Assembly: GCF_003048255.1 (NCBI RefSeq)
Contig: NZ_CP028487.1
Location: forward strand, 2,790,001-2,854,000
Direction: 5' to 3'
Source of the DNA: Yersinia massiliensis
GTDB taxonomy: Bacteria; Pseudomonadota; Gammaproteobacteria; Enterobacterales; Enterobacteriaceae
Length of the DNA: 64,000 nucleotides
Shown piece by piece: positions 1-64,000 of the stretch. The notes beneath the pieces were generated by a model. That model had not been told where the DNA came from and made no database searches. It saw only the letters and a program-made list of their open reading frames with translations. Made by a program: the position numbers and the translations under genes. The stretch's first letter is position 1; each line of letters starts with the position of its first letter.

Positions 1-357
1 ATTCCCTATAACCGTAATTTGGTGATGGGCAGTGTTAATGCCTCCTCCGAAGCATTACAGACGCTATTGAACAATGGCGCGCAGTTTAATGCCCTGTTGG
101 TCATGGACGAGATTGAAGCCCAGAAAGCGATTGCCCTATTACATCTGTTTAAACGTACCGTTCCCGATAAAGTGATGGTTTTCAGTCTGGACGGTTCCGT
201 ACAATTACCGGGTGTTCCGGCGGTGCCCGCTATCGAGTATTCGCTAGAGACATTGGCTAGGAGAGTGGTCGATTTGATTGATTCCCGTGCGGGCAAACAT
301 ATGAATCCACAAGTGTTTCGAGGTAATCTAGTCGTCCCACATGGATTAACCGAGTAA
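1..357 (+). CDS. LacI-family regulator, C-terminal part (partial)
   Basis: The frame is open from the first base, so this is the end of a gene that begins outside the window. The visible 118 residues read like the second half of a LacI/GalR periplasmic-binding-type effector domain: an alternating beta/alpha pattern, a segment SVQLPGVPAVPAIEYSLETL where these regulators discuss inducer contacts, and a short tail ending VVPHGLTE. The DNA-binding domain is not in view, so the regulated genes cannot be read off. The next gene starts 20 bases downstream on the same strand and may be co-transcribed. The family call is moderately sure; the effector is unknown. Confidence 0.6.
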   Translation: MPYNRNLVMGSVNASSEALQTLLNNGAQFNALLVMDEIEAQKAIALLHLFKRTVPDKVMVFSLDGSVQLPGVPAVPAIEYSLETLARRVVDLIDSRAGKHMNPQVFRGNLVVPHGLTE

Positions 358-377
358 CTGACTGATTTAGGGACTCA

Positions 378-923
378 ATGATGGATAACACGCAATCAGA
401 TTATGACTCTCTTCGTGCATCTCTCAGCGTTAGCACCGCGATGACGTTGTTGCAGATTGGTGATGAATCGACCAGTGTCGTGACATCTGGCGTAGATAAT
501 GCTGTCGTGACGCAGCCACTTACCGTGGGTGCCAGCCATATTGCGCGGACTTATTTCAAGCACAATCCGCCGACACCAGATGAGATGGAAACAGCCATTA
601 TGGTGGTCGAAGACGAGGTGATTCGTATTAGCCCTGCGGTGAATCGTACCTCGCAGTTGTTGACAACAGACAGCAATCTTGCGGATATTGCCCAGCTCGC
701 GGGTTTGCCGCTACAGGCTCAAACCATCATGTCATTGGAATCCGTTGAGCGGATGTTTGATAGATTAGCAGCAGTTATGATGGGCAGGCCTGCGGCTTCA
801 GAAGGCATACCAGCCGACAACGTGTTTGCTGCCAGATTGCTGATTTTAAGAGAGTTTATGCATCACTTACAATTCTCATCGATTACCTATATTGCCTTAC
901 CCAAGCCCCGCTTTCACAAATAA
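378..923 (+). CDS. Unrecognised conserved-looking protein, 181 aa
   Basis: I do not recognise this family. It is a soluble-looking protein with no signal peptide or membrane segment. The N-terminal part has alternating hydrophobic strands that could be a ribonuclease-H/actin-like fold, but no catalytic motif can be pinned down. It starts at a double ATG after TTAGGGA. It follows the partial LacI-type gene by 20 bases and may belong to the same transcript. It ends before a shared terminator facing the MFS gene. Confidence 0.5.
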   Translation: MMDNTQSDYDSLRASLSVSTAMTLLQIGDESTSVVTSGVDNAVVTQPLTVGASHIARTYFKHNPPTPDEMETAIMVVEDEVIRISPAVNRTSQLLTTDSNLADIAQLAGLPLQAQTIMSLESVERMFDRLAAVMMGRPAASEGIPADNVFAARLLILREFMHHLQFSSITYIALPKPRFHK

Positions 924-942
924 GATGATCTTTTGCTCCAAA

Positions 943-990
943 AGAAAACTGACAGTGGCAATCTTCATTACGCACTGTCAGTCTTTTTTA
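943..990. terminator. Bidirectional terminator between convergent genes
   Basis: A 10-bp perfect stem, ACTGACAGTG at 948-957 with CACTGTCAGT at 973-982, is preceded by an A-rich run and followed by CTTTTTT. It can end transcripts from both the plus-strand gene at 378-923 and the minus-strand MFS gene region. Confidence 0.8.
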
Positions 991-1016
991 TCCCGCTTTC
1001 CTACCAATATCGTCGT

Positions 1017-2657
1017 TTATTTATTGGCTTTCGGATCCAGATTATCGGCAGGTAATTCACCTGGTAGATAGTCAGGTAAGCGACCCGCAGGGAAGATTGC
1101 CACGAGAGATAACAGCGCCATAATCAACAAACCGAACTTCAGTGCGCGTAAACGTGCTTCTTCATTCACGCGTACCGCTTCGACAACCTGCTCAGGGGTA
1201 GCGTTCGTTTGCGCTAACACACCTTGCAGGCGATCATTGCTGACGAAGTTAATGCTATCCATATTGACCTGAGCCTGAAGCTCAGCCGTTAGAATCGGTG
1301 TTTCAGCCACGCCACGCATCACATTAGCGCTTAACAAGCCCACCAACAAAGCACCGGCGACCGCAGTACCGATGGCATTGGCTAAGTTATTCGTCGTGCC
1401 ACGCAATGACCCAACATCGCCAGCCAGTTCCTTCGGTGATGCACTGACCAACACGTTGAATAGCAAAGTCACCAATGCACCTTGAGCAAGACCGAAGATG
1501 ACCAGACCGATCAGTACTGCGAACTCACTCCAGTTGTTGCGCACGACAAATGCCAACCACAGTAAAGCAATAGTACAAGTGATAAAGCCATAACGGCCGA
1601 TTTTACGCGGCGTGAGTTTTTTGTAGAAACGGACAATCAGCATGGCTGAGAAGAACACAGACAAGTTAAACGGCATCATCGCGATTGCGGTGGCCATTGG
1701 CGTACTGCCCTGCACTATCTGGATATACAACGGAACAGAGAAATTGAGCATTGCTTCTAATGCCACGACCGAGAACATGGCAAATACCGCGGCCTTTTCC
1801 GTGGATGACGTGATAACTTCCAGTGCCAGTAATGGTGTCTTACCTTGTTCTTGGCGGCGACGCGTCCAAACCACAAACGCCTGCCCTAGTACGATACCCA
1901 GTACAATCATAAAGGGTGCAGGTGAAAAACCCATGAGATCAAAAGGCGCACCGTCACGGACTAGACCAAAGCCCCAACGGTTTAGGTTGTTAAAACCAAA
2001 TGACAGCAAAATAATCGCCGCCGCCGCCAGAATCACACCGATAATATCAATGCCCACTTCTGGGCGGCCTTTATCGGCTTTTAGACGGAAGCTCAGTACA
2101 AAAATGATTGCCGACAACACAATCAAAATACCAAACGCAGGACGCCAACCGATATGTGTACCAAGAATCCCGCCAATAAGAAACGCCGCCACGCCTGCGC
2201 CTGCGCGAGCAGAACCCAAAGCCCCGAGTGCGGTAGCCTGTTGTGTACCACGGTAGTTTTCAGCAATCAACGCAACTAATGCAGGGACTAACGCTGCGCC
2301 CGCTAAACCACTCAGTGCCTGCGCGCTGATCATCACGGTGGCATTCGGACTGAATGTCATCATCACCTGCGCAATACCAAACAGTAAAACGGTACCGCGA
2401 AACACCACTAACGGCCCAAAACGCTGGTTGAGTTTGGCACCCAGCATTACGAAACCGGCAACGGACAGTGAGTACATCACGATCGCGGTCGCAATTGTCG
2501 TCGGCGGCACATTGAAGCTTTTGACCATTCCACCCAAAGCAACAGGCAGAGAGGCAACGTTGAATGACATTAAAATCTGAGCCATTGCGATGGTGATCAT
2601 CGGCACCCAGGACTCTTTGACTTCCACACCTGCATGATGAGTAGATTGATTCGCCAT
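1017..2657 (-). CDS. MFS transporter, DHA2-like, 546 aa
   Basis: A polytopic inner-membrane protein of the major facilitator superfamily. The N-terminal half holds the usual MFS features: a G-x-L-x-x-R-F-G loop after the second helix (GAKLNQRFG) and a drug:H+ antiporter motif C-like stretch (GALGSARAGAGVAAFLIGG). The length and the large number of hydrophobic segments suit the 14-helix DHA2 group. A soluble insert lies before the last helix (about residues 455-510). Substrate unknown. It lies 110 bases downstream of the glutaminase gene on the same strand, so the two may form a unit. Confidence 0.75.
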   Translation of the reverse strand: MANQSTHHAGVEVKESWVPMITIAMAQILMSFNVASLPVALGGMVKSFNVPPTTIATAIVMYSLSVAGFVMLGAKLNQRFGPLVVFRGTVLLFGIAQVMMTFSPNATVMISAQALSGLAGAALVPALVALIAENYRGTQQATALGALGSARAGAGVAAFLIGGILGTHIGWRPAFGILIVLSAIIFVLSFRLKADKGRPEVGIDIIGVILAAAAIILLSFGFNNLNRWGFGLVRDGAPFDLMGFSPAPFMIVLGIVLGQAFVVWTRRRQEQGKTPLLALEVITSSTEKAAVFAMFSVVALEAMLNFSVPLYIQIVQGSTPMATAIAMMPFNLSVFFSAMLIVRFYKKLTPRKIGRYGFITCTIALLWLAFVVRNNWSEFAVLIGLVIFGLAQGALVTLLFNVLVSASPKELAGDVGSLRGTTNNLANAIGTAVAGALLVGLLSANVMRGVAETPILTAELQAQVNMDSINFVSNDRLQGVLAQTNATPEQVVEAVRVNEEARLRALKFGLLIMALLSLVAIFPAGRLPDYLPGELPADNLDPKANK

Positions 2658-2767
2658 AAATTTATCTATCCTTTTGACATGTTATTCTTGGTTTCAGAAC
2701 CAGTCGGTTTTCATATCCGCCCAGTTATTGAAACGATGAACTTTCAACGCAATACCGCCGTGCAAGC

Positions 2768-3775
2768 TCAACTCTTTTCGGTGTAAGGTTCAGAAACAAA
2801 CATGTCCATCCCAAGACTGCGTGATAAGAAGCGAGCAGCCAATTGCCCTTTGACACTATTTCCCGCACCATCGAGCAACGGTGCAAAAGTCCCTAAGCCT
2901 CCTTTACCTGGTGACACTGTCACAATGCCACCACCGATGCCACTTTTACCCGGTAAACCAATGTCATAAAGCCAGTCTCCCGAGGTTTCGTACAACCCTG
3001 CCGTGACCATGACAGCTAAAGCGTAATGACACACATCATTATCCACGACTCGTTCGCCGGTCAGCGGGTTAACGCCTCCATCAGCCAATGTTGCCCCCAT
3101 CACGGCCAGATCGCGGGCGCTAACATTCAATGAACATTGGCGGGTATACAAATCAGTCGCCACAAGCGGGTCACATCCCAGACGCCCATACCCTTGCAGC
3201 ACATTGGCAATGCCACGGTTGCGGTAGTTAGTTTCACAGGCTGACTGATACACTTCATCATTCAGTGTCAATTCACGTCCGGCAAAACGGCACAAACCGT
3301 CATAAATGAATTTCCATTGTTCATCACTGGTCTCCCCCGGTACTAAACTGGTGGTCGCAATTGCCCCAGAGTTCACCATGGGATTGGTGCGCCCATCGGC
3401 GGCGCGTTCAATCGCAGTGACGGAGTTGAATGCCATTCCGGTACTGTTCACACCCAATTTTTCGCGGGCAACTTTTGCCCCGATAGCCTGACAAACCAAG
3501 GCGAACACAAACGGCTTGGAAACGCTCATGATGGTAAATTCATAATCTACATCGCCAGCTGAATGCACCTTGCCGTTAGTACCAACCATGCAGACACCAA
3601 AGAGATTAGGTGGAATACGTTCTAATGCGGGATAAACGGTTGACACCACACCTTCTGTATCTGTACCAAAACGCTGATGAGCTTCTTGCACCAATCTCAC
3701 TACCGTGTCTGGGTCAGGTAGATGTCCGGTTGATACGTAGTCGATAATTCCATTTTTGCTATTATCTGTAGGCAT
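2768..3775 (-). CDS. glsA: Glutaminase (beta-lactamase fold), 335 aa
   Basis: Hydrolyses L-glutamine to glutamate and ammonia in the cytoplasm. The protein shows the serine-type glutaminase signatures: the S-x-x-K catalytic pair at about residues 84-87 (SVSK), the NPMVNSGAIA segment, the Y-R-N-R-G-I-A block, and the C-terminal GKSGIGGG motif. It is some 25 residues longer than the ~308-residue E. coli enzymes, mostly at the termini. The neighbouring MFS gene suggests a transport-plus-deamidation unit, possibly for nitrogen use or acid tolerance; that is inference. Start is ATG after AGAGA. Confidence 0.9.
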   Translation of the reverse strand: MPTDNSKNGIIDYVSTGHLPDPDTVVRLVQEAHQRFGTDTEGVVSTVYPALERIPPNLFGVCMVGTNGKVHSAGDVDYEFTIMSVSKPFVFALVCQAIGAKVAREKLGVNSTGMAFNSVTAIERAADGRTNPMVNSGAIATTSLVPGETSDEQWKFIYDGLCRFAGRELTLNDEVYQSACETNYRNRGIANVLQGYGRLGCDPLVATDLYTRQCSLNVSARDLAVMGATLADGGVNPLTGERVVDNDVCHYALAVMVTAGLYETSGDWLYDIGLPGKSGIGGGIVTVSPGKGGLGTFAPLLDGAGNSVKGQLAARFLSRSLGMDMFVSEPYTEKS

Positions 3776-4527
3776 ATTGGTTATCTCTTGTTTAACTTCC
3801 GTTTGTTTTCTTGTCTTTCTTTTTTCTTATTTAAGACGGCAGAATACGCCTGCCGTTTTATCTTATAGAAAATAGTAATAATCAATTGAAACGGTTTTAA
3901 AGCTTAAACATGCTAATTAATCAAAAAAATCTTAAGGAAAGCCAACTAAGAGTAAGATAGCCTAGCTTAAGAAAGCTGTATATCACTTGTTTTCAACAAT
4001 TTGATTATCATTAAATCTTGGTAAAATGTCGCTGATGTTTCAGGTTCATGGCATAGAAATGAATAATTGGGGGTTTTTATCGCTCAATTAATTATCTATA
4101 GCAGATTCATATGCCCGTTAGCTTTCCGTCGACATAACATAATGGCTAAGACAGAGAATTTGCTGTTAGTGACAATGAATAAAGTTAGCCACGATAAATC
4201 TGAAAATAAGAGTGACTGCTAAGCAGAGAAGAAATGAATATTGATGGCTCACCGCCTCTTCAAGTGAAAAGATTTAAATCACTGGTGCCATAACGTAAAG
4301 ATTGCTCTGAGGCACAGAGCACATAAGCACCTGTCGTTTTGTATAACTATATAAATCGTTATGTAGCTAAAGTAACCCTAAGTCTTAGCATCCTAATCAC
4401 TAAACAGCGTAAACTATGAGCCAACTTTGTAAGCCCGCTAATTGCGCTTACTGCGATTTGGTATTCCCCTCTTTACATCAATCTAGACGTCTGAAAACCC
4501 TTAAGATCGGTGTCTCTGGAGCATGAC
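3776..4527. other. AT-rich intergenic region between glsA and dcuS
   Basis: About 750 bases separate the divergent glsA and dcuS genes. I see no ORF I can support. One hairpin is clear: ACGGCA at 3836-3841 pairs with TGCCGT at 3851-3856, followed by TTTTA on the plus strand. Promoters for both genes must lie here, but I cannot place them with confidence. Confidence 0.5.
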
Positions 4528-6222
4528 ATGAACAACGCATCATCGGCAGGTAAGCAAAAAGTGCCGTTACGACTCAGCACCTCAATCACCCTGATGGTTT
4601 CTGCGGTGATTGTCTCAGTGCTATTGGTCGTTCACACACTGTTTTTTATCCAGCTTAGCCAGATGGCGCAAGACAGTTTACAAAATAAAGCCGTCGCTGT
4701 TGCTCGCGCATTGTCCTTCTCACCCACCATCATTAACGGTTTATCTAATCCTGCTGATGGACAGAAGATCCAGGCTTACACACACGACGTCCAGAAAGCC
4801 AATGACCTATTATTCATCGTTATTACGGATATGAAAGGCATCCGGTATTCTCACCCTAACCCAGAAATGATCGGCCAACACTTTATCGGCAATGATCTGG
4901 AACCCGCGTTACAGGGCAAAGAAAACAGTGCGGTAAATCGTGGTGTGCTGGAACGGGCATTACGGGTTTTCACTCCCATCTATGGGTCTCAGGGGAAACA
5001 AATTGGCGTAGTGGCCATTGGTATTTCCTTAACCAGTATTGACTCGGTTGTCAGTGAAACCCGTTGGACTATCCCGTGGACCATCTTGTTTGGCGCATTA
5101 ATCGGCTCTGTTGGGACCTGGTTTTTAGTGAAAGCACTGAAGCGAATTATGTTGGGTTTCGAACCTTATGAAATCTCAAATTTATTTGAGCAGCGTAATG
5201 CCATGCTGCAATCTATTAAGGAAGGTGTCATTGCCGTTGATGCCGATTCACGTATTACTGTCGTGAACCACGAAGCAAAACGTTTATTCAAGCAAAGCGG
5301 TCCGATGGAGAACTTATTGTTGAGTAATGCCAGCAAATATTGGCCGGTGCGCTTATATCTACAACAAGTGTTAGAAACTGGCATCGCTCGCCGTGACGAA
5401 GAGATAAATTTTAATGGCAGCATATTACTGACCAACACTGTCCCGGTCATGGTAAAAGGCAATGTGATTGGTGCAATCGCGACCTTTCGCGATAAGACTG
5501 AAGTGAGTCAACTCATGCAACGCCTGACTGGCATGGTGCATTACGCAGACGCTTTACGGGCGCAGTCACACGAATTTATGAATAAGCTTCATGTCATTCT
5601 TGGCCTATTACACATGAAGTATTATCAGCAACTTGAAGATTATATCGTTAAAACATCGAACAATTATCAAGCAGAAATTGGCTCACTATTGCGTAAAGTC
5701 AAATCCCCAGTTATCGCTGGTTTCTTGTTAGGTAAAATTAATCGCGCACGGGATTTAGGTATCACACTATCCATCAGTGACGACAGCCTATTACCAGATA
5801 CCGAGAATGAACAAGTGACCACGACATTAATTACGGTGTTAGGTAACTTAATTGAGAATGCCCTCGAGGCGATCGGCAACCAGAACCAACGCGAAATCAA
5901 TGTCAGTTTTCATTATCAAAATGGCCGGGTGCATTGTGTCGTCAGTGATGACGGGCCAGGAATACCCGCTGAATTACAAAATCGCATTTTTGATAACGGC
6001 TTCTCCACCAAAGGAACTGAACACGGTATCGGTTTGAGTTTGGTGCGGCAGAGTTTAGAAAGTATTGGCGGCGATATTGAGTTTGACTCTGAAGCCGGTG
6101 TTTTCACACAGTTCTTTATCAGTCTCCCCTATGACATTATCCTTAATAATAGTGCATCGAATAATAATATGGCTTCTAGTGATATTTCTTCAAACAACAT
6201 CAGTGCGGTAAATCATGATTAA
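4528..6222 (+). CDS. dcuS: C4-dicarboxylate sensor histidine kinase DcuS
   Basis: Membrane sensor of the CitA/DcuS family. Order: cytoplasmic tail, transmembrane helix (about 20-45), periplasmic PDC/PAS sensor with the ligand segment GIRYSHPNPEMIGQHF, second helix (about 180-205), cytoplasmic PAS with the EPYEISNLFEQR lead-in, H-box SHEFMNKLHVILGL, then HATPase with N box NLIENALEA, DDGPGI and GIGLSL. It closely follows my memory of E. coli DcuS. I chose ATG 4528 over GTG 4510 because CTGGAG sits six bases before it. The gene overlaps dcuR by 8 bases. The C-terminal extension is Asn/Ser-rich. Confidence 0.9.
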   Translation: MNNASSAGKQKVPLRLSTSITLMVSAVIVSVLLVVHTLFFIQLSQMAQDSLQNKAVAVARALSFSPTIINGLSNPADGQKIQAYTHDVQKANDLLFIVITDMKGIRYSHPNPEMIGQHFIGNDLEPALQGKENSAVNRGVLERALRVFTPIYGSQGKQIGVVAIGISLTSIDSVVSETRWTIPWTILFGALIGSVGTWFLVKALKRIMLGFEPYEISNLFEQRNAMLQSIKEGVIAVDADSRITVVNHEAKRLFKQSGPMENLLLSNASKYWPVRLYLQQVLETGIARRDEEINFNGSILLTNTVPVMVKGNVIGAIATFRDKTEVSQLMQRLTGMVHYADALRAQSHEFMNKLHVILGLLHMKYYQQLEDYIVKTSNNYQAEIGSLLRKVKSPVIAGFLLGKINRARDLGITLSISDDSLLPDTENEQVTTTLITVLGNLIENALEAIGNQNQREINVSFHYQNGRVHCVVSDDGPGIPAELQNRIFDNGFSTKGTEHGIGLSLVRQSLESIGGDIEFDSEAGVFTQFFISLPYDIILNNSASNNNMASSDISSNNISAVNHD

Positions 6223-6934
6223 TGTATTAATAGTGGATGATGATGCAATGGTGGCGGAACTGAACAAGTGCTACCTCAATCAGGTCTCCGGCTTCAACTG
6301 TTGCGGTTCAGTTTCCAGCTTGCAGCAAGCCAGAGAATATTTAATGACGGCACTACACCCCATTGATTTGGTGCTATTGGATGTTTTTATGCGTCAGGAT
6401 AATGGGTTAGATTTACTGCCAGTGTTACGTGAATTCAGTGTGCATACTGATGTGATCGTTATTTCTTCAGCGACCGATGTCAATACCATCAAAAAAGCGC
6501 TGCAATATGGCGTGGTTGATTACTTGATCAAGCCTTTCCAGTTTTCACGTTTCGAAGAGGCGCTGTCCACCTACCGTGAGAAAAAGAACTTACTGGAACA
6601 ACGTGAATATTGTGCTCAAGAAGACGTCGATTCTTTACTACGGCGCAGCAATACCGCCCCTACCGAGCGTAAAAAACTTCCGAAAGGGCTGACTGCGCAG
6701 ACACTGCGTACTGTATGCGAATGGATTCAAGAAATGCAGGAGGGAGAGTTCTCGACTGAACAGATGGCAAACGCCATTGGTATTTCGCGAGTTTCTTGCC
6801 GTAAGTATTTAATTTATCTTTCTGATACCGAGGTGCTTAGCACTAAGGTTCTTTACGGGGCAACTGGACGGCCCGTTTATCTCTACAAGCGCTTACCTAA
6901 TCAGCAAGAAGTGTTAAAGCAGTATTGTCAATAA
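6215..6934 (+). CDS. dcuR: Response regulator DcuR
   Basis: Cytoplasmic partner of DcuS. The N-terminal receiver domain has the acidic pair DDD (residues 8-10), the phosphoacceptor Asp in LVLLDVFM, a Ser in VISSA, and the Lys in LIKPF. The C-terminal part carries the helix-turn-helix typical of CitB/DcuR (FSTEQMANAIGISRVSCRKY), followed by TGRPVYLYK. Length 239 residues matches E. coli DcuR. The start overlaps the end of dcuS, so the two are translationally coupled. Its likely target is the carrier gene just downstream on the other strand. Confidence 0.92.
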   Translation: MINVLIVDDDAMVAELNKCYLNQVSGFNCCGSVSSLQQAREYLMTALHPIDLVLLDVFMRQDNGLDLLPVLREFSVHTDVIVISSATDVNTIKKALQYGVVDYLIKPFQFSRFEEALSTYREKKNLLEQREYCAQEDVDSLLRRSNTAPTERKKLPKGLTAQTLRTVCEWIQEMQEGEFSTEQMANAIGISRVSCRKYLIYLSDTEVLSTKVLYGATGRPVYLYKRLPNQQEVLKQYCQ

Positions 6935-6973
6935 GGGGTTATCCATAAGCCGTAAGCGCCAGATCATCTTGCC

Positions 6974-7000
6974 AAAAAAAGGTACCCAATCAGGGTACCG
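6974..7000 (-). terminator. Terminator of the CitS-type carrier gene
   Basis: Stem GGTACCC (6981-6987) pairs with GGGTACC (6993-6999). On the minus strand it is followed by TTTTTTT (plus-strand A-run 6974-6980). It lies just past the stop of the minus-strand gene at 7030. Confidence 0.8.
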
Positions 7001-7029
7001 CTAATCACTTATCGGCTATAAAGATCTCT

Positions 7030-8388
7030 TTATATAATCCAACCTAATAGCAGCGTCGCGCCAATCACCGTCGATGCACCGCCAATGCGAGTAGCTATCT
7101 GAGCAAAAGGCATCAACGACATCCGGTTAGATGCAGACAAAATCGCAACATCCCCGGTTCCGCCTAGCCCGCTATGACAGCTCGTGACAATGGAAGCTTC
7201 AACTGGATACATATTTAAATACGGGGCGATGATAAAACTGATTGCTGCCATTGAAAGCACTACGGCACCACAGACCACAACATAGCCGACAGAGAATACC
7301 GCCACGACACTTTCCAGTGGAACATACAGCATCCCTAGGCCAATCATCAGCGGCCATACCAGTGTTGTGGAGACAAATTTGTACCAACTATGCGCGCCCT
7401 GTTCCATTTTTGCTGGAATAACCTGTGCGTATTTACACATCACTGCAATCAAGATCATCAGCACAGGGCCGGGAATATGAACAAGATGTTCAAATAAGCC
7501 CCCCACAATAAAGAAAGCACAGGTCATCAACAACCCGCCCCCCATTAATTGAAAGTCAGCTTGTTTTGGTCCTTCTTGTGAAGTGAAAATGGCGTTGTCC
7601 TTTGCCGAACGAATTAACATTCCCTCGCCATTGAGATCCTTGCGGCGCATACCAATGCGCGCTAGCACTCCCGCACAGATAATCGCGAAGATATTCCCAA
7701 CAACGGCCGCAGGCGCAAGTTGAGCAACATAGACATCGGGTGATTGCCCAAGGATTGCGGAATAAGCTAATGATAATGGCAAGATACCTTCACCAATACC
7801 GCCACCGATGATGGGTACAATAATAAAGAAGAAGGTGTGATAGAAGGTAAAACCGAATAGTTTTCCAACCAGTAAACCGGTAGCCACAGCTGTTATCGTG
7901 CCGACTACCAATGGAATAAACATCCGGGTCATTCCCTGAATTAGCACGACACGGTTCATTCCGAGAATACTGCCAACGACCAAACTGGCTATCACGAAAT
8001 AGAGTAAATTTGCTTCCTTCATCAACAAGTGAACGGTATCCAACGTGTTCGTTTGGAAAATGCCAAAGTAAACGAGTACCGATGGCACCATTAAGCATAA
8101 AATAGCCGGTCCACCGATATCTTTTAAAACAGGTATATGGCGACCAATGTGAGAAAGAACAAACCCCATGGTCATGATCACCGCTAAACCGCCAATCATA
8201 TTTTTCGGTAAATAGCTGGCATAGGCCGAAATGAATACAATGGCTGAAATCGTGATAAACAACATCACTGGCATTGTATTTATATTCATTTCGTTGATTA
8301 TTGAAATAAATCTATTCACTGTGGACTTATTTGTTAAATCACTGTTTTCAGTGGATTCAAGGGCGATATCCTGATTTATTTTTTTCAT
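7030..8388 (-). CDS. 2-hydroxycarboxylate transporter (CitS/CimH family)
   Basis: Inner-membrane secondary carrier of the 2-hydroxycarboxylate family (citrate/malate with Na+ or H+). The two inverted-repeat halves each show the family's re-entrant loop signature: GGGIGEGILPLS in the first half and CHSGLGGTGDVAILSAS in the second. Length 452 residues and about 11-13 hydrophobic segments fit the family. Whether it prefers citrate, malate or both cannot be read from sequence alone. It sits convergent to dcuS-dcuR, which suggests that this pair controls it. Confidence 0.85.
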   Translation of the reverse strand: MKKINQDIALESTENSDLTNKSTVNRFISIINEMNINTMPVMLFITISAIVFISAYASYLPKNMIGGLAVIMTMGFVLSHIGRHIPVLKDIGGPAILCLMVPSVLVYFGIFQTNTLDTVHLLMKEANLLYFVIASLVVGSILGMNRVVLIQGMTRMFIPLVVGTITAVATGLLVGKLFGFTFYHTFFFIIVPIIGGGIGEGILPLSLAYSAILGQSPDVYVAQLAPAAVVGNIFAIICAGVLARIGMRRKDLNGEGMLIRSAKDNAIFTSQEGPKQADFQLMGGGLLMTCAFFIVGGLFEHLVHIPGPVLMILIAVMCKYAQVIPAKMEQGAHSWYKFVSTTLVWPLMIGLGMLYVPLESVVAVFSVGYVVVCGAVVLSMAAISFIIAPYLNMYPVEASIVTSCHSGLGGTGDVAILSASNRMSLMPFAQIATRIGGASTVIGATLLLGWII

Positions 8389-9557
8389 TTTAGACCTACA
8401 GTTGGGTAATACATAAGGAATTGGCGTCTTATCAAATGTCGCAACAATTTAATATTCACACGATTTATACATCAAATGGAATAATCAATAAAATCAGTGA
8501 AAAACATAAAAATCCGACATCGCATATCAATTCTCTTTATTGGAGCCAATGATATATACCATTAAGCTACCACTCGGTTACAAATAAAAAAACCGCTAAT
8601 GACCAATGATTTTAATTTTTGAGAATTTATCGTCAAGTTTATTATAATTAACTTATTTTGGCGTTTTGTAATTAAAAAATTCGAAGCACCCCTAATTTAT
8701 TTGGTATGCTATTTAGTTGGAAGTGGTTAATTTGATTTTGAACTCAATGCAGATCATTGGAGGCGTTTTTAGCATATCCTTCAGGCTTAAGCTGGCTAAT
8801 TAATAATATTCCCAACTGACGCACCATTTTCTTTTAAGATATTTCTAAACAAGCCACCCACTCATTGCTGTATCGTGTGTTTTTACTTTTTATAGATTTA
8901 TTGAGTTTCTTATGCGCAGACAGACCATCACAGAATTCCAATGTGAGAATATCTGTACCACTACTCATTAAAAAACGGGTTTTACTGCAAAGACCTAATC
9001 ACCTTAACAAATATCATTGCGAACGTTAACCTTGCTACATAAAAATACCATATGATTTTAAAATTCAACATTGAGTATAATGATAAGTGTAAATTATAGT
9101 CACAAACGAAACGCTCAATTCTATGATGAGAAGTAATCAGACAACATTAAGTTATGACGATGCTCATTGAGATATTAACCATGAGCTAACAATTAATATG
9201 CGAGATAAGAAATGTTTAAATTTTCGTCAAATAACCAATGCCTTATGGATCGGTGTTTTTTCACTCGATAGATGTAGGGAATGTTATCCTAGGCAAACAT
9301 TTTCACTGCATATAAAACAACCCATTGATTTTAATTAATGATTCTTGTAATAACTTAAAAAAAATAATTTATATGTAAATATTTTTTTGCCTCATCACGA
9401 TAGAAACGATAGCATGCGCCTCCTAAACCGAATGATAGTAATAAAAACCATAATAACTGAAGGCGCTAAGACGCTATTTATGCATTAACCTTTAGCAATC
9501 TGTGTCTGTAATACATTCACGATAATTGCTCGACCGACAGGAAAATAGGGAAATTCT
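8389..9557. other. Long AT-rich intergenic region
   Basis: Nearly 1.2 kb lies between two divergently transcribed transporter genes. It is strongly AT-rich and I find no ORF, tRNA or repeat I can support. It must hold the promoters of the carrier gene and ansP. It may also contain a decayed gene or an unannotated small RNA, but nothing in the sequence singles one out. Confidence 0.4.
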
Positions 9558-11087
9558 ATGATGTCAGGAAAATACTCCGCGGAAACCCAACACGCCGCAA
9601 AGAAACGTTGGTTAGATTCTCATGATGCTGGCTACCACAAAAGTATGGGGCGGCGTCACATACAGATGATAGCTATTGGAGGATCTATTGGTACTGGGCT
9701 CTTTTTGGGTACAGGTGCCCGTCTTCAAATGGCGGGCCCAGCACTCGCAATTGTCTATCTCATATGTGGCATTTTCTCGTTTTTTATTCTCAGAGCTCTC
9801 GGTGAACTCATCCTACACCGCCCTTCAAGTGGCAGTTTTGTTTCATACGCTAGAGAGTTTTTAGGCGAAAAAGCGTCTTATGTTGCTGGTTGGATGTATT
9901 TCCTCAACTGGGCCATGACAGGGATTGTTGATATTACTGCCGTTGCACTTTATATGCATTATTGGGGGTCATTCTCCGATGTTCCTCAGTGGTTATTTGC
10001 TCTCGGTGCGCTATCTATTGTCGCGACCATGAATATGATTGGTGTGAAATGGTTTGCTGAAATGGAATTCTGGTTTGCCTTAATCAAGGTCGCCGCTATT
10101 GCAATATTTCTAGCCGTCGGAGTGATATTCCTTGGCACAGGCCAGAGTGTTGCAGGACATCCGACAGGTATGCATCTTATAACCGATAATGGTGGGTTCT
10201 TCCCTCATGGGTTATTACCTGCATTGATACTAGTTCAAGGTGTCATCTTCGCTTTCGCCGGTATTGAATTAATTGGTACAGCGGCAGGCGAATGCAAAGA
10301 TCCGGAAAAAATGCTACCTAAGGCCATTAATAGCGTTATTTGGCGCATCGGCCTGTTTTACGTTGGTTCCGTCGTGCTATTAGTTTGTTTGCTACCCTGG
10401 AATGCTTATCAGGCAGGCCAAAGCCCCTTTGTGACATTCTTCAGCAATTTAGGTGTCCCATACATTGGTAGTATTATGAATATTGTAGTGCTATCAGCCG
10501 CACTTTCCAGCCTGAACTCCGGGCTTTACTCCACGGGCCGCATTCTACGCTCACTGTCTATGGGGGGATCTGCCCCTAAATTCATGTCCAAAATGAGCCA
10601 ACAGTCTGTTCCTTATGCTGGGATATTGGTCACCGTAGGTATTTATGTCTTTGGTGTACTACTGAACTATCTTGTTCCATCACAAGTATTTGAAATTGTC
10701 CTTAATATTGCCTCTTTAGGTATTATCAGCACTTGGGCATTTATTATTGTTTGCCAGATGAAATTACGACAAGCAATCAAACAAGGAACGGCCAAACCCG
10801 TCTCCTTTAAAATGCCCGGCGCCCCCGTAACATCCTGGCTGACACTTCTCTTTTTATTAGGTGTATTAGTGATGATGGCTTTTGACTACCCGAATGGAAC
10901 TTGGACTATCGCCACAGTTCCAGTGGTCGCTATATTGCTCACTGCAGGTTGGTTCAGCTTACGCAAACGCGCTAGCGAAGTTGCTGCGGCCCCCGTTGAT
11001 GCAACATCGCAAGATGCTTCCTTCAAAGAATCTGGGGCACAGAAAATAGTGCCTAAAGAACTATATAAGCAAGAGTCAGCAGGTTAA
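9558..11087 (+). CDS. ansP: L-asparagine permease AnsP
   Basis: Inner-membrane amino acid:H+ symporter of the APC superfamily (AAT group) that imports L-asparagine. The N-terminal signature IAIGGSIGTGLFLGTG begins the first helix, followed by GPALAIVYLICG and ALGELILHRPSSGSFVSYA. Twelve hydrophobic segments are apparent, with soluble tails at both ends. The sequence closely parallels my memory of E. coli AnsP (499 aa against 509 here), including GTAAGECKDPEKM and ILRSLSMGGSAP. Two ATGs begin the ORF after AATAGGGAAAT; either could be used. Confidence 0.92.
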   Translation: MMSGKYSAETQHAAKKRWLDSHDAGYHKSMGRRHIQMIAIGGSIGTGLFLGTGARLQMAGPALAIVYLICGIFSFFILRALGELILHRPSSGSFVSYAREFLGEKASYVAGWMYFLNWAMTGIVDITAVALYMHYWGSFSDVPQWLFALGALSIVATMNMIGVKWFAEMEFWFALIKVAAIAIFLAVGVIFLGTGQSVAGHPTGMHLITDNGGFFPHGLLPALILVQGVIFAFAGIELIGTAAGECKDPEKMLPKAINSVIWRIGLFYVGSVVLLVCLLPWNAYQAGQSPFVTFFSNLGVPYIGSIMNIVVLSAALSSLNSGLYSTGRILRSLSMGGSAPKFMSKMSQQSVPYAGILVTVGIYVFGVLLNYLVPSQVFEIVLNIASLGIISTWAFIIVCQMKLRQAIKQGTAKPVSFKMPGAPVTSWLTLLFLLGVLVMMAFDYPNGTWTIATVPVVAILLTAGWFSLRKRASEVAAAPVDATSQDASFKESGAQKIVPKELYKQESAG

Positions 11088-11100
11088 TACGTTAATCGCT

Positions 11101-11148
11101 CAATTCAGCCATTGGGTTGCTACACACCTACTGGCTGAATTGAATTTT
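11101..11148 (+). terminator. Terminator after ansP
   Basis: CAATTCAGCCA (11101-11111) pairs with TGGCTGAATTG (11132-11142), followed by AATTTT. It lies between the convergent ansP and DUF488 genes. Confidence 0.6.
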
Positions 11149-11161
11149 ATGCATCATCTGC

Positions 11162-11524
11162 TCAATCAAGTTTGCTCAAAAGAAAATCACGTAACACCAT
11201 GGCATGGTTTTGCTCTGTATCTCTACTGCCGTAGAGCAAAGTGATTGGGTGCTGTTTTAGCACCTCCAGTAAAGGTTGCCATGCATTTGAGTTATTAAGT
11301 TGAGTCTGATAGCGCACCACAAATTCAGGCCAATTCAAACATTGATGGAACCATTTCCGCAGTTCATTTTCAGGAGCCACCTCTTTTAGCCATACAACAC
11401 CGTCCAAACGGGTTTTACTGATGCCTCGTGGCCAAAGGCGGTCAACCATAAAAGTATTCGCTTTGTAAGGTGGGTGCACATCATAAATGCGTTGTAACAT
11501 AATCCTATTTGCGCTCACAGCCAT
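11162..11524 (-). CDS. yeaO: DUF488 family protein (YeaO-like)
   Basis: Small soluble protein of the DUF488 family. Visible family marks are the VDRLWPRGISK block near residue 28, a W-L-K-E-V-A-P segment, and the C-terminal LLYGSRDTEQNHA stretch. Its biochemical role is not established. The annotated ATG sits very close to AAGGGAG; the third codon, GTG, or an ATG at 11500 would have better spacing, so the start is uncertain by up to eight residues. Confidence 0.8.
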   Translation of the reverse strand: MAVSANRIMLQRIYDVHPPYKANTFMVDRLWPRGISKTRLDGVVWLKEVAPENELRKWFHQCLNWPEFVVRYQTQLNNSNAWQPLLEVLKQHPITLLYGSRDTEQNHAMVLRDFLLSKLD

Positions 11525-11724
11525 CTCCCTTCACTTTTTTAGTTCATTTATGCATATTATCAGCTCACTGTAATGTGGTTAATACTTAACCATCAGAATT
11601 AAAATATTCGCCACAAAACTGCTGAAATAAGTTTGGGATGCCTAACGCCAGAGTGAATGATAGTGATTTCTTCATCAATACTGACATGTTATATTCGCTT
11701 CAACTGAATCATTGGTGAACATAA

Positions 11725-12750
11725 ATGACGACTGTACCGATTAATACCACCAGACAGATGAAACAAAAAAACGTTATGCTGGTAATGAGTACGTTAAAAT
11801 CACTGATATCAGCGACCAAAAGCGATATTGCGAGCCACACCGGCCTCAGTTTAGCAACGTGCGGCACAATTTTGAATGAACTGTGCGCTAAACATGAGAT
11901 TATCGAAGAGTCTCTTGATGAATCACGTGGTGGTCGGCCCGCGAAACGTTACAAATATAACTCTAACTACTTTAGTGTATTAAGTATTTATGTTGAAGGG
12001 ACCGATGGCTCAGGTGTTATATCCTCACGTCTGATTTCTGCTGACAATAAGACCATTGAAGAATGCGACGAAGATTATTGTGACTTCACCCATGAAATGC
12101 TGTTAAGTCACATTCAAAGAGTTATTGATAAAAATAATAATATCAAAGCGATAGGTTTGGGGTTACCAGGGGTTATTGTTGAGGGAAATGTACTTTCCTG
12201 CGATATTACTCACCTAGAAGGATTGGCTATTACGGATATGTTAAGTGTCAAATTTGGTATATTTGTCCAAGTCGGCAATGACATAAATTATGCGGCATAT
12301 GGTTTTTACCGGAATAATTGCAGCAATATTGAAGCTCCTATTGCTTATATTTATATGCCAGAAAGGCATTGCGCTGGATGTGGCATTGTTATTTCTGGAC
12401 AGATGCTAAGAGGCGCAAGCCAATTTGCTGGTGAAGTCTCAAAATTACCCTTTTATGATGATTTGACCGAAAGCATAAATATCACCATCTCAAACTCACT
12501 CGTCTTAGAGAGGCTCATCCATATCACCTCATCATTAATTGCAGTGATAAACCCTGCCACCATTGCCATATCTGGCGAGCAAGTCACTCAACATTCTAGT
12601 GAAGTTATCTCTAGTGAATTATTAAAAAGGTTTGATAAACAGCACATACCTCATTTTGTTTATCGGAATAATATCAAAACTGATTATCATAATGGTATTT
12701 CTGAATACACCCTCGATGCTTTCAATAACTTCCGTATTTTTGATATTTAA
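11725..12750 (+). CDS. ROK-family transcriptional regulator
   Basis: Repressor-type ROK protein (NagC/Mlc relatives). A winged helix-turn-helix spans about residues 25-75 (KSDIASHTGLSLATCGTILN, then the wing with GGRPAKRY). The sugar-kinase-like ROK domain follows with GLGLPGVIV and VGNDINYAA. The usual ROK zinc motif C-x-C-G-x-x-G-C-x-E after the GHxxxx segment is not present; only an isolated CAGCG lies earlier. It is transcribed toward the MFS gene starting 260 bases on, which it probably regulates with the phosphatase gene. Confidence 0.8.
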   Translation: MTTVPINTTRQMKQKNVMLVMSTLKSLISATKSDIASHTGLSLATCGTILNELCAKHEIIEESLDESRGGRPAKRYKYNSNYFSVLSIYVEGTDGSGVISSRLISADNKTIEECDEDYCDFTHEMLLSHIQRVIDKNNNIKAIGLGLPGVIVEGNVLSCDITHLEGLAITDMLSVKFGIFVQVGNDINYAAYGFYRNNCSNIEAPIAYIYMPERHCAGCGIVISGQMLRGASQFAGEVSKLPFYDDLTESINITISNSLVLERLIHITSSLIAVINPATIAISGEQVTQHSSEVISSELLKRFDKQHIPHFVYRNNIKTDYHNGISEYTLDAFNNFRIFDI

Positions 12751-13010
12751 GATCTTAACAACTTCTGCATGTCCCACTTATTTCAGAGACAACCAACACC
12801 TCTTAGCAGTAAAAAACACTGCCACTGAGCAGTGACTATCCCTGCCCTTCAGTGACACATTTTATTGCACTTCACTCACCAAGAATGTTCTTGACACGAT
12901 AGGCTCAAACAATATATTTTATTACTTACTAAAAGTCTTTTATTAACTAATTGTACCTTGATTGCTCATTCTCATAAGATAACAATCATCCCGAGTAAGG
13001 TCATAACTAA

Positions 13011-14180
13011 ATGTCTACCTCTACCCTCTATTACCCTTTGAATTCTCAGGCTAAACGTGTCGCCACTAGAGCGATTTTCTTCGTTGCTGGCTTTGCAATG
13101 GGCCTTTGGGCATCTCTAGTACCTTACGCGCAAAAAAGGCTTAATTTCGATGCGGGCTCATTGGGCATGTTGTTACTCTGCTTAGGTACCGGCTCATTGC
13201 TTGCGATGCTTTTTTCAGGAAAGCTGATCGGCCGTTTTGGCTGTAAAAAGATAATGCTCTTGGGTATCGCACTAACCTGCTTTTTTTTACCCACATTGGC
13301 CTTTATTGACCAATTTCCCTTAATGGCACTTTGCCTGTTCTTTTTTGGTGCTGGCATTGGTTTGGTTGATGTTGCCGTCAATGTTCAAGGATCTATGGTT
13401 GAACAATCCTCTGATAAGCCCCTTATGTCAGGTTTTCACTGCTTATTTAGTGTCGGGTCAATTGCTGGTGCGGGAGGTGGCGCAATACTCTTTACCATTG
13501 GCTTAATGCCCTTAACCGTGACATTTATATCTATCGCAGTGATCGTGATTATCACCTCTGTTGTATTGAACGATTTAATTCCTTTTGGCGATCATAAAGA
13601 GCCAAGTGAGACTGTTACAACAAAACCGCGGCCTAATTTTAGGCTCTACTTTATGGCTCTGATGTGCATGATATGTTTCATGGCAGAAGGTGCTGTATTG
13701 GATTGGGGGGGCGTATTCCTGACCAATGATCGTGGTCTTGATGTCGCCCATGCTGGTTGGGGGTTTGCAATATTCGGTGGCGCCATGTCGGTAATGCGTT
13801 TTACGGGCGATAAAGTTGTCAGTCTGTTAGGCCGCAAACATGTTCTGATTATCAGCAGTATTTTTGCCATGGTGGGTTATGCCATTGCCGTTATTTTTCC
13901 TGACTGGCGGTTCACCCTGCTTGGCTTTGCGCTGGTTGGCGTTGGGGCCGCAAATATTGTCCCAGTACTCATAACACTAGCAAGTCAGGAGAAAGTCATG
14001 CCCGTCAATATGTCTGTTGCGATGGTCGCTACGATGGGCTATTTCGGTGTGTTAGGTGGCCCTGCACTGATCGGTTTTATTGCCCATTTAACGGATCTTT
14101 ATATTGCATTTTCAATCGTCTCGCTGACATTCCTAATCATCGCGATCGGGGCTTTTAAGTTGAAATACACCCATGACTAA
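13011..14180 (+). CDS. ybjJ: MFS transporter (YbjJ-like)
   Basis: Twelve-helix major facilitator with a typical first-half loop GKLIGRFGCKKIM and VDVAVNVQGSMVEQ in helix 4, as in E. coli YbjJ and fucose/glucose-permease-like carriers. Substrate unknown. In E. coli ybjJ lies beside ybjI, and the same pairing occurs here with a YbjI homologue 170 bases downstream, which supports the identity. A terminator separates the two genes. Confidence 0.75.
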   Translation: MSTSTLYYPLNSQAKRVATRAIFFVAGFAMGLWASLVPYAQKRLNFDAGSLGMLLLCLGTGSLLAMLFSGKLIGRFGCKKIMLLGIALTCFFLPTLAFIDQFPLMALCLFFFGAGIGLVDVAVNVQGSMVEQSSDKPLMSGFHCLFSVGSIAGAGGGAILFTIGLMPLTVTFISIAVIVIITSVVLNDLIPFGDHKEPSETVTTKPRPNFRLYFMALMCMICFMAEGAVLDWGGVFLTNDRGLDVAHAGWGFAIFGGAMSVMRFTGDKVVSLLGRKHVLIISSIFAMVGYAIAVIFPDWRFTLLGFALVGVGAANIVPVLITLASQEKVMPVNMSVAMVATMGYFGVLGGPALIGFIAHLTDLYIAFSIVSLTFLIIAIGAFKLKYTHD

Positions 14181-14267
14181 TCGTGATTCTATCGAGATAA
14201 AGCTCGTGGAATTTTAACCTTACTATTTTAATAAATTTAAAGTGCAACTGAGTAGGTAAATTTACCG

Positions 14268-14296
14268 GCTAGCAGAAGTATGCTAGCTTTTTTTTA
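14268..14296 (+). terminator. Terminator after ybjJ-like gene
   Basis: GCTAGCA (14268-14274) pairs with TGCTAGC (14281-14287), followed by nine T. It lies between the MFS gene and the phosphatase gene, so the latter probably also has its own promoter. Confidence 0.85.
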
Positions 14297-14353
14297 GAAA
14301 AATTATGCCAAGATATCTTCTATTAGTTTTATTTAGTGAAAGAGGAGAACGAA

Positions 14354-15166
14354 ATGAGCATCAAAATTATTGCTGTCGACATGGATGGAACCTTCCTCAA
14401 CGATCAGATGAGTTTTGATCGGAAGAGATTCAGTGCGCAATATTCACAATTAAAAGAACGTGGCATAAAATTTGTTGTCGCCAGCGGTAATCAATATTAT
14501 CAGTTAATTTCTTTTTTTCCTGACATTGCACATGAAATCGCTTTTGTTGCTGAGAATGGTGCCTATGTCAGCAATCAGAATACTGAAGTTTTTTGTGGCG
14601 AGATCACTCGTGATGATTGCGATAAAGTGTTAAAAATACTGCTTCCAATCCCCTATCTGGATGTGATTCTTTGCGGTAAAGAAGGGGCATATATGCTCAC
14701 TTCATCGGATAAAAGCTTCTACACCATGATGAATCAATACTATCATCGTCTCGAAATCATTGATGATTTTAAGCAAGTTACCGAACCTGCTTTTAAATTC
14801 GCCATAAGCTTACCTGATGAGAAATTACAGGATTTCATGGTGTTCATTGAACATGAATTAGCCGGTATTGTGACGCCTGTATCCAGCGGGCATGGCTCTG
14901 TTGACTTGATAATACCAGGGGTTCACAAAGCTAATGGGATCAAGTTACTGCAGAATATTTGGGGAGTGAAAGACGAAGAAGTCGTCACTTTTGGTGATGG
15001 CGGTAATGATGTTGAAATGTTGCAATACGCCGGTTTTAGCCATGCCATGGCAAATGCTCCCGATAGAATTAAGAAATTAGCAAAATATCAGGCTGGATCA
15101 AATAATGACGCAGGAGTACTCAATGTTATTGATAAAGTCTTAAGAAATGAGCCGCCTTTTGTATAG
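14354..15166 (+). CDS. ybjI: HAD-superfamily phosphatase YbjI
   Basis: Cof-type HAD hydrolase acting on phosphorylated small molecules; the E. coli homologue is linked to flavin-pathway phosphates. Motif I is DMDGTFL at residues 9-15, motif II is ASGNQYY, and motif III/IV is FGDGGNDVEML. The SGHGSVDLIIPGVHKANG segment closely matches E. coli YbjI. I start at ATG 14354 because GAGGAG lies at ideal spacing; the GTG 18 bases earlier is poorer. Confidence 0.9.
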   Translation: MSIKIIAVDMDGTFLNDQMSFDRKRFSAQYSQLKERGIKFVVASGNQYYQLISFFPDIAHEIAFVAENGAYVSNQNTEVFCGEITRDDCDKVLKILLPIPYLDVILCGKEGAYMLTSSDKSFYTMMNQYYHRLEIIDDFKQVTEPAFKFAISLPDEKLQDFMVFIEHELAGIVTPVSSGHGSVDLIIPGVHKANGIKLLQNIWGVKDEEVVTFGDGGNDVEMLQYAGFSHAMANAPDRIKKLAKYQAGSNNDAGVLNVIDKVLRNEPPFV

Positions 15167-15180
15167 AGATAGTATTAGAT

Positions 15181-15208
15181 GGCGGGAATCATTCCCGCCT
15201 ATTTTTTT
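15181..15208 (+). terminator. Terminator after ybjI
   Basis: GGCGGGA at 15181-15187 pairs with TCCCGCC ending at 15199, followed by TATTTTTTT. A strong, short GC-rich hairpin 14 bases after the stop. Confidence 0.85.
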
Positions 15209-15237
15209 AAGGCTTAAAATCAGATATCACATCGTGA

Positions 15238-15951
15238 TCAATAGTATTCTGTTTTATATATTGCCGTATAGACTTCGATGACTTTACCATCCGGTGCCAT
15301 GCTTTCTATTTTACAGGATGTCGGGTTTCCATATGAATCAGTCGCACAATCTCTTTTTGTAGCAAGTAGCAACTTTTCATCTTCGTAAATTTTAGTTTTA
15401 TAATTAAATAGTTTTTTATCGCTATCACTGACCTCAGCCACTATTTTAAACGTCTTACCGTTATCATAACTCATGTCGACAATAGGGAATCCATTGTCGC
15501 TATACTCGTAATGTTTTTTAATCACATCAGAGTCAGCCATTTTGACGTCTGTGACAAACCCCTTCTCATTAGTGATGACACTAACGTTCCCACTTACAGT
15601 TTGCAGAATGTTGCATTTATCATTTAAGACAAGTTGTTTTTCTTTAGTTTTACTATCAACTAGGTAATGTCCTTCTTTCACATAATCTAAATCGACTTCC
15701 TGCGTTGGTGTTCTCAGTTGAAGGACGGTAAAACAACCATCCTGATTAATCTCGGCGTGCGCCTCAGAATAGACATCCCCCTTTGCATCTAGCATTTTTT
15801 GAGTCACCGATTTTACTGGACCTTGTATTGGATCAAACCCAAATATGTTCGAATAACTCGCAACGTTTGCTGTGAAGATGAGTGGCTCGTGCCCCCTATC
15901 GCAGGCAGTTAAAGCAAAAGCCAGCAAAAAAACACTTAAAATCCGTCCCAT
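15238..15951 (-). CDS. ynfC: YnfC-family lipoprotein
   Basis: Predicted outer- or inner-membrane lipoprotein of the UPF0257/YnfC family; function unknown. The N-terminus is a hydrophobic signal ending in lipobox LTAC at about residues 14-17. Family-like blocks follow: a FDPIQGPVKSVTQ segment, an internal Cys in the DGCF motif, and a C-terminal YKTEYY end. Length 237 fits the family. Start taken as ATG 15951; an in-frame TTG just before it is unlikely. Confidence 0.8.
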   Translation of the reverse strand: MGRILSVFLLAFALTACDRGHEPLIFTANVASYSNIFGFDPIQGPVKSVTQKMLDAKGDVYSEAHAEINQDGCFTVLQLRTPTQEVDLDYVKEGHYLVDSKTKEKQLVLNDKCNILQTVSGNVSVITNEKGFVTDVKMADSDVIKKHYEYSDNGFPIVDMSYDNGKTFKIVAEVSDSDKKLFNYKTKIYEDEKLLLATKRDCATDSYGNPTSCKIESMAPDGKVIEVYTAIYKTEYY

Positions 15952-16059
15952 CAATTACTATTCCTATAATAATCAGTAGCCACACTGTAGCAGGAGTGGC
16001 ATAAAAACCATGAGACGAACACCTAAAACCTTAAAAATATTCACTACCCATCCCTCAAA

Positions 16060-16090
16060 TGCAAAAGGCCCACTAAAGTGAGCCTTAAAA
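16060..16090 (-). terminator. Terminator after DUF1120 gene
   Basis: AAGGCCCACT (from 16065) pairs with AGTGAGCCTT (to 16086), allowing one mismatch. On the minus strand it is followed by TTTTGC. Confidence 0.6.
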
Positions 16091-16107
16091 TACGGTAGTG
16101 TTTGTTC

Positions 16108-16746
16108 TTAGATGCCAAAGGCAAAGTTTAGTGTTACTGACCCATCGAGTTCAGTATCTTCCGTAATAGGACCATTCATTATGGAAGTCGGTGCTAACAT
16201 AGGGCTAACGATAATATCTGCACTGAAGACTTTACCCGCTGACTGAGTATTATCCGCGGATGCCCAACCCGTCGATTGACCATTCTTATACAGCGTTGCT
16301 GCTGTGACAGCGGTAAAGGTTCCTGTTGAAGCACTAAATAATTTTGATGAAATCCCATCGACTAAAGCATTTTGTAAAACAAGCGTATAACTGCCTATTT
16401 TTCCAGTGCCATTCACCATACCTAAGCCATAAGTACTTGTGCTTGGTGGATACATAGAGTCATCGCGGTTATCTATCGGTTTTATATTCAAATAGGTTGT
16501 TGCATCACATGTGACGACCCAGTTTTTAGTCATTGGGGTTAAATTCGCAACACCAGTACTGGACACTTGAGTTGAACTAATTTTACCGAAATTATAAATA
16601 CCATTATCAGGTGCACTGACATCGCATGTAGGGACTTTAAGTGTGCCTTTTACTTTCAATTCAGCAACAGGTGGGACGGCATATGCCGTAGCAATGCTGA
16701 AAAGCAAAGAAGATAATACAGTTAATTTAATTAGCTGCTGTTTCAT
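16108..16746 (-). CDS. DUF1120 fimbrial-like secreted protein
   Basis: A cleavable signal peptide is clear (KQQLIKLTVLSSLLF then ATAYA, cleavage near residue 23). The mature part begins with a fimbrillin-like LKVKGTLKVPTCDV strand and has a paired Cys in VVTCDATTY, as in DUF1120 proteins (YhcF/GltF neighbours). It ends with the beta-strand pattern DGSVTLNFAFGI seen in donor-strand subunits. No chaperone or usher gene is nearby, so an assembled fimbria is not supported here. Confidence 0.75.
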   Translation of the reverse strand: MKQQLIKLTVLSSLLFSIATAYAVPPVAELKVKGTLKVPTCDVSAPDNGIYNFGKISSTQVSSTGVANLTPMTKNWVVTCDATTYLNIKPIDNRDDSMYPPSTSTYGLGMVNGTGKIGSYTLVLQNALVDGISSKLFSASTGTFTAVTAATLYKNGQSTGWASADNTQSAGKVFSADIIVSPMLAPTSIMNGPITEDTELDGSVTLNFAFGI

Positions 16747-16860
16747 TCATATATCCATATGTGGTTCTAAACCACACAAAATCAATAATGGCCAGATACG
16801 ACGAAAAACACAGTCATGATGCTATGCACCAAGGACTCTGTATTATTTTATGAGTGTATT

Positions 16861-17109
16861 ATGACCATTCAGTTGATTTTTAATATCAGAGACCGAGCCT
16901 ATTCGTGTAGGAATTTTCTTGTAATGAGTGATGCTAATCCTGCGATTGCTGAAGCTTATGATTCTGTAGTTCAAAAGTTATATCAGCACTTGCTAGATGC
17001 CTATATTAATCATCCTGATGATTTACAGTCAGCGGAGCAACCCTTTACTAATGGGTTATCAATCTCACGACAGGTTAAGGACAGAGCAATACAACTCGCC
17101 CAACAGTAA
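16861..17109 (+). CDS. Small hypothetical protein, 82 aa
   Basis: An open frame continues upstream to 16816, but ATG 16861 gives a more natural start (MTIQLIFNIRD). There is no strong ribosome binding site. The product looks soluble and mildly acidic, with an amphipathic C-terminal helix. I do not recognise it. It lies against a decayed gene and the attachment site, so it may itself be a fragment. Confidence 0.4.
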   Translation: MTIQLIFNIRDRAYSCRNFLVMSDANPAIAEAYDSVVQKLYQHLLDAYINHPDDLQSAEQPFTNGLSISRQVKDRAIQLAQQ

Positions 17110-17111
17110 AC

Positions 17112-17252
17112 AGCCAGCATATCTCAGCACGGCTACCAGACACTCCAATTTTTGGCGTTTACTCGACTTATGAATCTGATGCTACCGGCTTCTATGATTT
17201 AACCGTTGGCTTATCTGTTGATAAGCCAAACAGCGAGTTAGGCGGGCTTTAA
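17112..17252 (+). pseudogene. Remnant of a GyrI-like effector-binding domain gene
   Basis: Reading the frame that ends at TAA 17250-17252 gives about 45 residues, including PDTPIFGVYSTYESDATGFY followed by DLTVGLSV. That pattern (a Y-G-V-Y-x-x-Y-E-S-D stretch followed by a V-G strand) is typical of the C-terminal half of AraC-associated GyrI-like domains. No start or DNA-binding part remains in any frame, so this is a truncated leftover next to attL. Confidence 0.6.
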
Positions 17253-17300
17253 AAATCACGGAAGCCGAAGCCTCCGTGAGATATTGCACTCAATATGCAA

Positions 17301-17464
17301 TTACATATGCTGAATAATGGCGTCGCCAAACTCACTGCATTTCAACAGTTTAGCGCCGTCCATCAGACGTTCGAAATCGTAAGTCACTGTCTTGGCCTGA
17401 ATCGCGCCTTCGGTGCCTTTGATAATTAAATCAGCCGCTTCGAACCAGCCCATATGACGCAACA
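17301..17464 (-). pseudogene. Displaced 3' end of icd (attL side)
   Basis: This stretch repeats the last 164 bases of the intact icd gene at 58718-58881. It encodes the same C-terminus, ending IIQHM, with TAA as the stop where the intact copy has TGA. There are five base differences in 164, one of them in the stop codon and the rest synonymous. It is the original chromosomal end cut off by phage integration. It has no start and cannot be expressed as a full protein. Confidence 0.95.
17428..17464. repeat. attL core (37-bp identity with attR)
   Basis: A 37-base block within the icd coding sequence is identical to 58845-58881. Upstream identity breaks at T17427 versus C58844, and downstream at G17465 versus T58882. 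Strand exchange must have occurred inside this block. The phage uses icd, the same attachment locus known for e14 and phage 21. Confidence 0.9.
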
Positions 17465-17473
17465 GTAGATAGA

Positions 17474-17521
17474 CCAAAAGCCAGTAACCACATGATTAGT
17501 AAATGGTTACTGGCTTTTTTA
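17474..17521. terminator. Strong bidirectional terminator inside attL
   Basis: A 14-bp perfect stem, AAAGCCAGTAACCA (17477-17490) with TGGTTACTGGCTTT (17504-17517), is followed by TTT on the plus strand. It insulates the phage end from the host sequence. Confidence 0.85.
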
Positions 17522-17582
17522 TTCATAAAAACCGTCAAAAAATGATGCTTGCAACCCCTTGATTATCAAGCAAAGAAAAATA

Positions 17583-17594
17583 GTTTTGCAGAAG
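17583..17594 (+). repeat. Putative integrase arm-type site
   Basis: GTTTTGCAGAAG, the same 12-mer as found twice, plus one near-copy, beside attR at 58615-58650. All copies lie in the same orientation. Positions on both arms of the reconstructed attP fit lambda-type integrase arm sites. Confidence 0.6.
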
Positions 17595-17620
17595 GGCTTT
17601 TCAACCGAAAAAGAATTCAT

Positions 17621-17640
17621 TACTGTATATACAAACAGTA
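17621..17640. promoter_or_regulatory. LexA (SOS) box
   Basis: TACTGTATATACAAACAGTA contains the full CTGT-N8-ACAG core and matches the enterobacterial LexA consensus at nearly every flanking base. It lies 20 bases before the start of the first gene of the attL operon, where LexA would block transcription. Confidence 0.9.
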
Positions 17641-17659
17641 ATAAAAATTGAGAGGCATC

Positions 17660-17935
17660 ATGGCTAGAAATCCAAAAGACGAAATTAGCGGAATGCGGGA
17701 ACTGACTTCTTTTAATACCGAGCATAGCGCCTTTGGTAAGTTCATAATCATGCGCTCATCTTTCACAGACACCCTGACTGGGTTTAGGCACATTGAGCCA
17801 GAGGTTTACCCAGACCAACAAGTCATGATTCGTTTAGATGCCGCCAAGAAGCTTATCCGCGAACTACAGAGGCGCGTGGATTACATCGAATCGGGTATTG
17901 AGGACATTAACACCAAAACCCGCTATCACAGTTGA
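17660..17935 (+). CDS. Small SOS-controlled phage protein, 91 aa
   Basis: First gene after the LexA box. It begins at ATG 17660 with GAGAGG at good spacing. The C-terminal half has an amphipathic helix (LDAAKKLIRELQRRVDYIES) resembling small prophage proteins of the BssS type, but I cannot name it securely. It precedes the DinI-like gene by 10 bases, so both should be expressed in the SOS response. It could modulate host repair or the lytic decision. Confidence 0.75.
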   Translation: MARNPKDEISGMRELTSFNTEHSAFGKFIIMRSSFTDTLTGFRHIEPEVYPDQQVMIRLDAAKKLIRELQRRVDYIESGIEDINTKTRYHS

Positions 17936-17945
17936 AGGGGGATTT

Positions 17946-18185
17946 ATGCTACGTATCGAAGTGACCGTTGATAAAACCAAGAAATTACCCGCTGGCGCTC
18001 TATCAGCACTGGCCATCGAGTTTAATGATCGCGTAAAGCGTCGCTATCCAGAGGCTGAGGCTACAATAAGATTGGCAGGTATGGACGGGTTAACTGTATT
18101 CGGTGGGTCGCCTGACGACAAAGAAGTGATTCAGGAGATTTTGCAGGAAACGTGGGAAAGCGCGGATGATTGGTTTCAGGCTTGA
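17946..18185 (+). CDS. DinI-family protein, 79 aa
   Basis: Belongs to the DinI family, which binds RecA and modulates RecA filaments and LexA/UmuD cleavage. Its N-terminus (MLRIEVTVDKTKKLPAGAL) and C-terminus (ILQETWESADDWF) follow the family's most conserved blocks. The acidic C-terminal helix that mimics DNA in DinI is present. AAGGGGG precedes the ATG. Controlled with the preceding gene by the LexA box at 17621. Prophage copies may tune the host SOS response during induction. Confidence 0.92.
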   Translation: MLRIEVTVDKTKKLPAGALSALAIEFNDRVKRRYPEAEATIRLAGMDGLTVFGGSPDDKEVIQEILQETWESADDWFQA

Positions 18186-18362
18186 ATTACTCCTATCTGG
18201 CCGGTGACACACATCGGCCATTGCTCCCTCCTGATAAATCCCCAGTATTTGTGTTACAACTTATTCGATCTATGATGCTTAAAGAAAATTAAGGTTTGGT
18301 GTCCAGAATATTTAATTGTTCACCTGACCCAAGCTAGCCCATAGACAGCTTAAGGGGGCGCA

Positions 18363-18494
18363 ATGAAAGAATATTTAGTTCCTGCAATCTTAGTTTTGGC
18401 TACTGTTTTAGTTATTTCTGCACTAATAGCTATCACTATAGCCTTGCTGGGTAATGGGATAAAAGTTGGTGATATGACCTACTACCTCAGCTAG
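18363..18494 (+). CDS. Tiny membrane protein, 43 aa
   Basis: ORF of 43 codons with an excellent AAGGGGG site before the ATG. One long hydrophobic helix (about residues 5-30) is followed by a short polar tail ending MTYYLS. No known family recognised. Together with the next tiny gene it lies directly before the Clp-fold protease gene and may act with it or as a small toxin-like peptide. Confidence 0.6.
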   Translation: MKEYLVPAILVLATVLVISALIAITIALLGNGIKVGDMTYYLS

Positions 18495-18539
18495 TACACT
18501 GCATTTGGGTTTTGCGTAAGCTAACCGACTGGAGAATAT

Positions 18540-18629
18540 ATGAAATTAAACAGCACCGTGGTTGTTATTGTCCTCATAGTTGCTGCTTTTGTGGCTGGGT
18601 ACATAGTCTCAGAGACGTTTGCTAGGTAA
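18540..18629 (+). CDS. Tiny membrane protein, 29 aa
   Basis: ORF of 29 codons preceded by CTGGAGAA. Nearly the whole peptide is one hydrophobic helix (STVVVIVLIVAAFVAGYIV) with a charged end ETFAR. The size and layout resemble hydrophobic peptides of type I toxin loci or small membrane regulators. No partner RNA is evident. Confidence 0.5.
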   Translation: MKLNSTVVVIVLIVAAFVAGYIVSETFAR

Positions 18630-18733
18630 GTTAACCCACTGCTAGCCTGTAGAGGGGTGGGAGAACAAATACAGCGAATCTGGCAAAGACCGGAGCGCGT
18701 TAAACTTTTCCAGGGACTTACTGAGAAATATAT

Positions 18734-19759
18734 ATGGCTGAAAGTGATTCTTTACTGGATAAGTTATTTACGCTTATTGACGGATTCGATGATGGAGCCG
18801 ATGTAATCCTATACAATGGTCCCATTGATAGAAATGGCTACCTGAAGATAACAAAGGCGAGCCGAAAAGCAAGTCCTGCAAGAAATGCAACGTTGATCCT
18901 CGCGACGTACGGCGGAGATCCGGATGCGGCATATCGCATAGCTAGAGCCTTACGTCACAACTATCATGAACTAACCATTATAATTCCTAGAGAGTGTAAA
19001 AGTGCCGGAACATTATTGGCAATTGGAGGTTCTAAGCTTGTAATGTGTGATATGGGTGAGCTAGGTCCATTAGACGTTCAATTACGAAAACATGATGAGA
19101 TGTTCGAAAGTAGCTCTGCTTTAGACTATTATCAAGCATTATCAGGATTACAAAGTTTTACTAAAAATGCATTCAAAGACTACCTTCTTGATATAAAATC
19201 AAGTTGTGGAATAACTGCTAAAACAGCAGCGGATTTTTCTTCGACATTGACAACCGGCCTTTTTAGTCCGATATTTCAGCAACTTGACCCAATTAAACTT
19301 GGAGAAGTCCAGAGGGCAGTACAGATTGCCGAGAAGTACGGCGAAAGACTAAATGCATATGACAAGCCGATGACCGAAGACTCACTATCCAAATTGATTG
19401 CTGGCTATCCATCACATGGATTCGTTATAGATCGGAAAGAAGCAAAAACACTATTTAATAATGTCAGTTCTCCTGACGATACAGAGCTTAAGATAGCTGC
19501 ATTTTTCAATGAAAGATTCCCACCACGCTCATATAGTAACGTAGTGTTTAATATTAGCCAGATGAAGGAGTTAAGACAACTCGCTTCAGATGAATTATCC
19601 GGGCAAAAGGATGAAGATAATGCTAAAAAAGATGATGAGAAACCAGAAAGACAAGCCTCAAGGAAAAGAAAAAGAAACCCAGCTACGCCTCGAGGAGGTA
19701 ATGCAGGTAGAGCGCAAGAAAGCAGACAACTTGATGCAGACATTAATTCAGAGCAATAA
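18734..19759 (+). CDS. Clp-fold serine protease (SDH family), accessory gene
   Basis: A 341-residue soluble protein with a crotonase/ClpP-like core at about residues 20-200, as in the serine dehydrogenase proteinase (SDH) family. Marks are ILATYGGDPDAAYRIARAL, the nucleophile Ser in CKSAGTLLAIGG, and CDMGELGPLDVQ. The tail is highly charged and ends in Lys/Arg-rich stretches. Not a structural phage gene: it sits between attL and the tail fibre, has its own terminator, and is likely a lysogenic accessory gene. A role in phage exclusion is only a guess. Confidence 0.75.
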   Translation: MAESDSLLDKLFTLIDGFDDGADVILYNGPIDRNGYLKITKASRKASPARNATLILATYGGDPDAAYRIARALRHNYHELTIIIPRECKSAGTLLAIGGSKLVMCDMGELGPLDVQLRKHDEMFESSSALDYYQALSGLQSFTKNAFKDYLLDIKSSCGITAKTAADFSSTLTTGLFSPIFQQLDPIKLGEVQRAVQIAEKYGERLNAYDKPMTEDSLSKLIAGYPSHGFVIDRKEAKTLFNNVSSPDDTELKIAAFFNERFPPRSYSNVVFNISQMKELRQLASDELSGQKDEDNAKKDDEKPERQASRKRKRNPATPRGGNAGRAQESRQLDADINSEQ

Positions 19760-19798
19760 AAGCAAAGCGATGGACTACCTCTCATTCTGATAAGCTTA

Positions 19799-19826
19799 AC
19801 CCGGCCACGCTGCCGGGTTTTTTGTG
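19799..19826 (+). terminator. Terminator after the protease gene
   Basis: ACCCGGC (19799-19805) pairs with GCCGGGT (19812-19818), followed by TTTTT. Confidence 0.8.
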
Positions 19827-19908
19827 CCTGTAATCTTGCTATGTTGCAAAAGTGTTACCATAATCAAATTGCAACACCAGAGATTGCCTTGCTCAACATT
19901 GCTTCTTT

Positions 19909-19938
19909 AGCCCACATAGCCTCACGTGGGCTTTTTTG
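19909..19938 (+). terminator. Second plus-strand terminator
   Basis: AGCCCAC (19909-19915) pairs with GTGGGCT (19926-19932), followed by TTTTTG. With the one at 19799 it forms a double stop against transcription entering the convergent tail genes. Confidence 0.75.
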
Positions 19939-20000
19939 TGCCTAGAATAGACCGGGCCATTAAGCCCGGTTTGTATTTTATAAATCTGATAAATCTCAAC

Positions 20001-20035
20001 GATCGTTTTAAACGATCAATCTTTCATTATTGATC
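20001..20035. repeat. Two overlapping palindromes
   Basis: GATCGTTTTAAACGATC (20001-20017) is a perfect palindrome around one central base. Its last GATC starts a second inverted repeat, GATCAAT (20014-20020) with ATTGATC (20029-20035). It lies about 90 bases before a small plus-strand gene. It may be an operator or an alternative hairpin. Confidence 0.5.
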
Positions 20036-20125
20036 TGCCGAACCAATTTGAAAGCCTCAGACGAATCCCCTTATCCTTGTTGCACCCTTAAGTCATGGTC
20101 ATACCGTAAGGATAAACTCGTCGTG

Positions 20126-20335
20126 ATGAAGTGGAAATTAATGAAGGGAGCTGAAGATGATTTTATCCGCGCCCCCCAATGGGCCAAACGTTTAATCAAT
20201 AGCGATGGCAGAATTTTGTGGTGGGACGGGATGAGAAAATTCAAACCAATAGATGGTAGTGAATTCATACTCTCCGATCGATTTGAAGATGACTATCGGT
20301 TAATTGCAGAACGAAGGTTAGTACCTAGAGTTTAA
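20126..20335 (+). CDS. Small phage protein, 69 aa, unknown
   Basis: Plus-strand gene facing the late operon. The frame is open from 20030, but ATG 20126 after AAGGA is more plausible. The product is rich in Trp and charged residues (INSDGRILWWDGMRKF). No family recognised. It is likely a separately expressed accessory gene. Confidence 0.5.
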   Translation: MKWKLMKGAEDDFIRAPQWAKRLINSDGRILWWDGMRKFKPIDGSEFILSDRFEDDYRLIAERRLVPRV

Positions 20336-20479
20336 TTTCCGGGCCAAATAAGCCCAGTTTTATTTTACAACCAACTCAATGGGCATCCCTGCCCTATCAA
20401 ATCCTACCCCCTATCATTCTCTATACATGGACACCAACACCATCGCGGGGTTTAATCCACATTCGTGCCGCGCCTGATT

Positions 20480-20713
20480 TTAGCTGTCCTGCTGTGTGAC
20501 TGAAGGGATCACAACTTCGTCTGGAAATTCCTGCTCAAACACGCCATCCTCGTAGCCGAGTCCTATATTAGGGAATTCGCCCTCCTTTACCTTTACGGCA
20601 ATGACGCCTTCAGGAGGACTCCACCCAGTACCATCATTTTCATTAAACTCAACGCCGTCCCAAAGAGCAACGTTGATTACAATGCCGTTTTCAACCAATG
20701 CGTATTTACTCAT
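20480..20713 (-). CDS. Small protein after tail fibre, 77 aa
   Basis: The last gene of the late operon. Begins MSKYALVENGIVINVALWDG, a sequence type found next to tail fibre genes of many enterobacterial phages and often called tail fibre assembly-like or tail-associated. No enzymatic motif. Start at 20713 rather than 20725. It follows the fibre gene by six bases. Confidence 0.65.
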   Translation of the reverse strand: MSKYALVENGIVINVALWDGVEFNENDGTGWSPPEGVIAVKVKEGEFPNIGLGYEDGVFEQEFPDEVVIPSVTQQDS

Positions 20714-20718
20714 TCTAA

Positions 20719-21813
20719 TCACCATTCAATTACAAGATAGCCGTCCAAACCCGATGCGCCAGCTCCGCCAGGTGCGCTGACAGTAGACCTGTATGCGCCG
20801 CCAGCACCACCCCCGCCAGCACCATAACCATACCCGACGGCAGCACCAATGTTATTGTTTGTCGACCCTCGCGCTGCGGGCCCAGCCTGACCAAAAGGCC
20901 CGCTTGCACCTTGACCGCCCTGCCCACCAGTAGCCGAGGTTGCTGTGAATGAAGTAGTATTCTGAGCGGGGCCACCAGCTGGATAACCTGCACCACCCGC
21001 CGGGCCACCATAGTCGCTTGGGAATCCGGTGCCGCCACCACCTATAAGGCCTGGAGATCCACCAGCTAGATTCAGCAATGACCCTCCAGTTCCGAGCTGA
21101 GTATTACCTCCCGCTGTGGCGTTATTTGTTGCTGGCGATGCCCCCGAGCCACCAGTACCGATCGTTACTGGGATAACTTGGCCAGGAGTGACAGTGATTG
21201 GAACGGACATGGCTGGCTGTCCAGCGCCACCACCAGAACCACCCGTTACGAAAGAGCTGCTGTTAGTGGCGAGTGAAGAACCTCCACCGCCTCCTGCAGC
21301 GCAGCCACTCACAAAAATCTGAGTAACACCGGCAGGAACAGTAAAGCTTCCGTTTGATGTAAAACGGGAAAATCCGTGGGGAGATACACCAAGGTTTGTG
21401 CGGGCAGCTGCGACTGCGACTGGCCCTGCTGCTGCGATCTCTGAAAGGTTACTTGCAATCTTTAGAGTGGCATCATTTACTGTTTTAACCGCTTTCGGCG
21501 TGGCTGCTAATAGTTCACTGGTGCTACCAGTCGAACTACTTAACTGAACAATACCTTTTTGGGTTAATGAGGCATCTTTAAGATCTGGGATTCCCTCACT
21601 AACGAGCTTTTGTATCGATAATAGAACTTGATCAAAAGCATCACTATCAGCTTCAATTTCGGCTGCTGCTAAAATACTCATTAATTCGCGTTGAATGGTA
21701 TTAAACCACTCTGCCGGTAGTATTGTCGGTGGTACGCCACCAGCAACATTACCATCAGTAAACTCGCCATTATTGTCGGCGCGCGTATTAGGGATATCGC
21801 CAATTTTTTGCAT
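20719..21813 (-). CDS. Tail fibre with glycine-rich distal domain
   Basis: Phage tail fibre, 364 residues. The N-terminal part (QKIGDIPNTRADNNGEFTDG) is the baseplate-attachment segment common in Mu/P2-like fibres, followed by an ASLTQKGIVQLSSSTGS repeat motif typical of shafts. From about residue 170 the protein is dominated by Gly, Ser, Pro and Ala, with long GGGG-type runs. That resembles polyglycine-sandwich receptor-binding tips. ATG 21813 is preceded by GAGGG; the longer frame to 21840 is less likely. Confidence 0.85.
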   Translation of the reverse strand: MQKIGDIPNTRADNNGEFTDGNVAGGVPPTILPAEWFNTIQRELMSILAAAEIEADSDAFDQVLLSIQKLVSEGIPDLKDASLTQKGIVQLSSSTGSTSELLAATPKAVKTVNDATLKIASNLSEIAAAGPVAVAAARTNLGVSPHGFSRFTSNGSFTVPAGVTQIFVSGCAAGGGGGSSLATNSSSFVTGGSGGGAGQPAMSVPITVTPGQVIPVTIGTGGSGASPATNNATAGGNTQLGTGGSLLNLAGGSPGLIGGGGTGFPSDYGGPAGGAGYPAGGPAQNTTSFTATSATGGQGGQGASGPFGQAGPAARGSTNNNIGAAVGYGYGAGGGGAGGAYRSTVSAPGGAGASGLDGYLVIEW

Positions 21814-21863
21814 AAGAAACCCTCGCCAGTTAAGGCGCATAAAAATAAATAGAGAGTGATTAA

Positions 21864-22460
21864 CTAGCTAATGTAGCCAAATTTAAGAATGGTATGGGAT
21901 GGATTTAACACTGTTAACCGACATTCAAGTTGTTTGTTTCCCCACGAACGCAGTGGATCACTGCAATAAGTCAAACCGCATTGGGCATAATTAATCGTGG
22001 TTTTCGGCGAGGTGATCAGCCATGTAAACGGCCACTTTTCACCGTTTATGGCGTCACCGCAAACCGACATCCCGGCACATGCCTGTCGATATTGGGTGAT
22101 TGAGATGGTGTAACCCAGCGCCCCGGCAACATGGGTAAAGTAAGCCACCGACTGGCCACCAATGCCGAACAGTTTGGAGACGACGGCCCGCTGGCGCTGG
22201 ATAATGCTGTCTATCTCACCTATCGCGCATAAATCCGGCAACCCAAGCGTCGCTTCCCACTCGGGTAGCATGGCGGTCGCTGTTGAAGGAAAAGCGGCAT
22301 CAAGCAGATCACGGGCATCCTCATCACTGCGCTGGTAAGACCTTGCCAGTGCTCGTAACGTGCTGGTTTGAACCCCATCTGATATTTTGGGCCAAACTAA
22401 GCCCCTCGGCATCAGCGATTGAATTGCGGCGGTATATTCATTAACAGAATATCGACTCAT
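21864..22460 (-). CDS. Mu gp48/YmfQ-like tail protein
   Basis: DUF2313 family, the Mu gp48 / e14 YmfQ type baseplate-proximal protein. Family marks are the N-terminal LMPRGLVWP segment and LDAAFPSTATAMLPEWE followed by TLGLPD. A Cys-containing C-terminal region ends in the usual hydrophobic strand. The start overlaps the stop of the preceding baseplate J gene by four bases. Confidence 0.88.
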   Translation of the reverse strand: MSRYSVNEYTAAIQSLMPRGLVWPKISDGVQTSTLRALARSYQRSDEDARDLLDAAFPSTATAMLPEWEATLGLPDLCAIGEIDSIIQRQRAVVSKLFGIGGQSVAYFTHVAGALGYTISITQYRQACAGMSVCGDAINGEKWPFTWLITSPKTTINYAQCGLTYCSDPLRSWGNKQLECRLTVLNPSHTILKFGYIS

Positions 22461-23593
22461 AGGTAGGTCACCGTGCCCCGGAGAGGTAATTGTCCGGTTT
22501 CAAGCTGGATGTTAGTCGTTGGGGAGTCGAGAATAAAACCACTGGTGCCTGTCACATCACCGATGGCCAGCAGCAGTGACGACAGTAGAATTTTACCGCC
22601 CGGTTCGCCCTCAGTAAAAAACACCTCGTCAATGGCCGTGTTTATTGCTGTGGTGGTTTCGCTATCTGCTGTAGAAATACCACTAATCACAAAATTCACC
22701 GGTGCCGCCACCGGCGCACAAACATAGATGATGGCAATAATGGGCTGTAAGGGGTAAATGTGGTCGGCTACCCGCCCCTGATCACCGGTCGCTTTTACCG
22801 CGCCCCACTCTTCAAGCTGAGATACGCCGTCAGTCCCGACCGGAAAGCCGCCTGAATCATTGCCATCACACATGATATAAATACCGACCGTGCCCACCCC
22901 CTGCAAGCGGCGCTTCACCCAACAACGAGTCACCCCCGGCACAGCCAAAGCCCAGCCGCGATAATCGGTATCGTTGCCGCCTTGAGGGGTATTTTGATAA
23001 GCCAGCAGCATACGAGAACGAAAAGCATCTTCTGATTCAATATCAGCGCCGCCAGATATCTTAACTGTGGCGGTGGCCACCGACAGAACACCATCGATGG
23101 CCACATCCAATGTCAGGGATGTCCCTGCATCGGCATTCCCGGCAATACCACCGCCCGTGTTGTCATCCAATACGCTTGGCAGAACCGCCGTAATTGAGCC
23201 AGTGCCTGTGCCGCCAGTGCCCAGCGTGACCTCGTGATCGAGGCGATATTGATAACCATCGGCCCGATTTAACAGGCTCCCAGCGGCAATCACACGGCCT
23301 GTAGTGCCACTAAATTCGACGGTAGGACAGGTGGCGGGGTTGGCTGGCTTGCGAAACACATCTTTCAATGCGGCCCATGCGGCAAGATATTCGTCGGTGG
23401 CATTATAAGGCGTGGATTGCAGTGCGATATAATCCAGATAGCCATAATGTAAATGCGCCATTCCGGCATCAGCATCACTGATCACACCGATATTGGAGAA
23501 GCGTAATAAGTTACCGCCTGTCTTGAGCTCTGATTGAATATAAGACAGGTTGCGCTGGCGCAGTTCGCTTAATGTGGGGCGATTAAATGGCAT
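22457..23593 (-). CDS. Baseplate J protein (Mu gp47-like)
   Basis: Forms baseplate wedges in contractile tails. The 378-residue sequence begins with the family pattern RPTLSELRQRNLSYIQSEL. In the middle it has the conserved segment FRSRMLLAYQNTPQGGNDTD followed by YRGWALAVPGVTRCWV. Length and position between gp46-like and gp48-like genes match Mu. Confidence 0.92.
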   Translation of the reverse strand: MPFNRPTLSELRQRNLSYIQSELKTGGNLLRFSNIGVISDADAGMAHLHYGYLDYIALQSTPYNATDEYLAAWAALKDVFRKPANPATCPTVEFSGTTGRVIAAGSLLNRADGYQYRLDHEVTLGTGGTGTGSITAVLPSVLDDNTGGGIAGNADAGTSLTLDVAIDGVLSVATATVKISGGADIESEDAFRSRMLLAYQNTPQGGNDTDYRGWALAVPGVTRCWVKRRLQGVGTVGIYIMCDGNDSGGFPVGTDGVSQLEEWGAVKATGDQGRVADHIYPLQPIIAIIYVCAPVAAPVNFVISGISTADSETTTAINTAIDEVFFTEGEPGGKILLSSLLLAIGDVTGTSGFILDSPTTNIQLETGQLPLRGTVTYL

Positions 23594-23596
23594 GTA

Positions 23597-24034
23597 TTAG
23601 GTCTCCCATACCCATGAAAATTTAACAGACGCCTGTGTTTGCGCAGGTTGTTGATAGCTGACGATGAGATTCAATCGGTTGGGGTACATTATCTGGGCAT
23701 TGGTGCTGATTGCCGTCACCACACCATCATCAAGCAACCAAACCAAGGCTTCATTGGCATAGTCTTCAGCCTTTAGCGCTACCTTGGTAGTAAGTTTTTT
23801 GCGGCGCAGCAACCACAGACGGGAGCCAATCGGGTACTCTGATCCCGTATCGCCCCACCACCCCCGGCGATCATCGCCCTCGATAGCATCATCAGCACGG
23901 GCCAGTCGGTCAGTGAACAGACTAATCAAAATGGCGGTCTCTAAATCATTGCCATCCAGTAGCCCACCGCCGCCGGTCTGCCAGTCGCCCAGCAATTTGT
24001 CCGGCTCCCAGATTGTTTTGATATCGGTTGTCAT
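23597..24034 (-). CDS. Baseplate protein, Mu gp46-like
   Basis: Phage protein GP46 family, 145 residues. Typical are the LETAILISLFTDRLARADD helix, the RRGWWGDTGSEYPIGSRLW block and a C-terminal strand ending in W-V-W. It is analogous to the gp25-type lysozyme-fold wedge protein. Overlaps the gp45-like gene by four bases. Confidence 0.9.
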   Translation of the reverse strand: MTTDIKTIWEPDKLLGDWQTGGGGLLDGNDLETAILISLFTDRLARADDAIEGDDRRGWWGDTGSEYPIGSRLWLLRRKKLTTKVALKAEDYANEALVWLLDDGVVTAISTNAQIMYPNRLNLIVSYQQPAQTQASVKFSWVWET

Positions 24035-24624
24035 TCAACCACCTTCCCCGTCACTTCACTGGTTAATGTCGAGCTGCCACCCTGAACATTTTTAAGTTGG
24101 TGATTGTGGGTGTTATAGGCTTCGCGCAAGGTTTTCAGTGTGGTGCCATTGCTGCCAGCGTTATCAATAATATCGCCGCTGACCTCCAGTAAAGGCGTAT
24201 TTAGCCGCACTTTTTCCGAAGCATTAATCGTCACCTCCGTAGCATTATTAATCGTGACCGGCTGGCCATTGGCTTCAATAATAATCCCTGTTTCAGTTAA
24301 CTTAACGTATTGCCCCCATTGCGAATAAATAACCGTTTCACCCGTATTGAGTCCGGTATGACGAAAAGACTGATGATTTGAGCCAATAATGACTGCGCTT
24401 GACCTATCCCCACCTAAAAAACCAATAACCACATCAGTATTGGCGGGAAGTCCTGATGAAAAACCGAACTCAGCCAGCCTCGGGGTATCACTACGAACTT
24501 CTAAAGGGGTTTGATATTGGACGGTCTGAACGGTGCCACCATCATTGCTGCCCGTCACTCGCCCCACCCCGATCATCATTTTTATTTGCCGGTATAACTT
24601 GGAGAGTTGCCCTGAGTCGCTCAT
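24031..24624 (-). CDS. Baseplate spike, Mu gp45-like
   Basis: Central spike/assembly protein V. The N-terminal OB-fold region is followed by a beta-helix stretch rich in alternating I/V and T/N, then an HxH element (YNTHNHQ) of the kind that coordinates iron at spike tips in P2/Mu-type proteins. Length 197 fits. Confidence 0.9.
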   Translation of the reverse strand: MSDSGQLSKLYRQIKMMIGVGRVTGSNDGGTVQTVQYQTPLEVRSDTPRLAEFGFSSGLPANTDVVIGFLGGDRSSAVIIGSNHQSFRHTGLNTGETVIYSQWGQYVKLTETGIIIEANGQPVTINNATEVTINASEKVRLNTPLLEVSGDIIDNAGSNGTTLKTLREAYNTHNHQLKNVQGGSSTLTSEVTGKVVE

Positions 24625-25694
24625 TACTGGTTTAACTCCATAAGATTTGAATAAAACTGATAAGGTTGGACGGTAAAGGCTTCGGGGGGCATCAGGACCA
24701 TTTGCGCGGCGGTGCCGTGATCGTCTTTGAGGTAGGTCACCTCCGATAGCAGCCAGAGTTCATCCTTTAAACCAAAAACAGGTAAATCAATGGGGATCAG
24801 CGTGTTAGGTTCCCACAGTTTTCCGTCTTTATCCCGCCAGCTATCGACCGTCACCAACAGCTCTTTAGAGCGGCCATAACGGCGGTTCATTTCCCAGTCG
24901 ATGCACTGCTGGGCCAGTTTTAGCGCTTTCATCGTGCTTTCAACAATGATAATACGGTTGCGATAACGCATTTTGGCCGCTTCAGGATCGCGACTGCGGG
25001 CTAACGTCACCGCGCCATATCCGGCGTCCTGTACCTGCTCCTGAAGTTGGCTCACCGACATCGATACACCAATGTAGTCAGAAAAGCGCTGATCCATACC
25101 GGAGTTATACGCGGCGTCTTCGATATTGATGCCCTGCGCGACACCGCTGGCCGCTTTGCGCGTCCCCACCCGAGTCAGATAGAGGTTCCCATCGGGCAAG
25201 TCGTAATAGAGCAGCGCCGCCCAGCGGGTGATCCGGTCAATGATTTCCTGCGAGGATTCACCCCAGTTCAATGTAAATTGGGGGACAATATCCAAGTCGG
25301 TCACATCTGTCGTTACCGTAATGCCGTAGGGCTGCGCCAATCGTTGGGCGATCTGTAGCGCTGTTGATTGGCTGATCACATTGTTTGGCCACTCTGCGGA
25401 GCAATCAACCAAGTCTTGGCACTTGCTCCGCCCTGTCGCCCTCACTTCGCGGCGGTTACGGCTGATCATCGGTGCCCAGCGGTCGATATACCCGGTGAGC
25501 ACCACATCATCACCCAAATTAACCACGCAGGGGTCGCCGGGATTGACCCACTGCTGGTTATCACTCCCCGGATAAAGGTCCATCAATGACAGGCTGAAAT
25601 CGCTGGGCAACCGCTCTATGCTGCGAGTGACACGGATATTATCCCAGCCCGTGATCAGCTTATTGCCAATACGCAGCGTCAAATCATCACTCAT
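24624..25694 (-). CDS. Baseplate hub, Mu gp44-like
   Basis: Hub protein that connects tail tube to spike. Starts DLTLRIGNKLITGWDNIRV, the family's opening strand pattern. Contains SIERLPSDFSLSL and VLTGYIDRW, typical of the gp27/gpD fold. Overlaps its neighbours by one and four bases, consistent with translational coupling across the tail operon. Confidence 0.9.
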   Translation of the reverse strand: MSDDLTLRIGNKLITGWDNIRVTRSIERLPSDFSLSLMDLYPGSDNQQWVNPGDPCVVNLGDDVVLTGYIDRWAPMISRNRREVRATGRSKCQDLVDCSAEWPNNVISQSTALQIAQRLAQPYGITVTTDVTDLDIVPQFTLNWGESSQEIIDRITRWAALLYYDLPDGNLYLTRVGTRKAASGVAQGINIEDAAYNSGMDQRFSDYIGVSMSVSQLQEQVQDAGYGAVTLARSRDPEAAKMRYRNRIIIVESTMKALKLAQQCIDWEMNRRYGRSKELLVTVDSWRDKDGKLWEPNTLIPIDLPVFGLKDELWLLSEVTYLKDDHGTAAQMVLMPPEAFTVQPYQFYSNLMELNQ

Positions 25695-27097
25695 GAATTC
25701 AGCGCCTTAAATCGAAGGGGCATAAATGCCGGATGAACAGGCACCGCCATTTTCACCAGTGCATCACCCCGGCTGGCATCCTGATAGAGCCGATTGGCCA
25801 GATTAAGCGCGGGCAGTGAGCGGTTAAAATTGACTATCTCAACGCGAGACAGGTTAGCGCCCGTCTGCTGTAACAGCGTGACGATAGACTCACGTAACGT
25901 CATTAATGATTGATACACCTCATCATTGCCTGTATCAGCCGCTGAAAGCGCGGCACCGTCTACCACATCACAGACCCGCGTCAATATATCGACCGCATCG
26001 TCATAGCTTTCCGGTTGATATTGCGACGCGGCAAACACCATCGCGCCCGCACACAACACAATAATGAGCTGATAACTGGCGGCGGCGGTATTGCTGTCGC
26101 CGGGATTGGGTCGAAAGGTGTCGTCATTGATTGCCGTTAACTCTTGCATCATGCGGATTAAATCAAGGGTACTGGCTCCGCTGGCCAAGATGGCATTCAC
26201 GACAGCCAGAACAGCGTTGGCATGTACTGCTACCGTTGCGGCCTCTGTCAAGGCATCGGTAGCAGCAGCGAGTGATGCACGCCCCTCGACTGAAACAGCC
26301 ATTCGTTGATCCACCAGCGCGGACAGGTCCGTTGTGTCGCTCTGCGTGATGACAGATGCAGTGGCCCCTGACACGCTCCCCCCAACCGCACCGTGATTAA
26401 AACGGCCATAACGATCGCGCCCAAGGGTTGAGCGGAGAACATTCCCGAGATTTGTCGCCTCACTGGTGGTTGAATTCACCATGTTGACCCAGAATGCGGC
26501 GGTACTTTTCAGCGTTCTGATGGTTTTAGTCACTGAACGGATCTCGCCTTTGACCGTGGCAATAAAGGTGGCGACGGACTTGGAGGCCAGACCAAACCAT
26601 GACGACTGAATCGACGAAACCGCATCAGCGGAGCTGGTAACAGAAAACACCCGTAAACCAGACTCAATGATGGTCAACGTAAATTCAAAAACCCGCCCTG
26701 ACTCCGCCCCTTCATTCAGGCGAAGACCGCTTTCGGGAATACTGACCGTCATTTCGCCCAGAGTTGGATGTACTAATGTCCCTGCATCGGGCATTTCACA
26801 GGCGGCAATCAATGAATCGCGCTGGGTCATAACATCGGGCGCGTTATAAAGGCCGCTACTCTGAATGAGAAAACCACGGATAGTCAGGCGACGAGTGGCG
26901 CGGCCCAGATCCTCAATCCATGCGGTATCTCGATAAGGGTATTCATGAATGGCCTGCCGACGACCGAAAACACCTTCCGCACTGATAACCGCAAAGGGAA
27001 CCCCACGAAATGATGCAGGGTGTAGATGCTCGGACCACTGCCAACTATCACCGCCCGTACCTAATAAATCAGAAAGTGCATTACCTATCAGAGACAT
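25691..27097 (-). CDS. DNA circularisation / tail protein N (Mu gp43-like)
   Basis: Corresponds to Mu N (gp43). The N-terminal DNA_circ_N domain shows FRGVPFAVISAEGVFGRR and YPYRDTAWIEDLGR. The central part is Ala-rich and helical. The name DNA circularisation comes from early Mu work; in the virion it is a tail component next to the tape measure. It lies 56 bases after the tape measure gene. Confidence 0.88.
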   Translation of the reverse strand: MSLIGNALSDLLGTGGDSWQWSEHLHPASFRGVPFAVISAEGVFGRRQAIHEYPYRDTAWIEDLGRATRRLTIRGFLIQSSGLYNAPDVMTQRDSLIAACEMPDAGTLVHPTLGEMTVSIPESGLRLNEGAESGRVFEFTLTIIESGLRVFSVTSSADAVSSIQSSWFGLASKSVATFIATVKGEIRSVTKTIRTLKSTAAFWVNMVNSTTSEATNLGNVLRSTLGRDRYGRFNHGAVGGSVSGATASVITQSDTTDLSALVDQRMAVSVEGRASLAAATDALTEAATVAVHANAVLAVVNAILASGASTLDLIRMMQELTAINDDTFRPNPGDSNTAAASYQLIIVLCAGAMVFAASQYQPESYDDAVDILTRVCDVVDGAALSAADTGNDEVYQSLMTLRESIVTLLQQTGANLSRVEIVNFNRSLPALNLANRLYQDASRGDALVKMAVPVHPAFMPLRFKALNS

Positions 27098-27153
27098 TTA
27101 TTCCCCCTTAAAGTAAAAACCCCGCCAGAAGCGAGGTTGGTAACGACGTTGCA

Positions 27154-29001
27154 TTAGCTTGGGTAACTCATTGATGTTGATATTTTAGCGCCTACTGGGG
27201 AAGTAATGGTTCTGCGGGCACCTGTTTTATCATCAATCAGCGTTAGCTCTATTTCAGACTTGCCGCCAACACCTTGAGTTATGTCATCAATGTCCCTAAC
27301 GCTATTATTCGGATTTGTTAAAATAGATGGTGGCTGATTTCCTGTGATGCTTTCTCCGGTTTCGTTTATCGATACTGGAGGTGATACGTTGATATCAGAA
27401 GGAGTACTAGCCGCTAACCCGCCGGACTGAGGATGAATGGCAGGTAAACCCGGCATAATCTTCTGGAGATAGTTACGCGTTTCAGCAGGCGCTTGCTCTA
27501 GCCCATATTTTTTAACGTTATTCTGTCCCCAGTTATAAGAAGCAACGGCCTTATTGACATCCCCATCAAACATTTTAAGCAAGTCAGAAAGATACTTGGC
27601 TGCTGCTTCGCTGGATTTATTGAAGTCCATTCGGTCATCCATCGAGTTTAAGCCATAATCTCTACCTGTTGGCGGCATAAACTGAAATGGACCCTGCGCC
27701 CCTGCGGGTGATAGTAGATTTTTACCTCGATTAGATTCAGTCAGGTAGACCCGATCAAGGATTGTAGGTGGAAGGTTATACTGCGACTCTAACTGTTTTA
27801 GCCTTATTTGCTGCTGATCCTCGCTGGGAAACCTGTATGGGGTATTGGCGGGAGTTATTGCCTTTTCTGCATCAAGTCGCTTCTGTTCTTGCTCATCTTT
27901 AGGCCCATAATATTGTTCATATTTTTTCCGATAACCCTCAGTCATTATTCCGTAATCTGACCCAACCTTATCCCACTCGCTCAGATTTTTATAAAACTCG
28001 GGGTCGTTATAACCACGACGTAATTGATCAGCCTCTTTCCCTCGGTTTAACCCTAAAAAATGCGCAACTGAAATACTGTCTATACCATTAGTGACGACAT
28101 CAGTGACGCCTTCTATCCCGTCTTTAACTGAACCATCAGACAGGATCGCACTATAAAACTTATTCTGTCCGCGCTGTTTTAGCCCATCCCATGCGGCGCT
28201 CACCTCCGCTATTGTGCGGTCTAATTCGGTGAGTTGCTGATTGAGGGCAGGGTCTACGGTTAAATTGAATTTATCCGCTTTAGCCAGTAACTCTTTGTAT
28301 CTGACGCCCTCACGCATTAATGCCAACATAGGCGCATCAAACCCTAAGGCATCAGCCACTGTTTTCTGTGTTTGCGGCGATAGTTTAGGGAATATTTTTG
28401 CAACATTTTCCAAGGTCTTATACACATCTGCCGTGCCATCCTTGAGCCGCTCAATGATAATCCCGTTTTGAGCCAATAATGCCTGCGTCGTATCATTTCT
28501 CGCCCACAAAGGGTCATTGAACGTTTTATATAAGTCTTCTACAGATTGACGGGCGGAGTCGCTATCTACTCCCAAAATCTGCATCGCGCCGCTAACACGG
28601 CTAAAATTATCAACTGACATACCGGCATTTTTAGCCGCGACATCAAGTGAGTACGCCGAATCAGCAGCAGCGCTTAACCCCTGAGCGGCTTTGATGCCAA
28701 GATAGCCAACAGCGCCAAGCGCACCAAAGCTGAGCGCCTTACCGCCTATCTCACCGACCATTTTAAGGGGCGGTACCAGATCGCCGATAAACTGCACACC
28801 GTCACGCGCAAACTGCCCCATTCCTTTGAGGCGAGTATTCAGATCATCAATGCCTTCCGTTGATTCCTGCCCGCCCAGCTTAAGTCCCTCGCGCGTTTTA
28901 TCCAGATCGGGAAGGAGGTTTTTTACAGCCTCTTCGATGCGCTGAATGGAGGCCGATGCCTGATCTGACGCAGTCAGTTCAAAATCAAATGCATTACCCA
29001 T
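27154..29001 (-). CDS. Tail tape measure protein with lytic transglycosylase
   Basis: The 615-residue protein sets tail length and helps DNA entry. N-terminal part: coiled-coil and small hydrophobic helices (GGKALSFGALGAVGYLGIKA). At about 405-510 there is a lytic transglycosylase SLT domain with the catalytic Glu in YLTESNRGK, AGAQGPFQFMPPTG, and AVASYNWGQNNVKKY. The domain would cut peptidoglycan at entry. Short relative to Mu gp42-type tape measures with long coils. The start codon overlaps the end of the frameshift extension from the upstream gene. Confidence 0.92.
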   Translation of the reverse strand: MGNAFDFELTASDQASASIQRIEEAVKNLLPDLDKTREGLKLGGQESTEGIDDLNTRLKGMGQFARDGVQFIGDLVPPLKMVGEIGGKALSFGALGAVGYLGIKAAQGLSAAADSAYSLDVAAKNAGMSVDNFSRVSGAMQILGVDSDSARQSVEDLYKTFNDPLWARNDTTQALLAQNGIIIERLKDGTADVYKTLENVAKIFPKLSPQTQKTVADALGFDAPMLALMREGVRYKELLAKADKFNLTVDPALNQQLTELDRTIAEVSAAWDGLKQRGQNKFYSAILSDGSVKDGIEGVTDVVTNGIDSISVAHFLGLNRGKEADQLRRGYNDPEFYKNLSEWDKVGSDYGIMTEGYRKKYEQYYGPKDEQEQKRLDAEKAITPANTPYRFPSEDQQQIRLKQLESQYNLPPTILDRVYLTESNRGKNLLSPAGAQGPFQFMPPTGRDYGLNSMDDRMDFNKSSEAAAKYLSDLLKMFDGDVNKAVASYNWGQNNVKKYGLEQAPAETRNYLQKIMPGLPAIHPQSGGLAASTPSDINVSPPVSINETGESITGNQPPSILTNPNNSVRDIDDITQGVGGKSEIELTLIDDKTGARRTITSPVGAKISTSMSYPS

Positions 29002-29421
29002 CTTTACCCGCCTTAACCTTGTTAATTCTGACCGCTTGCTGATACCACCACTGCAATCGGCTATAGGTCAGGGACCAAGCATCAGTTGGCCCCCACCTAT
29101 AGTAATAAGTCACATCTGCTAGCTCATTACCCCACTCTCCGGCTGGGGGGAGTAGGCTAAAAAACTCATCATGTAGACCTCACAGGATTTATAGTCGGTA
29201 AAGGCCATCTTTTTGATGGCTTCACGCGGCACATTCGACACCAGCGAAATAAGTAGCCCCATCGCACTCAGTGCGCCCGATTTAGCCTGCTCGTCATAAA
29301 ACTGCTGAACCTGTAATAATACCGGCTCACTGAGTTCGATAAACTCATAGGTGGTTTTAGTCGCATCATGAGAAATAGGCTTAACAAGCGTGATTGTTTT
29401 AGTGCGTTCCAGTTCAGACAT
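28994..29421 (-). CDS. Tail assembly chaperone, -1 frameshift product
   Basis: Predicted long form of the chaperone. Reading the gene at 29119-29421 to the heptamer T-TTT-TTA (plus-strand 29158-29164) and slipping back one base gives an open frame of about 55 codons to TAA at 28994-28996. It contains GEWGNELADVTYYY and LTYSRLQWWYQQAVR, a Trp-rich pattern typical of lambda GT / P2 E+E' extensions. A second run, TCCCCCC, at 29145-29151 is in the same phase and is an alternative slip site. The short form stops at 29119. Confidence 0.75.
29119..29421 (-). CDS. Tail assembly chaperone, short form (Mu gp41-like)
   Basis: 100-residue protein in the position of Mu gp41, between the tube protein and the tape measure. 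It is likely a chaperone that coats the tape measure before tail assembly. The segment RTKTITLVKPISHDATKTTYEF matches typical tail chaperone openings. Its last codons carry the slippery sequence described for the long form. Confidence 0.88.
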   Translation of the reverse strand: MSELERTKTITLVKPISHDATKTTYEFIELSEPVLLQVQQFYDEQAKSGALSAMGLLISLVSNVPREAIKKMAFTDYKSCEVYMMSFLAYSPQPESGVMS

Positions 29422-29422
29422 C

Positions 29423-29797
29423 TTAGTTCTCCGTCACCGATACAGAGCCACCTTCCCAGCGAATATCAGCCGTTGCCTCAGTGCTATCCACTTCCTGAGT
29501 ATTGACCGACCACATACCACTGCCGATAATCGTTTTGCCATTGGCCAGCTCACAGACAATATTGACATTAGTCTGATCGTTAAAATCACTGATCGACGTG
29601 CCGCCACTGTCGCGGATTTGGCAGGAAATAAACGGAGCACTAAAGGTTTCTTTATAACCATGTACCCCATCCATCCCTGTGAGCGTTTCACGCTTGAATT
29701 TGGAAGGGCTGTACTTGAACTGCCCCGCCACCATGATAGTCATGCCGTCAACCGTGACATACGCTGTCCCGGCGAGGCGATTGGAGGTATCACCCAT
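29423..29797 (-). CDS. Tail tube protein (Mu gp40-like)
   Basis: Mu M-type tube protein, 124 residues. Shows RLAGTAYVTVDGMTIMVAGQ and the conserved loop ETLTGMDGVHGYKE. It polymerises into the inner tube within the sheath. It lies between sheath and chaperone genes, as in Mu. Confidence 0.9.
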   Translation of the reverse strand: MGDTSNRLAGTAYVTVDGMTIMVAGQFKYSPSKFKRETLTGMDGVHGYKETFSAPFISCQIRDSGGTSISDFNDQTNVNIVCELANGKTIIGSGMWSVNTQEVDSTEATADIRWEGGSVSVTEN

Positions 29798-29809
29798 GAT
29801 AATGCGTCC

Positions 29810-31300
29810 TTATGCAGATGCCTGTAGGCGGAATTGGTTGAGAACGGCAAAGATGCGTAACTGATTGATCAGAACACCCGTCCACAGCACATCAACGCGG
29901 TTCGGGTTGCTGGCGCTCTTTTCGACAATCAATCCCTTGGCAAAACCTTTGGCATCTTGCACGTAACCGTTAAATTCCAACGTCTGGTACTGCGCGATCA
30001 ACTCGGCGCGGATCACGTTCGGGGTGATAATCGCCGAGCCGGGAGCAAAGCGGGTGCCATCAGCCGCCAGCTTCATACGGGCAAACTTCGATGTCACCTG
30101 AGTGCGCAGGAATCGGGTGACGAACATCAGCAGAAATAAGGTTTCAATCTGCAAATAGCTGTCATCTTCCGCCCCATATTTGTTCTTTTGGTAGGTGGTG
30201 ATGATGTTTTCTACCTGTACCGTGCCATCGTCGGCAGTGGTGACCGTCGATATCCCGCTGTGCAGCAGGTTGTTACGCTCGGTCAGCGTAAATCGACTTG
30301 CCAGTGGCGGGGCCAGTACACCACTAATCGCTAATGTTTGTAACGGGCGTCCGGGGTCATTACGCAGACTTTGCGCAATCCCGCCAACATAAGCCGCTGA
30401 CCAGACGTAGCTCGGTGTTGGCGAACCATTTACCCCCAACAGTGAAGCATGCTGATCATTACGCAATTCGCCTGCAGCTGTCAGTTGACCATAAGTGCCG
30501 GATTGAGCAGCGAAGCTGTGGCCATACAATTGCTGGCTGTAGCTCCATCGACCGGTGCTGTCTGACAGAAACTCTTTGATTTTATTCAACGATGCCGTAT
30601 CGGTGTACGGGTTGATGATGAAATCAAAGGTTCGGTCCTGCAAATTAGCCAGCGCATCATCCAATTCAGGCGCACCCGCACCGCCAGCCATCGGTGTGAA
30701 TATCAGTACCAGGCTATCTGGCGTGGTTTCACCGCCAGTGCTACCCAGATAATTCAGACGTAAATCAATCGTGTTACCGTGTGCACCTTTGTTTTTAGCC
30801 GTGAGCGTGATGACTGCTTCCACAGCGACAGCAGTGACAGGTAAGGCACTTGCTGCATTGATGGCGGCGGTTAATGCAGTGGCAATAGCCGCCACATCAT
30901 CAGTCGCTACCACCGCGACTTGTACACGAATACCGGCGATATAAAGAGAGATAACCCCGGTTGCTGATGCCTGCGTGGTCACGGTGATCTTACCTGTTGC
31001 CGCCACCATCGATTCCGCATCACTCAACGGCAAAATGTAGATCTCACCAGCTGTGTCATTCGCTAAGTATGCAGCCATCTGACCATGCAACATTGAACCT
31101 GCACCGCATTGTCCCGCGACGGTGGCCACGGAGGAAACCAGTACGGGCATATCTGCCGGTAAAGTCCCCTCATCCAGCATCTGCCCCATAATCAGTGTTC
31201 GCTGCGTCGTTGTTGCCGTGTTCGCCTGAGAGTTATCAAATTCAGCGAAGAAAAGCGGCGTCCGAAGATTGCTCGGAATGTTAGTAAAAGGAATAGTCAT
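29810..31300 (-). CDS. Contractile tail sheath (Mu gp39-like)
   Basis: 496-residue sheath protein. Opens IPFTNIPSNLRTPLFFAEFD, the Mu L-type N-terminus. The middle contains DRTFDFIINPYTD and the C-terminal part RVDVLWTGVLINQLRIFAV, as in Mu sheath proteins. Its presence shows the phage has a contractile tail. The start overlaps the stop of the DUF2635 gene by one base. Confidence 0.93.
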   Translation of the reverse strand: MTIPFTNIPSNLRTPLFFAEFDNSQANTATTTQRTLIMGQMLDEGTLPADMPVLVSSVATVAGQCGAGSMLHGQMAAYLANDTAGEIYILPLSDAESMVAATGKITVTTQASATGVISLYIAGIRVQVAVVATDDVAAIATALTAAINAASALPVTAVAVEAVITLTAKNKGAHGNTIDLRLNYLGSTGGETTPDSLVLIFTPMAGGAGAPELDDALANLQDRTFDFIINPYTDTASLNKIKEFLSDSTGRWSYSQQLYGHSFAAQSGTYGQLTAAGELRNDQHASLLGVNGSPTPSYVWSAAYVGGIAQSLRNDPGRPLQTLAISGVLAPPLASRFTLTERNNLLHSGISTVTTADDGTVQVENIITTYQKNKYGAEDDSYLQIETLFLLMFVTRFLRTQVTSKFARMKLAADGTRFAPGSAIITPNVIRAELIAQYQTLEFNGYVQDAKGFAKGLIVEKSASNPNRVDVLWTGVLINQLRIFAVLNQFRLQASA

Positions 31301-31491
31301 TATTTGGTTTTCTCCGCTTTAGTGACTTCTGGCGCGGGTTTAGCCTCTTTAGGCTGTTCACGCACGACATCACCGTCGTTTAAACGACGACGCCAAAATG
31401 AGTTATCGGGAACCTCAGCGCCGGATTCAGGCAAAAAGGTGCCCTTAACCGGGTCGCGTACAGTGCGACCGGCTACGGGTTTAACAATCAT
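31300..31491 (-). CDS. DUF2635 protein (Mu gp38-like)
   Basis: 63 residues: KPVAGRTVRDPVKGTFLPES, then W-R-R-R-L-x-D-G-D-V, a classic DUF2635 layout. The tail is Lys/Glu/Pro-rich and probably disordered. Role in tail assembly unknown. Position before the sheath gene matches Mu gene 38. Confidence 0.88.
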   Translation of the reverse strand: MIVKPVAGRTVRDPVKGTFLPESGAEVPDNSFWRRRLNDGDVVREQPKEAKPAPEVTKAEKTK

Positions 31492-31496
31492 GGGGT

Positions 31497-32042
31497 TTAC
31501 TCCGAAAGGTCTATTGATACCACAGGTTGAGTGGTGCCGTCTGGCATCGACATAGTGATATCGATACCCTCCAGAGGATCGCCCACAATGGGGTAAAAAT
31601 CCTCTGGGCCTTGGTAATACTCAATATCCAGCTCCATCAGTAGTTGAGCCATATGCCCTTCACCACTCGAATCCAGATCAATGGTTGAGCGAACTCGGGC
31701 AAACTGCTGTATTTGGCGGGTGAGGTCATAACTGTTGATCACCGCTCGTTCAATTTGTTCTCGCAACCGCTCGAGCGACAACTCTGCCTTGTTCGCCCCG
31801 TCATTCTCATTCTCACCGTCCAACTCCTGCAACCGGCCAGTAATGCGAACGGTGGTGATGGTGTTGAACTGTGGGGCGTTACGGCCTAATGACTGCTTTT
31901 CCTCGATAAGGGTTTGCACCAAAATAACCGGATACATTTCCTCGGTCGTTGGCCAGTCACGCGGGGAGTAGACGCGGTTTCCCGCGTCAGTATTCCCAAC
32001 AATGGCATCAACAACCAACTGCCTGACCTGCGCTGTATTCAT
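31497..32042 (-). CDS. Mu gp37-like protein (probable tail terminator)
   Basis: Phage protein Gp37 family, 181 residues. It has VILVQTLIEEKQSL near the N-terminus and a C-terminal VVSIDLSE strand. Location between head-tail joining and sheath genes suggests it caps the tail tube. Confidence 0.78.
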   Translation of the reverse strand: MNTAQVRQLVVDAIVGNTDAGNRVYSPRDWPTTEEMYPVILVQTLIEEKQSLGRNAPQFNTITTVRITGRLQELDGENENDGANKAELSLERLREQIERAVINSYDLTRQIQQFARVRSTIDLDSSGEGHMAQLLMELDIEYYQGPEDFYPIVGDPLEGIDITMSMPDGTTQPVVSIDLSE

Positions 32043-32383
32043 GTTTTTACCCGATTAAGAATGAGTTTGCTGCCACCGTGACTGTCTGGCTGAACATCTG
32101 CGACAGCAAACAAGGTATTGACTGGTTCATTAGCCACGACACCAATAAATACCCGATCCCCTTGTTTGGGTGGCGAACGAAACTCACTATCTCTGACCCC
32201 TAAAACGGGATTAGTGGTATTTATGGTGCTGCCATCATCCAGCGTATCGATGGTGGTGTAGGCCCGATCAAAGATGCCTCTGATGGTGTAAGTTGGCTTA
32301 CCACCAGCGGGGCGATAATCAACCGGGTCACCAAATACCGAATGCAAGGGTGCAAGAAGATGCTGATCCCAGTTGATACCCAT
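32039..32383 (-). CDS. Head-tail joining protein
   Basis: 114 residues with a beta-rich profile: YTIRGIFDRAYTTIDTLDDG and SEFRSPPKQGDRVFIG. This resembles lambda FII/Gifsy-type head-tail connector proteins. Overlaps neighbours by four and one bases. The exact subfamily is not certain. Confidence 0.7.
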   Translation of the reverse strand: MGINWDQHLLAPLHSVFGDPVDYRPAGGKPTYTIRGIFDRAYTTIDTLDDGSTINTTNPVLGVRDSEFRSPPKQGDRVFIGVVANEPVNTLFAVADVQPDSHGGSKLILNRVKT

Positions 32384-32877
32384 CAGCTACCCCGATTTAT
32401 CTTCACACCATCATCGACAGTGATTGAGGGGCCTACAGCGCGTGCTGCCTGCTGCCGTAATGCTTTCACATCAGCAACCACGCCCAGACTAATCAGCCTT
32501 TCAGCATCATTATGTGGTAGGAATAAACGGCTATTCTCCTCATGAGTTTCCCCGCTATGGCGCAGGGTCTGGCCCTTTACCACCACAAGCTCCATCTCGT
32601 CAGAGTCATCAGCAGGACCATCACTCCCCAGTTCATTCTCTGTGGTGTTTTCCTGAGTCTGAGACTCACCAAAAACCGTGCTCTGATCATCTGATATTTC
32701 AGGTGTTTTAGGCGGTTCCTCACTCGTTGATGTCTCTTTTTGCACCTCAGGATCAGGCTGTGTTTCGTTATTATCCGTCACAACAGTCTGTTCCTGCGGG
32801 GTGTCAGCGGCGAACTCGGGCGGCAAGCCGCCCAGTTCGTTGATGCTGGCTTGCTGCTTGCTCGGTGTTTTTGCCAT
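32383..32877 (-). CDS. Phage head-region protein, unknown role, 164 aa
   Basis: Low-complexity, acidic N-terminal two thirds rich in Glu, Thr, Pro and Asp, followed by a folded-looking end with LVVVKGQTLRHSGETHEE and AERLISLGVV. Its position after the major capsid gene matches packaging-accessory or connector genes (lambda FI-like position), but sequence alone does not settle it. Start chosen at the ATG of MAKTPSK. Confidence 0.6.
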   Translation of the reverse strand: MAKTPSKQQASINELGGLPPEFAADTPQEQTVVTDNNETQPDPEVQKETSTSEEPPKTPEISDDQSTVFGESQTQENTTENELGSDGPADDSDEMELVVVKGQTLRHSGETHEENSRLFLPHNDAERLISLGVVADVKALRQQAARAVGPSITVDDGVKINRGS

Positions 32878-32878
32878 A

Positions 32879-33925
32879 TCACACCACCGTCGCACAGAGG
32901 GAGGCATTCACCCGGCTTGGAATAACCAGCGGAGCGGATTGCATCATCAAATAACGCTGAGCGGGGTTCTTCATGGTCCATGATGACGGTGCAAACGCCA
33001 AAGGCCCGTAATTAAACTCAGGGTCCAGAATGACACCAAAGGCACGCGTCCCCATCAAGTCAGCACCTGACATCAATACGGCACCATCGGGGATCATTGG
33101 TTTTTCGATACCATCAACCGGGTCAATAAACCAATCGTTATACAACCACAAATCATAGTTTCCCCAGCGACCTTTATAGACTGCACCTTTTGAAATTCGT
33201 GGTCCGGCGTCAACCTGATTACCAAACGGACTCAATGCTGGGAATGTGATGGCATTGTCTTTAATAGAGGTATCGAGACGGAACGCTTTCCATGAGGAGG
33301 TCGTAAATACCAAGTCAGTGGCCACCGCCCCGGACTCTTTTAACATCAGTGTTTGCCAGTCTTCAATATCATCTGACGGTCGGGTGTTGGTCGTGCCTGC
33401 GGGAACAGATAAAGGCCATTTATCTGACCCACTCAGTGTAATGGTCAGAGAACTTGAGCGGCCGAAGTCAATCTCAGCCGTTTCAAACCCTTCACCCACG
33501 ACCATAATTTTTGCCTTGGTCAGTGCACTGGCCGCCATCCATTCCAAGCGGCGGTTGATCATGTCAATTTGATCTTCCATTTCAAATTGAATATTGAGCA
33601 TCTCACGTTCAGTGGCGGTGAACTCGCCGCCAATACGCTCGCCCATTTGGCGGCGGATAGGTTTTCGTAGATCTGGAACCCGCACATCTTTAATGTAAGC
33701 AGGCTTAAAGGTATTGGTCTGATATTTTCGGCTTTCAACCAAAAGACCGGCGACTAACGGGGAGACAAAAGGTGCCAAGCGGCGCTTACCGATGTCCACA
33801 TCAATTGAAACCTCTTCAGTCTCATAGGTCACGATGTTAGGAAAGAAGCGATCCAGTAACCAGTTTTGGCTTGTTTTAAGGTTAGGAACAACCTGAACCA
33901 ACGCGTTGGTATCAAAAATATTCAT
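32879..33925 (-). CDS. Major capsid protein (lambda gpE family)
   Basis: 348-residue major capsid protein E. The N-terminus LVQVVPNLKTSQNWLLDRFF and the region FVSPLVAGLLVESRKYQT are family marks. The C-terminal part includes GVILDPEFNYGPLAFAPSSW. It forms the capsid shell together with the decoration protein upstream. Confidence 0.92.
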   Translation of the reverse strand: MNIFDTNALVQVVPNLKTSQNWLLDRFFPNIVTYETEEVSIDVDIGKRRLAPFVSPLVAGLLVESRKYQTNTFKPAYIKDVRVPDLRKPIRRQMGERIGGEFTATEREMLNIQFEMEDQIDMINRRLEWMAASALTKAKIMVVGEGFETAEIDFGRSSSLTITLSGSDKWPLSVPAGTTNTRPSDDIEDWQTLMLKESGAVATDLVFTTSSWKAFRLDTSIKDNAITFPALSPFGNQVDAGPRISKGAVYKGRWGNYDLWLYNDWFIDPVDGIEKPMIPDGAVLMSGADLMGTRAFGVILDPEFNYGPLAFAPSSWTMKNPAQRYLMMQSAPLVIPSRVNASLCATVV

Positions 33926-34033
33926 GTAGTATCTCTTTTAATTTTCTGGCAGCCAGAGCCACCAGATCAAGATTGAAGACGAGCAAACCCCTGCCAGGTG
34001 AGTGGCATTGAGTGCAAATCAGAAAGTGAGGTT

Positions 34034-34435
34034 TTAAACTGTTGCTTGGGTGCTGTCTTCGAGGAAGATTGAATACGTCCGAAGTGCCGTTTTTAACTCG
34101 GCCTGCGTCCATGAAGCATCATGAATAATGCGGTTTTGATTGAATTGTCCCATCAAGTATAGGCCCCCGCGCTGAGACGTTGTTGTTGTATCCACATCAT
34201 CGACAAGGATCGCAACCGGCACTTCGCTGCCGTCATCCGCATCTTTTACTGACTTGATGTATTCGCCTGATGCTGTAATTTTTCCCATCACGGTGCCACG
34301 CAAATGGATTGCCGCTGCCTGAGCAATAACAGCGGTATCCGTGACCAGTTGCAGTGTTCCGGCGATTAACTGGTCGGGCACATACAGAGATGAGCGCATA
34401 CCCGGCTGGAAAGCATTTTGTCCGAAGTTATCCAT
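34034..34435 (-). CDS. Head decoration protein (lambda gpD-like)
   Basis: 133 residues, trimeric decoration protein of the gpD type. Typical features are an extended N-terminus with a GTLQLVTDTAVIAQA start to the fold and AVAILVDDVDTT-like strands (VPVAILVDDVDTTTTSQR). Position between scaffold and capsid genes matches lambda. Confidence 0.85.
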   Translation of the reverse strand: MDNFGQNAFQPGMRSSLYVPDQLIAGTLQLVTDTAVIAQAAAIHLRGTVMGKITASGEYIKSVKDADDGSEVPVAILVDDVDTTTTSQRGGLYLMGQFNQNRIIHDASWTQAELKTALRTYSIFLEDSTQATV

Positions 34436-35019
34436 TATTTTTTACCCTTTGCTGAGTCATAGAGGCTGGTCATCTTATTGACCAGTGACGCGCCTTTTGA
34501 TGCGGCGGCGGTGTCTTGTCCAGGCTGTACATTACCGTGGGCTTGCATCCGCTCATCCAAAGAACGTTTACGAGGGGCTGATGCCGGTGAAGTAGCTGCA
34601 GTGGAGGCAAGAACACGGATCACTGCGGCGGAACTCATGCCGGAATTGAGTGCCAGAGAAACCGCTAAATCTCCGCGCCCGGTAGCATGTTTGCTGCCAA
34701 AGATACGTGCACAGCGCTGACGCTCAGCACTGCGACCTTTTTTGACATTACGGTCGTCGGTATCATCATCACCGTCATCATCACGCCCTTCATCCGCGTC
34801 AGCATCATCGCTGTCATCATCGGCATCAGGGTCCTTTTCATCCTGATCGTCAGGATTATCGTTTGAATCGTCATCGTCCTCTTCAGCGTCAGGATCTTTT
34901 TCATCCTCTTCAGCCTGACGACCTTTGGCCTTTTTGGACTTTTCCTTATCGTCTTCGGTCTCTTCTGATGCTTTGGCCCCACGGCCAAACAGGTGTGAAA
35001 ATCCTTTAATTTTCGCCAT
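34435..35019 (-). CDS. Probable capsid scaffold, acidic, 194 aa
   Basis: The central section (residues about 18-95) is extremely rich in Asp, Glu and Lys. The C-terminal part (SAERQRCARIFGSKHATGRG and DLAVSLALNSG) resembles the scaffold end of lambdoid protease-scaffold proteins (lambda Nu3 region). Here it is a separate gene whose start overlaps the stop of the protease gene by one base, rather than an internal start within it. Confidence 0.72.
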   Translation of the reverse strand: MAKIKGFSHLFGRGAKASEETEDDKEKSKKAKGRQAEEDEKDPDAEEDDDDSNDNPDDQDEKDPDADDDSDDADADEGRDDDGDDDTDDRNVKKGRSAERQRCARIFGSKHATGRGDLAVSLALNSGMSSAAVIRVLASTAATSPASAPRKRSLDERMQAHGNVQPGQDTAAASKGASLVNKMTSLYDSAKGKK

Positions 35020-35876
35020 TACTTTTCTCCAACCAATGTTAATAAATCGCGGAATGCGACATCAGGTGAGGCAACTTGATCAGCTAGCCCCAGTTGCACG
35101 CCATCAGCAGCTAAGAAACAGGCCGCCTCGGTATCCCTGATGGTTCTCTCTGCTATCCCGCGATTGCGGGAAACGGTACTCACGAACAGGCGGCCCATCT
35201 CGTCAACATCTGACTGAATGGCTTTTTTCGCCTCTTCGCTTAAAGGTTCCCAAGGGTTTGACTCAGCTTTTCTGCTGCCAAAAGTGATTATCGTGACCTG
35301 CACCCCATCACTTTTGATGCGCTGCGACCAGTCAACATGCATCACGATGACACCGATAGAACCGACGCCGCCCGTTCGCGGGACGATAATCTTATCCGCC
35401 GAACTGGCCAGTGCATAAGCAGCTGAATAAGCATTTTCGGACAGGATTGACCAGATGGGTTTAGCGCCTCGGGCAGCATAGATTTCATCGGCCAAATCAA
35501 AACAGCCGGCGACTTCACCGCCCGGTGAGTCAATGTCAAAACAAATGCCCTTAACCGCATCATCATTCATTGCGGTCAGAAAGCTGGCCCGAATGCCGTC
35601 ATAGCCTGTCATGCCGCTATAAGGTCGCAGGGTGCCTAACTTTTGCACCAACGTGCCCTGAATCGGAATAACTGCTATACCCTCGATGACGTCATAACCA
35701 CAATCACGACCTTTGCGTGAAAAGAAATCATCCCCTTCATCATCCCAATCGCCATTAGACTGAATGCGCGTCAAGCCGAACCGATCAGTCAGTGCCGCCA
35801 TAACCACTTCAGCCTTGTGCGGGTGAAGTGCCAGCGGGGTGTTAAATAGCCGCTGGGCTAAATGTGGAAGATTCAC
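35019..35876 (-). CDS. Head maturation protease (S49/SppA family)
   Basis: 285-residue ClpP-like protease corresponding to lambda gpC. The nucleophile Ser lies in SENAYSAAYALASSAD, and the Lys in TFGSRKAESNPWEPLSEE. IDSPGGEVAGCFDLAD and GGVGSIGVIVMHVDWS are classic. GTG start with GGAGG upstream. It cleaves scaffold and capsid proteins during head maturation. Confidence 0.92.
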   Translation of the reverse strand: MNLPHLAQRLFNTPLALHPHKAEVVMAALTDRFGLTRIQSNGDWDDEGDDFFSRKGRDCGYDVIEGIAVIPIQGTLVQKLGTLRPYSGMTGYDGIRASFLTAMNDDAVKGICFDIDSPGGEVAGCFDLADEIYAARGAKPIWSILSENAYSAAYALASSADKIIVPRTGGVGSIGVIVMHVDWSQRIKSDGVQVTIITFGSRKAESNPWEPLSEEAKKAIQSDVDEMGRLFVSTVSRNRGIAERTIRDTEAACFLAADGVQLGLADQVASPDVAFRDLLTLVGEK

Positions 35877-37510
35877 TGTGCCTCCGGTTTTTGTTGTTGA
35901 TCAGGTGCAAAGGTGTCAGCTTGCAGCCATGTAGGGATAGGCAACCCACGCTCAATGTATGCCTCACGTTCTCGCTGGCGCTGATCCAGTAGTTCTTCCC
36001 AGTCTTCGCCCACGTTTTCAGCGGCTTCCATTTCGAGAGTAGACAATCCAGCCTCCATCCCAAGAATGGCCCCTTTCTTCTCTGCCACAGGGTCAACCCA
36101 ACCACGCCCAGGCCCCATCCACTGCGCTCGACAATAGGCCGCTTTAGCCGCGAGAAAATCAGGTGCGCCATCCGGCAAGGGAACCTCACCTAAATCATGC
36201 AATTCTTCGATAAAACACGACAAAATGGGCTGGGCAAAGCCTGTTGCAAAATCATCGCGGCGGCGGGTCAGGGTTTTCCAAGCTTCCAACATGGCTGAAC
36301 GGGCTGAGCTGTAGTTAACATCTGACCAATCCTGTGTCAGTTGTTGGGTGGAAATCCCCAATGATGCCGCGACATTCCGTAACGCCGCGCTTTCAAAAGC
36401 GACAAAATTACTGGTTGGTCGAACGGCATTTAATGCTGTCATGCTTTCACCGGGTGCCAGAATCGGAATTCGAGCGCCCCCTTGTAATGACAGGCGTTTT
36501 TCGTCGTGATATTCCCGACGCATGTCTTGATATCGGTTAACTTCCTCACCCGTATCAAGGGCATCCGCTACTAAACTTGGGTCATAAGGTGATGTGATAA
36601 AGGCGGCAAAAATTGAGTTCAGGATTGACGACTGCAACTCAACCTCATCGTACTTAATCAGCATCTTCAGCCGCTGAACGATGGGAGTGAAAATACTGAT
36701 CCCCCGATGCTGAGAGGCCCGGTCACTGTCAAAGTCATGAATGACAATGGGGCGACCCCAGTCAGTTTCTCGCCGGATACGCTCCCACGTCATTGTCTCT
36801 TTACCGCTCCACCAGTCGCCTATGTGCGCTTTGCGAATGTGGTAAGCAATGGGCACCCCATCCTCATCAATCTCTACCCCACCGCGAATATTCAGCATGT
36901 CGAAATTTTGCTGAGGGTTGCTTAATCTATCCGGGTCGATGATCTGCATGGTCGTGGCGTACTGCGCACGACCGTAGCCAAGGCGGTCAGGGCGATATTG
37001 CATGACGCAGAGCGCATCACCGTCAGTCAGTTTGTGGCGGAATCCAAGGCGTAACAGTTGAGCGACGGTTTTCTTTCTTTCCACATCACAATAACGGTTT
37101 GGATCATTCGCCCAAATTCGCCAGCCTGATTCAATGGCCCGCCCATATTCATCAGCCCATTTCGCGTCAAATTGAGGATTCCCGGTCATTAGTGCCAGCG
37201 TCCGATAATCAACTTTGGCCAGCGGGCGGAAAGACGCCCCCACGGCATTATCCAAAATGCGGGTCACACTGCCCGAGGCCCAACCATCGTTACGAACCAT
37301 GTCGCGAACGCGGGCAACCACCTGATCGCGGGAGGTATTAATTTCGTTATCCGGCGACCACAATGACGGTTGCCAGTTTGCCATGGTGTCACTGAATTGG
37401 TCAGCAGCATCATAGGGAACCCCTCTGGAGCCACTCAGCATTGATGCCCTTGATTGGGATGGCGGCAAGGGGCTACCGTCAGGACCTAAAATCCTTACTG
37501 GGTTTTTCAT
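35873..37510 (-). CDS. Portal protein (lambda gpB family)
   Basis: 545-residue portal. Blocks seen: ARVRDMVRNDGWASGSVTRI, IVIHDFDSDRASQHRGIS and the LGISTQQLTQDWSDVNYSSA stretch characteristic of lambda-type portals. The C-terminal 40 residues are Gln/Glu-rich. Overlaps the gpW-like gene by one base and the protease gene by four. Confidence 0.94.
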   Translation of the reverse strand: MKNPVRILGPDGSPLPPSQSRASMLSGSRGVPYDAADQFSDTMANWQPSLWSPDNEINTSRDQVVARVRDMVRNDGWASGSVTRILDNAVGASFRPLAKVDYRTLALMTGNPQFDAKWADEYGRAIESGWRIWANDPNRYCDVERKKTVAQLLRLGFRHKLTDGDALCVMQYRPDRLGYGRAQYATTMQIIDPDRLSNPQQNFDMLNIRGGVEIDEDGVPIAYHIRKAHIGDWWSGKETMTWERIRRETDWGRPIVIHDFDSDRASQHRGISIFTPIVQRLKMLIKYDEVELQSSILNSIFAAFITSPYDPSLVADALDTGEEVNRYQDMRREYHDEKRLSLQGGARIPILAPGESMTALNAVRPTSNFVAFESAALRNVAASLGISTQQLTQDWSDVNYSSARSAMLEAWKTLTRRRDDFATGFAQPILSCFIEELHDLGEVPLPDGAPDFLAAKAAYCRAQWMGPGRGWVDPVAEKKGAILGMEAGLSTLEMEAAENVGEDWEELLDQRQREREAYIERGLPIPTWLQADTFAPDQQQKPEAQ

Positions 37511-37773
37511 CAGTAACGTGGCCTTAACGCCCTGCGAGGACGTGGAACAATACCCAACTGAGCCTGAAGGAGTTGAATTAACCCCATAAGCTGACCAATA
37601 TCAGTCTGCTGATACGCCACTGAGCGGGTGCCATCTCCTTGAGCATATGAAAACGACACCCCTTTCGAACCTACTGATAATTCGACATAGGCTTGTTGCG
37701 CTCGGTTTAATGCCTCTTCTAATTGGGCGCGAGTCATCGCACCGGCCAACAGGCTGGTGTTTGCGTTGAACAT
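37510..37773 (-). CDS. gpW-like head-tail joining protein
   Basis: 87 residues, gpW family. The helix TRAQLEEALNRAQQAYVELS and the hairpin VSFSYAQGDGTRSVAYQQTD are typical. The lambda homologue sits between terminase and portal genes, exactly as here. It closes the head after packaging. Confidence 0.9.
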   Translation of the reverse strand: MFNANTSLLAGAMTRAQLEEALNRAQQAYVELSVGSKGVSFSYAQGDGTRSVAYQQTDIGQLMGLIQLLQAQLGIVPRPRRALRPRY

Positions 37774-37781
37774 AGAAATCC

Positions 37782-39890
37782 TTAAGCCAGCCGTCTGGCG
37801 ATGCTTTTTGTTATGGTGGGTTCAGATTCCTGAATAATGGCTCCCGGCAGTCGCAAGCTGGTTTTATCCTCCGGCTCAGAACGAGCAGGATGCAGAACTT
37901 TGTCGGGTTCGGATTCGATCAACAGTGCGCGGGTATTTAGTTTCAGCCCCATATGAAACAGGCCAGCAAGGGCAGCATAAGCATAAACTCGACAGTCCAG
38001 CGCTTCGTTAGCCTTGCCATGAGGCAAATCCCAAACACTGTAACGCTGACCAGCGGCCTCTTTCATGATCAGTCGCTCAGCGGTTAACTGGCTGAAATAC
38101 CCCATATCCCGATCGGTTGAAAAATGCATATAACCGGGTCCGGGTTTATCAAGATGAAGACGGGCGCGAATAGAATCTTTTGCTGAGTTAACCCCTATAA
38201 TGACCGGGCGGAACTGCGACCGATTCTTTGAGTTAGGCCGCTTGTTAGGCCAGATAGGGGAGCGTTTACCGCCAGTGGCGGATTCCCCTTTGATGGCCCA
38301 TATCCGACGCCCCAGCCGTTCCTTGGCAAACTCATAGACCTTTTGTGTATGGTTGCCGCCGGAGTCATGACAGGCGGCCATGATGGTAAAACCACGGCCA
38401 TCTGCCCGCCGCCAGATTTGTTTAAGGTAAGCATCAAGTCGAAGCCAAGGCTCTGCTGTTTCGAGGTCACCCTCAATCACGTCAAACGCCACAGACCAGC
38501 TCTCCTCATCCATCCCCCAGCCCACCACTTCTATTTCCAATCGGTCGGCCTGAGTGTCAATTCCCGCCGTCAGGACTGCAACGCCATCAGGAACTTCAGC
38601 ATTAAATACTTCTCTTCGTGATAGCAGTTCATCGACAGGTAGGCGCTTACCGTAGTTGGGTCGGTGAGGTAGGCCCATTTGGGTATTCCACCAAGCCAAC
38701 TCTTTATCTGGATCACCCTTGGCTTTAAGGTATTTAGCAGCGATATCAGACGGTTTATCTTTTTGCCACGGGCTGAATAATTTGGATGCCTGAAATCCCG
38801 CGTGGATATTCTCGACTCCCAGCGCCCCACAGTCAGGGCAAATAGCCCGATGCACCGCGTGACGCTCAGATTCAGACCAGCGCCACACAACACCGACGGC
38901 GGTCTGATCATCAACGTGCCATGCTTGTTCATAATGATTCAGCGGAACATGGCGCTGGCCACAACATTCAAACGGCTTGGTCTGGTGCCATTGAATGGTG
39001 CGTAGCGCTCTTAGCCGGTCACCCTCTGACCAGCCAGAACCACAGCTTTCACAGTGGATCATGGCGAGTTTTGTATGGTGTTTGTCTCCATCTGATGGCC
39101 AGTGAACATGCTTGAAGAAATCAGGAAATTGACGGTGGCCACAATGGGGACAGGCCATCGATGCCCGGCGCTGATCGGACTCTTCGTAGCTGGCCGCAAT
39201 GCGGCTCTCATCTTCAACGGTCGGAGAGCAGGCGCGAACCGATAACCAGTTGAGGCCAAAAGTCGCCGTGCGCTCTTCCGCCAGCGTGATCGGGTCACCT
39301 TCACGGGTGATGGGGTATTTATCCACCTCATCCGCCAGCAGCACACGGATCGGACGACGAGCAAGGTTGTCTGGACTACCCGCCCCCGCCAGTGCTAAAA
39401 AGCCCCCCGTAAAGGATTTGTACAGTAATGTCTCTTTCGAATTTTTCTGCTTGTTGCCCCCCACCAACTGGCGAAGAGCGGGTGTGACCCTGATCAAGGG
39501 GGTAATGCGTTCTTTGGAAAACTGCTCCGCCGCATCCTCTTTAGGTTGCAATAACAGCATCGGGCAAGGATCCAGATGGGCGAAGTAACCAAACAGGTTT
39601 TCCAGCAATGCCGTTTTCATCAACTGGGTACAGCACATCACGGTGATGATATGCACCCCGGATTCCGTCGCCGCCAACATCGGGCCACGGGCAATCTCTA
39701 CCGTTGAGGTGTCCCAGTCACCTGATGTGCTACCAGCCTCTTTTGCCAGTTTTCGGAATTCGTCGGCCCAATCAGGCACGCTAATACGGGGTGGCGGAGT
39801 CCAGCCCTTACGAACGCTGCGGAGAAGTCGGTCATGTTTGCTCTGCGTTAAACTCAGGTTCGCCGAGGCCAGAGATGTGTTTATGGACAT
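37782..39890 (-). CDS. Terminase large subunit (lambda gpA family)
   Basis: 702-residue packaging ATPase and nuclease. The N-terminal ATPase region has VMCCTQLMKTALLENLFGYF and LLLQPKEDAAEQFSKERITP, with VLLADEVDKYP as the acidic motif B. A zinc-binding module (CPHCGHRQ … CESCG) follows. The C-terminal nuclease part has GIDTQADRLEIEVVGWG. The gpA family implies cos-type packaging. It overlaps the terminase small subunit gene by 59 bases. Confidence 0.95.
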   Translation of the reverse strand: MSINTSLASANLSLTQSKHDRLLRSVRKGWTPPPRISVPDWADEFRKLAKEAGSTSGDWDTSTVEIARGPMLAATESGVHIITVMCCTQLMKTALLENLFGYFAHLDPCPMLLLQPKEDAAEQFSKERITPLIRVTPALRQLVGGNKQKNSKETLLYKSFTGGFLALAGAGSPDNLARRPIRVLLADEVDKYPITREGDPITLAEERTATFGLNWLSVRACSPTVEDESRIAASYEESDQRRASMACPHCGHRQFPDFFKHVHWPSDGDKHHTKLAMIHCESCGSGWSEGDRLRALRTIQWHQTKPFECCGQRHVPLNHYEQAWHVDDQTAVGVVWRWSESERHAVHRAICPDCGALGVENIHAGFQASKLFSPWQKDKPSDIAAKYLKAKGDPDKELAWWNTQMGLPHRPNYGKRLPVDELLSRREVFNAEVPDGVAVLTAGIDTQADRLEIEVVGWGMDEESWSVAFDVIEGDLETAEPWLRLDAYLKQIWRRADGRGFTIMAACHDSGGNHTQKVYEFAKERLGRRIWAIKGESATGGKRSPIWPNKRPNSKNRSQFRPVIIGVNSAKDSIRARLHLDKPGPGYMHFSTDRDMGYFSQLTAERLIMKEAAGQRYSVWDLPHGKANEALDCRVYAYAALAGLFHMGLKLNTRALLIESEPDKVLHPARSEPEDKTSLRLPGAIIQESEPTITKSIARRLA

Positions 39891-40398
39891 ATTCTAATAA
39901 CACCTCGGTCATTCTGTCGGCGGGAACATCCAAGTCAGCCGCCATCAAAGGAGCCACCCTTGACGGCCAGTTCATCCAAGCATCTCGCTGAGCACGAAAA
40001 GCATCAAACAAAATACCCTCTGCGACCGTTAGCTCCACCAGTTGCCCGTCTTCTTTCTCAAACTCCAACTTGGTCAGTAACGCTAGGTAATTCTCTTTTA
40101 CTCTACTGGATTCTTCGCGCGTCCATTCAACCCCATTAGCGAGCATGATCTCTTTGATGGTTTCGTCGGTACTGTCGTCAATGTCAGCGCCGGTAACTTT
40201 GACGGGCCGCTTTTTGCTGGCGTTTTTAGTGCGGGGATCTTTGCTGTCGCGCAAAGTGGCCACCGCTTTATCACTTTCCTCAACGTTGACCAAGTCACCA
40301 TCAAGAACAATATATTTTCCGGCCTTAATCCAGCGGCTCACCGTCTTCCGATCAACGCCAGCATGTTTGGCGTAATCAATCTGCGTCATCGTGCTCAT
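39832..40398 (-). CDS. Terminase small subunit-like protein
   Basis: 188 residues from the chosen start at 40398. An N-terminal winged HTH (QIDYAKHAGVDRKTVSRWIK) is followed by a Lys-rich linker and a long helical region, as in lambda Nu1-type recognition subunits. The frame extends to 40485 but that would run through the repeat region; the start at MSTMTQ is preferred (GAGGCG upstream). The repeats just upstream are a natural candidate for its binding site. Confidence 0.82.
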   Translation of the reverse strand: MSTMTQIDYAKHAGVDRKTVSRWIKAGKYIVLDGDLVNVEESDKAVATLRDSKDPRTKNASKKRPVKVTGADIDDSTDETIKEIMLANGVEWTREESSRVKENYLALLTKLEFEKEDGQLVELTVAEGILFDAFRAQRDAWMNWPSRVAPLMAADLDVPADRMTEVLLEYVHKHISGLGEPEFNAEQT

Positions 40399-40414
40399 GG
40401 TGAAAATCGCCTCA

Positions 40415-40564
40415 GTGGGACATGGGACATTGCCGTGGGACATTTGCGTGGGACATTTTTTTGTGTCCCATCTAAAATGTCCCACGCAGAAAAACGGCTA
40501 CAGCCGCGCGGCGTAAGGGCGGACGGTCACAGTTGCATAACTATGCACGTGGGACATGGGACAC
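40415..40564. repeat. Repeat cluster, putative cos / terminase-binding region
   Basis: GTGGGACAT occurs at 40415, 40435, 40448 and 40549 on the plus strand, and inverted at 40477-40485. Variants GGGACAT and ATGGGACAC lie at 40424, 40463 (inverted) and 40556. The arms TGCGTGGGACATTTT (40445-40459) and AAAATGTCCCACGCA (40474-40488) form a long perfect inverted repeat. A GC-rich stretch, GCCGCGCGGCGTAAGGGCGG, lies at 40503-40522. Position just before the terminase small subunit matches lambda cos, where R sites bind terminase. Function is inferred. Confidence 0.6.
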
Positions 40565-40646
40565 AAAATGAAAAATTTATAGCTGGTAAAACTGCACGGC
40601 GCGCAATGACCCGTGTAATAAATATCGCTGGGAAGGACCCATTTTT

Positions 40647-41171
40647 TTATTGAGACTGATTATCAAATGAACGTGCCGAACCATGGTGATAAAACTCCCC
40701 ATAAGACTGTTGGCAGAACGAGTCGTATGCCTTGGCTGCATCATCAACGCACATAAAGCTACCTAATCGGTATTTCTTCCCATCCATCTGCGCCTGAGCA
40801 ATCCAGCGATTACCTTGTTTATAGACACCCTTTGCGCCTGATGTATTAGCTTTAGTGATGCCAACATTCCTTTTGTTTTCAGCTCGAGTAGCAACACGAA
40901 GATTACCAATACGGTTGTCTACCTTGACCTCATTCACATGATCAATATGACCGCTGGCTTGCTCACCTGTCATGTAGAGCCATGCAAGGCGATGTCCCTT
41001 GTAGCGACGACCATCAATCTGTATTTCTATGTAGCCCGTTGTCATATTGGTGCGCCCAGCCACTGAGCCAGCTACAGCCCTAAAGCTACGATAGACCAGC
41101 CACGTAAATACACCGGTATCAGGTTCGTAGTGAAGTAGCTCTTTCAGCCTTTCCTGAGTTAACTCTTTCAT
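40647..41171 (-). CDS. HNH endonuclease with AP2 domain
   Basis: 174 residues. The HNH core reads GHIDHVNEVKVDNRIGNLRV followed by ATRAENKRN, and an AP2-type DNA-binding module follows (GVYKQGNRWIAQAQMDGKKY then LGSF and a helix). Such genes are either free-standing homing endonucleases or HNH proteins that assist terminase in cos phages. Position next to terminase supports the second; the AP2 domain supports the first. Confidence 0.9.
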   Translation of the reverse strand: MKELTQERLKELLHYEPDTGVFTWLVYRSFRAVAGSVAGRTNMTTGYIEIQIDGRRYKGHRLAWLYMTGEQASGHIDHVNEVKVDNRIGNLRVATRAENKRNVGITKANTSGAKGVYKQGNRWIAQAQMDGKKYRLGSFMCVDDAAKAYDSFCQQSYGEFYHHGSARSFDNQSQ

Positions 41172-41247
41172 GTATCACCTGTAATTTAGGCAATAAAAAG
41201 CCCCGCATAGGCGAGGCGCGTTAGCTATACAATGGTTGAGTGGTTTG

Positions 41248-41892
41248 TTATTTAGCCGTCTTCAGTGCCTGTTCGATTGCTAGGCTTAATGCACCGGGCA
41301 TTAAAGCCTGTGCCATTACGTTTGCCCGGTCAAAGTATCCAAGCGTTGGCTTAACGGCCAGTGCATCACCAAACTGAATCAGTAGCTTAGGCGCTCTCTG
41401 CTTTTGCCTAGCTCTATGCACCCCATTAGGCGAACGCTTCTGACGCTTCTTAGCCTTTTTGCTCTTCTTGCCTTTCTTACGTTGGAAGAAACCATTAACG
41501 CCATTCACCTCTCCTACAAAGACATTTTCTTTAGCCTTGAGCTGCTGCGTTTTATTACGGGCTAAGTTGCCGAACTTATTCAGCTTTATGTTTTTGGGAT
41601 TAAGCAATGCTTGACCATTGAGCTTGTGCTGACCGCCGAACTCGAACGGTTCGAGATAACTGGCAGCGATATCACGTACAAACACTTTGGCCTGTAATCG
41701 GTCTTTACGAGCACCAAACGAGCCGACGGAACTCACGGTGAAAGGGGTCGGATTATCTAGATTGCGCTGCATACCCACCTTCTGAGCGGCGGCAATCTGG
41801 CGGGCAACACTGGTTAGAGCCTGAGCTGCTGCAAAAGGGAGCTGCTTTTTTATCGACTGCAACTGATTGGATAAATCTTTAAGATTTGCCAT
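41248..41892 (-). CDS. Basic phage protein, possibly gpZ-like, 214 aa
   Basis: N-terminal helix LSNQLQSIKKQLPFAAAQAL then TSVARQIAAAQ resembles the opening of lambda gpZ-type tail completion proteins. The middle is very basic (KKGKKSKKAKKRQKRS). It lies upstream of terminase, an unusual place for a tail protein. Function uncertain. Confidence 0.6.
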   Translation of the reverse strand: MANLKDLSNQLQSIKKQLPFAAAQALTSVARQIAAAQKVGMQRNLDNPTPFTVSSVGSFGARKDRLQAKVFVRDIAASYLEPFEFGGQHKLNGQALLNPKNIKLNKFGNLARNKTQQLKAKENVFVGEVNGVNGFFQRKKGKKSKKAKKRQKRSPNGVHRARQKQRAPKLLIQFGDALAVKPTLGYFDRANVMAQALMPGALSLAIEQALKTAK

Positions 41893-42038
41893 GACCTATC
41901 CCTAAATAGAAAAGCCACCGGCTTATTAGGCTAGTGGCTTAGGTTGTGCATTATTGATGGCACTCAATGAATGCCACCTGTAATGTTTAATAGCCCTAAT
42001 GGGTATGGTTGTTAAATATCAATTACAAGGAGCATCTA

Positions 42039-42308
42039 ATGACAAAAGAACAAATGGAAATACTGATCGCTATGCATATGGGGCAGTGTACAGCCATGGT
42101 TCATCTTGCTAGGCTTTTCTCTGAATTAGCCAACATGGATAAAGAAGTTGTAGCAAAGTCATTCAAGGCAACCGCTGATCTCATAGGTGATAATGTGAAA
42201 AACAAAGAAATCATTGCAATGGTTCTCAACCAGATTGCTGCAGGCATCGAAACATCAGGTAAAAGTGGCGATGAACAAATGGAGCAGATACGTAAGCTAT
42301 TACATTAA
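42039..42308 (+). CDS. Plus-strand accessory gene in the late operon, 89 aa
   Basis: Transcribed against the surrounding late operon, with a good AAGGAGCATCT site before ATG 42039 and its own terminator at 42366. This is the pattern of a moron expressed in the lysogen. The product is helical and slightly acidic (MEILIAMHMGQCTAMVHLAR…). No family recognised. Confidence 0.75.
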   Translation: MTKEQMEILIAMHMGQCTAMVHLARLFSELANMDKEVVAKSFKATADLIGDNVKNKEIIAMVLNQIAAGIETSGKSGDEQMEQIRKLLH

Positions 42309-42434
42309 TTTGCCCAGCAACTCACGCTGCATCTGATTTAATACTGTAGAGCTTAATTGAGTAGCAGGAACAGTAGCTTTGACGGTGACTGTTCCTTTTT
42401 TCTTTCTTAATAGCCAATACCATAATTTATTCAT
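42300..42434 (-). CDS. Possible small protein, 44 aa
   Basis: Starts MNKLWYWLLRKKKGTVTVKA and has a fine GGGAGAAAGCT site. It overlaps the stop of the opposite gene and the terminator hairpin of that gene. It lies in the late operon after the spanin genes. The sequence is basic near the N-terminus. Could be genuine or an accident. Confidence 0.4.
   Translation of the reverse strand: MNKLWYWLLRKKKGTVTVKATVPATQLSSTVLNQMQRELLGKLM
42366..42403 (+). terminator. Terminator of the 42039-42308 gene
   Basis: AGGAACAGT (42366-42374) pairs with ACTGTTCCT (42388-42396), followed by TTTTT. Confidence 0.75.
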
Positions 42435-42473
42435 AGCTTTCTCCCGGCGCTCTGCCTCCACCCAATCCCAGTG

Positions 42474-42995
42474 CTATTGATGTGGGGTGCTGTTGATGAT
42501 TAACCGGTCGTCAGTGACAACCTTTTGTAGTGCGGTGACCTTCTCGACTAACTTGTCGGCTCGTTCAGCGATTGAAATAAGAAACCCGACATCTGCGTCT
42601 GAAAATCCGCAGTCTCTGGCTGCATCAGTGAGCTGTCCACTGGCGGGAGTAACGGACATATCCCCAACTGAAGCGGAGAGACACTCGAAACGCTTTTGCA
42701 GCCTGATATTGCCAGCGCGATAAGCAGCAATAGTGCCTTTTGCTTTGTTCTCAGCATCTGCTACCCCTTGTTGATATGCTTTTAATCCGGCTGATTGTGC
42801 GGCTTGAAGTTGAGCCTCTTTCTCTTCAGCGCTCTTTTTGGCGGCTAGCTGTGACTCTAGGTCTAACTTATCCCGCTTAGTCCATTTAAGGGACCACTCC
42901 GTATCTTTGCTATCGCTGCCCCACCAGTACCCGCCACCGACTAAAACTGAAACCGTCAGTGTGACGGCTATCAATCCCAATAAGGTTTCTTTCAT
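42474..42995 (-). CDS. Rz-like inner-membrane spanin
   Basis: 173 residues with one N-terminal transmembrane helix (LLGLIAVTLTVSVLVGGGYW) and a long periplasmic coiled coil rich in Ala, Glu, Lys and Gln. The pairing with an embedded Rz1 lipoprotein frame confirms the role: outer-membrane disruption at lysis. Overlaps the endolysin gene by four bases. Confidence 0.85.
   Translation of the reverse strand: MKETLLGLIAVTLTVSVLVGGGYWWGSDSKDTEWSLKWTKRDKLDLESQLAAKKSAEEKEAQLQAAQSAGLKAYQQGVADAENKAKGTIAAYRAGNIRLQKRFECLSASVGDMSVTPASGQLTDAARDCGFSDADVGFLISIAERADKLVEKVTALQKVVTDDRLIINSTPHQ
42548..42757 (-). CDS. Rz1-like outer-membrane lipoprotein spanin
   Basis: Lies wholly inside the Rz gene in another frame, as in lambda. 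The 69-residue product begins with a basic residue pair, a hydrophobic stretch LLLLIALAI and lipobox ISGC. The mature part is short and proline-containing. It links the outer membrane to Rz. Confidence 0.82.
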   Translation of the reverse strand: MLRTKQKALLLLIALAISGCKSVSSVSPLQLGICPLLPPVDSSLMQPETADFQTQMSGFLFQSLNEPTS

Positions 42996-43387
42996 GCGGG
43001 TATCTCAATATGAGGCGCATCCAGAAACTTAGCAGGCTTGTCATTTGGGTTATCAGTCCACGTGATACCAAAACGCAGCTTAACGCCGAACTCTTTACCG
43101 GCGCGGTGCATGGCATCCAATACAGGCAACCAGCACTTATAGTTATTCCAGTCACCACCTACGGGGAATAGGTCTACAGCATTGCCAGAGATATGGCGGC
43201 TGTTCATGGTCTGACTCTTGCCAGTGGCCACCAGCTCCTTTTGCCTTTCTGTTGTGCGTAGCCCCTCAATCACGCTGAAATCGACGGTTGAAATCTCTAA
43301 CGCACGGCGAACTACCTTTAATAGGTCTGGGTTAATGCCTTTGAGGTTATTCTCACTGCGCTGACTGAACCTGAAATTACTTGTCAT
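42992..43387 (-). CDS. Endolysin, M15-type peptidase
   Basis: 131-residue L-alanyl-D-glutamate endopeptidase type lysin. Zinc-site motifs: SRHISGNAVDL (His and Asp) and the C-terminal APHIEIP (His). The opening FRFSQRSENNLKGINPDLLK is typical of this endolysin group. No signal peptide, so it needs the holin. Start chosen at MTSNFRF after the overlap with the holin gene. Confidence 0.92.
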   Translation of the reverse strand: MTSNFRFSQRSENNLKGINPDLLKVVRRALEISTVDFSVIEGLRTTERQKELVATGKSQTMNSRHISGNAVDLFPVGGDWNNYKCWLPVLDAMHRAGKEFGVKLRFGITWTDNPNDKPAKFLDAPHIEIPA

Positions 43388-43715
43388 TGTCCTTCCCTTC
43401 TTCAATCGGCCTGCCTGTTACCTTCCATTTAAATAAGCTGGATAAGTAATCCGTACCGAGATAACCAATGATGACGCTCGATATATAGGCGAGGTCTGTC
43501 GATAACCCGAAAAAATCAAGAACGTCCCGCACCGCAAACGCTATAGCGGCACACATCAGCGCATCTAAAAAACAGCGTCGAAATGGCTTCTCGTTATACC
43601 GCCCACGTAACCAAGCAATAATCCCAGCGATACCGCCATAGCCAAATTCGAGACGATGTGCGGCTATCCATCGGGTGATGATGTCCATGAGGTCAGGGTT
43701 GTTATGCATTTTCAT
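43377..43715 (-). CDS. Holin (phage holin family 3-like)
   Basis: 112 residues with about three hydrophobic segments: GGIAGIIAWLRG, LDALMCAAIAFAVRDVLDFF and AYISSVIIGYLGTDYLSSLF. The RRCFLDALMCAAIAF stretch is common in the P2/HP1-like holin group. GGGGGAGAT precedes the ATG at 43715. First gene of the lysis cassette. Confidence 0.85.
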   Translation of the reverse strand: MKMHNNPDLMDIITRWIAAHRLEFGYGGIAGIIAWLRGRYNEKPFRRCFLDALMCAAIAFAVRDVLDFFGLSTDLAYISSVIIGYLGTDYLSSLFKWKVTGRPIEEGKDNDK

Positions 43716-43754
43716 ATCTCCCCCTCCCCATATGGGCTGGGTGTGTAGTGGAAA

Positions 43755-43782
43755 TAAAAAAAGGCCCACCGAAGTGAGCCTT
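43755..43782 (-). terminator. Late-leader terminator nearest the holin gene
   Basis: AAGGCCCAC (43761-43769) pairs with GTGAGCCTT (43774-43782), with one mismatch. Minus strand ends in TTTTTTT. Confidence 0.65.
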
Positions 43783-43979
43783 AAAAGTTGGTGTGTGGTG
43801 GCCGGGGCTGAGTATCCCGGCGTTACGGTTCCCCGTGGCGTGTGTGCTTCTATCCGTATAAGTTGTTGCCATTGCCCACGCGAGTTAGCGTATCAGCCTA
43901 CGCATTCACCATATTCGGCTGGATACTGTTTCACAACGATTAGATTAACCAATCCAGTACCCATGCGAATGTAGAATGC

Positions 43980-44007
43980 AAAAAGCCCCAGCGATTAACC
44001 GAGGCTT
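43980..44007 (-). terminator. Late-leader terminator
   Basis: Read on the minus strand: AAGCCTCGG, loop, then TGGGGCTTTTT. The stem tolerates a mismatch. Confidence 0.55.
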
Positions 44008-44068
44008 ATAATTTAGTGCGGCAGTATTACTGACTCGCTAATTCTACATAAGGGATAATCACACATGT

Positions 44069-44101
44069 AAAAAAGCCCCTGAGCTATTAACTAAAGGGCT
44101 T
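44069..44101 (-). terminator. Late-leader terminator
   Basis: Minus strand: AAGCCCTTT, loop, AGGGGCTTTTTT. A GC-rich stem followed by six T. Confidence 0.65.
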
Positions 44102-44240
44102 GAATAGTTGCCGGTCTTTCCCGGCTGTCAGTATTTATATCGATAAGGCACACTCAACTACCGCTTAAGCATTGATAAATGGGAATCAACCTGAGCATAC
44201 CTCGCAATTAGTATACCCAATTAGCGGGGAAGACTGAAAC

Positions 44241-44263
44241 AAAAAACCCCGCCGAAGCGAGGT
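44241..44263 (-). terminator. Late-leader terminator nearest Q
   Basis: Minus strand: ACCTCGC TTCG GCGGGGT then TTTTT. A tetraloop hairpin with one mismatch, just downstream of the Q-type gene. Confidence 0.7.
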
Positions 44264-44384
44264 CTTGATAATTTTCCTTGGCGCTCATCTACAGAAACGC
44301 CCATGATTTAGAGAAATTACGCCAAGTTCGGACAAAATGCAAGTTAATAATCAAACTTTGTTGCTAATAATACCAATCATGCCG

Positions 44385-45149
44385 CTATCGTGTAATTCGT
44401 TGGAACTCATCTTCGGCATAGCTCTCTTCAATGTCGCATTTAGCCACCAGCGACTCATAGAATGGCTTCCAATTACGCCGCCATGTCCTTTCATTGAGTT
44501 CTGGAAGCAACGCTGTAATCGCTCTGTATGCTGTTGTTGAGGGTGTCCGTTTGTACCCAATTCCTGAGCAGCGTTCACACTCTTTTTCAACTGGCACGCC
44601 AAGCCGTTTGGATTTCTCAAGGTCACGCACTTTCCCCGTTCCATTGCAGCGGCAACGATGGGAGATTTTGCCCTTTCCGTTGCAGGGGTTACACAATTCA
44701 CCCACCAGCTCCTCCTCTATCCATGCCTCTGTTTTCTCACCGCATCCGGGGTGTTTAATCACCTTTTGAATGCTGTAAATCAGCCGCTTCCCCTTGCAGT
44801 GTTTACATGTGGTGGTGGTCGCTGCTGAACTGCTGTATTCCTCATAGGCAAATTTAGCCAGAATGACCATGCATTGAGCCATTCGGCGGCCCGATGCTTT
44901 ACCGACATGTTTCGGGGCATTCTTCATGGCGAACTGTGTAAGCTGCTCAACGGTTCTTACCTTGTCCTCTTTGCTGATACCCACCTTGCCAAGATATGCA
45001 GCCATGCCGAAACTGGCTCGAGCCTCAACCATTCCCATTGCGGCGGCTAAATCCGGTCCCTTGAGCGAATCGGAAGAGGTCGCGCGGGAAGAATCCGTAA
45101 TCATCTGGCTCTTGGCGCTGAACTGTTTCATTGCTGATTCTAGTTTCAC
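44385..45149 (-). CDS. Antitermination protein Q (phage 82 type)
   Basis: 254 residues, last gene of the early minus-strand operon. Zinc-finger clusters C-x-x-C-x-G-K (CKHCKGKR, CNPCNGKGK, CRCNGTGK, CERCSGIGY) form a DnaJ-like repeat, as in Q proteins of the phage 82 group. The C-terminal part (AYRAITALLPELNERTWRRN) is also typical. It should modify RNA polymerase at the late promoter so that it passes the terminators downstream. Confidence 0.88.
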   Translation of the reverse strand: MKLESAMKQFSAKSQMITDSSRATSSDSLKGPDLAAAMGMVEARASFGMAAYLGKVGISKEDKVRTVEQLTQFAMKNAPKHVGKASGRRMAQCMVILAKFAYEEYSSSAATTTTCKHCKGKRLIYSIQKVIKHPGCGEKTEAWIEEELVGELCNPCNGKGKISHRCRCNGTGKVRDLEKSKRLGVPVEKECERCSGIGYKRTPSTTAYRAITALLPELNERTWRRNWKPFYESLVAKCDIEESYAEDEFQRITR

Positions 45150-46111
45150 TATGCTGCCCTCTTTGTGTAGATCTGCTCACGAACTTGATCGCCATTCATT
45201 AGCATGTCATTGAAATCATCATTATCGGGCCAGCGTACGCTGACAGATATCAGGTCATTCTTTGCTCGTAGGTTACCCATCGCACAATTAAACGCCGCCG
45301 CTTGTCCTGTGGCAGAATGTTTATCCATATCAGCAAAAATAATCAGGTGTTTGACGCCTGCCGGTACCCTGAATTTCTCCATAAATCCGGCATTAATGAC
45401 TGACCATGTATTGACCCCGTAAACTTGATAGCAAGACAGAGCCGTTTCTATCCCTTCTGCAATCCCTAATGTGGAAGCGACTGGAAACATGCGTATCGCT
45501 ACTGAACGGGTGTGATCGAGGTAGTTCTGTTCCTGTAGTGATTTAAGTCGCTTGGCACTGTCACCGATATTCGCTTTCTTATCCCCATCAAGCAGGGTCT
45601 GATGCAGGTAACAAAGTTCACCCTTATCATCGGTTGCTAAAGAGTAAAGCGCCTGATATACCCGCCCTGCGTGCCGCTGCCGGTCACAGAATCGGACAGC
45701 CTCTACCGGAAGCCGATTAATACCCCGCTGACGCAGATAATCCGCTGCCGTCGTACCACGCAAGCCCACCAGCTTTGAAAACTTACTAATGACTCGCTGC
45801 CGCTGTTTGGCTGCTGAACTGGTGACGGGGATGCTGACATGACGGTAGTTATTGCCAATCAACTGATCCACTTCGGCACACAGTGCTGAAAATGATTTAC
45901 CCTGCGTTAGGTTAAGCAGCTTCATACCGTCGCCACTGTCACAGATACAAATCCATGTTCCCACCCCGTCGCGGTCATCAATGCGGAACTTGCCACGAGC
46001 ACCGCATACCGGACACTCTCCCTTAAAATGGTTTTTGCCTGTGATGGGTGGTAAGCCAAAATACTCAAAAATTTCAGCCCACCGGCCTCTTGACGCTTCT
46101 GTTGTTTTCAT
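45149..46111 (-). CDS. Primase-like protein, zinc ribbon plus Toprim
   Basis: 320 residues. The N-terminal zinc ribbon is CPVCGARGKFRIDDRDGVGT then CICDSGDG. The C-terminal Toprim domain has GIAEGIETALS and HLIIFADMD. This is the P4-alpha/gp4-type primase layout without a helicase domain; the helicase is the next gene. The two overlap by four bases, suggesting a primase-helicase pair for phage replication. Confidence 0.88.
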   Translation of the reverse strand: MKTTEASRGRWAEIFEYFGLPPITGKNHFKGECPVCGARGKFRIDDRDGVGTWICICDSGDGMKLLNLTQGKSFSALCAEVDQLIGNNYRHVSIPVTSSAAKQRQRVISKFSKLVGLRGTTAADYLRQRGINRLPVEAVRFCDRQRHAGRVYQALYSLATDDKGELCYLHQTLLDGDKKANIGDSAKRLKSLQEQNYLDHTRSVAIRMFPVASTLGIAEGIETALSCYQVYGVNTWSVINAGFMEKFRVPAGVKHLIIFADMDKHSATGQAAAFNCAMGNLRAKNDLISVSVRWPDNDDFNDMLMNGDQVREQIYTKRAA

Positions 46112-47730
46112 ACTGCTTTCCTTAAACTTTGACGTATATCTTCAAGCTGATTTTTGGCATTAATCAACGACATGGTGGTGTCGGCATTGACGTCATGACG
46201 CTGTTGAGGGGGTGGCTGAGATTTCTCTCTGCCTTTAGCAAAAGCGATGCGCTTATGTTTAATGAAGTTGCTGACCTCGGGGGTTATCTCCATCGGGAAA
46301 TCACTCAAGCCATTAGGCCATTCGCTAAACTTGTCGTGGAAGGTGTGTGAGCACCAGCCATCGCTGACAGGCTTACCCATTGATGTACGCTGACGCTGAT
46401 AGAACTTGATCTGACTCCACCACGCTTGCTTGTCAGATTGGGTGAACACCCGCTTACCCTTACCTAACTTTTTCAATCCGCGCTGGGTGTCGGTCTCCAC
46501 GTCCTGCCCTGCCAGTGGCTTAAATCCACATTTCGGGCAAGCGTATACACCCGCAGGCTTCATGAAATGACACTCAGTGCATTCTTTGGGGAGTTTTTCA
46601 GTGCGTTCCTCAGTCTCACGACTGGCGCTGTCTTTCATTCCGTCGCTTTTGGAGGGCAGTTCGTTGTACTCGATGGCGTCAGGGAAGCCCAAGCGGTGAA
46701 CAGTGCCGCTGTGATCGAAAACAAGACAAGACTCCTTGCCCGGAGCGGTACGCAAGCCACGACCTAGCGCCTGTAACCAACGGATTTCACTTTTTGTTGG
46801 TCGGGCATAGATAACGCAGCGAACATCACTGTCAAAACCCGCTACCAGTACGCCCACACTAACGATGATTTTCGTTGCGCCCGTTTCAAAGCGATGAATT
46901 ATGAGTTGACGCTCTTCATGAGGTGTTTCCGCTATCATCACCTCAGCGTTAATCCCCATCTTGTTGAATTGGATGGTGACGTAATTGGCGTGATCTACAT
47001 TTACGCAGAATGCCACGGTGGGCAGATCCCGCCCGTTCTGTAGCCAGTTATCAACGATGTCGCCAACAAGGTCAGCACCACACATGATTTCTGCGAGTTG
47101 GTTTTCGTTGTAGTCTCGTCCGCAATCAATGGTGTTGGTTGTTTTCACGCCTTTCAGGTCTGGATTGCTCGGCGCATAGAACTCGTAACCGCTCAGGTCG
47201 CCACGCTGGATTAACTCCCCGATGGTGGTCGGCTTAACCAGTTGCTGGTAGTAATTACCCAAGAACGGTGAAAAAGGCGTACCGGATAAACCAATCACTT
47301 TCACCTGTGTTTCACGTGTCAGGCGCTCAATCTCAATCAGAATTTGTTTCTGCCGGAGGTGAGCCTCGTCAACGATCAGTAGATCAATATTGTCCGGGAA
47401 CTGACGGCGGATCAGCGTGGCGGCACTGGCAATCTGAATTTTTAACGCTGGGTCATAGCTCGGATGTTTCTGCCAGATGAAACTAATCTCGTCTTCAGGG
47501 AGTCCGTATTCGATAAAGCGCTGCGCAGTCTGGTTAATTAAAATTGTGTACGGGGCAATGAAGAGCACACGCATACCGCGACTAACAAACCCATCAGCGA
47601 TAAATGCCGCTAAGCCGGTTTTGCCGCTGCCTGTCGGTGCATAGACCATGAAAGAGCCGAATGACTTCCAGTCACTGCGCAGCATGTTCAGGGCGCGTTC
47701 CTGTGCGAAGTTCGGTGTGATATTTAGCAT
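46108..47730 (-). CDS. SF2 DEAD/DEAH-type helicase
   Basis: 540 residues from ATG 47730. Motif I APTGSGKTG, motif II VDEAH, motif III GLSGTPFSP, motif VI QALGRGLRTAP. A C-terminal zinc ribbon (CTECHFMKPAGVYACPKCGF) follows. The domain set matches phage helicases that act with the Toprim primase in lambdoid phages lacking O/P. Opens double-stranded DNA at the phage origin, by inference. Confidence 0.9.
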   Translation of the reverse strand: MLNITPNFAQERALNMLRSDWKSFGSFMVYAPTGSGKTGLAAFIADGFVSRGMRVLFIAPYTILINQTAQRFIEYGLPEDEISFIWQKHPSYDPALKIQIASAATLIRRQFPDNIDLLIVDEAHLRQKQILIEIERLTRETQVKVIGLSGTPFSPFLGNYYQQLVKPTTIGELIQRGDLSGYEFYAPSNPDLKGVKTTNTIDCGRDYNENQLAEIMCGADLVGDIVDNWLQNGRDLPTVAFCVNVDHANYVTIQFNKMGINAEVMIAETPHEERQLIIHRFETGATKIIVSVGVLVAGFDSDVRCVIYARPTKSEIRWLQALGRGLRTAPGKESCLVFDHSGTVHRLGFPDAIEYNELPSKSDGMKDSASRETEERTEKLPKECTECHFMKPAGVYACPKCGFKPLAGQDVETDTQRGLKKLGKGKRVFTQSDKQAWWSQIKFYQRQRTSMGKPVSDGWCSHTFHDKFSEWPNGLSDFPMEITPEVSNFIKHKRIAFAKGREKSQPPPQQRHDVNADTTMSLINAKNQLEDIRQSLRKAV

Positions 47731-48061
47731 TGTGTAACCTCCCGCCAATTAACTATTCCAAGGAAAACCTTTCTTTGGGTCTATGCTTGCATGTGTATCA
47801 TCTAGCTAGTACATCGCATTTTTGAGGGCTAACCCCTAGATAGAGACCTACCTAACCTATGGAGTTGTCTGTTGGAAAAGGCCTATTCCAATCCCTCATC
47901 CACCTCCCCCCAAACCCCCTCCTCCTTCTCCCTTATTCATGTACTAGCTAACAAGTACACCGATACGGAAAAAGACGAACTGAGAATCTCAACCTGCTAA
48001 CACCTGACACCTTCAAGTCAGCGTGCCGCACTTACCCACTCCCCCGAAAATTTCAGGGCTG
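47731..48061. other. Noncoding stretch with an inverted repeat and a pyrimidine tract
   Basis: No ORF found. TAGCTAGTACAT (47803-47814) recurs inverted as ATGTACTAGCTA (47939-47950). Between them lies a C/T-rich run at about 47892-47934. It sits just upstream of the helicase/primase genes, where an origin or a regulatory RNA structure could be. C-rich, G-poor RNA from the plus strand would suit Rho. Confidence 0.45.
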
Positions 48062-48349
48062 TTATAACTTCGCTACCAACGGCGGACTGACCGTGTAACC
48101 CTGTAGTGCCTTGCCATGGCTTTTTACAAACAATCTCAGCCGTTTATTGGCCTCATGCCTCGCCCTGTTATCCTGTCGGTATGAGACTGGTTCACAGTCA
48201 AACGCGACCTGATAAACCTCGGCATACTTCACAGCAACCTTTCGGCGCAGTGAGGGCGGTAACAACTGCAATTGCTCCTGAATCCACTTGCCATCCTCGG
48301 GGCAAAATGCAGATGGCATGATTACCTGCACAAACTGCTCATACGTCAT
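48062..48349 (-). CDS. Early phage protein, unknown, 95 aa
   Basis: Soluble, basic C-terminal half (RARHEANKRLRLFVKSHG). Opens MTYEQFVQVIMPSAFCPEDG. No family I can name. It follows the frameshifted gene in the early minus-strand operon by 12 bases, between the cro-proximal genes and replication genes. Confidence 0.6.
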   Translation of the reverse strand: MTYEQFVQVIMPSAFCPEDGKWIQEQLQLLPPSLRRKVAVKYAEVYQVAFDCEPVSYRQDNRARHEANKRLRLFVKSHGKALQGYTVSPPLVAKL

Positions 48350-48361
48350 GACTGCACCCCG

Positions 48362-48618
48362 CTAAATCAGCCCCAATTGAGGTGACTCTTTACCGCGCCG
48401 TTTACTGACCTTTCGCTCTGCTTTCGAACAATTGAACTGAACCCACAGACGCGCTTCCCGTAAACAATCGTCGAAGCAATGCCCCTTTTTGGTTGCCTGA
48501 GCGAGTTTGTGATAGTGCTCAACGCCCACATCGCCCCCCCTCTAGCAACCACGTCAGGGACGCCATCAGCCACCAGCGTGGCGACAATGTGTTTATGGAT
48601 GAACGCTTCAGGAGTCAT
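48362..48618 (-). pseudogene. Early phage gene with a homopolymer frameshift
   Basis: The frame starts MTPEAFIHKHIVATLVADGV. At the run of seven C (48534-48540, G on the coding strand) the protein-like frame moves: the other frame reads DVGVEHYHKLAQATKKGH then CFDDCLREARLWVQ, a continuation I know from similar prophage genes. One more G would restore an 85-86-residue protein ending at 48362. The undisturbed ORF instead continues with unlike sequence to 48367. Either a true mutation or a sequencing error. Confidence 0.7.
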
Positions 48619-49442
48619 GCGGCACCTGCCAGTTCTTTGTCATGGGTGAATTGACCGTTCCAGTTCTTTTTCATCGGCAAGCTGCCTTTGAGATAATGGC
48701 GGTACAACCAAACAGCACCCTTACTGAGCAAGATCAGCTTGAAGATATCGCGCATATTCCCGTCTTCTTGCTCGACCTGACCGGGATGTTCGGTGAGGTA
48801 TTGATCGCGGGCATAATGGCCTACGCGCCACCGTGGATGTTTGGCGTTTGGGCGATCATCAAACAGCCAGTTACGCTCTTCCAAAAAGGCGTTAATCTGG
48901 CGGGTGTTGACGCCATTAAGCTGCTTACAGAACTGAACGGGTGTCATGCCGTGCTGAAAAAGGTTTTCCAAATGGTTGATGTATTGCGCCTGACGGTGAA
49001 CGTAGCCAATAGCAAGCCGCTCGGCTTTCTTCACCTCGATCCATGCCTCGGCTGCCGCTATCGGATCGTCAAAATCAGGGAGGCTGTTTGGCACGAGGCT
49101 ATATGAACCAGTGGTGCGAATGGATGGCAACACCACCTCACAAATCCAATCTTGCACACGTTCGGCAGAAGGAAGCTGGCTGCGCATGATCAGACGGTAC
49201 GCATCAGACTCTAATGCCAAAATGATACCTTTAGGTCTGAATCCTAAACCTAACTCCGCTGTTTCAGCACAATTAAGTTTAATCAATGACTTACAGTGGT
49301 CATTAGCTGCCTTTGCTGGTTGTGCGTAACCTAATGATTCAGCTAATTCAACAGCAAAAAATACCGGCTTACCTTGGTACAACATGCCGCTCAGCGAAAT
49401 ACCGAGATCAGCAGAATTAAATATCATCAGTTGATTATTCAT
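48615..49442 (-). CDS. BRO-N domain antirepressor-like protein
   Basis: 275 residues from ATG 49442, preceded by AGGAGG. N-terminal BRO-N domain (about 20-115) with YQGKPVFFAVELAESLGYA and ILALESDAYRLIMRSQLPSA. A distinct C-terminal domain (about 165-275) has FCKQLNGVNTRQINAFLEER, PRWRVGHYARDQYLTE and LPMKKNWNGQFTHDK. The same C-terminal domain occurs in the protein at 53980. Its site directly after cro is where lambdoid phages carry cII; a regulatory role in the lytic decision is likely. Confidence 0.8.
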   Translation of the reverse strand: MNNQLMIFNSADLGISLSGMLYQGKPVFFAVELAESLGYAQPAKAANDHCKSLIKLNCAETAELGLGFRPKGIILALESDAYRLIMRSQLPSAERVQDWICEVVLPSIRTTGSYSLVPNSLPDFDDPIAAAEAWIEVKKAERLAIGYVHRQAQYINHLENLFQHGMTPVQFCKQLNGVNTRQINAFLEERNWLFDDRPNAKHPRWRVGHYARDQYLTEHPGQVEQEDGNMRDIFKLILLSKGAVWLYRHYLKGSLPMKKNWNGQFTHDKELAGAA

Positions 49443-49491
49443 TACTGCCTCCTGTTGTGGGTTAGTCTTGAGCAGAAGTGGCACCTGCTGA

Positions 49492-49704
49492 TTAAGGGGA
49501 AATGCCATCGGAACCATAAATTAACCATTTAGGCTCACAGTTAAGGGCTGTAGCTATTTCCAATAGATAACGTGGCCTCTCTGTAACCCCAGCTTCAATC
49601 CTTTGGATTGTTTGCTGTCTTATGCCGGCCTTTATTGCCAATCCAGACTGAGTTAACCCCAACTCTGTCCGTAGTCGCTTAACTCGCTCTGCTGTAGATG
49701 ACAT
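49492..49704 (-). CDS. Cro-like repressor, 70 aa
   Basis: Small HTH protein. HTH at about residues 14-36: [20 protein letters not shown]. It ends WLIYGSDG, like the DNA-binding half of the CI protein encoded divergently. First gene under the leftward-facing promoter of the switch. ATG 49704 after GGGGGTGG. Confidence 0.88.
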
Positions 49705-49717
49705 AGCCACCCCCTAA

Positions 49718-49735
49718 ATACAAATTTAAATGTAT
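49718..49735. promoter_or_regulatory. Switch operator O1
   Basis: ATACAAATTTAAATGTAT, a palindrome with core ACAA-N6-ATGT at 49720-49733. It lies immediately downstream of the cro promoter -10 element. Confidence 0.65.
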
Positions 49736-49762
49736 TTAAAAACAAATATAATTGTTTGTCAA
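49734..49762 (-). promoter_or_regulatory. cro promoter (PR)
   Basis: On the minus strand, a perfect TTGACA (49762-49757), 17-base spacer, then TTAAAT (49739-49734). The spacer contains operator O2. Transcription would start about 20 bases before the cro ATG. Confidence 0.65.
49742..49755. promoter_or_regulatory. Switch operator O2
   Basis: ACAAATATAATTGT fits ACAA-N6-TTGT exactly. Centred 22 bases from O1 and 23 from O3. Confidence 0.65.
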
Positions 49763-49783
49763 TTACAATAAGCATTGTATTAT
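49756..49783 (+). promoter_or_regulatory. cI promoter (PRM)
   Basis: TTGTCA (49756-49761), 16-base spacer, TATTAT (49778-49783). Its -35 overlaps the cro promoter -35 on the other strand, and O3 fills the spacer. Confidence 0.6.
49765..49778. promoter_or_regulatory. Switch operator O3
   Basis: ACAATAAGCATTGT, a perfect match to ACAA-N6-TTGT with extra symmetry (ACAAT/ATTGT). Confidence 0.65.
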
Positions 49784-49809
49784 CAGTCCAATACTATTGG
49801 AGAGAAACC

Positions 49810-50442
49810 ATGGCACTAGCAGATAGAGTGAGAGAACGACGAACTGAGTTAGGTATGACTCAAGCTCGGCTGGCAGAAATCGTTGGGGCAACTCAACAAT
49901 CAATCGTTTCAATTGAAAACGGCTTAACCAAGAGACCTCGCAACTTATTGGATCTCGCAAAAGCGCTGGATTGTGATCCTATGTGGCTTCAAAATGGGGG
50001 AGCGTTCAAAAAAATAACAGAAATAAATACTCGAAAAATCCCATTAATAAGTTACGTTCAAGCGGGAGCACTAGCGCAGAATTGCCCAATTGAAGCCTAT
50101 GATGGCGACTTTGAGTACGTATTGACAGATATGGACTGGTCAGAAAATGCCTTCGCCCTAAAAATTGAAGGTGACTCAATGGAACCTGAATTTAGTCCTG
50201 GGGACGTAATTGTCATCGATCCAGAAATCCAGCCGGCTCCTGGGGAGTTTGTTGTTGCTATGAATGGAGGAGATGCAGCGACCTTTAAGAAATACAGACC
50301 CACAGGATATGACCACCATCGCAATGAAATTTATGAATTAGTTCCTTTAAACTCTGATTATCCTGTAATGAGATCAACTGATAGAACATTAAGGATTCTT
50401 GGCACCATGGTTGAACATAGAATTTATCGTAGAAAACGATAA
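49810..50442 (+). CDS. cI: CI repressor, self-cleaving S24 type
   Basis: 210 residues from ATG 49810 (GGAGAGAAACC upstream). HTH at about 17-38 (TQARLAEIVGATQQSIVSIE). The Ala-Gly cleavage site is A85-G86 in VQAGALAQ. Catalytic Ser123 in GDSMEP and Lys160 in ATFKKY. It therefore belongs to the LexA-like repressors cleaved with RecA during SOS. It holds the lysogenic state by binding the ACAA-N6-TTGT operators on both sides of its gene. Confidence 0.94.
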   Translation: MALADRVRERRTELGMTQARLAEIVGATQQSIVSIENGLTKRPRNLLDLAKALDCDPMWLQNGGAFKKITEINTRKIPLISYVQAGALAQNCPIEAYDGDFEYVLTDMDWSENAFALKIEGDSMEPEFSPGDVIVIDPEIQPAPGEFVVAMNGGDAATFKKYRPTGYDHHRNEIYELVPLNSDYPVMRSTDRTLRILGTMVEHRIYRRKR

Positions 50443-50467
50443 ATGCACGGGCACACACTCAACCAAT

Positions 50468-50490
50468 AACCCGCTTCGGCGGGTTTTTTT
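50468..50490 (+). terminator. Terminator after cI
   Basis: ACCCGC, loop TTCG, GCGGGT (to 50483), then TTTTTT. A stable tetraloop hairpin 25 bases after the stop. Confidence 0.9.
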
Positions 50491-50522
50491 CTGTGAAAAT
50501 ACAAAAAACATTCCCATTAAAT

Positions 50523-50536
50523 ACAATTAGTTATGT
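50523..50536. promoter_or_regulatory. Switch operator, right cluster, outer copy
   Basis: ACAATTAGTTATGT, a degenerate copy (ATGT for TTGT). Confidence 0.45.
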
Positions 50537-50552
50537 TTTAAATTAAAATATA

Positions 50553-50566
50553 ACAAATTTAATTGT
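50553..50566. promoter_or_regulatory. Switch operator, right cluster, middle copy
   Basis: ACAAATTTAATTGT, a full match to ACAA-N6-TTGT, 23 bases from the next copy. Confidence 0.6.
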
Positions 50567-50594
50567 TGTCATAATACAATTGTAATTGTATCTT
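50566..50594 (+). promoter_or_regulatory. Promoter of the rightward early operon (PL-like)
   Basis: TTGTCA (50566-50571), 17-base spacer, TATCTT (50589-50594). The strongest operator of the cluster fills the spacer, so CI should shut it. Confidence 0.6.
50576..50589. promoter_or_regulatory. Switch operator, right cluster, inner copy
   Basis: ACAATTGTAATTGT within the longer palindrome ATACAATTGTAATTGTAT. Confidence 0.65.
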
Positions 50595-50645
50595 TTATCA
50601 CAAGCAAACGTGAACCTTACTAATAACATATTTAATGAGGTAGAT

Positions 50646-50864
50646 ATGATTTCATTAACCATTCCGAAACATAAAGTTGAAGATGCCAGTGAAAGCGCTG
50701 CTGAGATATTCGTTCTCGTCACTATGGTGAAGGAAGCTCTCGATGGCGATAAAGAAGTAACTGATATCGCCTTTGCTGTATCAGCAATTATCAAGTTAGC
50801 AGGTGGTTTAAATTCATCATTGTATCATTTATTAAATGATGAAAATGGTAAGGCTAAATCATGA
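50646..50864 (+). CDS. Early operon protein, unknown, 72 aa
   Basis: First gene after the PL-like promoter; ATG 50646 after GAGGTAGAT. Helical, mostly neutral. Not recognised. Stop overlaps the start of the next gene by four bases. Confidence 0.65.
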   Translation: MISLTIPKHKVEDASESAAEIFVLVTMVKEALDGDKEVTDIAFAVSAIIKLAGGLNSSLYHLLNDENGKAKS

Positions 50865-51052
50865 GTAATTTAATTAGTGAAATAGACAAAGCAAAAGTAA
50901 TGGCTAGGAATTCAGAGGTTTTATTAAGGGCTGCTCTTGAGCCTGATAGCGAAGATGATGGTGATGTACTTTATTACTTAGCATTCACCCAAATTATTGA
51001 ACTTCACGCACACCTTGCTGAGTTACTTAATACTGCCGAGGCTAAAACATGA
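50861..51052 (+). CDS. Early operon protein, unknown, 63 aa
   Basis: Acidic, helical protein (ALEPDSEDDGDVLYYLAFTQ). Coupled to both neighbours by four-base overlaps. Not recognised. Confidence 0.65.
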   Translation: MSNLISEIDKAKVMARNSEVLLRAALEPDSEDDGDVLYYLAFTQIIELHAHLAELLNTAEAKT

Positions 51053-51333
51053 ATAACTTATCTAATCGTGTTAGTTCGGCTCTGGAACCGTGCCAACAAA
51101 ACCAGAGCCTAGCCTTAAATAATAACCACGACGATTTTAATAAGGTTGAAGTGGATTCTAGCTTAACAGTATTTATCTTTGCAACCATTAAGCGCTCTGA
51201 CGTTAAAGCTAAGCCAGTCATGAAACGTGTAACTGCCAGTAGCTATAAAGAAGCTCGGCAACAATTGATAGGCGATTACGTTATTTCTTTTGCGGGTAAA
51301 GTTCCAGTTCGTGAGGTGAATCATGGCGCATGA
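51049..51333 (+). CDS. Icd-like host cell division inhibitor family protein
   Basis: 94 residues. The C-terminal half TVFIFATIKRSDVKAKPVMK, then ARQQLIGDYVISFAGKVPVR ending EVNHGA, follows the pattern of P1 Icd/P4 Ash-like proteins common in enterobacterial phages. Family members are annotated as cell division inhibitors on the strength of P1 Icd, but individual activity varies. Note that this Icd is unrelated to the isocitrate dehydrogenase gene. Confidence 0.7.
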   Translation: MNNLSNRVSSALEPCQQNQSLALNNNHDDFNKVEVDSSLTVFIFATIKRSDVKAKPVMKRVTASSYKEARQQLIGDYVISFAGKVPVREVNHGA

Positions 51334-51523
51334 AATTACATTAGAGAAAGCGGCAGAAATGACACATCAGGCCGAATTTATTTGTCGCTTGATTGAGTCA
51401 TACCCTGACACATATGAGGATGGTGACGTAGCAGCCATTGCAAGCCTATTAGCAAAACTAACGGGTCATGTTGGCGGGTGGTTACGGGAAGAAATGGCAC
51501 AGAGGGCAGCTAATCGTGAATAA
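51323..51523 (+). CDS. Early operon protein, unknown, 66 aa
   Basis: Small, mildly acidic and helical (AEFICRLIESYPDTYEDGDV). Overlaps the preceding gene by 11 bases and the following by eight. Not recognised. Confidence 0.6.
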   Translation: MAHEITLEKAAEMTHQAEFICRLIESYPDTYEDGDVAAIASLLAKLTGHVGGWLREEMAQRAANRE

Positions 51524-51722
51524 GGTAGATAATCCATGCACCGACCAAGCATTGACTGATGTGCTGAGTGATATCGCGGTGTATCTGGAAGCGGCGCAAA
51601 GGCTCACTCAAGACCCCGGGCAAGGCGTTCAACTGGCAGATTGCATCATTAGCTACTGTGCTGATTACGCTAAAACGATGGCTGGACGTGCTGCGCTGGA
51701 AGGAACTGACCATGAAATCTAA
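51516..51722 (+). CDS. Early operon protein, unknown, 68 aa
   Basis: Likely GTG start at 51516, since the longer frame would run far into the preceding gene. It is followed by a tightly overlapping gene at 51712. Contains two Cys in LADCIISYCADY. Not recognised. Confidence 0.55.
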   Translation: MNKVDNPCTDQALTDVLSDIAVYLEAAQRLTQDPGQGVQLADCIISYCADYAKTMAGRAALEGTDHEI

Positions 51723-51930
51723 TCAATTGGAAGATGTCACCCATCAGGTAAAGCAAGCGCAAGCGGTCTTGGCAATGTGGCTTGAACTTGCCACTAGCAA
51801 CAAGAACGATGTATCTGACAAGATCGGCGCAATCATAACGTTATTAGACGGCGTTCCAGAAGTGATGATGGCAGCTAATAGTAAGCTAGCCGATTACGAT
51901 TATGAGAAATACAAGAGTGGTGGAAAATGA
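51712..51930 (+). CDS. Early operon protein, unknown, 72 aa
   Basis: ATG 51712 after GGAAGGAAC. Mostly helical (HQVKQAQAVLAMWLELATS). Overlaps the previous gene by 11 bases and the next by four. Not recognised. Confidence 0.6.
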   Translation: MKSNQLEDVTHQVKQAQAVLAMWLELATSNKNDVSDKIGAIITLLDGVPEVMMAANSKLADYDYEKYKSGGK

Positions 51931-52310
51931 ATAATTTACCCGTAGCCTCTTTGTGCAATTTTAATGCTCCAGTTAGTAAATTTGGCAAAGCATATAACCT
52001 GAACCTGTTTACTCCAATCGAGCAAAACAGATTCATGGTAGTTATGCCCGACGACACAATGACGGGTGAAATTGAGTGTCGCGATAAAGTCATTATAGAT
52101 ACAACACCAATGCGTTATTTTGAAGATGGAATATTTGCTTTCTTTCTTGACGGTATTTTCATGATTAAGCGGCTCCAATTCATCCGTAATAATGTTTGGG
52201 TTCTACCGTCTAATCGGTTCTATCAAAGTTTCGAGATTGCAAGTGATAGTCTCATCGAACTTATGATTATAGGCCGCGTTATTTACAGCCAAGAAATCAG
52301 GAGCCACTAA
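51927..52310 (+). CDS. Orphan S24/LexA-like domain protein
   Basis: 127 residues corresponding to only the C-terminal half of CI/LexA-type repressors, without a helix-turn-helix. It shows MPDDTMTGEIECRDKVIIDT and IFMIKRLQF. The usual catalytic Ser position (D-S-M) is Thr44 in DDTM; the general-base Lys81 is kept. It may be a dimerisation decoy for the repressor, a dead protease or a Thr-dependent one. Confidence 0.7.
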   Translation: MNNLPVASLCNFNAPVSKFGKAYNLNLFTPIEQNRFMVVMPDDTMTGEIECRDKVIIDTTPMRYFEDGIFAFFLDGIFMIKRLQFIRNNVWVLPSNRFYQSFEIASDSLIELMIIGRVIYSQEIRSH

Positions 52311-52312
52311 AA

Positions 52313-52741
52313 ATGAAACTCGATAAAATAGACCAATCCCGCTTTACCGAATATGAAATTTTCATGATTGATGATGGTGGAATTTAGGTTGCATTCCAAT
52401 TAAGACCAGAGCCTGTTTATTTTGTTATGCGTCATGGTCGCCGTAAGAAATGTTTTAGCCGCGATACTGCTATTCGGTATATGGCTTTCTATATGACCGA
52501 TAAAGTATTTAAACGAGCGGGTATTCTTTCTCGCGTAGGCGAAACCTACACAACACTTGAAGATGGCAGGATTGCACATAATCGCGGTGAGCATACTATA
52601 GATTATATTATTGCCCACTCGCGCTGTATGCGTCGTATTCGCCGCTTATTAGCCAAGCAACGCGAAATACTTAAATGGCAAAAGAAATATAAAAAATGGT
52701 CAAATCAATATATTGAGCTGATGAAAACCAAACCTTATTAA
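52313..52741 (+). pseudogene. Early gene interrupted by an in-frame amber stop
   Basis: A start at 52313 reads MKLDKIDQSRFTEYEIFMID and then DGGI before TAG at 52385-52387. The same frame continues without further stops for another 117 codons (VAFQLRPEPVYFVMRHGRRK…). The C-terminal part is very basic. A shorter product could begin at ATG 52427. The likeliest reading is a nonsense mutation in a gene of about 142 codons. Family unknown. Confidence 0.6.
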
Positions 52742-52827
52742 TTAAGTACTCGCTAAACAGAATATTAACTATGGCCTTCGGGTTAGGACTCCCCATACCT
52801 AAAGGCCGGAAATAAGGGCATTCGAAT

Positions 52828-53175
52828 ATGAACAACATTGAATTAATTAATAAGAGACGCAAGCACATTGTTGACGCAAAGCTCGAATCCATGATGCGCA
52901 AAACAAATAGCCATTGCGTCATTGTCAGTTTGAAAGATGGCGGCATGTATACCGTGGAATTATCCGAGAGAGTCCTGATTGAAGCCTTAATAGATTTCGA
53001 AACAGAAGTTCATGGGGAATACAAACGGCTCGAAGCTGCGGAACACATCATTAATGCCTATGACAGTTTTTTATCTAAAAGTGGCGATCACCTTACCGAA
53101 GTGGGAAAGGATTTCATGAATGCCATTGTTAAAAATATTGCCGAAATGGCTAAGGCAAAAGGAAAGACAAAGTGA
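52828..53175 (+). CDS. Early operon protein, unknown, 115 aa
   Basis: Helical protein (MNNIELINKRRKHIVDAKLE), with AAGGG before the ATG. The gap before it holds a possible hairpin, GGCCTTCGGGTT paired loosely with ACCTAAAGGCC. Stop overlaps the next start. Not recognised. Confidence 0.6.
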   Translation: MNNIELINKRRKHIVDAKLESMMRKTNSHCVIVSLKDGGMYTVELSERVLIEALIDFETEVHGEYKRLEAAEHIINAYDSFLSKSGDHLTEVGKDFMNAIVKNIAEMAKAKGKTK

Positions 53176-53390
53176 CGCTATCAGGAAACCGCATTCCGCT
53201 TCGTATCTACATCGGGGCCACTCAGATTTTAAACCGGTACCGTCGTGGCGCTGTTCACCCTCGCCGCACCTATCAACACGGCTATCTGTCTTTACGCATT
53301 ACCCACCGCTGGCGGTTGTTATCGAAAGACGGCGGGCAGCACTGGGAGGCCATGAGCCACCAGCGATACAACAAAGAATTAGGGGTGTAA
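53172..53390 (+). CDS. Small basic phage protein, possibly RelE-like fold, 72 aa
   Basis: GTG start inside the preceding stop. Basic protein with GYLSLRITHRWRLLSKDGG, which loosely resembles the central strand region of RelE/HigB-type proteins (R-I-x-x-x-W-R). No antitoxin-like partner is obvious apart from the preceding gene. Similar proteins are common in prophages; function unknown. Confidence 0.55.
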   Translation: MTLSGNRIPLRIYIGATQILNRYRRGAVHPRRTYQHGYLSLRITHRWRLLSKDGGQHWEAMSHQRYNKELGV

Positions 53391-53393
53391 CTG

Positions 53394-53969
53394 ATGAGTA
53401 CTGAACTGAATCCAGAATCGACGCCTGACGGCATTAAAACGGGGAACCGTGTCATTGGGTACTCCGCTGCAATCCGTCAGCTTGATAGTGGGTATTACGA
53501 CAAAAAAATCTCTCAAGGTTTGAAGACTTTAGCCTGCATTCAAGACGCGAAAGTTAACGGCTGGCTGAGTTTGAGCCTTGAAAAAGAAGTCATTATTTGG
53601 CGATGGCTCGTCGTGACCGTTTTCATCAATGAGGAACGGAAAAAAAACGGCACAGCTGAAATCCAGAACGACGAAGGCGGAGCTGACCTTGCCGTTATCT
53701 ACATCGGAAAGAATGGCGGCATAAGCATTTACCCCGCCCCCCTGCGCCTTTGCTTGGCAAATCACGTTGAGGGATGCGCTATCGAAAAATACGGCACTCA
53801 GGAAGGTATGGCGCTGGCTCTAAGGATGTATCAGGACATGGTGGAGGTATGCCAAAAGCAAGGTTTCAAGTTATCGGCAATGGGCCGCGAAGGTCTGGAA
53901 ATACTGCACGATGAATTTATCGAGATGATCGAAACCGAAGGCATCCCAGATATGCCAGTGGTTCACTGA
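53394..53969 (+). CDS. Early operon protein, unknown, 191 aa
   Basis: Soluble, acidic towards the end. One internal hydrophobic patch (KEVIIWRWLVVTVFI) could be buried helix rather than membrane. I do not recognise the family. Followed 10 bases later by the ORF6N gene. Confidence 0.6.
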   Translation: MSTELNPESTPDGIKTGNRVIGYSAAIRQLDSGYYDKKISQGLKTLACIQDAKVNGWLSLSLEKEVIIWRWLVVTVFINEERKKNGTAEIQNDEGGADLAVIYIGKNGGISIYPAPLRLCLANHVEGCAIEKYGTQEGMALALRMYQDMVEVCQKQGFKLSAMGREGLEILHDEFIEMIETEGIPDMPVVH

Positions 53970-53979
53970 GGAATAGGTA

Positions 53980-54840
53980 ATGAGCAAAAAAACTGAACTG
54001 GCACTCATTGAGGCCAAAGACCTGCAAATTATCGAATATCGCGGTCAGCGTGTGGCAACCACCGAGCAACTGGCGGCTGGGTATGGCACTGATGTAGCAA
54101 ACATCAAAATGAATTTTTCACGGAATGCCGATCGCTTCATTGAGGGCAAGCACTTCTTCAAGGTGACTGGAGATGAGCTTACAAATTTGCGGGTATCTTT
54201 TGGTTACCTGCAAATCTCGCCAAAAACACGGTCTTTAATGCTGTGGACTGAGCGCGGTGCTGCCAATCACGCAAAAATGCTGGAAACAGATCGGGCATGG
54301 GAATACTACAACGACCTCACCGAGTTTTACTTTACTCGACGTGATGCTTTGCCTGCACCAGTAGATCAATCATCCGTTAGTCGTAAGCAATTAGCACTGA
54401 TGGTACTGGAGGCTGAGGAAAAAATAGAAGCCCTGGGGCTGCACAACCAAGAGTTGGCTATTGCCGTCGATAGTCTGGAAAAGCACTTTGCCAAAGGCAT
54501 GACAATTCCCTCGTTCTGCAAATGCCTGAATGGTGTGAATACCAGCAAGGTGATGTGGTGGGCATTCGAGCGTGATTGGATTTTCAACGAACAACGCGAC
54601 CCAGAGAAAGACCCTCGTTGGCGGGTAGCCTCTTATGCCCGTGATAAATATCTCACCGAAGAAGAAACCGAGATTAAACCTCACGGCAAAGAGCCGTTCC
54701 GCAAAAAGACTCCTGTGCTACTGGAAAAAGGCTGTCACCGAATTTATGCGTTCTACCTGAAAGGTGAATTGCCAATGAAGCAGACATGGAACGGCGATTT
54801 TAGTCATGACAAAGCGGTTTATACCCCGGAGGTAAAATAA
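53980..54840 (+). CDS. ORF6N-domain antirepressor-like protein
   Basis: 286 residues. N-terminal ORF6N domain (about 10-120): IIEYRGQRVATTEQLAAGYG and FSRNADRFIEGKHFFKVTGD. A helical linker follows. The C-terminal domain (about 165-280) has FCKCLNGVNTSKVMWWAFER, DPRWRVASYARDKYLTE and LPMKQTWNGDFSHDK, shared with the BRO-N protein at 48615. The N-terminal type is typical of phage antirepressors and DNA-binding regulators. Stop overlaps the next start by one base. Confidence 0.8.
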   Translation: MSKKTELALIEAKDLQIIEYRGQRVATTEQLAAGYGTDVANIKMNFSRNADRFIEGKHFFKVTGDELTNLRVSFGYLQISPKTRSLMLWTERGAANHAKMLETDRAWEYYNDLTEFYFTRRDALPAPVDQSSVSRKQLALMVLEAEEKIEALGLHNQELAIAVDSLEKHFAKGMTIPSFCKCLNGVNTSKVMWWAFERDWIFNEQRDPEKDPRWRVASYARDKYLTEEETEIKPHGKEPFRKKTPVLLEKGCHRIYAFYLKGELPMKQTWNGDFSHDKAVYTPEVK

Positions 54841-55430
54841 TGTTTATTCCAACAGATATTCTTCGCGCCGCCCTGCTCTGTGTCGCTGGAGAGAAAGAAA
54901 CTCGCGAATACCTGAAAGGGGTATACATCACCCCAACCCATATCAAGGCTACTGATGGTCGTGCGCTGGTGATGATGGAGCATGGCTGTAGCGTCGGCAA
55001 CGATATTGATGGTGTGTTTATCTTTGATAGCGACATTCCTGAAGAGGCCGCCGAGGCCGAAATAACTGCGATTATCGCTGACGGCAACAACTGGTATGCA
55101 GTCCATTACGATGAAAACGAGAAGCCAACTTGTTCAAACATGCTGGAACTACTCGATTGCCAATATCCAGATTTCAGTAAGGTGCTGCCACCAGATCCAG
55201 GGCCGTGTGAAGAATTTCCCATGTTTACCTCTCAACTGCTGGCCTTGCCTCATCTGATGTTTGGTAGTGGCTTTGGCCCCGTAAAGTTCAAACCTTACGG
55301 AAAAGGAGCACCGTGTCAGTTGCTGCTCGATCCGGTCACCAACCACCTGTATGGAAACCCCTTCCTGGTGATTATGCCGCTGCGCGATAACGCCTTTGAA
55401 CTTTGTCAGGGGGTACTCGATGAAATTTAA
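54840..55430 (+). CDS. Possible sliding clamp-like protein, 196 aa
   Basis: The N-terminal region (YITPTHIKATDGRALVMMEH) resembles the first strand pair of beta-clamp domains, and the stretch LDCQYPDFSKVLPPDP resembles the FPDxxxVxP loop of DnaN-type clamps. The length would cover somewhat more than one clamp domain. If right, it may help replication or interact with host polymerase. The similarity is recalled by eye, so the call is tentative. Confidence 0.45.
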   Translation: MFIPTDILRAALLCVAGEKETREYLKGVYITPTHIKATDGRALVMMEHGCSVGNDIDGVFIFDSDIPEEAAEAEITAIIADGNNWYAVHYDENEKPTCSNMLELLDCQYPDFSKVLPPDPGPCEEFPMFTSQLLALPHLMFGSGFGPVKFKPYGKGAPCQLLLDPVTNHLYGNPFLVIMPLRDNAFELCQGVLDEI

Positions 55431-55641
55431 ATATGAAGACAAGGGCGTAGTGGCCAGTATCACAATCACCAGCACGATATTTGAGTTTCGTAAGCATAAC
55501 CGTGTGGTTGATAAGGTGTTGCTTCTGGTAGATGTAAGCCCACACCGAACCGGCTCATTCTTCATGAAAACCGTGCTTTCCGGTCGCTCTACGGCGGTGC
55601 TCAGGGCTTATAAACTTGTTGTTCGGGAGGCTGCGCGATGA
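55420..55641 (+). CDS. Early operon protein, unknown, 73 aa
   Basis: ATG 55420 within the end of the preceding gene. Beta-rich, basic, with a C-terminal helix (AVLRAYKLVVREAAR). Overlaps the next gene by four bases. Not recognised. Confidence 0.55.
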   Translation: MKFKYEDKGVVASITITSTIFEFRKHNRVVDKVLLLVDVSPHRTGSFFMKTVLSGRSTAVLRAYKLVVREAAR

Positions 55642-55982
55642 AGATTATCACTAAAAACTTCCGATTGAATGCGCTGGCTAACCAGTATTCAGCAGCAATT
55701 TATGACCATGTGAAGCAACAGAACGGCAGTGATTTCTTCATGGTGGATGCTGGTGAGTTTCCCCTTCGGATTGAAATTGCAGGTGGAGTGTCAGGGGTTC
55801 GCGGGGTGGTTGACGCCTACTTCCTAGAGGCCTTAAAGCTGAATTACTCACGATGGGAAAAAGTCGCAACCGAATTACTGACTAAATGCATGGATGGCAA
55901 CAACCTGACGCAATGCGGCCGTGAGATATGGGAAAACATGGGTTCCGACATGGGTTCTACGGTGGCCGGAGGTGCGCAATGA
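55638..55982 (+). CDS. Early operon protein, unknown, 114 aa
   Basis: Mixed fold; the middle has a Gly/Val turn (IAGGVSGVRGVVDAYFLE). Overlaps both neighbours by four bases, so expression is coupled. Not recognised. Confidence 0.6.
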   Translation: MKIITKNFRLNALANQYSAAIYDHVKQQNGSDFFMVDAGEFPLRIEIAGGVSGVRGVVDAYFLEALKLNYSRWEKVATELLTKCMDGNNLTQCGREIWENMGSDMGSTVAGGAQ

Positions 55983-56440
55983 GCGATAGCATTTTCCAAC
56001 TGGCGAACATCATCAAATCAGCCGGCAGTGATCCAGGTGATATCACAACCGCTATCTGGGCCGCCCACTACCGGAAACCGGAGCGCAACGCTGATGAGAT
56101 TACCGAGTTGTCACTCAGGATCATTTCTAATCACTGCATTGGATTAATTCGCTCAGACCTTTGGCCGGAAACATTAGATCAGGTGCTTCAGTTCGAACTT
56201 AACCAGGTGGTTGAGGAATATCACTGGGAGAACACTCAGCCAGCCAGCATTGCCAAAGCAGTATTGGCAGCCGGTTACCGTCTGAATGACAGCATTGCAG
56301 CACAGGAAGCTACCGAAAGAGATATAGCGGTCGATGAAATGCACGTCATGTATGTCAATGCGCCTGATACCACCAGCGTTCGGCAGTACCTTGAAATGCT
56401 ATATGACGCCGGATATCGCAAGGTGGGTACCAATGGGTAA
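55979..56440 (+). CDS. Early operon protein, unknown, 153 aa
   Basis: Start chosen at ATG 55979, overlapping the previous stop. Soluble, acidic and helical, with one His/Trp-rich patch (VVEEYHWENTQP). Not recognised. Confidence 0.55.
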   Translation: MSDSIFQLANIIKSAGSDPGDITTAIWAAHYRKPERNADEITELSLRIISNHCIGLIRSDLWPETLDQVLQFELNQVVEEYHWENTQPASIAKAVLAAGYRLNDSIAAQEATERDIAVDEMHVMYVNAPDTTSVRQYLEMLYDAGYRKVGTNG

Positions 56441-56669
56441 GCAAGCCGATATCAACGACACCCAAGTACGGGCTACGGTGCGGATAGATGATGGTCGCGA
56501 CTGGACAAAATGGTTGAACTGGAAGGTGCGGGAAAAGTACCGCATTCGGAACGGGATAAATGAAGCACCACCAGCCAGACCAAAGGTAGCACCAGTGACA
56601 ATAGAGCCAATTAAACAGCCCCGGAAACGGGGTTATAAGGTAGTCCAGAAAGCGATAGGGGCGGTGTGA
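56433..56669 (+). CDS. Early operon protein, unknown, 78 aa
   Basis: Very basic C-terminal half (KQPRKRGYKVVQKAIGAV) with Pro-rich linker, suggesting nucleic acid binding. The start overlaps the previous stop. Not recognised. Confidence 0.55.
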   Translation: MGKQADINDTQVRATVRIDDGRDWTKWLNWKVREKYRIRNGINEAPPARPKVAPVTIEPIKQPRKRGYKVVQKAIGAV

Positions 56670-56671
56670 AA

Positions 56672-56941
56672 ATGGGAATGATTAAAACCAATAATCCAAC
56701 GATGCTACAGCTCAAAAGTTTAATGACTGTCACATACGGATTTTCCCGATGGCATGTCGCCTGCGCTGTTGAAGCGTACCGTGATGAACCATCGACTAAT
56801 CCCACATCAGCCTCATACATCTATGCAGGCCGAGCCATGAAGCAAGGCCTGAAGGATGGCGAGATTGATAAATTGTATAACGGCGGTCGCTATTATTGTT
56901 TCGTGGAGGGATGCGCCGATGAAAAATCGTCAGAAGTTTGA
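56672..56941 (+). CDS. Early operon protein, unknown, 89 aa
   Basis: Start at ATG 56672; a GTG two codons earlier is possible. Helical protein with SRWHVACAVEAYRDE and a basic/aromatic end. Not recognised. Confidence 0.5.
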   Translation: MGMIKTNNPTMLQLKSLMTVTYGFSRWHVACAVEAYRDEPSTNPTSASYIYAGRAMKQGLKDGEIDKLYNGGRYYCFVEGCADEKSSEV

Positions 56942-57251
56942 AAGTGAAATGAAACGAGTCGGACTAGCAAATCAGTTCTGCTCAAACTTTTTCATGCGGA
57001 TGCAAACCGGCGAAGGTTATCTACATCAAGTTTGTGATGATTTTTGGACAATCTGGAATGTTGGCCGATCGGTACCAGTTACCCTCCCTCCCCTAATTGA
57101 TATCACCGAGCTGGAGGGTGAGGCTCTGAACGCCGCGAACCATTTCAACGCTGCCATTGCTATGTGCTCTATAGCGATCCGGAAGGCGGGTTACTCAAGC
57201 GAGTGTTCACCAATGTTTTACCCATCTAACAAGGAGACATCAGATGGCTAG
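56919..57251 (+). CDS. Early operon protein, unknown, 110 aa
   Basis: ATG 56919 after GGAGGGATGCGCC. Helical, with NFFMRMQTGEGYLHQVCDDF. Overlaps the excisionase gene by eight bases. Not recognised. Confidence 0.6.
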   Translation: MKNRQKFESEMKRVGLANQFCSNFFMRMQTGEGYLHQVCDDFWTIWNVGRSVPVTLPPLIDITELEGEALNAANHFNAAIAMCSIAIRKAGYSSECSPMFYPSNKETSDG

Positions 57252-57486
57252 AACACAGACACTAAAGGCTTGGGCCGCTGATGAGTTCGACGAACCAATC
57301 CCCAGTTATCCAACGTTACTAAAATATGCGCAACATGGCATGATATCTCCGCCACCTTTTAAGGCTGGCAAGTGCTGGCGGGTTGACAAGAATGCCCGAT
57401 TCGTCGGTGTGACCGTCAAGCCGGTAGTGAGAAAAGATGATGATCCACGGTTGAAGAGGATAATGGAAGATGGCCAGACCTCGTAA
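57244..57486 (+). CDS. Excisionase (Xis-like, DUF1233)
   Basis: 80 residues, strong AAGGAGACATC site. Winged-helix pattern KAWAADEFDEPIPSYPTLLK, wing PPPFKAGKCWRV and a Lys/Arg-rich end. Position immediately before, and 17 bases overlapping, the integrase gene fits a recombination directionality factor. Confidence 0.82.
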   Translation: MARTQTLKAWAADEFDEPIPSYPTLLKYAQHGMISPPPFKAGKCWRVDKNARFVGVTVKPVVRKDDDPRLKRIMEDGQTS

Positions 57487-58594
57487 GTACAACATAAATG
57501 TACCAGGTCTATCATGCTATACAGACGCCAGAACCAAAAAGGTCTACTGGCGTTATAAGCATCCTGTATCAGGGAAATTTCATGGTTTAGGTGATGATGA
57601 GGCGGCGGCAAAGGCTATCGCTATTGAAGCTAATAGTCGCTTTGCTAGTCAGCAAATGGGGCAATTACTAAAGGCGCGAGATGAAATCAGTCTCAAAACC
57701 GGTAAGGCCATAACGGTAACAACTTGGTTGGATCGTTATCTCGCAATCCAACAAGAACGTTACGATAGTGAGGAAATAAAACTCAACACACTTAAGCAAA
57801 AAAGTGCGCCTGTTGAGGCATTCAGGCGTCATTGCGGAATGTTGACCCTTCCTGATGTTGGGGCTAGAGATATAGCTTCTGTGATTGAAGAATATAAAGA
57901 CAAGGGACAAAAACGGATGGCGCAAGTTGTTCGAATGGTTCTGATCGATGTGTATAAAGAGGCTCAACATGCTGGGGAGGTTCCACCTGGTTACAATCCG
58001 GCGTTGGCCACCAAGCAACCAGCAAACAAAGTTACCCGTGTTCGTTTGAATTTTGATGAATGGGAATCAATTTTTAATGCCGCCGCTAATATGCAAGGCT
58101 ATATCCAAAATGCAATGCTCCTTGCTTTGGTTACTGGTCAGCGTTTAGGGGATATCGCTGACATGAAATTTAGCGATGTTTGGGATAATCACCTCCATAT
58201 CGTGCAAGGAAAAACTGGCACCAGAATAGCAATACCAATAAGCCTGAAGTGTGAGTCTGTTGGTTATACGCTGCAAGATGTTATCGCACGATGTCGTGAC
58301 ATGATAGTCAGTCCATACATGCTTCACTATCACCATACAACATCAATGGCTAAGCGCGGGGGGCAAGTATCAAGTAATGCGATCACTACGGGCTTCTCAT
58401 CAGCAAGGGATAAAAGCAATTTGGATTGGAAAGACGGTACCCCACCTACATTTCACGAACAGCGATCATTATCTGAGAGGCTATACCGCGAACAAGGGGT
58501 AGATACTAAGACATTACTTGGTCATAAAAACCAAGCGATGACCGACAAATATAATGATGACCGAGGCAAGGAATGGCTAGTTTTAGCTGTATAA
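57470..58594 (+). CDS. int: Tyrosine-family integrase
   Basis: 374 residues. N-terminal arm-binding domain opens RPRKYNINVPGLSCYTD, a pattern shared with lambda-type integrases. Catalytic residues visible: Arg225 (TGQRLGD), Lys248, His329 and Arg332 (HEQR), His352 (GHK), and nucleophile Tyr361 (DKYND). The C-terminus is short. It directs integration into icd; the arm repeats downstream are probably its binding sites. The attR site begins about 120 bases past the stop. Confidence 0.95.
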   Translation: MARPRKYNINVPGLSCYTDARTKKVYWRYKHPVSGKFHGLGDDEAAAKAIAIEANSRFASQQMGQLLKARDEISLKTGKAITVTTWLDRYLAIQQERYDSEEIKLNTLKQKSAPVEAFRRHCGMLTLPDVGARDIASVIEEYKDKGQKRMAQVVRMVLIDVYKEAQHAGEVPPGYNPALATKQPANKVTRVRLNFDEWESIFNAAANMQGYIQNAMLLALVTGQRLGDIADMKFSDVWDNHLHIVQGKTGTRIAIPISLKCESVGYTLQDVIARCRDMIVSPYMLHYHHTTSMAKRGGQVSSNAITTGFSSARDKSNLDWKDGTPPTFHEQRSLSERLYREQGVDTKTLLGHKNQAMTDKYNDDRGKEWLVLAV

Positions 58595-58614
58595 ATCAGC
58601 TCATTTTATATGCA

Positions 58615-58650
58615 GTTTTGCAGAAGGGTTTTGCAGGAGTTTTGCAGAAG
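58615..58650 (+). repeat. Three integrase arm-type repeats beside attR
   Basis: GTTTTGCAGAAG at 58615 and 58639, and GTTTTGCAGGAG at 58628. The copies are spaced 11-13 bases apart, in one orientation. The same 12-mer is at 17583 on the other phage arm. Confidence 0.65.
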
Positions 58651-58717
58651 AAATACAGTGAGGTTATAAACTCCACAGAAGCAAAGGCCCCTGTGAAGTT
58701 TTATAGATGTGTCAGAA

Positions 58718-59971
58718 TCACATATGTTGAATAATGGCGTCGCCAAATTCACTGCATTTCAACAGTTTAGCGCCGTCCATCAGACGTTCGAAATCGTAAG
58801 TCACTGTCTTGGCCTGAATAGCGCCTTCGGTGCCTTTGATAATCAAATCAGCCGCTTCGAACCAGCCCATATGACGCAACATCATTTCAGCTGACAGAAT
58901 GATAGAACCAGGGTTCACTTTATCTTGACCAGCATATTTTGGCGCTGTGCCGTGTGTCGCTTCGAACAACGCGCACTCATCACCGATGTTCGCACCTGGA
59001 GCAATACCAATACCGCCAACCTGCGCTGCCAATGCATCAGAAATATAATCGCCGTTCAAGTTCATACACGCGATAACATCATATTCCGCAGGACGCAGCA
59101 GAATTTGTTGCAGGAAAGCATCTGCAATCACATCTTTTACGATGATATCTTTGCCGTTATTTGGGTTCTTGATTTTAACCCAAGGGCCGCCATCGATTAG
59201 CTCACCACCAAATTCCTCACGCGCCAACTGGTAACCCCAGTCCTTAAATGCGCCTTCAGTGAATTTCATAATGTTGCCTTTATGAACCAGCGTCACAGAT
59301 TCACGATCATTGGTAATTGCATACTCGATCGCTGCACGAACCAAACGCTTGGTTCCTTCTTCTGAACAGGGTTTTACACCGATACCACATTGTTCGGGGA
59401 AGCGGATTTTTTTGACGCCCATTTCTTCACGCAGGAATTTGATGACTTTTTCGGCTTCTGGTGAACCGGCTTTCCATTCGATACCCGCATAGATGTCTTC
59501 TGCGTTTTCGCGGAAAATCACCATGTTAGTCAATTCAGGATGTTTAACTGGGCTTGGCGTGCCTTCGTAATAACGTACTGGGCGCAGACACACGTACAAA
59601 TCGAGTTGTTGACGTAAAGCAACGTTTAAAGAGCGAATCCCACCGCCAACTGGCGTGGTTAATGGACCTTTAATCGCAACACGGTAGTCACGAATGAGAT
59701 CCAACGTTTCTTCTGGCAACCAAACGTCTTTCCCGTAGACATGCGTTGATTTTTCACCGGTATAGATTTCCATCCAAGAGATTTTACGCTCACCCTTGTA
59801 GGCTTTCTTAACCGCAGCATCGACTACGTTAATCATGGCTGGCGTCACATCAACGCCAATACCGTCACCTTCAATAAATGGAATGATCGGATTAAGCGGA
59901 ACAACCAGTTTACCCTGAGCATCGACAGTAATTTTCTTACCTTCTGCCGGAACTACTACTTTGCTTTCCAT
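58718..59971 (-). CDS. icd: Isocitrate dehydrogenase (NADP), phage-restored 3' end
   Basis: TCA-cycle enzyme converting isocitrate to 2-oxoglutarate with NADPH. Active-site loop [17 protein letters not shown] and the NAD(P)-type [20 protein letters not shown] [15 protein letters not shown] are clear, and the phosphorylatable Ser lies in the GGIRSLN segment. 417 residues, matching E. coli. Start is ATG 59971 after AAGGAGAGGTT; the longer frame upstream is not used. The last ~50 codons come from the phage and encode the same protein as the displaced host end. Confidence 0.97.
58845..58881. repeat. attR core (37-bp identity with attL)
   Basis: Identical to 17428-17464. Lies inside icd, so the phage supplies the downstream coding part. 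Confidence 0.9.
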
Positions 59972-60101
59972 CAACCTCTCCTTCAGCGCAATTTTGTTAA
60001 TGCCTTGTAAGATTCGTGTCAATACTACTTGAATATTCGTTCCACGCCAATCCGAAACGGATTGAGGTATAATGCGCTAATCATTCGAAATCGCAATAAT
60101 C

Positions 60102-60728
60102 ATGAATAAATTCTCTGTTAAAAATCACAAAGTTAACCGATTCAGCACTAAGTCACAGGCTAAATCAGACACGCCAGTGTCCCCACGTCGAGTGCTGTTA
60201 TTCAACAAGCCTTTTGATGTGTTACCACAGTTTACGGATGAGTCTGGACGCAGAACATTAAAGGAATTTATCCCTTTTAATGATGTATATGCTGCGGGTC
60301 GACTCGATCGGGACAGTGAAGGTCTGCTGGTATTAACCAACGATGGCAAGTTACAAGCCAAACTGACGCAACCGGCCAAAAAAACAGGTAAAGTCTATTT
60401 CGTTCAAGTAGAAGGTGTACCTGGAGAAGACGCACTCACGATGCTCCAACGAGGTGTGACACTAAAAGATGGCCCAACCTTGCCAGCTGGTGCTGAATTA
60501 GTGAGCGAACCCGAATGGCTTTGGCCTCGTAACCCGCCAATCAGAGAGCGTAAATCTATTCCGACTAGTTGGCTTAAGATCACGCTATTCGAAGGCCGCA
60601 ACCGGCAAGTGCGTAGAATGACTGCCCATGTTGGCTTCCCAACCCTACGTCTGATACGTTTCAGTATGGGAAATTTGAGCCTTGGTGACTTACAGCCAGG
60701 CGAATGGAAGGAGATAAAGCATGTTTAA
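60102..60728 (+). CDS. rluE: 23S rRNA pseudouridine synthase RluE
   Basis: RsuA-family synthase that makes pseudouridine 2457 in 23S rRNA. Motif I with the catalytic Asp is [19 protein letters not shown]. Later [20 protein letters not shown] is the motif III region. The N-terminal extension is basic and probably flexible; no S4 domain. Divergent from icd; overlaps nudJ by eight bases. Confidence 0.95.
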
Positions 60729-61167
60729 GCCCCATGTGACTGTTGCTTGTATCGTTCATGCGCAAGGAAGATTTTTAGTTGTTGAAGAGACCATCAACGG
60801 TAAGAAACTATGGAATCAACCTGCGGGTCATTTAGAAGCCGATGAAACCCTATTGCAAGCCGCAGAAAGGGAACTCTGGGAAGAAACGGGCATCCGTGCC
60901 ACACCCCAATCATTTTTACGGATGCATCAATGGATCGCGCCAGACCGAACTCCGTTTTTACGTTTCGCATTCGTGATTGAACTGCCAGCCCCGTTATCGA
61001 CCGAACCTCACGACAGCGATATCGACTGCTGCCTGTGGCTCACAGCCGATGAGATACTGCAATCGACCAATTTACGCTCACCGTTGGTGGCTGAGAGCAT
61101 TCGTTGTTACCAACAACCGGAGCGCTATTCGCTTGATTTGGTCGGCAGCTTTAATTGGCCACGCTAA
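60721..61167 (+). CDS. nudJ: Nudix phosphatase NudJ
   Basis: 148 residues. The Nudix box reads G-H-L-E-A-D-E-T-L…[12 protein letters not shown]. NudJ in E. coli hydrolyses thiamine pyrimidine pyrophosphate and nucleoside di/triphosphates. Start overlaps rluE. Confidence 0.93.
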
Positions 61168-61368
61168 AAGGCAGATGTGATTGACGCGGGTAATTTCATT
61201 CAGACTGCGATTGTGCAATGCAGTGACGCGATCAACGTGATAAAATCCGGCGCTTGTTTTTATAATGCCTTCCCGCGCGAGTCTATTGTTTGGGGTGAAT
61301 CTATCGTTTGGATAGTCTATCCACCATCACGCTGCCGGGCCTGAGGTATTTACGTTAGTGAGACTCCC

Positions 61369-62490
61369 ATGTCAGATAATAGCCAGAAAAAAGTAATCGT
61401 CGGTATGTCCGGCGGTGTCGACTCCTCCGTTTCCGCGTACTTGCTCCAGCAACAAGGCTACCAAGTGGCGGGTCTTTTCATGAAAAATTGGGAAGAGGAT
61501 GATGGCGAAGAGTATTGCTCAGCAGCGACCGATCTGGCCGATGCACAAGCGGTATGTGACAAACTGGGCATGGAGTTACACACCGTCAATTTCGCCGCAG
61601 AATATTGGGATAACGTTTTCGAACTATTCCTAGAAGAATACAAAGCGGGGCGTACCCCTAATCCTGATATTCTCTGCAATAAAGAAATCAAATTTAAAGC
61701 CTTCCTTGAGTTCGCTGCCGAAGATCTCGGCGCTGACTATATTGCTACCGGCCATTATGTCCGCCGTCAGGACATTGACGGTAAAAGCCGCTTACTGCGT
61801 GGATTGGATGGCAATAAAGACCAAAGCTATTTCCTTTATACGCTGAGTCACGAACAACTTGCTCAAAGTCTATTCCCTGTTGGTGAGTTAGAAAAACCTG
61901 AGGTTCGTCGCATCGCAGAGCAACTGGATCTTATTACTGCCAAGAAAAAAGACTCGACTGGCATATGCTTCATCGGTGAACGTAAATTCCGTGATTTCCT
62001 CGGCCGCTATTTACCTGCGCAGCCAGGCCCTATCATGACCGTTGATGGTCAGCATGTGGGCGAACATCAGGGTTTGATGTATCACACGCTGGGGCAACGT
62101 AAAGGTTTAGGCATTGGTGGTACCAAAGACGGTGGCGATGACCCTTGGTATGTGGTGGATAAAGATGTTGCTAACAATATCTTGTTGGTCGCACAAGGCC
62201 ACGAACACCCACGTTTAATGTCCGTGGGCCTCATTGCTCAACAGCTACATTGGGTCGATCGTGAACCTGTCACCGCGGCTTTCCGCTGCGTGGTGAAAAC
62301 GCGTTATCGCCAACAAGATATTCCCTGCACCGTGACACCGTTGGATGATGAACGTGTTGAGGTTCGGTTTGATGAGCCAGTTGCTGCGGTAACGCCAGGC
62401 CAGTCTGCCGTCTTCTATCAAGGTGAAGTCTGCCTCGGTGGTGGTATTATTGAAGCGCGTTATCCACTCACTGACTCAATGGCCAATTAA
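61369..62490 (+). CDS. mnmA: tRNA 2-thiouridylase MnmA
   Basis: Makes the 2-thio group of s2U34 in tRNAs for Lys, Glu and Gln. PP-loop [15 protein letters not shown] at residues 13-27. The catalytic Cys pair lies in [12 protein letters not shown] and [11 protein letters not shown]. 373 residues, a little longer than E. coli. The 200-base gap after nudJ presumably has its promoter. Confidence 0.96.
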
Positions 62491-62541
62491 TTCCAGAGTG
62501 CATCGAGTGAGTTATGAACCAGAACGTTTACAGGAGTGACC

Positions 62542-63168
62542 GTGGCGAAGAATTATTATGATATTACGTTGGCATTGGCAGGAATATGTCAGTCAGCTCG
62601 CTTGGTTCAACAGTTGGCCCATGAAGGCCAGTGCGATAATGACGCATTAAACACAGTGATGGGTGGGTTGCTGCAAACTAACCCTTCTTCAACGTTGGCC
62701 GTGTATGGCGGCAATGAACAATCCCTGAAAATGGGGCTGGAAACACTGCAAAGCGTTCTAAACGCTAATCGTCAAGGGCCTGCAGCGGAATTGACTCGCT
62801 ATACCCTGAGTCTGATGGTGTTAGAACGTAAGCTCAATGCGAATAAGTCAGCCATGAATACTTTAGGTGATCGAATCAATCAGCTTGATCGCCAACTGGC
62901 ACACTTTGACCTTGAATCTGAAACCATGATGAGCTCACTGGCATCTATTTATACGGATGTCATTAGTCCGCTAGGCCCACGCATTCAGGTCATTGGTTCA
63001 CCTGCTATTTTACAAAGCACGCTGGTGCAGGCAAAGATTCGCGCCACCCTCCTCGCGGGTATCCGCTCAGCCGTGCTTTGGCAACAAGTTGGCGGAAGCC
63101 GCTTGCAGTTAATGTTTTCTCGAAATCGTCTGTTTAAACAGGCACAGAGTATTCTTGCTCATAATTGA
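62542..63168 (+). CDS. hflD: HflD, lysogenisation regulator
   Basis: 208-residue peripheral membrane protein that in E. coli binds lambda CII and lowers lysogeny. Opens with [23 protein letters not shown] 62542 is used with CAGGAGTGACC; an in-frame GTG six bases earlier is less likely. Whether it affects this prophage is unknown, since no CII is recognised. Confidence 0.94.
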
Positions 63169-63175
63169 AATCTGA

Positions 63176-64000
<825 letters not shown>

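What the first reader, a model, noticed from the sequence alone, without database searches (positions are those of the whole stretch)
18363..19759. Accessory module: two tiny membrane peptides and a Clp-fold protease
Between attL and the tail fibre lie a 43-aa and a 29-aa hydrophobic protein, both with strong ribosome sites, followed by a 341-aa SDH-family Clp-fold serine protease with the nucleophile segment CKSAGT. None is needed to build a phage, and the module ends in two strong terminators. Genes at this position in temperate phages are often expressed in the lysogen and can give phage exclusion or stress traits. A protease paired with membrane peptides could be a defence or signalling unit. 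The link between the three genes is my inference.
Basis: partly seen in the sequence, partly recalled or inferred. Interest (0 to 1): 0.7.

Follow-up and report, generated by a model that had tools for sequence, protein, structure and literature searches.

The report
Protease in a swappable prophage cassette
A dormant virus in a Yersinia-type bacterium carries a protease gene between two short marker sequences that, in related dormant viruses, enclose many unrelated genes, some of them known phage-defence genes, so the protease is probably an anti-phage gene in an interchangeable slot.

Summary
The three ORFs and the terminators are real, but the peptides and the protease are not a unit. The protease (341 aa, PF01972, Clp fold, S90/D114/H228 nearly invariant) is sporadic: 28 of 5426 E. 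coli genomes, and the own genome alone of 25 in the genus. Relatives often lie directly behind the prophage repressor (19 of 115 clusters; control genes 4 of 676); in E. coli LD67-1 one lies between cI and N, the rexAB position. The peptides are real genes (pN/pS 0.19-0.55) that also precede other genes. Here the protease lies between two conserved elements. L (about 30 bp, 18631-18661) recurs in 71 non-identical loci of Yersinia-type prophages, mostly behind a repressor, sometimes behind dinI. R (about 40 bp, a terminator, 19797-19834) follows the cargo in 48 of the 71; only 3 of the other 23 hold 3 kb or more downstream. Cargo with R falls in 26 families; cargo includes BstA, RexA and a PtuA/GajA-like ATPase. 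Loci with matching flanks but different cargo diverge at the edges of L or R. I read this as a swappable cargo cassette, probably of anti-phage genes, with the protease as one untested effector. My paper searches found neither the L-R cassette nor this protease described as a defence.

The parts
17623..17638 (.). LexA-box-like site CTGTATATACAAACAG upstream of the BssS-like ORF and dinI
   Evidence: Read from the sequence; LexA consensus recalled, no binding shown
17946..18185 (+). DinI-like gene, the lysogen/SOS gene in front of this slot
   Evidence: PF06183 E 5.7e-23
18363..18494 (+). 43-aa membrane peptide, MKEY family; preceded by a variant of the core CTAGCCCATAGA
   Evidence: pN/pS 0.28
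18540..18629 (+). 29-aa membrane peptide, MKINST/MKLNST family
   Evidence: pN/pS 0.19
18631..18661 (+). Element L, left edge of the cargo cassette (2 mismatches to CTGCTAGCCCATAGAGGGGTGGG at 18639-18661)
18734..19759 (+). SDH-type Clp-fold serine protease, the cargo
19797..19834 (+). Element R, terminator and right edge of the cargo cassette
19918..19937 (+). Second terminator-like stem with T tail, outside the cassette

Best explanation
The module is a portable prophage cargo cassette: element L, one gene or short operon, element R (a terminator), placed behind a gene active in the lysogen or in SOS (the repressor in most prophages, dinI here). The cassette body differs between prophages with breakpoints at L and R (shown). 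The likely route is homologous recombination in these 30-40 bp blocks by phage or host recombinases (inferred). Here the cargo is a soluble Clp-fold serine protease with Ser90 and probably His228 and Asp114 as active site (conservation shown, catalysis inferred). Most likely it is made in the lysogen and, when another phage infects, cuts a phage or host protein and stops the infection (inferred). The membrane peptides are separate small cassettes stacked in front of the cargo; I guess a minor role at the membrane.
For: Protease directly behind a repressor in 19 of 115 clusters against 4 of 676 control genes; between cI and N in E. coli LD67-1. L in 12 of 25 genus genomes, reversed control 0. 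R, which was not used to pick loci, follows the cargo in 48 of 71 L loci; starting from R, L lies upstream in 42 of 61, with 12 holding too little DNA and 7 without L, opposite-strand control 0 of 61. Divergence starts at the right edge of L in 19 pairs and at the left edge of R in 31 pairs of loci with different cargo. Other cargo includes BstA, RexA and a PtuA/GajA-like ATPase. Active-site residues kept in 235-236 of 237 family sequences.
Against: No experiment. PADLOC has no model for the protease. Most protease clusters are not behind a repressor (62 behind another gene of the same strand, 32 other arrangement, 2 behind DinI), and only 2 of 70 genome-contig clusters are. Seven of ten cargo proteins scanned singly have no PADLOC hit at E 1e-5. 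Three loci with 3 kb or more downstream lack R. Pairs of loci are not independent.
Confidence: 0.6

Rival explanations
1. The protease serves the prophage itself: it cuts a repressor or another lysogeny protein and tunes induction.
For: Position next to repressors or DinI; in L010 it lies by an XRE regulator and an ImmA/IrrE-type metallopeptidase.
Against: The same slot holds many unrelated genes including BstA and RexA, and the same cargo occurs behind up to 3 repressor clusters, so no fixed repressor partner.
Confidence: 0.15
2. A host-protein quality or stress protease carried as a fitness gene, without an anti-phage role.
For: Clp fold; relatives also in genome contigs of many phyla, mostly not behind repressors.
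Against: Sporadic distribution and shared slot with defence genes.
Confidence: 0.17
3. Peptides and protease act together as one defence or signalling unit.
For: They are adjacent here and, for the 29-aa peptide, in L006/L241.
Against: 87%-identical protease of L003/L004 lies behind a repressor with no such peptide; no enrichment of small membrane ORFs; peptides go with 2 to 8 cargo families per type.
Confidence: 0.06

Closest known systems
BstA of Salmonella prophage BTP1 (PMC8585504, passages seen)
   Same: Single prophage gene behind the repressor, in the cI-n mosaic hotspot; BstA relatives are themselves cargo of the L-R cassette
   Different: The protease is unrelated in sequence; here it lies behind dinI; no self-immunity element was looked for
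RexAB of phage lambda
   Same: E. coli LD67-1 has the protease between cI and N, where lambda has rexAB (lambda order and recall)
   Different: No RexA or RexB similarity; a RexA relative is another cargo of the slot
Lit protease of E. coli (PMC9712102, one passage)
   Same: Protease acting in phage exclusion; Lit cleaves EF-Tu when activated by a T4 capsid peptide; its prophage e14 also sits in icd (recalled)
   Different: Different protein family; target and trigger unknown here
SDH-type / 1510-N / ClpP proteases
   Different: Far below the NCBIfam NF047768 equivalog cut-off (48.9 against 250); soluble, no membrane segment
Boundary sequences between phage modules (PMC3029335, passages)
   Same: Short conserved sequences at mosaic junctions proposed as recombination points
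   Different: Here a pair, L and R, encloses single cargo genes and occurs at two places of the prophage

Membership tests
PF01972 SDH_protease | Score above the curated cut-off | tested here: met
   38.4 bits against 31.3
PF01972 SDH_protease | Conserved nucleophile Ser in a Clp fold | tested here: met
NCBIfam NF047768 equivalog (SDH family Clp fold serine proteinase) | Score above the curated cut-off | tested here: not met
   48.9 against 250
PF01972 SDH_protease | Proteolytic activity | not testable with these tools
   No assay
Repressor-slot (rex-slot) prophage defence gene | Gene directly behind the prophage repressor | tested here: not met
   In the window it lies behind dinI; in relatives 19 of 115 clusters are behind a repressor
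Repressor-slot (rex-slot) prophage defence gene | Blocks superinfecting phage | not testable with these tools
   No assay
Phage moron | ORF with its own promoter and terminator | tested here: inconclusive
   Terminator R found; no convincing promoter in front of the ORF
Integron gene cassette | Like recombination sites at both ends and an integron integrase | tested here: inconclusive
   L and R differ beyond a shared CTAACCC start; an integrase of that type was not searched for
Type I toxin-antitoxin peptide (TisB-like), for the peptides | Antisense RNA regulator | tested here: inconclusive
   No Rfam family reached its cut-off in 17480-20400; a novel RNA is not excluded

The most novel reading that the evidence does not exclude
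L and R are the recognition ends of a dedicated cassette-exchange system: Yersinia prophages swap single defence genes between a repressor slot and a dinI slot much as integrons swap resistance genes, with membrane peptides as a second, stackable class of cassettes, and SDH Clp-fold proteases are a new class of proteolytic anti-phage effector carried in this slot.
Probability: 0.18. Interest if true: 0.87.

Novelty: new variant of a known kind. Interest (0 to 1): 0.72.

Why it matters
The place behind the prophage repressor is a known hotspot, but here both ends of the variable cargo are fixed short sequences that can be searched for directly. Two motifs pull out cargo genes of unknown function that share a slot with BstA and RexA, which makes a test list of new anti-phage genes. 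It also makes an old question testable: whether short boundary sequences drive module exchange. The protease would be an effector class absent from the defence library used here.

Tried and rejected
Three-gene unit: rejected. Peptide tied to one cargo family: rejected. RNA hairpin in L: -12.6 kcal/mol but z -1.4, no more than composition gives. Known RNA family: none at its cut-off. Head-maturation protease: only weak PHROG hits (best 0.0069) beside 6.2e-98 to phrog_21683 of unknown function. A solved relative by sequence: none up to E 1. L outside the genus: 3 of 295 sampled genomes of the family, all one genus of 154 sampled (one hit of the reversed control, in G634); R in 2 of 119, the same genus of 118; L in no E. 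coli genome at E 0.5 and in one record of the phage collection at E 0.05, Yersinia phage vB_YenM_30.14. E. coli analogue: a piece at and behind a LexA-type repressor shared by 631 of 5426 genomes reads in part like the lambda cI 3' end (QWPEETFG, recalled), not like L. Paper searches for the protease in phages or defence and for a Yersinia repressor-slot hotspot listed nothing on point by title and abstract start; only open-licence papers are held and not every listed paper was opened. One accessory-gene screen (PMC12373910) was searched for protease terms: none.

Full report
What is there. The window holds a prophage in icd: the icd gene is at 58718-60022 and a copy of its 3' end at 17301-17477; the integrase is at 57470-58594. 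Behind attL come a BssS-like ORF and a DinI-like gene, then the 43-aa and 29-aa hydrophobic ORFs and the 341-aa protease. A 97% identical protease is named Yersinia enterocolitica and the one phage record with element L infects that species, so I take the genus to be Yersinia.

Where relatives of the protease lie. A search gave 1825 relatives at E 0.001, but they are sparse: 28 of 5426 E. coli genomes by DNA, 3 of 394 genomes sampled from the order, the own one included, and by DNA only the own genome of 25 in the genus (no listed place elsewhere reaches the protease). Of 121 clusters from 170 loci, 115 have a usable upstream neighbour: it is a repressor of the same strand in 19, DinI in 2, another same-strand gene in 62, and none of these in 32. 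Other genes of at least 150 aa in the same loci give 4 of 676 behind a repressor (Fisher p 1.7e-13). The split is 17 of 45 in phage, plasmid, viral-contig and E. coli loci against 2 of 70 in genome contigs. Examples: behind a LexA-type repressor (L007), behind DinI at prophage edges (L008, L009), beside a zot gene in a plasmid with phage-like genes (L011), and between cI and N in E. coli LD67-1.

The peptides. In the genus their DNA recurs at ORF boundaries without the protease. pN/pS is 0.28, 0.19, 0.36 and 0.55 for four families of 7, 5, 4 and 5 distinct members, summed over pairs that are not independent. With the patterns used, 24 of 71 L loci have such a peptide within 480 nt upstream and 47 have none. 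Many MKEY/MKAY/MKKH/MKNY peptides are preceded by a copy or variant of CTAACCCACTGCTAGCCCATAG and a ribosome site. Small membrane ORFs are not enriched upstream of the protease in general (2 of 114 against 7 of 637; the detector missed the 29-aa ORF of L006). So they are separate cassettes.

Element L. A 23-nt pattern from the junction upstream of the protease occurs, with up to 3 mismatches, in 12 of 25 genus genomes at 16 places, 8 of them exact; the reversed control gives none. Two overlapping exact patterns gave 44 and 54 stretches of viral contigs. Non-identical loci: 71. An upstream gene was found for 65: 49 repressor-type, 7 DinI, 9 other. Of 29 representatives 19 match Peptidase_S24 and 4 DinI. 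In 24 of the 49 the last sense codon of the repressor ends 7 nt before the pattern, so its stop codon lies in the element; in 14 of the 49 the distance is 155-168 nt. The viral loci were picked by exact match, so conservation of L there is partly by construction; the genus scan is the unbiased one.

The cargo. 68 cargo proteins fall into 32 families at a loose threshold. Of 46 representatives Pfam finds P63C in 6, HipA_2, DUF6932 and SDH_protease in 2 each, and RexA, HigB, NYN, AAA and others in single members. PADLOC finds PDC-S42 in 3, BstA, PDC-M63A and PDC-M66A in 2 each, RexA and others in 1 (capped list). Of ten scanned singly, BstA (L237), PDC-S42 (L183) and a PtuA/GajA-like ATPase (L234) hit and seven have none at E 1e-5. 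A length-matched control of 46 other ORFs of these loci shows methyltransferase, homing-endonuclease and DrmD-type hits in the part listed and no BstA, RexA or PDC model there (some control ORFs may not be genes). One repressor cluster of 8 loci carries 8 cargo clusters; some cargo clusters lie behind 3 repressor clusters.

Element R. Shared 20-mers downstream led to a common terminator, AACCCGGCCCCGCTGCCGGGTTTTTTGTGCCTGTAATC. It lies 817-2795 bp from L in 48 of 71 loci and with 26 cargo families; of the 23 without it 20 hold less than 3 kb, and L213, L244 and L248 hold more and lack it. It occurs in 10 of 25 genus genomes at 15 places, control 0. Starting from R, 61 stretches: L upstream in 42, less than 2 kb held in 12, no L in 7. 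By their ORFs I judge six of the 7 to lie behind a repressor and one behind DinI. The opposite-strand control is 0 of 61. The window has both L and R.

Breakpoints. Where DNA left of L is nearly identical and the cargo differs (19 pairs), similarity ends at +16 to +25, the right edge of L; where DNA right of R is nearly identical (31 pairs), it ends at -20 to -10, the left edge of R; one pair (L196, L238) matches on both sides. With the same cargo on another backbone similarity ends at the outer edges: L -10 to +1 in 13 of 14 pairs, R +26 to +35 in 8 of 10. This is what exchange inside L and R predicts. Which enzyme does it is unknown; the lengths would suit Red-type recombination (general knowledge, inference).

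How it probably works. Behind a repressor the cassette would be transcribed in the lysogen and stop at R. Here it lies behind dinI, with a LexA-box-like site at 17623-17638 and no terminator-like site listed between dinI and the protease, so read-through in SOS is possible; no promoter was shown. Given the company of BstA and RexA, the recurring place behind the repressor and the intact active site, the protease most likely stops infection by other phages by cutting a phage or host protein. That last step is inference.

Known or new. Owen et al. describe BstA behind the repressor and call the cI-n region a mosaic hotspot (PMC8585504, passages). Boundary sequences as exchange points are an existing idea (PMC3029335, passages). 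A paired L-R cassette, its second home behind dinI, and SDH proteases as its cargo were not found in the searches listed in Tried and rejected.

Noticed in passing
G000:C1:1955840-1957611, outside the window (L195): The same genome has a second L-R pair, L directly behind a 249-aa repressor-type gene and with a 281-aa cargo of no assigned family.
   Followed up: partly
L007 7640-7760 (E. coli): A piece at and behind a LexA-type repressor is shared by 631 of 5426 E. coli genomes with other genes following (HigBA in L269, DUF3024 in L271); part of it reads like the lambda cI 3' end.
   Followed up: partly
L231 867-1874: A second, distant SDH-type protease (336 aa, 23% identical) is cargo of the same cassette behind dinI.
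   Followed up: partly
window 18224-18292: A stretch behind dinI (CCCAGTATTTGTGTTACAACTTATTCGATCTATGATG) recurs behind other dinI genes of the genus and at further places of the same genome; function unknown, possibly a promoter.
   Followed up: no
window 20123-20335: A 70-aa ORF on + between the terminators and the tail-fibre gene has no confident family match.
   Followed up: no
window 18631 and 19797: L and R both begin with CTAACCC in most loci although they differ beyond it.
   Followed up: no
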